From positions 1-12,480 of the forward strand of contig JAGXAV010000021.1 in assembly GCA_018971455.1 (NCBI GenBank): a DNA stretch of 12,480 bases, read 5' to 3'. The stretch is from Rhodospirillales bacterium. GTDB taxonomy: Bacteria > Pseudomonadota > Alphaproteobacteria > Acetobacterales > Acetobacteraceae. A program made the translations under genes and the position numbers. The notes under the pieces are model-generated. The model saw only the letters and a program-made list of their open reading frames with translations, was not told the DNA's origin and did no database searches. This document shows, piece after piece, positions 1 to 12,480 of the stretch (its first letter is position 1; every line of letters begins with the position of its first letter).

Positions 1-433
1 GGCCCCAGGCCTGGGCGATCATGTGGCATTCCAGCGCCACGCTGGTGGTGTAGGAATGGTCGGTGTTGTAGGGGTCGAACAGCGAGTGGCTCATCATGAA
101 GCTCGGCATGACCCTGCGGATCACGTCGACCAGGCGGAACTTCGCGGCGCGGTCGAGCTCCAGGGGGTAGTCGCCCAGATCGAAGAAATCGATGTCGTGC
201 ACATCCAGCGCGCGGGCCGCATTCTCGGCTTCCTTGCGCCGCGCGTCCTTGACCTTCTGCAGGGTGACCCCCGGCTCGCGCCAGATCTTCGCCGACTCGC
301 CGCGCTCGCCGAAGGACAGGCAGACGACGGTGACGTTGTAGCCGCGCGCCTGGTGAAGCGCGATCGCGCCGCCGGCGCGCCAGACGAAATCCGCCGCGTG
401 GGCGCTGATGACCAGGGCCGTCTTTCCGCTCAT
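1..433 (-). CDS. galB: 4-oxalomesaconate hydratase, GalB-like (PIG-L/LmbE family), 3' end outside window
   Basis: The 144 visible residues are the N-terminal part of a PIG-L/LmbE-fold protein. The zinc-binding motif of the family, normally AHPDD, reads AHAAD (residues 11-15). It is followed by FVWRAGGAIALH, then CLSFGERGES (39-48), DLGDYP (85-90) and SHSLFDPYNTDH (115-126). This combination is what I recall of GalB from Pseudomonas putida, which hydrates 4-oxalomesaconate to 4-carboxy-4-hydroxy-2-oxoadipate in gallate and protocatechuate 4,5-cleavage; it is not a deacetylase. The start at 433 follows a GGAGGAG ribosome site six bases upstream. Nearby ligC supplies another step of the same pathway, which supports the call. 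LigJ, an unrelated amidohydrolase-type enzyme, does this step in Sphingobium. The family is clear; the exact reaction is inferred from similarity by eye and from context. Confidence 0.82.
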   Translation of the reverse strand, partial: MSGKTALVISAHAADFVWRAGGAIALHQARGYNVTVVCLSFGERGESAKIWREPGVTLQKVKDARRKEAENAARALDVHDIDFFDLGDYPLELDRAAKFRLVDVIRRVMPSFMMSHSLFDPYNTDHSYTTSVALECHMIAQAWG

Positions 434-574
434 GGGCGTCTCCTCCGTGCCGGCCGTGCCGGGTTTCCTTGTGCGCGGCACTATCGGTCCACCGGTGCCG
501 CCGCTCCAGTTCGAACTCCCGCCGCCCCCATAAGATTTCGCTATAGTGGGGGTTCAACCAGGAGAGGCGGGAGG
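434..574. promoter_or_regulatory. Divergent control region between galB-like gene and lysR
   Basis: This 141-base region separates two divergent genes, the usual arrangement for a LysR-type regulator and its target. It holds a 10-base perfect palindrome AGTTCGAACT (508-517). It also holds an inverted repeat with CCCCCA and TGGGGG arms (525-552). Inside that repeat, ATA (530-532) and TAT (542-544) are symmetric and give a T-N11-A match, the core of LysR-type binding sites. TATAGT (542-547) could be a -10 element for lysR, but no convincing -35 was seen at the right distance. The sites are visible; their role is inferred. Confidence 0.5.
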
Positions 575-1795
575 ATGTGGTCCGAGATTCCAAACCTGCG
601 ACATCTGCGCGCCTTCGCGGTGGTGGCGGAAAGCCCGTCGATCAGCCGGGCGGCGCAGCAGATCCATCTTTCGCAGCCGGCGGTCAGCCAGGCGATGCTC
701 AAGCTCGAGGCGCGGATCGGCGTGCGGCTGCTCGAGGCGGGCAGTGCCGGCAAGGGCCCGACGCCGGCCGGGCGGCTGTTTCACGACCGCGTGCGCCGCG
801 CGCTCGACCGCCTCGCGCAAGGGCGGCAGGAGGCGCTGGCGGCCGAGCCGCGCAAGGCCGCCGGCGGGTTCGCACGCTTTGACGAGATGGTCACCGCGGC
901 CCAGCTGCGCGCCCTGTCGGCGGTGGCGATGGCGGGCAATTTCAGCCTCGCCGCGCGCGAGGTCGGGCTCGCGCAGCCCTCCATCCATCGCGCCGCCCGC
1001 GACCTTGAGCGCATCAGCGGTCTGGCGCTGTTTGCGCCCACGCCCCAGGGCATCGTGCTGACCCGCGCCGGCGAGGCGCTGGCGCGCAATGCCAGCCTGG
1101 CGCTGGCCGAACTGCACCAGGGCCTGGCCGAAATGGGCGAGACGCTGGGACGCGACGCGGCGCAGATCGTCATCGGCTCGTTGCCGCTGGCGCGGGCGCG
1201 GCTGCTGCCGGAGGCGATCAACCGGCTGGCGCGGGAGCGGCCGCGGACCAGCGTGCGGGTGATTGCGGCACCCTATGACGGCATGCTGCACCGGCTACGC
1301 CACGGCATCATCGATTTTCTGATCGGCGCCCTGCGCGATCCGCTGCCGATCGGCGATATCGTTCAGCAGACATTGTTCGAGGACACGCTGGCGGTGATCG
1401 CCCGGCCGGGCCATCCGCTCGCGCGGCGCGGCTCCGTCACGCAGGACGATCTGGCGGCGTTTCCCTGGGTGGTGCCCGTCGAGGAGACGCCGACGCGGGC
1501 GATCTTCAACCGGATATTCCCGCCCGCCGACGTCGCCCGCATGCCCGGCGGCATCGTCGAGACCAGCTCGCACACCCTCCTGCGCGGCCTGCTGGCAGGC
1601 AGCGACCGCCTGACCATCCTGTCGACCCGCCAGGTGGCGGACGACCTGGAGCGCGGCCTGCTCATCGCGCTGAAGGCGGAGCTGCCCTGGGCCCACCGGC
1701 CGATCGGCCTCACTTTCCGCCAGGGCTGGCGGCCGACGGCGACGCAGGCCGCCTTGCTCGGCCATATCCGGGCGGTCAGCGGCACGGGGCTATAG
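575..1795 (+). CDS. LysR-type transcriptional regulator with two tandem HTH domains
   Basis: A 406-residue protein, about 100 residues longer than a normal LysR regulator (about 300). The extra length is a second DNA-binding domain. HTH 1 spans about residues 8-66 (LRAFAVVAE, SRAAQQIHLSQPAVSQAM, LEARIGVRLLE, then TPAGRLF). HTH 2 spans about 108-168 (LRALSAVAMAGNFSLAAREV, AQPSIHRAARDLE, LALFAPTPQG, LTRAGEAL). A LysR effector-binding domain follows (about 195-400). The ATG at 575 is preferred: it follows a purine-rich GGAGAGGCGGGAGG stretch and begins just before HTH 1. The frame stays open upstream to about position 23, but that part is antisense to the galB-like gene. The gene is divergent from that gene and 93 bases before ligC, so it probably senses an intermediate of protocatechuate/gallate meta-cleavage; the effector is not visible. 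Confidence 0.9.
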   Translation: MWSEIPNLRHLRAFAVVAESPSISRAAQQIHLSQPAVSQAMLKLEARIGVRLLEAGSAGKGPTPAGRLFHDRVRRALDRLAQGRQEALAAEPRKAAGGFARFDEMVTAAQLRALSAVAMAGNFSLAAREVGLAQPSIHRAARDLERISGLALFAPTPQGIVLTRAGEALARNASLALAELHQGLAEMGETLGRDAAQIVIGSLPLARARLLPEAINRLARERPRTSVRVIAAPYDGMLHRLRHGIIDFLIGALRDPLPIGDIVQQTLFEDTLAVIARPGHPLARRGSVTQDDLAAFPWVVPVEETPTRAIFNRIFPPADVARMPGGIVETSSHTLLRGLLAGSDRLTILSTRQVADDLERGLLIALKAELPWAHRPIGLTFRQGWRPTATQAALLGHIRAVSGTGL

Positions 1796-1888
1796 CCAGA
1801 AGCAATATCCGCCGCCGGCATTCGAACATCCGCCGGGCGGGGCGATGGCCTATGCAGCCCTGCACGAAGACAGCGGAGGGGTGGGACG

Positions 1889-2833
1889 ATGAGGATCTGC
1901 GTGGCAGGGGCGGCCGGCGCATTCGGCGCCAAGCACCTCGATGCGGTGGCCGCGATCGGCGGCGTGGAGGTCGTCTCGGTGGTTGGCGGGGCGCCCGACG
2001 ACATCGAACAGGTGGCCCGCGCGCGCGGCGTCGGCCATTGGACGAAGGACCTCGCCGAAAGCCTGGCGCGGCCGGATATCGATGCGGTCATCCTCGCCAC
2101 CCCCACGCCGCTGCACGCGGCACAGGCCATCCAGTGCATGCGCGCCGGCAAGCACGTGCTGGTGGAAATCCCCATGGCCGATTCGCTGGCCGATGCCGAG
2201 GCCGTGGTGCAGGCCCAGCGCGAGAGCGGGCTGGTGGCGATGGCCGGCCATGTCCGCCGGTTCAACCCGAGCCATCAATGGATCCACGACCGCATCCGGG
2301 CCGGGCAACTCACCCTGCAACAGATGGACGTGCAGACCTATTTCTTTCGCCGCAGCAACCTCAACGCGCTCGGTCAGCCGCGGAGCTGGACCGACCATCT
2401 GCTGTGGCACCACGCCTGCCACACTGTCGATCTGTTCCAGTATCAGACGGGCGACGCCGTCGCGCATTGCCATGGGCTGCAGGGGCCGACGCACCCCACG
2501 CTCGGCATCGCCATGGACATGAGCATCGGCATGAAGGCGCCCTCCGGGGCGATCTGCACGCTCTCGCTGTCGTTCAACAACAAGGGGCCCTTTGGCACGG
2601 TGTTCCGCTACATCTGCGACGCGGGCACCTTCATTGCCCGCTACGACGATCTCTATGACGGCGACGAGAAGCCGATCGACCTCACCGGCGTCGCGCCATC
2701 GAATAACGGGATCGAGCTGATCGACCGCGAGTTTTTCTCGGCGATCGCCGATCGGCGGGAGCCGAACGCCTCGGTTGCGCAGTGCCTGCCGGCGATGCGC
2801 ACGCTCGATCGCATCGAGCGCAGCCTGCGATAG
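1889..2833 (+). CDS. ligC: 4-carboxy-2-hydroxymuconate-6-semialdehyde dehydrogenase (LigC)
   Basis: A 314-residue Gfo/Idh/MocA-family oxidoreductase. The N-terminal Rossmann half shows GAAGAFG (7-13) for the dinucleotide and VEIPMADS (92-99), where the EKP motif of most family members is EIP, as I recall for LigC. The C-terminal half carries GHVRRFNPSHQW (120-131), QTYFFRRSN (149-157) and RSWTDHLLWHHACHTVDLF (165-183). These match the remembered LigC of Sphingobium SYK-6 closely, as do the total length and the tail with REPNASV. LigC oxidises the ring-cleavage product of protocatechuate 4,5-dioxygenase, in its hemiacetal form, to 2-pyrone-4,6-dicarboxylate using NAD(P)+; it is cytoplasmic. 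The start follows GGAGGGG at a suitable distance. The neighbouring galB-like gene acts two steps later in the same pathway. Dioxygenase, lactonase and aldolase genes are not in the window. Confidence 0.92.
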   Translation: MRICVAGAAGAFGAKHLDAVAAIGGVEVVSVVGGAPDDIEQVARARGVGHWTKDLAESLARPDIDAVILATPTPLHAAQAIQCMRAGKHVLVEIPMADSLADAEAVVQAQRESGLVAMAGHVRRFNPSHQWIHDRIRAGQLTLQQMDVQTYFFRRSNLNALGQPRSWTDHLLWHHACHTVDLFQYQTGDAVAHCHGLQGPTHPTLGIAMDMSIGMKAPSGAICTLSLSFNNKGPFGTVFRYICDAGTFIARYDDLYDGDEKPIDLTGVAPSNNGIELIDREFFSAIADRREPNASVAQCLPAMRTLDRIERSLR

Positions 2834-2839
2834 CGGATC

Positions 2840-2862
2840 GGCCGGCGCGCCGCTGGCCGGCC
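2840..2862. terminator. GC-rich hairpin between convergent genes
   Basis: GGCCGGC (2840-2846) and GCCGGCC (2856-2862) form a perfect 7-base stem with a 9-base loop, just after the ligC stop and ahead of the end of the convergent lyase gene. There is no T-run on either side, so it is not a classic intrinsic terminator. A role in stopping or separating convergent transcripts is inferred from position only. Confidence 0.4.
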
Positions 2863-2888
2863 ATGCGCGGTGTCGGGGTTCCGCTCGC

Positions 2889-3758
2889 TTACGTATCCGT
2901 GCGCCATTTCGCCTCGAAGGCGTGGACGCGCTCGAACCCCATCAGGCGGTTCATCTCCGGGAAGGGGTAGAGGCCGGGGCCGCCGGTGCTTGTGCCGGCG
3001 GCGCGCAGATGCGCATAGACACGCTGCAGCGCGGCCGCCGCGGCGAGAAAGCCGGAGGCGGGATAGAGCGCGATCTTGAAGCCCATCGCCTCCAATTCCC
3101 GCGCGTCGAGGAAGGGTGAGCGGCCGCCTTCGACCATGTTGGCGAGCAACGGGGCGCCGGCGAAGACTTCGCCGACACGGCGCAGCTCCTCCATGGTCTC
3201 CGGGCTTTCGATGAACAGAATGTCCGCCCCGGCCCGCAGGAACATCTCGCCACGGCGCAGGGCCTCATCCAGGCCATGGGCATAGCGCGCATCGGTGCGG
3301 GCGACGATGAGGAAATCGGCGCCCGGGCGCGCGGCGACGGCGACGCGGATCTTCTGCGCGGCCTCCTCCGCCGGAATCACGCGGCGATGGGCGGTGTGGC
3401 CGCATTTCTTGGGGAATTCCTGGTCTTCCAGCTGGATTCCGGCGGCGCCGGCGGCGGCATAACGGCGCACGACGTGCTCGACATTCAGCAGGCCGCCATA
3501 GCCGGTGTCGCCATCGGCGATGAAGGGCAGATCGACCGCGCCGGCGATGCAGCGCACCCGCTCCAGCATCTCTCCGGCGCCGGCGAGGCCGGCATCGGGC
3601 AGGCCGAGGGCCGAGGCGACCACGCCGTAGCCGGTCATGTAGAGCCCCTGGAATCCGGCTTGCGCGGCAAGCTTGGCGGAGATGCCGTCATAGACACCCG
3701 GAAGAGTGACGATGCCTGGCGCGCGCAGCAATTCGCGCATTCCTGTCCCGGTCGGCAT
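2889..3758 (-). CDS. Isocitrate lyase/PEP mutase family C-C bond lyase
   Basis: A 289-residue TIM-barrel protein of the ICL/PEPM superfamily. Visible motifs are LPGVYDGISAKLAAQAGF (19-36), the metal site ADGDTGYGG (81-89), the active-site loop EDQEFPKKCGH (111-121) and IARTDA (151-156). FIESPE (182-187) and LANMVEGGRSP (205-215) follow. The cysteine in KKCGH marks C-C lyases such as isocitrate, 2-methylisocitrate and 2,3-dimethylmalate lyase, rather than true phosphonate mutases. Length excludes classical isocitrate lyase (over 400 residues). The likely product is pyruvate or glyoxylate plus a short acid, but the substrate cannot be read from sequence; oxaloacetate hydrolase is another option. 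The start at 3758 is chosen because GGAAAGGAA lies eight bases upstream; in-frame ATGs further out have no ribosome site. The gene is divergent from the YrdC-transporter operon and shares its control region, which suggests one pathway. Confidence 0.85.
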   Translation of the reverse strand: MPTGTGMRELLRAPGIVTLPGVYDGISAKLAAQAGFQGLYMTGYGVVASALGLPDAGLAGAGEMLERVRCIAGAVDLPFIADGDTGYGGLLNVEHVVRRYAAAGAAGIQLEDQEFPKKCGHTAHRRVIPAEEAAQKIRVAVAARPGADFLIVARTDARYAHGLDEALRRGEMFLRAGADILFIESPETMEELRRVGEVFAGAPLLANMVEGGRSPFLDARELEAMGFKIALYPASGFLAAAAALQRVYAHLRAAGTSTGGPGLYPFPEMNRLMGFERVHAFEAKWRTDT

Positions 3759-3799
3759 GGCGAGATTCCTTTCCGGCGGCATGGTCCGCCGCATTTCGG

Positions 3800-3829
3800 T
3801 TGACGTTCCTGTTCGGCGCTGCGTAGAGT
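3800..3829 (+). promoter_or_regulatory. Predicted sigma70-type promoter for the YrdC-MFS-YrdC operon
   Basis: TTGACG (3800-3805) and TAGAGT (3824-3829) are separated by 18 bases, giving a start near 3836 and a leader of about 40 bases before the ATG at 3878. The operator-like palindrome at 3833-3842 would lie over the transcription start. The same TTGACG box and 18-base spacing recur before the MaoC operon at 8484. Confidence 0.55.
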
Positions 3830-3853
3830 AAATGTGCGTACAAAGTCCGGCAA
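3825..3853 (-). promoter_or_regulatory. Predicted promoter for the ICL/PEPM-family lyase
   Basis: On the minus strand TTGCCG (3853-3848) and TACTCT (3830-3825) are separated by 17 bases, and the palindrome at 3833-3842 lies inside this spacer. The -10 match is weak (4 of 6), so the promoter is plausible but not certain. It overlaps the plus-strand promoter back to back. Confidence 0.4.
3833..3842. promoter_or_regulatory. Putative operator TGTGCGTACA, copy 1
   Basis: TGTGCGTACA differs by one base from the perfect palindrome TGTACGTACA. It lies inside the predicted minus-strand promoter spacer and over the plus-strand start site, where a bound repressor would block both. A nine-of-ten match recurs at 8496-8505 in the other divergent promoter region. 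Palindromes of this size and type are common for GntR- and TetR-family repressors; no such regulator gene is in the window. Confidence 0.5.
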
Positions 3854-3877
3854 GCCACAAGCCGGCGCGGAGGGAGA

Positions 3878-4573
3878 ATGTCTGACATCGCTGCGCCGGC
3901 CGCACCAGAGAGGGTGGCCGCGGATGCCGGGATCGTGCTGGATGCCATGCAGGCAGGGGGCGTTGCCATCCTGCCGCTCGATGTCGCCTATGCCGTCATT
4001 GGAACCACCGAGGCGGCGATTCGCCGCATCTTCGCCGTCAAGGCCCGCAGCTATGAAAAGCCCTCGGGCATGTTCGCGACCTGGGAGATGTCGCGCGATC
4101 TGCATGTGATGCCGCCGGAGCGGCACGCGATCGCGCGGGTGATCGTCGAGGAATACGGCCTGCCCTTCTCGATCGTGGCACCGTTTCACGCCGGGCACGA
4201 CATGCTGCGCGGCGTCGATCCGTTCGTGCTGGCGAGCTCGACCAAGGCGGGCACGCTGGACATGCTGATCAATGCCGGGCCCTGGCACAACGCGGTGGCG
4301 CGCCTGGCACTTGCCCGCGGTGTCTGCGTGTTCGGCTCCTCGGCCAATCGTTCCCTGACCGGGAGCAAATACCGCCTCACCGATATCGAGCCGGAGCTGC
4401 GTGCCGCCGCCGCCGTGGGCATCGATGGCGGCACGGCGAAATATGCCAACGCCGCCGGCCTGTCCAGCACCATCATCGATTTCCGCGATTTCCGCTTCAT
4501 CCGCCGCGGTGTGTGTTGCGAGCAGCTGACAACGATTTTCTGCGACCGCTTCGACATCACCTTGCGGGACTGA
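3878..4573 (+). CDS. YrdC/Sua5-domain protein (first of two)
   Basis: A 231-residue protein that is almost entirely one YrdC (TsaC/Sua5) domain. Visible motifs are LPLDVAYAVIG (32-42, in place of the usual PTDTVYGLG), VKARSYEKP (54-62, matching the K-x-R-x-x-x-K-P nucleotide/acyl-adenylate motif), GSSAN (153-157) and a C-terminal SSTIID...FIRRG block (196-211). Canonical TsaC makes threonylcarbamoyl-AMP from threonine, bicarbonate and ATP for tRNA t6A37. A housekeeping role is unlikely here. The gene starts a catabolic operon with a transporter and a second YrdC protein, and its substrate-side motifs differ from TsaC. Retained K55, R57, K61, P62, S155 and N157 suggest it can still bind ATP and perhaps form an acyl- or carbamoyl-adenylate. 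The ATG at 3878 follows GGAGGGAGA. Fold call firm; reaction unknown. Confidence 0.85.
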   Translation: MSDIAAPAAPERVAADAGIVLDAMQAGGVAILPLDVAYAVIGTTEAAIRRIFAVKARSYEKPSGMFATWEMSRDLHVMPPERHAIARVIVEEYGLPFSIVAPFHAGHDMLRGVDPFVLASSTKAGTLDMLINAGPWHNAVARLALARGVCVFGSSANRSLTGSKYRLTDIEPELRAAAAVGIDGGTAKYANAAGLSSTIIDFRDFRFIRRGVCCEQLTTIFCDRFDITLRD

Positions 4574-4648
4574 CGCCCGCCGCCTGCCAACGCCGATCAC
4601 GCAATCAGGCCGGGCGCAGCGCGCGGCCATCAGGGAAGGAGAACGACC

Positions 4649-6022
4649 ATGGTCAACGCGGGGGCCCGCCTCGACCGACTGCCGATTTCCGCGTTCCACT
4701 ACAGTCTTCTGGGGTTGATCGGGGCCGGCATGTTCCTCGATGCCTTTGAAATCTATCTGCAAGGCGGGGTGCTGGCGACGCTGGTGGCGACCCATTGGTC
4801 CACGCCCGCGTTGAATGCCGATTTCATTTCGTCGACATTTGCCGGCATGGTGGTGGGCGCCTGGCTGGCCGGCATCACCGGCGACCGGTTCGGTCGGCGC
4901 TTTGCCTATCAGGTCAATCTCCTGGTCTTCGGGCTCGCCGCGCTGGCCGGGGCGGTGGCACCCTCGATGAGCTGGCTGATCGCCGCCCGCTTTGTCATGG
5001 GCCTCGGCCTGGGGGCGGAGATTGTCGTCGGCTACGTCACCATCAGCGAGTTCGTCCCGCCGCTCAGCCGTGGCCGCTGGGGCACCGGGCTCGCCATCGT
5101 CACCAACTCGGCCCTGTTCGTCTCGGCGCTGGTGGCGCGGGTCGTCATTCCCAATTTCGGCTGGCGGTGGATGTTCGTCATCGCCGGCATCGGCGCGCTG
5201 TTCGTCTGGATCCTGCGCCGCAAGATGCCCGAATCGCCGCGCTGGCTGGAGTCCAAGGGGCGCACCGAGGAAGCCGAGGCGGTGATGTCCGCCATTGAGC
5301 GCAGGGTCGCGCCGAAGGGCGGGCTGCCGGCGCCGGTGGCGGGCCTTGCGCAGCCGCGCGGCGACTCGGTGTTCTCGCTGTTCGCCCCGGGGATGGTGAT
5401 GCGCACCATCATCGGCAGTGTCGTGCTGATCGCGCTCAACACGGCCGTCTATGGCTTCATCGCCTTCCTGCCGACCTTCATGGTCAAGCAGGGCATGAGT
5501 GTCGTGACCTCGCTGAACTACGCAACATTGATGATGTTCGGCGGGCCGGTTGGCGCGCTGATCGGATTCTGGCTGGCCGACCGGCTCGGGCGGAAGAACA
5601 GCATCGTGCTGTTCTCCCTGCTGGCGGTGGCGTTCGGCGCCATCTATCCGCAGACCAGCAGCCCGGCGATGGTGACGCTGTTCGGCTTCCTGCTGATCAC
5701 CGCAGTCTATGTGCTGGTGGCGGTGGCCTGGGCGCTCTACGTGCCGGAGCTGTTCCCGACGGTCATCCGCATGCGCGGCGCCGGCTTCTGCAACACCGCC
5801 GGGCGTCTGATGACCATCCTCACGCCACAGCTCATCGTGCCGCTATTCGTCTCCGCCGGTGTGAACGGCGTGATCGGCCTGATCGCGGCGCTGCTTCTGC
5901 TGCAGGCCTTGCTGGTCGGGCTGTTCGGGGTGGAGACGCGCGAGAAGCCGCTCGAGGCGCTGACGCCCTGGCAGGAGGGCGACGGCCAGGCGACCGCGGT
6001 CTCGAACGCGGGCGCCGGCTGA
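4649..6022 (+). CDS. MFS transporter, probable organic/aromatic acid:H+ symporter
   Basis: A 457-residue inner-membrane protein with the pattern of a 12-helix major facilitator. The N half has FLDAFEIYLQGG (29-40), like the D-G-F-D motif in helix 1 of aromatic acid:H+ symporters. Motif A GITGDRFGRR (75-84) sits between helices 2 and 3, and helix 4 has ARFVMGLGLGAE (113-124). PESPRWLESKGRTEEAE (194-210) begins the central cytoplasmic loop, as in the sugar-porter/acid-symporter branch. The C half repeats motif A as WLADRLGRK. The ATG at 4649 is preceded by AAGGAG at seven bases. It lies 75 bases after the first YrdC gene and 8 bases before the GTG of the second, so all three are probably cotranscribed. 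Uptake of the acid degraded by neighbouring enzymes is the natural role; the substrate is inferred only as a carboxylate. Confidence 0.9.
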   Translation: MVNAGARLDRLPISAFHYSLLGLIGAGMFLDAFEIYLQGGVLATLVATHWSTPALNADFISSTFAGMVVGAWLAGITGDRFGRRFAYQVNLLVFGLAALAGAVAPSMSWLIAARFVMGLGLGAEIVVGYVTISEFVPPLSRGRWGTGLAIVTNSALFVSALVARVVIPNFGWRWMFVIAGIGALFVWILRRKMPESPRWLESKGRTEEAEAVMSAIERRVAPKGGLPAPVAGLAQPRGDSVFSLFAPGMVMRTIIGSVVLIALNTAVYGFIAFLPTFMVKQGMSVVTSLNYATLMMFGGPVGALIGFWLADRLGRKNSIVLFSLLAVAFGAIYPQTSSPAMVTLFGFLLITAVYVLVAVAWALYVPELFPTVIRMRGAGFCNTAGRLMTILTPQLIVPLFVSAGVNGVIGLIAALLLLQALLVGLFGVETREKPLEALTPWQEGDGQATAVSNAGAG

Positions 6023-6030
6023 GGCGGGCC

Positions 6031-6753
6031 GTGGCGCCGCTCTTCAATATCGCGGCGGACGCGGCGCGCGCGTTTGCCGTGCTCGAGGGCGGTGGCATCG
6101 CCATCGTGCCGAACACCATCGGCTACTCCATCCTCGGAGGATCACCGGCGGCCCTGGCGCGCATCTTTCGCACCAAGGGCCGCGCGGCCGGCAAGCGCAA
6201 CGCGCTCGTCGCCAATGCCGCGTGGCAGCGCGCGCTGCATGTATGCAGTTCGCGCGGCCAGGAGATCATCGAGGCGCTGACAGTGGGGTACGACCTTCCC
6301 CTTGGCGCCATCGCGCCCTTGCGCGGCGAGCATCCGGCGATTGCCGGGTGCGATCCGCAGATGCTCGCCGACAGCACGCGCGAGGGCACGATCGCCATGT
6401 TGCTGAATGCGGGACCGTTCCATGCGGCGCTGACGGCGCTCAGCTTTGCCGCGGGGCGGCTGCTCTTCGGCTCATCGGCCAATCTGACGCTGAGCGGCAC
6501 GCGGTTCTGCGTGGAGGAGATCCAGCCGGACATCCTTGCGATCGCCGACATCGTCATCGATCACGGGCTGCAGCGCTATCACCCGTATGCGGCGTCCTCC
6601 ACTCTGCTCGATGTGGAGACGCTGCGGGTGGTGCGGCACGGCTCGTGCTTCGAAGACATCGCCTATGTCCTGCACCGGCATTTCGGCATAGAGCTGGCGC
6701 GGCGCGGCGACGGTGCGGCGCCTGTCAGCGCGGAACCTCCCCGGCCAGGGTGA
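6031..6753 (+). CDS. YrdC/Sua5-domain protein (second of two, diverged motifs)
   Basis: A 240-residue single-domain YrdC-like protein, recognisably a paralogue of the product at 3878-4573. It keeps GSSAN (147-151), SSTLLD (189-194) and VVRHG (200-204). The first motif reads VPNTIGYSILG (26-36), so the aspartate of P-T-D-T-x-Y is gone. The second reads TKGRAAGKR (48-56), keeping both lysines and the arginine but losing the proline. The blocks LLNAGPFHAAL here and LINAGPWHNAV in the partner align, and are not part of any TsaC motif I recall. The GTG start at 6031 has GAGG six bases upstream, overlapping the transporter stop, so the two are probably coupled. The last 29 bases overlap the convergent dioxygenase gene. 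It may form a heteromer with the first YrdC protein; function unknown. Confidence 0.82.
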   Translation: MAPLFNIAADAARAFAVLEGGGIAIVPNTIGYSILGGSPAALARIFRTKGRAAGKRNALVANAAWQRALHVCSSRGQEIIEALTVGYDLPLGAIAPLRGEHPAIAGCDPQMLADSTREGTIAMLLNAGPFHAALTALSFAAGRLLFGSSANLTLSGTRFCVEEIQPDILAIADIVIDHGLQRYHPYAASSTLLDVETLRVVRHGSCFEDIAYVLHRHFGIELARRGDGAAPVSAEPPRPG

Positions 6754-7570
6754 TTCGGTGCATGACGCGGCGATGGCCGTGATAGTCGTTGATCGGGTTG
6801 TGCAGCGTGCAACGATTGTCCCAGAACGCCAGAGAGCCGGGCTGCCAGCGGAAGCGGCAGGTGAATTCCGGGCGCACCTGGTGGGCGAACAGGTAGGAGA
6901 GCAACGGCGCGCTCTCTTCGGCCGTCATGCCGGCGAAGCCCTCCGTATGGGCGAAGTTGACGTAGAGGGCTCGCTGGCCGGTCTCGGGGTGGGTGCGCAC
7001 CACCGGGTGTTCGGCATGATATTCCGTGCGGGCGTCATCGCGCGCATTGTCGCGCACGCGGTCCTCGCGCGTCTTGGTGACGTCGGCCTTGGCGGAACTG
7101 TTGACGGCGCAAAGACCGTCGAGCATGCGGCGCATGCCGTCGGACAATGCCTCGTAGGCGCGGGTGGTGCTGGCGAACAGGGTGTCGCCGCCGAAAGGTG
7201 GCACTTCGCGCGCCACCAGCATGGTGGCCATGGGCGGAATGTCGAGATAGGCCGTGTCGGAATGCCAGACGCCGCCGAAATTGCTGCGCTCATGCTCGAG
7301 CTTCACCACCGGGATGATGTCCGGAAAATCGGGCAGGCCGCGCACGAAGGGATATTCCAAGACCTGGCCGAAGCGGCGGGCGAGGGCGAGGAAGCGGGAA
7401 GGCGGCAGATCCTGGTTACGAAAGAACACCACGCCGTGGGCCAGCCAGATGCGGCGGATTTCGGCGATCAGCGCATCGCTTGGATCGGCGGCAAGATCGA
7501 CGCCGGAAATCTCGGCGCCCAGCGCGCCTGCGATCGGGCTCGTGGTAAGGGTGTTGGTCTGTGCCAGCAT
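6725..7570 (-). CDS. TauD/TfdA-family 2-oxoglutarate/Fe(II)-dependent dioxygenase
   Basis: A 281-residue enzyme of normal family length. The facial triad is visible: H103 and D105 in VWHSDTAY, and H257 in WDNRCTLHNP. RRVMHR (267-272) provides the arginines that bind the 2-oxoglutarate carboxylate, spaced from the histidine as in E. coli TauD. GAEISGVDL (18-26) and GVVFFRNQ (46-53) are also typical. Family members couple 2-oxoglutarate decarboxylation to hydroxylation, often breaking a C-S, C-O or C-N bond. The ATG at 7570 is chosen over an upstream GTG at 7639 because GGAGG (7581-7577) lies six bases before it, and the GTG lies inside the preceding gene. It follows the CitE-like gene by 32 bases and is probably cotranscribed. 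A role in releasing or hydroxylating the acid that feeds the CoA module is inferred; the substrate is not identifiable. Confidence 0.88.
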   Translation of the reverse strand: MLAQTNTLTTSPIAGALGAEISGVDLAADPSDALIAEIRRIWLAHGVVFFRNQDLPPSRFLALARRFGQVLEYPFVRGLPDFPDIIPVVKLEHERSNFGGVWHSDTAYLDIPPMATMLVAREVPPFGGDTLFASTTRAYEALSDGMRRMLDGLCAVNSSAKADVTKTREDRVRDNARDDARTEYHAEHPVVRTHPETGQRALYVNFAHTEGFAGMTAEESAPLLSYLFAHQVRPEFTCRFRWQPGSLAFWDNRCTLHNPINDYHGHRRVMHRITLAGEVPR

Positions 7571-7602
7571 CGGCAACCTCCCGGCATGATCGGCGAACTG
7601 CA

Positions 7603-8481
7603 TCACACCGGCCGCGCGCGCGCAAGGATGCGCCGGCACCCCTCCACCAGCGGGCGCTCGACAAGGCGGCCATCGAGCAGGCAGGCCCGCTCGCTGGCGG
7701 CGGTGAAGGCATCGATGACCCGTCGGGCCTGGGCGATCTCATCGGGCGTCGGCATGAGGGCGGCGTGGATGGCGGGGATCTGGCGCGGATGGATGGCCGC
7801 GCGCGCGGTGAAGCCGAGGGCAAAGCTGCGCGCCATCTCTGCGGACTCGCCTGCGAAATCGTCAAGCCGGACCCACGGCATGTCCACCGCGGGCTTGCGC
7901 GCGGCCCCGCAGGCCTGCACCAGACGCGCGCGGGCATTGACCAGCGGATCCCATTGCAGCTGCACGCCAAGATCAAGTGCCAGGTCCGCACCACCGAACA
8001 TCAGGAAGGACAGGCGCGGCGAGGCGCGCGCAGCGCGCGCGGCCTCCTCCAGCCCGGCGGCCGTCTCGATCAGCGCGCCGATCTCGCCGGCGATTCCGGC
8101 CTCGTCCATCACATCGCCGGTGAGCGCGATGTCCTCGGGCATGGCCTTGGGCAGCATGAGGCCGGCGAGCGCGTGCGGCGCCCGTTCCATCAGCGCGACC
8201 GCGGCCAGCAGGTCGGCAAGGCCGAGGCGGCTGCGCACGGTGTTGATGCGCAGCAGCACCGGCGGGCCGGCGGCGGGGAGGGCGGCCAGCGCGGCGAGGG
8301 CCGCGGCGCGTGCGGCGCATTTCTCGTCGGGCGGCACGGCGTCCTCGAGATCGACGATCACCGCGTCAGGGCCGGCCGCCAGGGCCTTGGCGATGCGCTC
8401 GGGGCGGTTGCCCGGCACGAAGAGGTAGGAGCGCCGCATCGCGGGCATGTGTTGCGGGCCGGGCTGTTGTGGCTGGTTCAT
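7603..8481 (-). CDS. CitE-like CoA-ester lyase (HpcH/HpaI family), probable citramalyl-CoA or malyl-CoA lyase
   Basis: A 292-residue TIM-barrel lyase of the CitE/HpcH family. It shows RSYLFVPGNRPERIAKA (16-32), VDLEDAV (43-49), LLRINT (76-81), LPKA (110-113), the metal ligand region LIET (137-140), FGGADLALDLG (162-172) and GFTARAAIHPRQI (223-235). Such stand-alone enzymes cleave citramalyl-CoA, malyl-CoA or related esters to acetyl-CoA plus pyruvate or glyoxylate. With MaoC hydratase and class III CoA-transferase genes adjacent, citramalyl-CoA lyase as in itaconate degradation is the leading call. The start is uncertain. The ATG at 8481 has no ribosome site but lies eight bases after a predicted -10 box, so a leaderless mRNA is possible. 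ATGs at 8448 and 8439 would start nearer the usual family N terminus and also lack a ribosome site. Confidence 0.86.
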   Translation of the reverse strand: MNQPQQPGPQHMPAMRRSYLFVPGNRPERIAKALAAGPDAVIVDLEDAVPPDEKCAARAAALAALAALPAAGPPVLLRINTVRSRLGLADLLAAVALMERAPHALAGLMLPKAMPEDIALTGDVMDEAGIAGEIGALIETAAGLEEAARAARASPRLSFLMFGGADLALDLGVQLQWDPLVNARARLVQACGAARKPAVDMPWVRLDDFAGESAEMARSFALGFTARAAIHPRQIPAIHAALMPTPDEIAQARRVIDAFTAASERACLLDGRLVERPLVEGCRRILARARPV

Positions 8482-8483
8482 GG

Positions 8484-8513
8484 TTGACGGGCATATGTCC
8501 GTACATGTTAGAT
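8484..8513 (+). promoter_or_regulatory. Predicted sigma70-type promoter for the MaoC-CoA-transferase operon
   Basis: TTGACG (8484-8489) and TTAGAT (8508-8513) are separated by 18 bases, the same -35 box and spacing as at 3800-3829. The expected start is near 8520, giving a leader of about 36 bases to the ATG at 8556. The palindrome at 8496-8505 sits in the spacer. Confidence 0.5.
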
Positions 8514-8518
8514 TGCAA
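8490..8518 (-). promoter_or_regulatory. Predicted promoter for the CitE-like lyase and dioxygenase
   Basis: On the minus strand TTGCAA (8518-8513) and TATGCC (8495-8490) are separated by 17 bases, with the palindrome at 8496-8505 in the spacer. Transcription would start at about 8483, right at the ATG at 8481. The -10 match is only moderate. Confidence 0.4.
8496..8505. promoter_or_regulatory. Putative operator TGTCCGTACA, copy 2
   Basis: TGTCCGTACA matches the site at 3833-3842 in nine of ten positions and differs by one base from the palindrome TGTACGTACA. The surrounding ATGT...ACAT extends the symmetry to 12 bases. It lies in the spacer of both predicted divergent promoters, which suits a repressor. 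Confidence 0.5.
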
Positions 8519-8555
8519 GCCGGGATTGAAATTGCCGGCAGGGCGGGGGAAGCGA

Positions 8556-9047
8556 ATGGACGCGATGATGGCAACGGCGCAGGCGCACGGCCGCTTCTTC
8601 GAGGATTTCAAGGTCGGCGATGTCTATCGTCACTGGCCGGGCCGGACCATCACCGAGGCCGACAACATCAACTTCAGCCTGATGACGATGAACCGCCACC
8701 CGATGCATTGCGATGCCGCCTTTGCCGCGCGCTCGGAGTTCGGCAAGCCGCTCGTCAATAGCGGGCTGACGCTGGCCATCGTGCTCGGCATGACCGTCGA
8801 TGACGTCAGCCTCAACGCCGTGGCCAATCTCGGCTGGAAGGAAATCCGGCTGACCGCGCCGGTGTTTCCGGGCGACACCATCTACGCGCGCTCGGAAGTG
8901 CTGGAGGTGCGGGAGAGCCGCTCGCGTCCGCACCAGGGCATCGTCACCACCCGCACGCAGGGGTTCAAGGCCGACGAGACGGTGTTCCTGACCTTCGAGC
9001 GGATGAGTCTGGTGGCACGGCGGGCAGGGAAGGGAGAGGGCGCATGA
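8556..9047 (+). CDS. MaoC-family hydratase, probable itaconyl-/mesaconyl-CoA-type hydratase
   Basis: A 163-residue single-hotdog MaoC dehydratase. Visible blocks are FFEDFKVGDVY (14-24), the active-site region TITEADNINFSLMTMNRHPMH (31-51), FGKPLVNSGLT (62-72) and the PVFPGDTIYARSEV strand (102-115). In R-specific enoyl-CoA hydratases the catalytic pair is D-x4-H within a TGD..P.H motif. Here the aspartate position is N46 and the histidine H51; D36 is a nearby acidic residue. I recall this variant from MaoC proteins acting on branched dicarboxylyl-CoA esters. Hydration of itaconyl-CoA or mesaconyl-CoA to citramalyl-CoA would feed the CitE-like lyase next door. The ATG at 8556 has GGGGGAA upstream; upstream in-frame codons are antisense to the CitE-like gene. 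Its stop overlaps the next gene by four bases, so it heads a tightly coupled operon. Confidence 0.85.
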   Translation: MDAMMATAQAHGRFFEDFKVGDVYRHWPGRTITEADNINFSLMTMNRHPMHCDAAFAARSEFGKPLVNSGLTLAIVLGMTVDDVSLNAVANLGWKEIRLTAPVFPGDTIYARSEVLEVRESRSRPHQGIVTTRTQGFKADETVFLTFERMSLVARRAGKGEGA

Positions 9048-10471
9048 ACGACATGCCGGACGGGGCCGCGGCCATCGCGGCGAAACTGGCCGATCCGTCG
9101 GCGCGACTGGCGGAGTTCGCTGCCGGATTGCGGCTGAGCGATATCCCCGAGCGGGTGCGCTTGCGCGCGGTGCATCACATTCTTGATGCGGTCGGCATTG
9201 CCTTCGTCTCCTCGCGCCAGGATTTCGCCCACCGCACATTGACCGCCATTGGCGGACTGGCCGGCGCGGGAAGCGTGCCGATCCTCGGTCTGCCCGCCCG
9301 TCTGCCGCCGCGCGACGCGGCGCTGGTGAATGGCGTTCTGTGCCACGGACTGGATTTCGACGACACGCATCTGGGCGGTGTCGTGCACGCCAGCGCCAGC
9401 GCCTTTCCCGCCGCGCTGTCGGCGGCGATTCTGGCGGGTGCATCCGGTGAGGCCCTGCTGCTCGCCTACATCATCGCCATCGAGGTCACATCGCGCATTG
9501 GCGCCGTCGGACGGGGCGCCTTCCACGCGCGCGGCTTTCATCCGACCGGGGTTGCCGGCGTGTTCGGTGCGGCACTCGCCGCGTCGCGTCTGTTCGGCCT
9601 GACGGCCCGCGAAATGCAGGCCACCCAGGGGATCGCCTTGTCGATGGCCTCGGGCAGCCTCGAATTTCTCGAAGATGGTGCCTGGAACAAGCGGATGCAT
9701 CCGGGCTGGGCCGCGCAGGCCGGATTGACGGCGGCGGCACTCGGCCGGCAGGGCTTCGTCGGTGCCACCCGGCCCTATGCCGGGCGCTACGGCCTGTACA
9801 ACCTTTATACCTCGGGCGGCCTGGCGGCGTGCGACCTTGCGGCGGCAACCGCGGGGCTTGGCAGCGTGTGGGAGCTGGAACGCACCGCCATCAAGCCTTA
9901 TCCCGCCTGCCACTTCACGCATGCCAGCATCGATGCGGCGCTGCTGCTGCGCGAGGCCGGCCTGCGCGCCGAGCAGGTGGCCTCCATCGACGCGCGGATG
10001 CCCGAACAGGTGATTGCGGTGGTGTGCGAACCGCAGGCCAGCAAGCGGCACCCGGCCAACACCTACGACGCCCAGTTCAGCATCCCCTTCCTGGTGTCCG
10101 CCGCCCTGGTGCGCGGGCGCCTGTCGCTCGCCGAGCTCGATGCGATCGATGATCCGGAGATTCTCGCCCTGGCCGGACGGGTCGGATATTCCGTCGATCC
10201 CAGCTCGCCATTCCCCCGCAGCTACTCGGGAGAGCTGGTGGTGACGACGACCGATGGCCGCACCCTGCGCCAGCGCGAGGAGGTCAATCGCGGCGCGCCG
10301 GAGCGACCGCTGAGCAATGAGGACATCCTGGACAAGTACAACGACAATGCGGCGATCGCACTGAACCCGGACGGCGCCGCACGGGTCTGCCGCGCCGTGC
10401 TGGAACTTGCCGCCGCACCCACCGCCGCCGGTTTTGCCGCCACGCTGGCGAATGAAGGACCACGCGCATGA
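9044..10471 (+). CDS. MmgE/PrpD-family protein
   Basis: A 475-residue member of the MmgE/PrpD family, which contains 2-methylcitrate dehydratase, cis-aconitate decarboxylase and iminodisuccinate epimerase. Visible blocks are LCHGLDFDDTHLGGVVHAS (99-117), GFHPTGVAGVFGAALAA (164-180), KRMHPGWAAQAG (216-227) and KPYPACHFTHASIDA further on; length is normal for the family. The reaction cannot be assigned from sequence. In this operon it could dehydrate, decarboxylate or isomerise a tricarboxylate or citramalate-like acid before CoA activation. A PrpD-like gene is, as I recall, also present in the itaconate cluster of Pseudomonas aeruginosa. The ATG overlaps the MaoC stop (ATGA), and its own stop overlaps the next start in the same way, so translation is probably coupled along the operon. 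Confidence 0.86.
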   Translation: MNDMPDGAAAIAAKLADPSARLAEFAAGLRLSDIPERVRLRAVHHILDAVGIAFVSSRQDFAHRTLTAIGGLAGAGSVPILGLPARLPPRDAALVNGVLCHGLDFDDTHLGGVVHASASAFPAALSAAILAGASGEALLLAYIIAIEVTSRIGAVGRGAFHARGFHPTGVAGVFGAALAASRLFGLTAREMQATQGIALSMASGSLEFLEDGAWNKRMHPGWAAQAGLTAAALGRQGFVGATRPYAGRYGLYNLYTSGGLAACDLAAATAGLGSVWELERTAIKPYPACHFTHASIDAALLLREAGLRAEQVASIDARMPEQVIAVVCEPQASKRHPANTYDAQFSIPFLVSAALVRGRLSLAELDAIDDPEILALAGRVGYSVDPSSPFPRSYSGELVVTTTDGRTLRQREEVNRGAPERPLSNEDILDKYNDNAAIALNPDGAARVCRAVLELAAAPTAAGFAATLANEGPRA

Positions 10472-11646
10472 ACGTCATCACCGACATCGAACCGCCCAGC
10501 GCCGAGCAGGAGCAGGAACGGCTCGTGCTCGCCTCGGTCGATCGCTTCCTCGAGCGGCATGTCCGCCCGGTCGCCATGAAATTGGAGCATGACGACGAGT
10601 ATCCCGCGGAGATCGTCGAGCGGATGAAGGAGCTCGGCCTGTTCGGCGCCGTCATTGGGGCCGAGTATGGCGGGCTGGGATTGCGCCCGAGCACCTATGT
10701 CCGGATCATCGAGCGGATTGCCGCCGTGTGGATGTCGGTCTCCGGCATCATCAACTCGCACCTCATCATGGCGCGCATCGTCGAGCGCATGGGCACGCCG
10801 GCGCAGAAGCAGGCCTTCCTGCCGCGCTTCGCCTCCGGCGAGCTGCGCGGGGGGCTGGCGCTGACGGAGCCGGATTGCGGCACGGACCTGCAGGCAATCC
10901 GCACGACCGCCCGGCGCGTCGGCGACGACTATATCGTCAACGGCACGAAGACCTGGATTTCCAACGGCATCGAAGGCGGCTGCTTTGCGTTGCTGGTGAA
11001 GACGGACCCGACGGCCGAGCCGCGCCACAAGGGCATGAGCATGCTGCTGGCCGAAAAGGGGCCGGGCTTTCGCGTCGGGCGCAAGCTGGAGAAGCTCGGT
11101 TACAAGGGCATCGACAGCGCCGAGCTGGTCTTCGAGGATTACCGCGTGCCGGCGGACCGGCTGATCGGCGGGGTGGAGGGGCGCGGCATGATGTGTGCCA
11201 TCTCCGGGCTCGAGCTCGGCCGCGTCAATGTCGCGGCGCGCGGCGTCGGAATCGCGCAGGCGGCGCTCGATGAGGCGGTGCGCTACAGCCAGCAGCGGCG
11301 AACTTTCGGCAAACCCATCTGCGAGCACCAGGCGGTGGCCCTGAAGCTCGGCGACATGGCGACGCGGGTGACGGCGGCGCGGCTGCTGACCGAGAATGCC
11401 GCGCGCGCGCTCGACCGCGACGAGCGCAGCGACTACGAGGCCGGCATGGCCAAGCTGTTCGCGACGGAAGCGGCACTGGAGAACGCCACCGAGGCGATGC
11501 GCATCTTCGGCGGCTACGGCTACAGCAAGGAGTTCGTCGTCGAGCGGCTGTATCGGGACGCACCGCTGCTTGTCATCGGCGAGGGCACGAACGAGATGCA
11601 GCGCCTGCTCATCGCCCGCCGCCTGATCGAACGCAATCGGATCTGA
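10468..11646 (+). CDS. Acyl-CoA dehydrogenase
   Basis: A 392-residue flavoprotein with the full three-domain acyl-CoA dehydrogenase layout. It has an N-terminal helical domain with FGAVIGAEYGGLG (54-66), GGLALTEPDCGTD (128-140) in the middle beta domain and TKTWISNG (159-166) for FAD. The C-terminal helical domain has YSQQRRTFGKPI, then RIFGGYGYSKEF and GEGTNEMQR. E372 in this last motif sits at the catalytic-base position of medium- and short-chain enzymes. It would oxidise a saturated acyl-CoA to the 2,3-enoyl-CoA, passing electrons to ETF. In this operon a methylsuccinyl- or other branched dicarboxylyl-CoA, giving the substrate of the MaoC hydratase, is the reasonable guess. Its start overlaps the PrpD-like stop, and the CoA-transferase follows by eight bases. 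Confidence 0.92.
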   Translation: MNVITDIEPPSAEQEQERLVLASVDRFLERHVRPVAMKLEHDDEYPAEIVERMKELGLFGAVIGAEYGGLGLRPSTYVRIIERIAAVWMSVSGIINSHLIMARIVERMGTPAQKQAFLPRFASGELRGGLALTEPDCGTDLQAIRTTARRVGDDYIVNGTKTWISNGIEGGCFALLVKTDPTAEPRHKGMSMLLAEKGPGFRVGRKLEKLGYKGIDSAELVFEDYRVPADRLIGGVEGRGMMCAISGLELGRVNVAARGVGIAQAALDEAVRYSQQRRTFGKPICEHQAVALKLGDMATRVTAARLLTENAARALDRDERSDYEAGMAKLFATEAALENATEAMRIFGGYGYSKEFVVERLYRDAPLLVIGEGTNEMQRLLIARRLIERNRI

Positions 11647-11654
11647 GGGGCGCC

Positions 11655-12480
11655 ATGAACGCGATAGACCCTGGGGCGGCGCCGGCCCGCCCGGAAACGC
11701 GGCGGTTGCCGCTCGACGGGGTCACCGTGCTGGCGGTGGAGCAGTACGGCGCCGGGCCGTTCGGCACCATGTTCCTCGCCGATCTCGGCGCCGAGGTGAT
11801 CAAGATCGAGAATCCGGCCGAGGGCGGCGATGTCGGGCGCCATGTCGGGCCATACAGTTTCGGCCCGGGTGACACCCATTTCTTCCAGTCCTTCAACCGC
11901 AACAAGCGCAGCATCACGCTGAACATCAAATCGCCCGAGGGAATGGCGCTGCTGCATGGGCTGGTGCGCGAATCCGATGCGGTGCTGGACAATCTGCGGG
12001 GCGATCTTCCCGAGCGCCTCGGGCTGACCTATGCGGCGCTCGGCCGTGTCAACCCCGCCATCGTCTGTGCCCATCTCTCGGCCTATGGGCGCGAGGGTGA
12101 GCGCCGAGCCTGGCCGGGATATGATTATCTCATGCAGGCGGAGGCGGGATATCTCAGCCTCACCGGCGAGCCCGATGGGCCACCGAGCCGGTTCGGCCTG
12201 TCCATCGTGGACATGATGACGGGGCTGACCTGCGCGCTCGGCCTCGTCAGCGGCGTGCTCGGCGCGCGGCGCAGCGGGCAGGGCATGGACATCGATGTCA
12301 GCTTGTTCGACACGGCGCTGCAGAACCTCAACTATCTGGCGACCTGGTATCTCAATGCCGGACATATGCAGGGGCGCGAGCCGCGTTCGGCGCATCCCTC
12401 GCTGACGCCGTCGCAGCTCTATCGCACCGCGGATGGCTGGATATTCCTGATGTGCAACAAGGAGAAGTTCTGGCCGATTC
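11655..12480 (+). CDS. Class III (CaiB/BaiF) CoA-transferase, 3' end outside window
   Basis: The first 275 residues of an expected 400 or so are present and the frame is still open at the window end. Family blocks are LPLDGVTVLAVEQYGAGPFG (18-37), LADLGAEVIKIENP (41-54), FNRNKRSITLNIK (80-92) and GYDYLMQAEAGYLSLTGEP (155-173). FGLSIVDMMTG (180-190) has D186 at the position of the aspartate that carries the acyl/CoA intermediate. These enzymes move CoA, usually from succinyl-CoA, to a free carboxylate. As last visible gene of the MaoC operon it would activate the incoming acid, itaconate or mesaconate being the likely candidates from context. ATG at 11655 lies eight bases after the dehydrogenase stop, with GAGGGG just upstream. 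More genes may follow. Confidence 0.93.
   Translation, partial: MNAIDPGAAPARPETRRLPLDGVTVLAVEQYGAGPFGTMFLADLGAEVIKIENPAEGGDVGRHVGPYSFGPGDTHFFQSFNRNKRSITLNIKSPEGMALLHGLVRESDAVLDNLRGDLPERLGLTYAALGRVNPAIVCAHLSAYGREGERRAWPGYDYLMQAEAGYLSLTGEPDGPPSRFGLSIVDMMTGLTCALGLVSGVLGARRSGQGMDIDVSLFDTALQNLNYLATWYLNAGHMQGREPRSAHPSLTPSQLYRTADGWIFLMCNKEKFWPI

Follow-up and report, generated by a model that had tools for sequence, protein, structure and literature searches.

Two diverged TsaC-like proteins flanking an MFS transporter gene among catabolic genes: members of a distinct, apparently undescribed YrdC group

Background

Known YrdC systems act together with a transferase of the TsaD/Kae1 type. The YrdC domains of HypF and TobZ/GdmN make carbamoyl-adenylate from carbamoyl phosphate and share one polypeptide with a Kae1-like transferase domain. 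TsaC and Sua5, the L-threonylcarbamoyladenylate (TC-AMP) synthases of t6A formation, bind ATP through the KxR/SxN tetrad, as described in the available part of PMC10321239. YciO is a PF01300 paralogue outside t6A synthesis whose function is unsolved. According to the available part of PMC12506659, it keeps the fold, has trace TC-AMP activity only and fails to substitute for TsaC in vivo, and its linkage to rnm and a conserved basic patch are reported there. Here we describe two single-domain proteins, YrdC-A and YrdC-B, which resemble YciO in being PF01300 paralogues probably outside t6A synthesis and appear to represent a distinct, widespread and apparently undescribed TsaC-like group; a literature search for the YrdC-A/B group found no description of it.

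Organization of the locus

The window, that is the whole stretch of 12,480 nucleotides that was analysed, comes from a Rhodospirillales bacterium (the host). Its plus strand carries the genes of YrdC-A (3878..4573, 231 aa), of an MFS transporter resembling aromatic-acid/H+ symporters (4649..6022; PF00083 and PF07690) and of YrdC-B (6031..6753, 240 aa). The coordinates of these frames agree with the initial annotation, and so does the compact, operon-like arrangement, divergent from a C-C lyase gene, with gaps of 75 bp between YrdC-A and MFS and 8 bp between MFS and YrdC-B. Purine-rich, ribosome-binding-like stretches could be read upstream of YrdC-A and of the MFS gene, and a consensus scan returned one candidate sigma-70-type promoter (3800..3829, plus strand, 9/12 match; 0.3 expected). 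The tight same-strand gaps, the ribosome-binding-like stretches and the promoter-like match make it likely, as judged from the DNA sequence, that the three genes form a single transcript. The best NCBIfam match of the transporter, the aromatic acid/H+ symport family TIGR00895, scored 173.7 bits, below the cut-off of 418.55. The ordered set YrdC-MFS-YrdC, whose recurrence had been proposed as a check, is present here and was not supported as the unit: the strict order is rare, found in two genomes only, whereas both YrdC subfamilies are common. Relatives of the MFS gene were seen only in the host, in G002 (locus L047) and at L048, where the relative occurs with YrdC-A and without YrdC-B on the contig.

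The divergent minus-strand gene (2889..3755, start uncertain, 3755 or 3782) encodes an ICL/PEPM-type lyase (PF13714, 162.9 bits), whose nearest solved relatives include petal death protein, 2,3-dimethylmalate lyase and methylisocitrate lyase. On the other side lie, on the minus strand, an associated TauD-family dioxygenase gene (6725..7639; PF02668, 237.8 bits) and a CitE/RipC-like lyase gene (7603..8574; PF03328). On the plus strand these are followed by genes for a RipB/Ich-like MaoC-type hydratase (8505..9047, start uncertain; PF01575 and PF19315 on 8550-9047), an MmgE/PrpD-family protein (9044..10471; PF03972 and PF19305; nearest solved structures IDS-epimerase and cis-aconitate decarboxylase), an acyl-CoA dehydrogenase (10468..11646; PF00441, PF02770 and PF02771) and a class III, CaiB-type CoA-transferase truncated by the contig end (11655..12480; PF02515, 297.9 bits). 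The CaiB, RipB-like MaoC and RipC-like CitE genes recall itaconate degradation (RipA/B/C, Ict-Ich-Ccl). The window differs from that system in its additional MmgE and acyl-CoA dehydrogenase genes and in scores below the curated cut-offs, namely 180.9 bits for the hydratase (NF038241 RipB, cut-off 340) and 214.3 bits for the lyase (NF038242 RipC, cut-off 375).

Fold, active site and phylogeny

PF01300 is the sole Pfam match in either protein and was matched over nearly the full profile (YrdC-A 36.2, YrdC-B 34.7 bits; cut-off 25.1). The two proteins are 37% identical across 206 aligned positions, and their AlphaFold2 models have mean pLDDT values of 95.4 (A) and 91.1 (B). The top structural match of both (Z 23.1 for A, 22.8 for B) was SMU.1377c of Streptococcus mutans (PDB 3l7v, uncharacterised), also the top sequence match of YrdC-B (E 4.4e-05); this Gram-positive protein differs in being only 17-22% identical to A and B. 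Protein searches at E <= 0.001 gave 969 matches for YrdC-A and 1006 for YrdC-B, sets that may overlap. With the confident models, these matches show both to be real proteins.

With TsaC/Sua5 the two subfamilies share the fold, the KxR and SxN motifs, which are invariant in the aligned sequences (100/100 A, 22/22 B), and two types of threonine-contacting residue: the S181-type serine (98/101 A, 22/22 B) and the equivalent of R195 (100/100 A, 22/22 B). The YrdC-A of the window retains KxR, SxN and the R195 equivalent, and has a serine in the column of TsaC position 138. They differ from TsaC/Sua5 in the loss, in most sequences, of the threonine contact Thr33, which is replaced by Leu34 in the YrdC-A and by Asn in the YrdC-B of the window, a register verified through the 23-residue spacing to K56. 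Leu occupies this column in 92 of 100 A rows and Met in 16 of 22 B rows, and some B copies still have Thr. Further differences are the change of the conserved Arg of AVRxP to Leu in nearly all A/B sequences, the NAGxxH signature in place of the AVRxP-type motif, and the lack of a SUA5 domain. Both subfamilies have clear sequence signatures. In the YrdC domain of E. coli HypF, Thr33 and the conserved Arg are likewise absent in this alignment, in which HypF residues are placed with uncertainty, HypF being a very long branch in the tree.

The same columns bear on the idea that A and B are non-enzymatic or regulatory proteins, binding small molecules or RNA like the YciO group, which we consider quite unlikely. 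YciO offers a precedent for a YrdC fold that does not do the work of TsaC (available part of PMC12506659), and the diversity of A/B neighbourhoods would suit such a role. However, the invariance of KxR, SxN and R195 would be unexpected without catalysis or ATP binding, and E. coli YciO, unlike A and B, has RxL and SxM in the KxR/SxN columns of our alignment; in the structure-based alignment given in the available part of PMC12506659 its active site is largely conserved. In the tree A, B and their relatives formed a clade separate from Sua5, TsaC, HypF and YciO (support 100/99), with B as a clade of its own (100/100). E. coli YciO, represented by a single long row, branched separately, adjacent to and outside A+B (98/88).

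Canonical Sua5/TsaC in the same genomes

The initial annotation had supposed that the pair does something other than t6A synthesis, and had proposed looking for a separate canonical tsaC gene in the host. The host does carry one, a Sua5 fragment (113 bits) lying where a contig ends. The host genome (85.8% complete) gave one TsaD/Kae1 match only, also fragmentary. Of the 23 A/B genomes checked, 22, among them the host, had a separate canonical Sua5/TsaC; the 23 comprised G002 and 22 of the 31 class-sample genomes with matches (G068, G102, G197, G231, G295, G336, G348, G402 and G403 were left out). In G245 YrdC-B was present and no canonical Sua5/TsaC was found, which would fit either replacement of the canonical copy by B or an assembly gap. 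Because of the separate Sua5, the loss of Thr33 and the catabolic neighbours in this window, A and B are probably not the housekeeping enzyme.

That they are nevertheless extra TC-AMP synthases able to make the t6A precursor seems highly improbable. The TsaC-like fold and ATP motifs and the case of G245 would agree with it, as would the names given by the sources, since several of the 120 matches listed for each protein are called TsaC, SUA5 or YrdC. Against it stand not only Thr33, the separate clade and the coexisting canonical genes but also the scores with the TsaC/Sua5 equivalog model TIGR00057, 32.2 bits for YrdC-A and 28.1 for YrdC-B versus a cut-off of 123.2.

Distribution and linkage of A and B

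Of 121 non-identical loci, 11 had A and B linked, in five layouts and across several families, and the remaining loci had one type in the stretch examined. In the class sample (draft genomes, scored with the B model only and with at most 7 candidates per genome), a clear A or B was present in 26 genomes: 7 had A without B and 6 had B without A, and in 7 of the 13 with both, A and B were on different contigs. The earlier suggestion that the pair acts as one heteromeric enzyme, although compatible with the linked loci and with the full motifs retained in both proteins, is thus very unlikely to hold for an obligate complex; a heteromer where the genes are linked is possible. As each occurs without the other, A and B probably serve two different substrates or steps. 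Named carriers include Variovorax paradoxus VAI-C, Xanthobacter tagetidis, Neorhizobium alkalisoli, Aquibium sp. A9E412 and Polynucleobacter campilacus.

Gene neighbourhoods and possible function

Many A/B loci lie near genes for N-carbamoylsarcosine-amidase-like hydrolases, HyuAB, MmgE, PEPM lyases, CoA-transferases and carboxylate importers; amide, hydantoin or lactam hydrolases, dehydratases, C-C lyases and CoA enzymes are other neighbours of many relatives. No Kae1 gene was among the neighbour families named. Neighbours were called by an in-house amino-acid-composition heuristic that missed or merged some frames: the A or B copies of L081, L121 and L122 emerged from an HMM search of open frames, YrdC was unlabelled at L020 and L045 in one neighbourhood listing each and at L232 (G959) despite an earlier match, and L088, L076 and L087 hold pieces. 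For comparison, 27 loci hand-picked from L047 and L120-L153 (outside the set were the window, L134, L135, L149-L152 and L154-L156) were set against 20 canonical loci from the checked genomes (all except G000, G230 and G245). An isochorismatase, MmgE, PEPM or amidase gene within 6 kb was found at 16/27 A/B loci versus 0/20 canonical loci. Taken singly, HyuAB (p 0.086), amidase (0.063), HMGL/CitE (0.21), MaoC (0.68) and importers (0.68) showed no significant enrichment in this comparison. Acyl-CoA dehydrogenase occurred more often at the control loci (12/20 vs 4/27). The recurrence beside ICL/PEPM, TauD and CitE-MaoC genes asked about earlier was borne out in part: in the 121 loci, which include related and hence not independent genomes, PEPM occurred at 20, HMGL/CitE at 26 and MaoC at 8. 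TauD, counted separately, was a neighbour of A at 5 of 91 loci and of B at 1 of 22.

The retained and lost active-site residues, together with these surroundings, lead us to favour, tentatively, a distinct TsaC-like subfamily recruited into peripheral catabolism for carbamate adenylation with a changed substrate. A and B would each bind Mg-ATP and a carbamate derived from an imported compound (in this window an acid taken up by the MFS protein), whether carbamate as such or the CO2 adduct of an amine or amide nitrogen, and would release carbamoyl-adenylate and PPi. The carbamoyl-adenylate might then be used for opening, transferring or hydrolysing the nitrogen group, and the carbon skeleton would pass to the PEPM lyase or to the CoA-transferase/dehydrogenase/hydratase/CitE module.

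Alternatively, A and B could adenylate the carboxylate of the imported acid, the acyl-AMP going on to a CoA thioester or a transfer without any carbamate. This we regard as unlikely. An adjoining carboxylate importer is a frequent theme for B, and for A in Betaproteobacteria (TctC at 16 of the 121 loci, TRAP at L015, L017, L020, L021 and L035, MFS here), in Variovorax a pair of YrdC genes has TctC on one side and a CoA ligase on the other, along with LeuCD and PEPM, and Thr33 is lost. Yet the importer families taken together showed no enrichment (5/27 vs 2/20 control loci), many clusters already have a CoA ligase or CoA-transferase, which would make the step redundant, and the YrdC proteins described so far act on carbamates and are not known to adenylate plain carboxylates (available part of PMC9654439).

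More broadly, it is possible but rather doubtful that an undescribed branch of the t6A enzyme superfamily carries out a step dedicated to catabolism, its two paralogues differing in specificity and producing carbamoyl- or acyl-adenylates. HyuA, an actin-like ATPase-fold protein, could then act as the transferase or hydrolase at loci that have it, as TsaD/Kae1 does for TsaC. Should imported acids indeed be turned into such adenylates, the YrdC superfamily would have a new activation chemistry serving catabolism, and a universal enzyme related to translation would have been taken into metabolism. Many A/B-type genes carry the name of the tRNA-modification enzyme in the sources, with which sequence, tree and context disagree. 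Clear subfamily signatures and named carriers make growth and enzyme tests direct.

Some observations count against the favoured carbamate reading, among them the single, fragmentary TsaD/Kae1 match of the host. The link to amide hydrolases was not seen in the window: in the incomplete host genome the single isochorismatase-like query scored 19.8 bits at best, too low for a close homologue, and the four Hydantoinase_B matches of the host are all on other contigs. Contexts vary widely, and 16 of the 121 loci lack importer families as well as the hydrolase/lyase set. At L125 and L127 B adjoins genes that we take, from their sequence, to be CobS/CobT-like.

YrdC-A and YrdC-B differ from the canonical synthase

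In the window the genes of the two TsaC-like proteins, YrdC-A (positions 3878-4573, plus strand; hereafter A) and YrdC-B (6031-6753, plus strand; B), flank an MFS transporter gene (4649-6022, plus strand), which starts 75 bp after A and is followed after 8 bp by B; an ICL/PEPM-type lyase gene is divergent from all three. Both proteins match PF01300 over nearly the whole profile length and are 37% identical to each other. With the L-threonylcarbamoyladenylate synthase model they score 32.2 (A) and 28.1 bits (B) against a cut-off of 123.2. PF01300 includes non-TsaC paralogues, of which YciO has been analysed (PMC12506659). The available text of that paper makes no mention of the A/B group, and a literature search found no description of it.

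An alternative is that A and B are extra TsaC proteins. The separate canonical copy that the initial annotation had called for is present in the host, as a Sua5 fragment (113 bits) at a contig end; the assembly is 3.1 Mb in 721 contigs and 85.8% complete, the window being one entire contig of 12,480 bases. In the host's family a PF01300 match was found in 34 of 36 genomes. Among 23 checked genomes with A, B or both, 22 had a separate canonical Sua5/TsaC (113-203 bits), the A and B copies being picked up by Pfam at 25-58 bits, and in one (G245, B only) no canonical copy was found; nine more genomes with A/B matches lie outside this check.

Elsewhere in the window, 23-1795 (plus strand) encodes a LysR-type regulator with two HTH_1 stretches ahead of the substrate-binding domain and its true start well inside the open frame. 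The gene at 1889-2833 (plus strand) encodes a Gfo/Idh/MocA oxidoreductase with a C-terminal PF19858 domain (296 bits), which we take to resemble the 4-carboxy-2-hydroxymuconate semialdehyde dehydrogenase LigC.

Active site

According to the available text of PMC10321239, KxR and SxN serve ATP binding, and Thr33, Ser181 and Arg195 contact the substrate threonine. No variation was seen in KxR, SxN, the Arg195 equivalent or the Ser at TsaC position 138 across the 22 B rows and the A rows of the alignment (102, of which 100 have letters at the scored columns); Ser181 was retained in 98/101 A and 22/22 B. The Thr33 column, located by its 23-residue spacing to the KxR lysine, holds Thr in 29/29 Sua5 rows, Leu in 92/100 A and Met in 16/22 B; it is Asn in the B of the window and Thr in some other B copies. 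A second column has also changed: Sua5 (30/30 rows) and the TsaC and YciO of E. coli carry Arg there, A and B mostly Leu (97/100 and 22/22 rows), and E. coli HypF has Met. Two residues past this column, Pro is replaced by Asn as part of an NAGxxH motif. This Arg presumably holds the threonine carboxylate in TsaC. With the ATP motifs invariant, and Thr33 and the Arg mostly replaced, it looks as if the ATP and carbamate chemistry were retained and the amino-acid site altered, perhaps shifted towards HypF. The alternative to be weighed here is that A and B are non-catalytic. The nearest solved structure by Z, for A and B alike, is PDB 3l7v (SMU.1377c, an uncharacterised YrdC-like protein of Streptococcus mutans).

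Gene neighbourhoods

At 121 non-identical loci we counted genes lying up to 6 kb from A or B: isochorismatase-like genes (39 loci), class III CoA-transferases (CaiB, 30), MmgE/PrpD (MmgE, 27), amidases (27), HMGL/CitE (26), HyuAB (25), PEPM (20) and importer families (50). An importer or a gene of the hydrolase/lyase set was near at 105 loci, neither at 16. An isochorismatase-like gene adjoined A on the same strand at 27/91 A loci; for one such neighbour the nearest solved structure was N-carbamoylsarcosine amidohydrolase (161.9 bits), and one HyuA neighbour was nearest the caprolactamase alpha model, under its cut-off. The importer TctC was an immediate same-strand neighbour at 16 loci, duplicates not removed. 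The MaoC-MmgE-ACAD-CaiB set of the window (ACAD, acyl-CoA dehydrogenase) recurs as MmgE-MaoC-ACAD-CaiB by A or B at L011, L121-L124 and L225, the last with a divergent CitE in addition.

As control, the surroundings of canonical Sua5/TsaC genes in 20 of the same genomes were compared with 27 A/B loci. Isochorismatase, MmgE, PEPM or amidase occurred at 0/20 control and 16/27 A/B loci (p 9e-6, the loci not being independent). Singly and uncorrected, isochorismatase (p 0.0025), CaiB (0.025), MmgE and PEPM (0.031 each) differed, whereas amidase (0.063), HyuAB (0.086), HMGL/CitE (0.21), MaoC and importers (0.68 each) did not differ significantly, and acyl-CoA dehydrogenase was reversed (12/20 control, 4/27 A/B).

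Several recurrent or unusual arrangements were seen. At L220-L224, L226-L229 and L231, TctC followed by B forms a two-gene unit, in most cases near a gene that we take, from its sequence, to be malate-dehydrogenase-like. L027, L030, L034, L036 and L039 share a conserved gene order: UPRTase, A, the membrane protein mX, an AtzE-like amidase scoring under cut-off, a DehI-like gene (at some of the loci), the small membrane protein mY, a gene named enoyl-CoA hydratase-like from sequence, and GATase. Neither mX nor mY matches a Pfam family. In L150 (7044-10444) two YrdC genes, one distantly A-like and the other with a more canonical score (118.7 bits), share one gene run with genes resembling aconitase and HMGL and with a TENA/haem-oxygenase-like family member (family typed in L152). 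At L125 and L127 the context of B is non-catabolic, with adjoining genes that we take to be CobS/CobT-like.

Proposed function

A tentative reading, to which we give somewhat less than an even chance, is that A and B carry out ATP-dependent adenylation of a carbamate: a carbamate derived from the imported compound would react with ATP to give a carbamoyl-adenylate, A and B each serving its own specificity. The carbamate step is proposed by analogy with the adenylation of N-carboxy-L-threonine (PMC9654439) and the use of carbamoyl phosphate by GdmN (PMC9633730), as described in the available text of both, and the catabolic role is suggested by gene context. Against the carbamate reading, one query found no close isochorismatase homologue in the host, and there was no dedicated Kae1 partner, the host having one fragmentary TsaD match (66 bits). 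The variable gene contexts also count against it. Acyl-adenylation by A and B is the competing chemistry.

Pairing and distribution

The initial annotation had asked whether the ordered set YrdC-MFS-YrdC recurs in other genomes. A and B were linked at 11 of the 121 loci (eight from gene calls, the rest from HMM), and A-MFS-B, a rare order, was confined to the window and L047 (genome G002). The other linked loci have tandem A-B (L081, L082), tandem B-A (L035), A-LeuC-LeuD-PEPM-B (L084, whose LeuC and LeuD cluster with the annotated leuC and leuD of a Variovorax operon) or divergent A and B (L120-L124; the B of L122, genome G314, has one in-frame stop). L048 has A with the MFS family of the window and no B on its 5.7-kb contig. 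Among the best 120 A and best 120 B matches, 11 contig sizes of at least 5 kb were common to both, that of the window's own relative included, which suggests, by size, that more linked pairs exist.

The A alignment confirmed 81 stretches in genome contigs, of which 80 loci were kept, with titles spanning Alpha-, Beta- and Gammaproteobacteria. The A model matched 17/397 genomes of the host's family; the B model matched 31/385 class genomes (E up to 1e-15, A copies counted in) and 2/398 phylum-sample genomes, the host being one. An Acidisphaera assembly was among the named sources of A and B relatives in the protein matches listed, which points to Acetobacteraceae for the host. Another alternative is that A and B form an obligate heteromer. 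Strong B occurred in 19 class-sample genomes, 13 of them also with A (neighbours in six, on separate contigs in seven); seven genomes had A without B, and five merely weak, distant matches.

Variovorax paradoxus VAI-C has two adjoining YrdC genes, both B by score, flanked by TctC/PEPM on one side and by a CoA ligase plus LeuCD on the other. On its plasmid CP063167.1 (L190) the operon-like run starts after a divergent GntR gene and reads esterase, TctC, PEPM, TctC, the two YrdC genes, CoA ligase, LeuC, LeuD and a PGA_cap/CapA protein.
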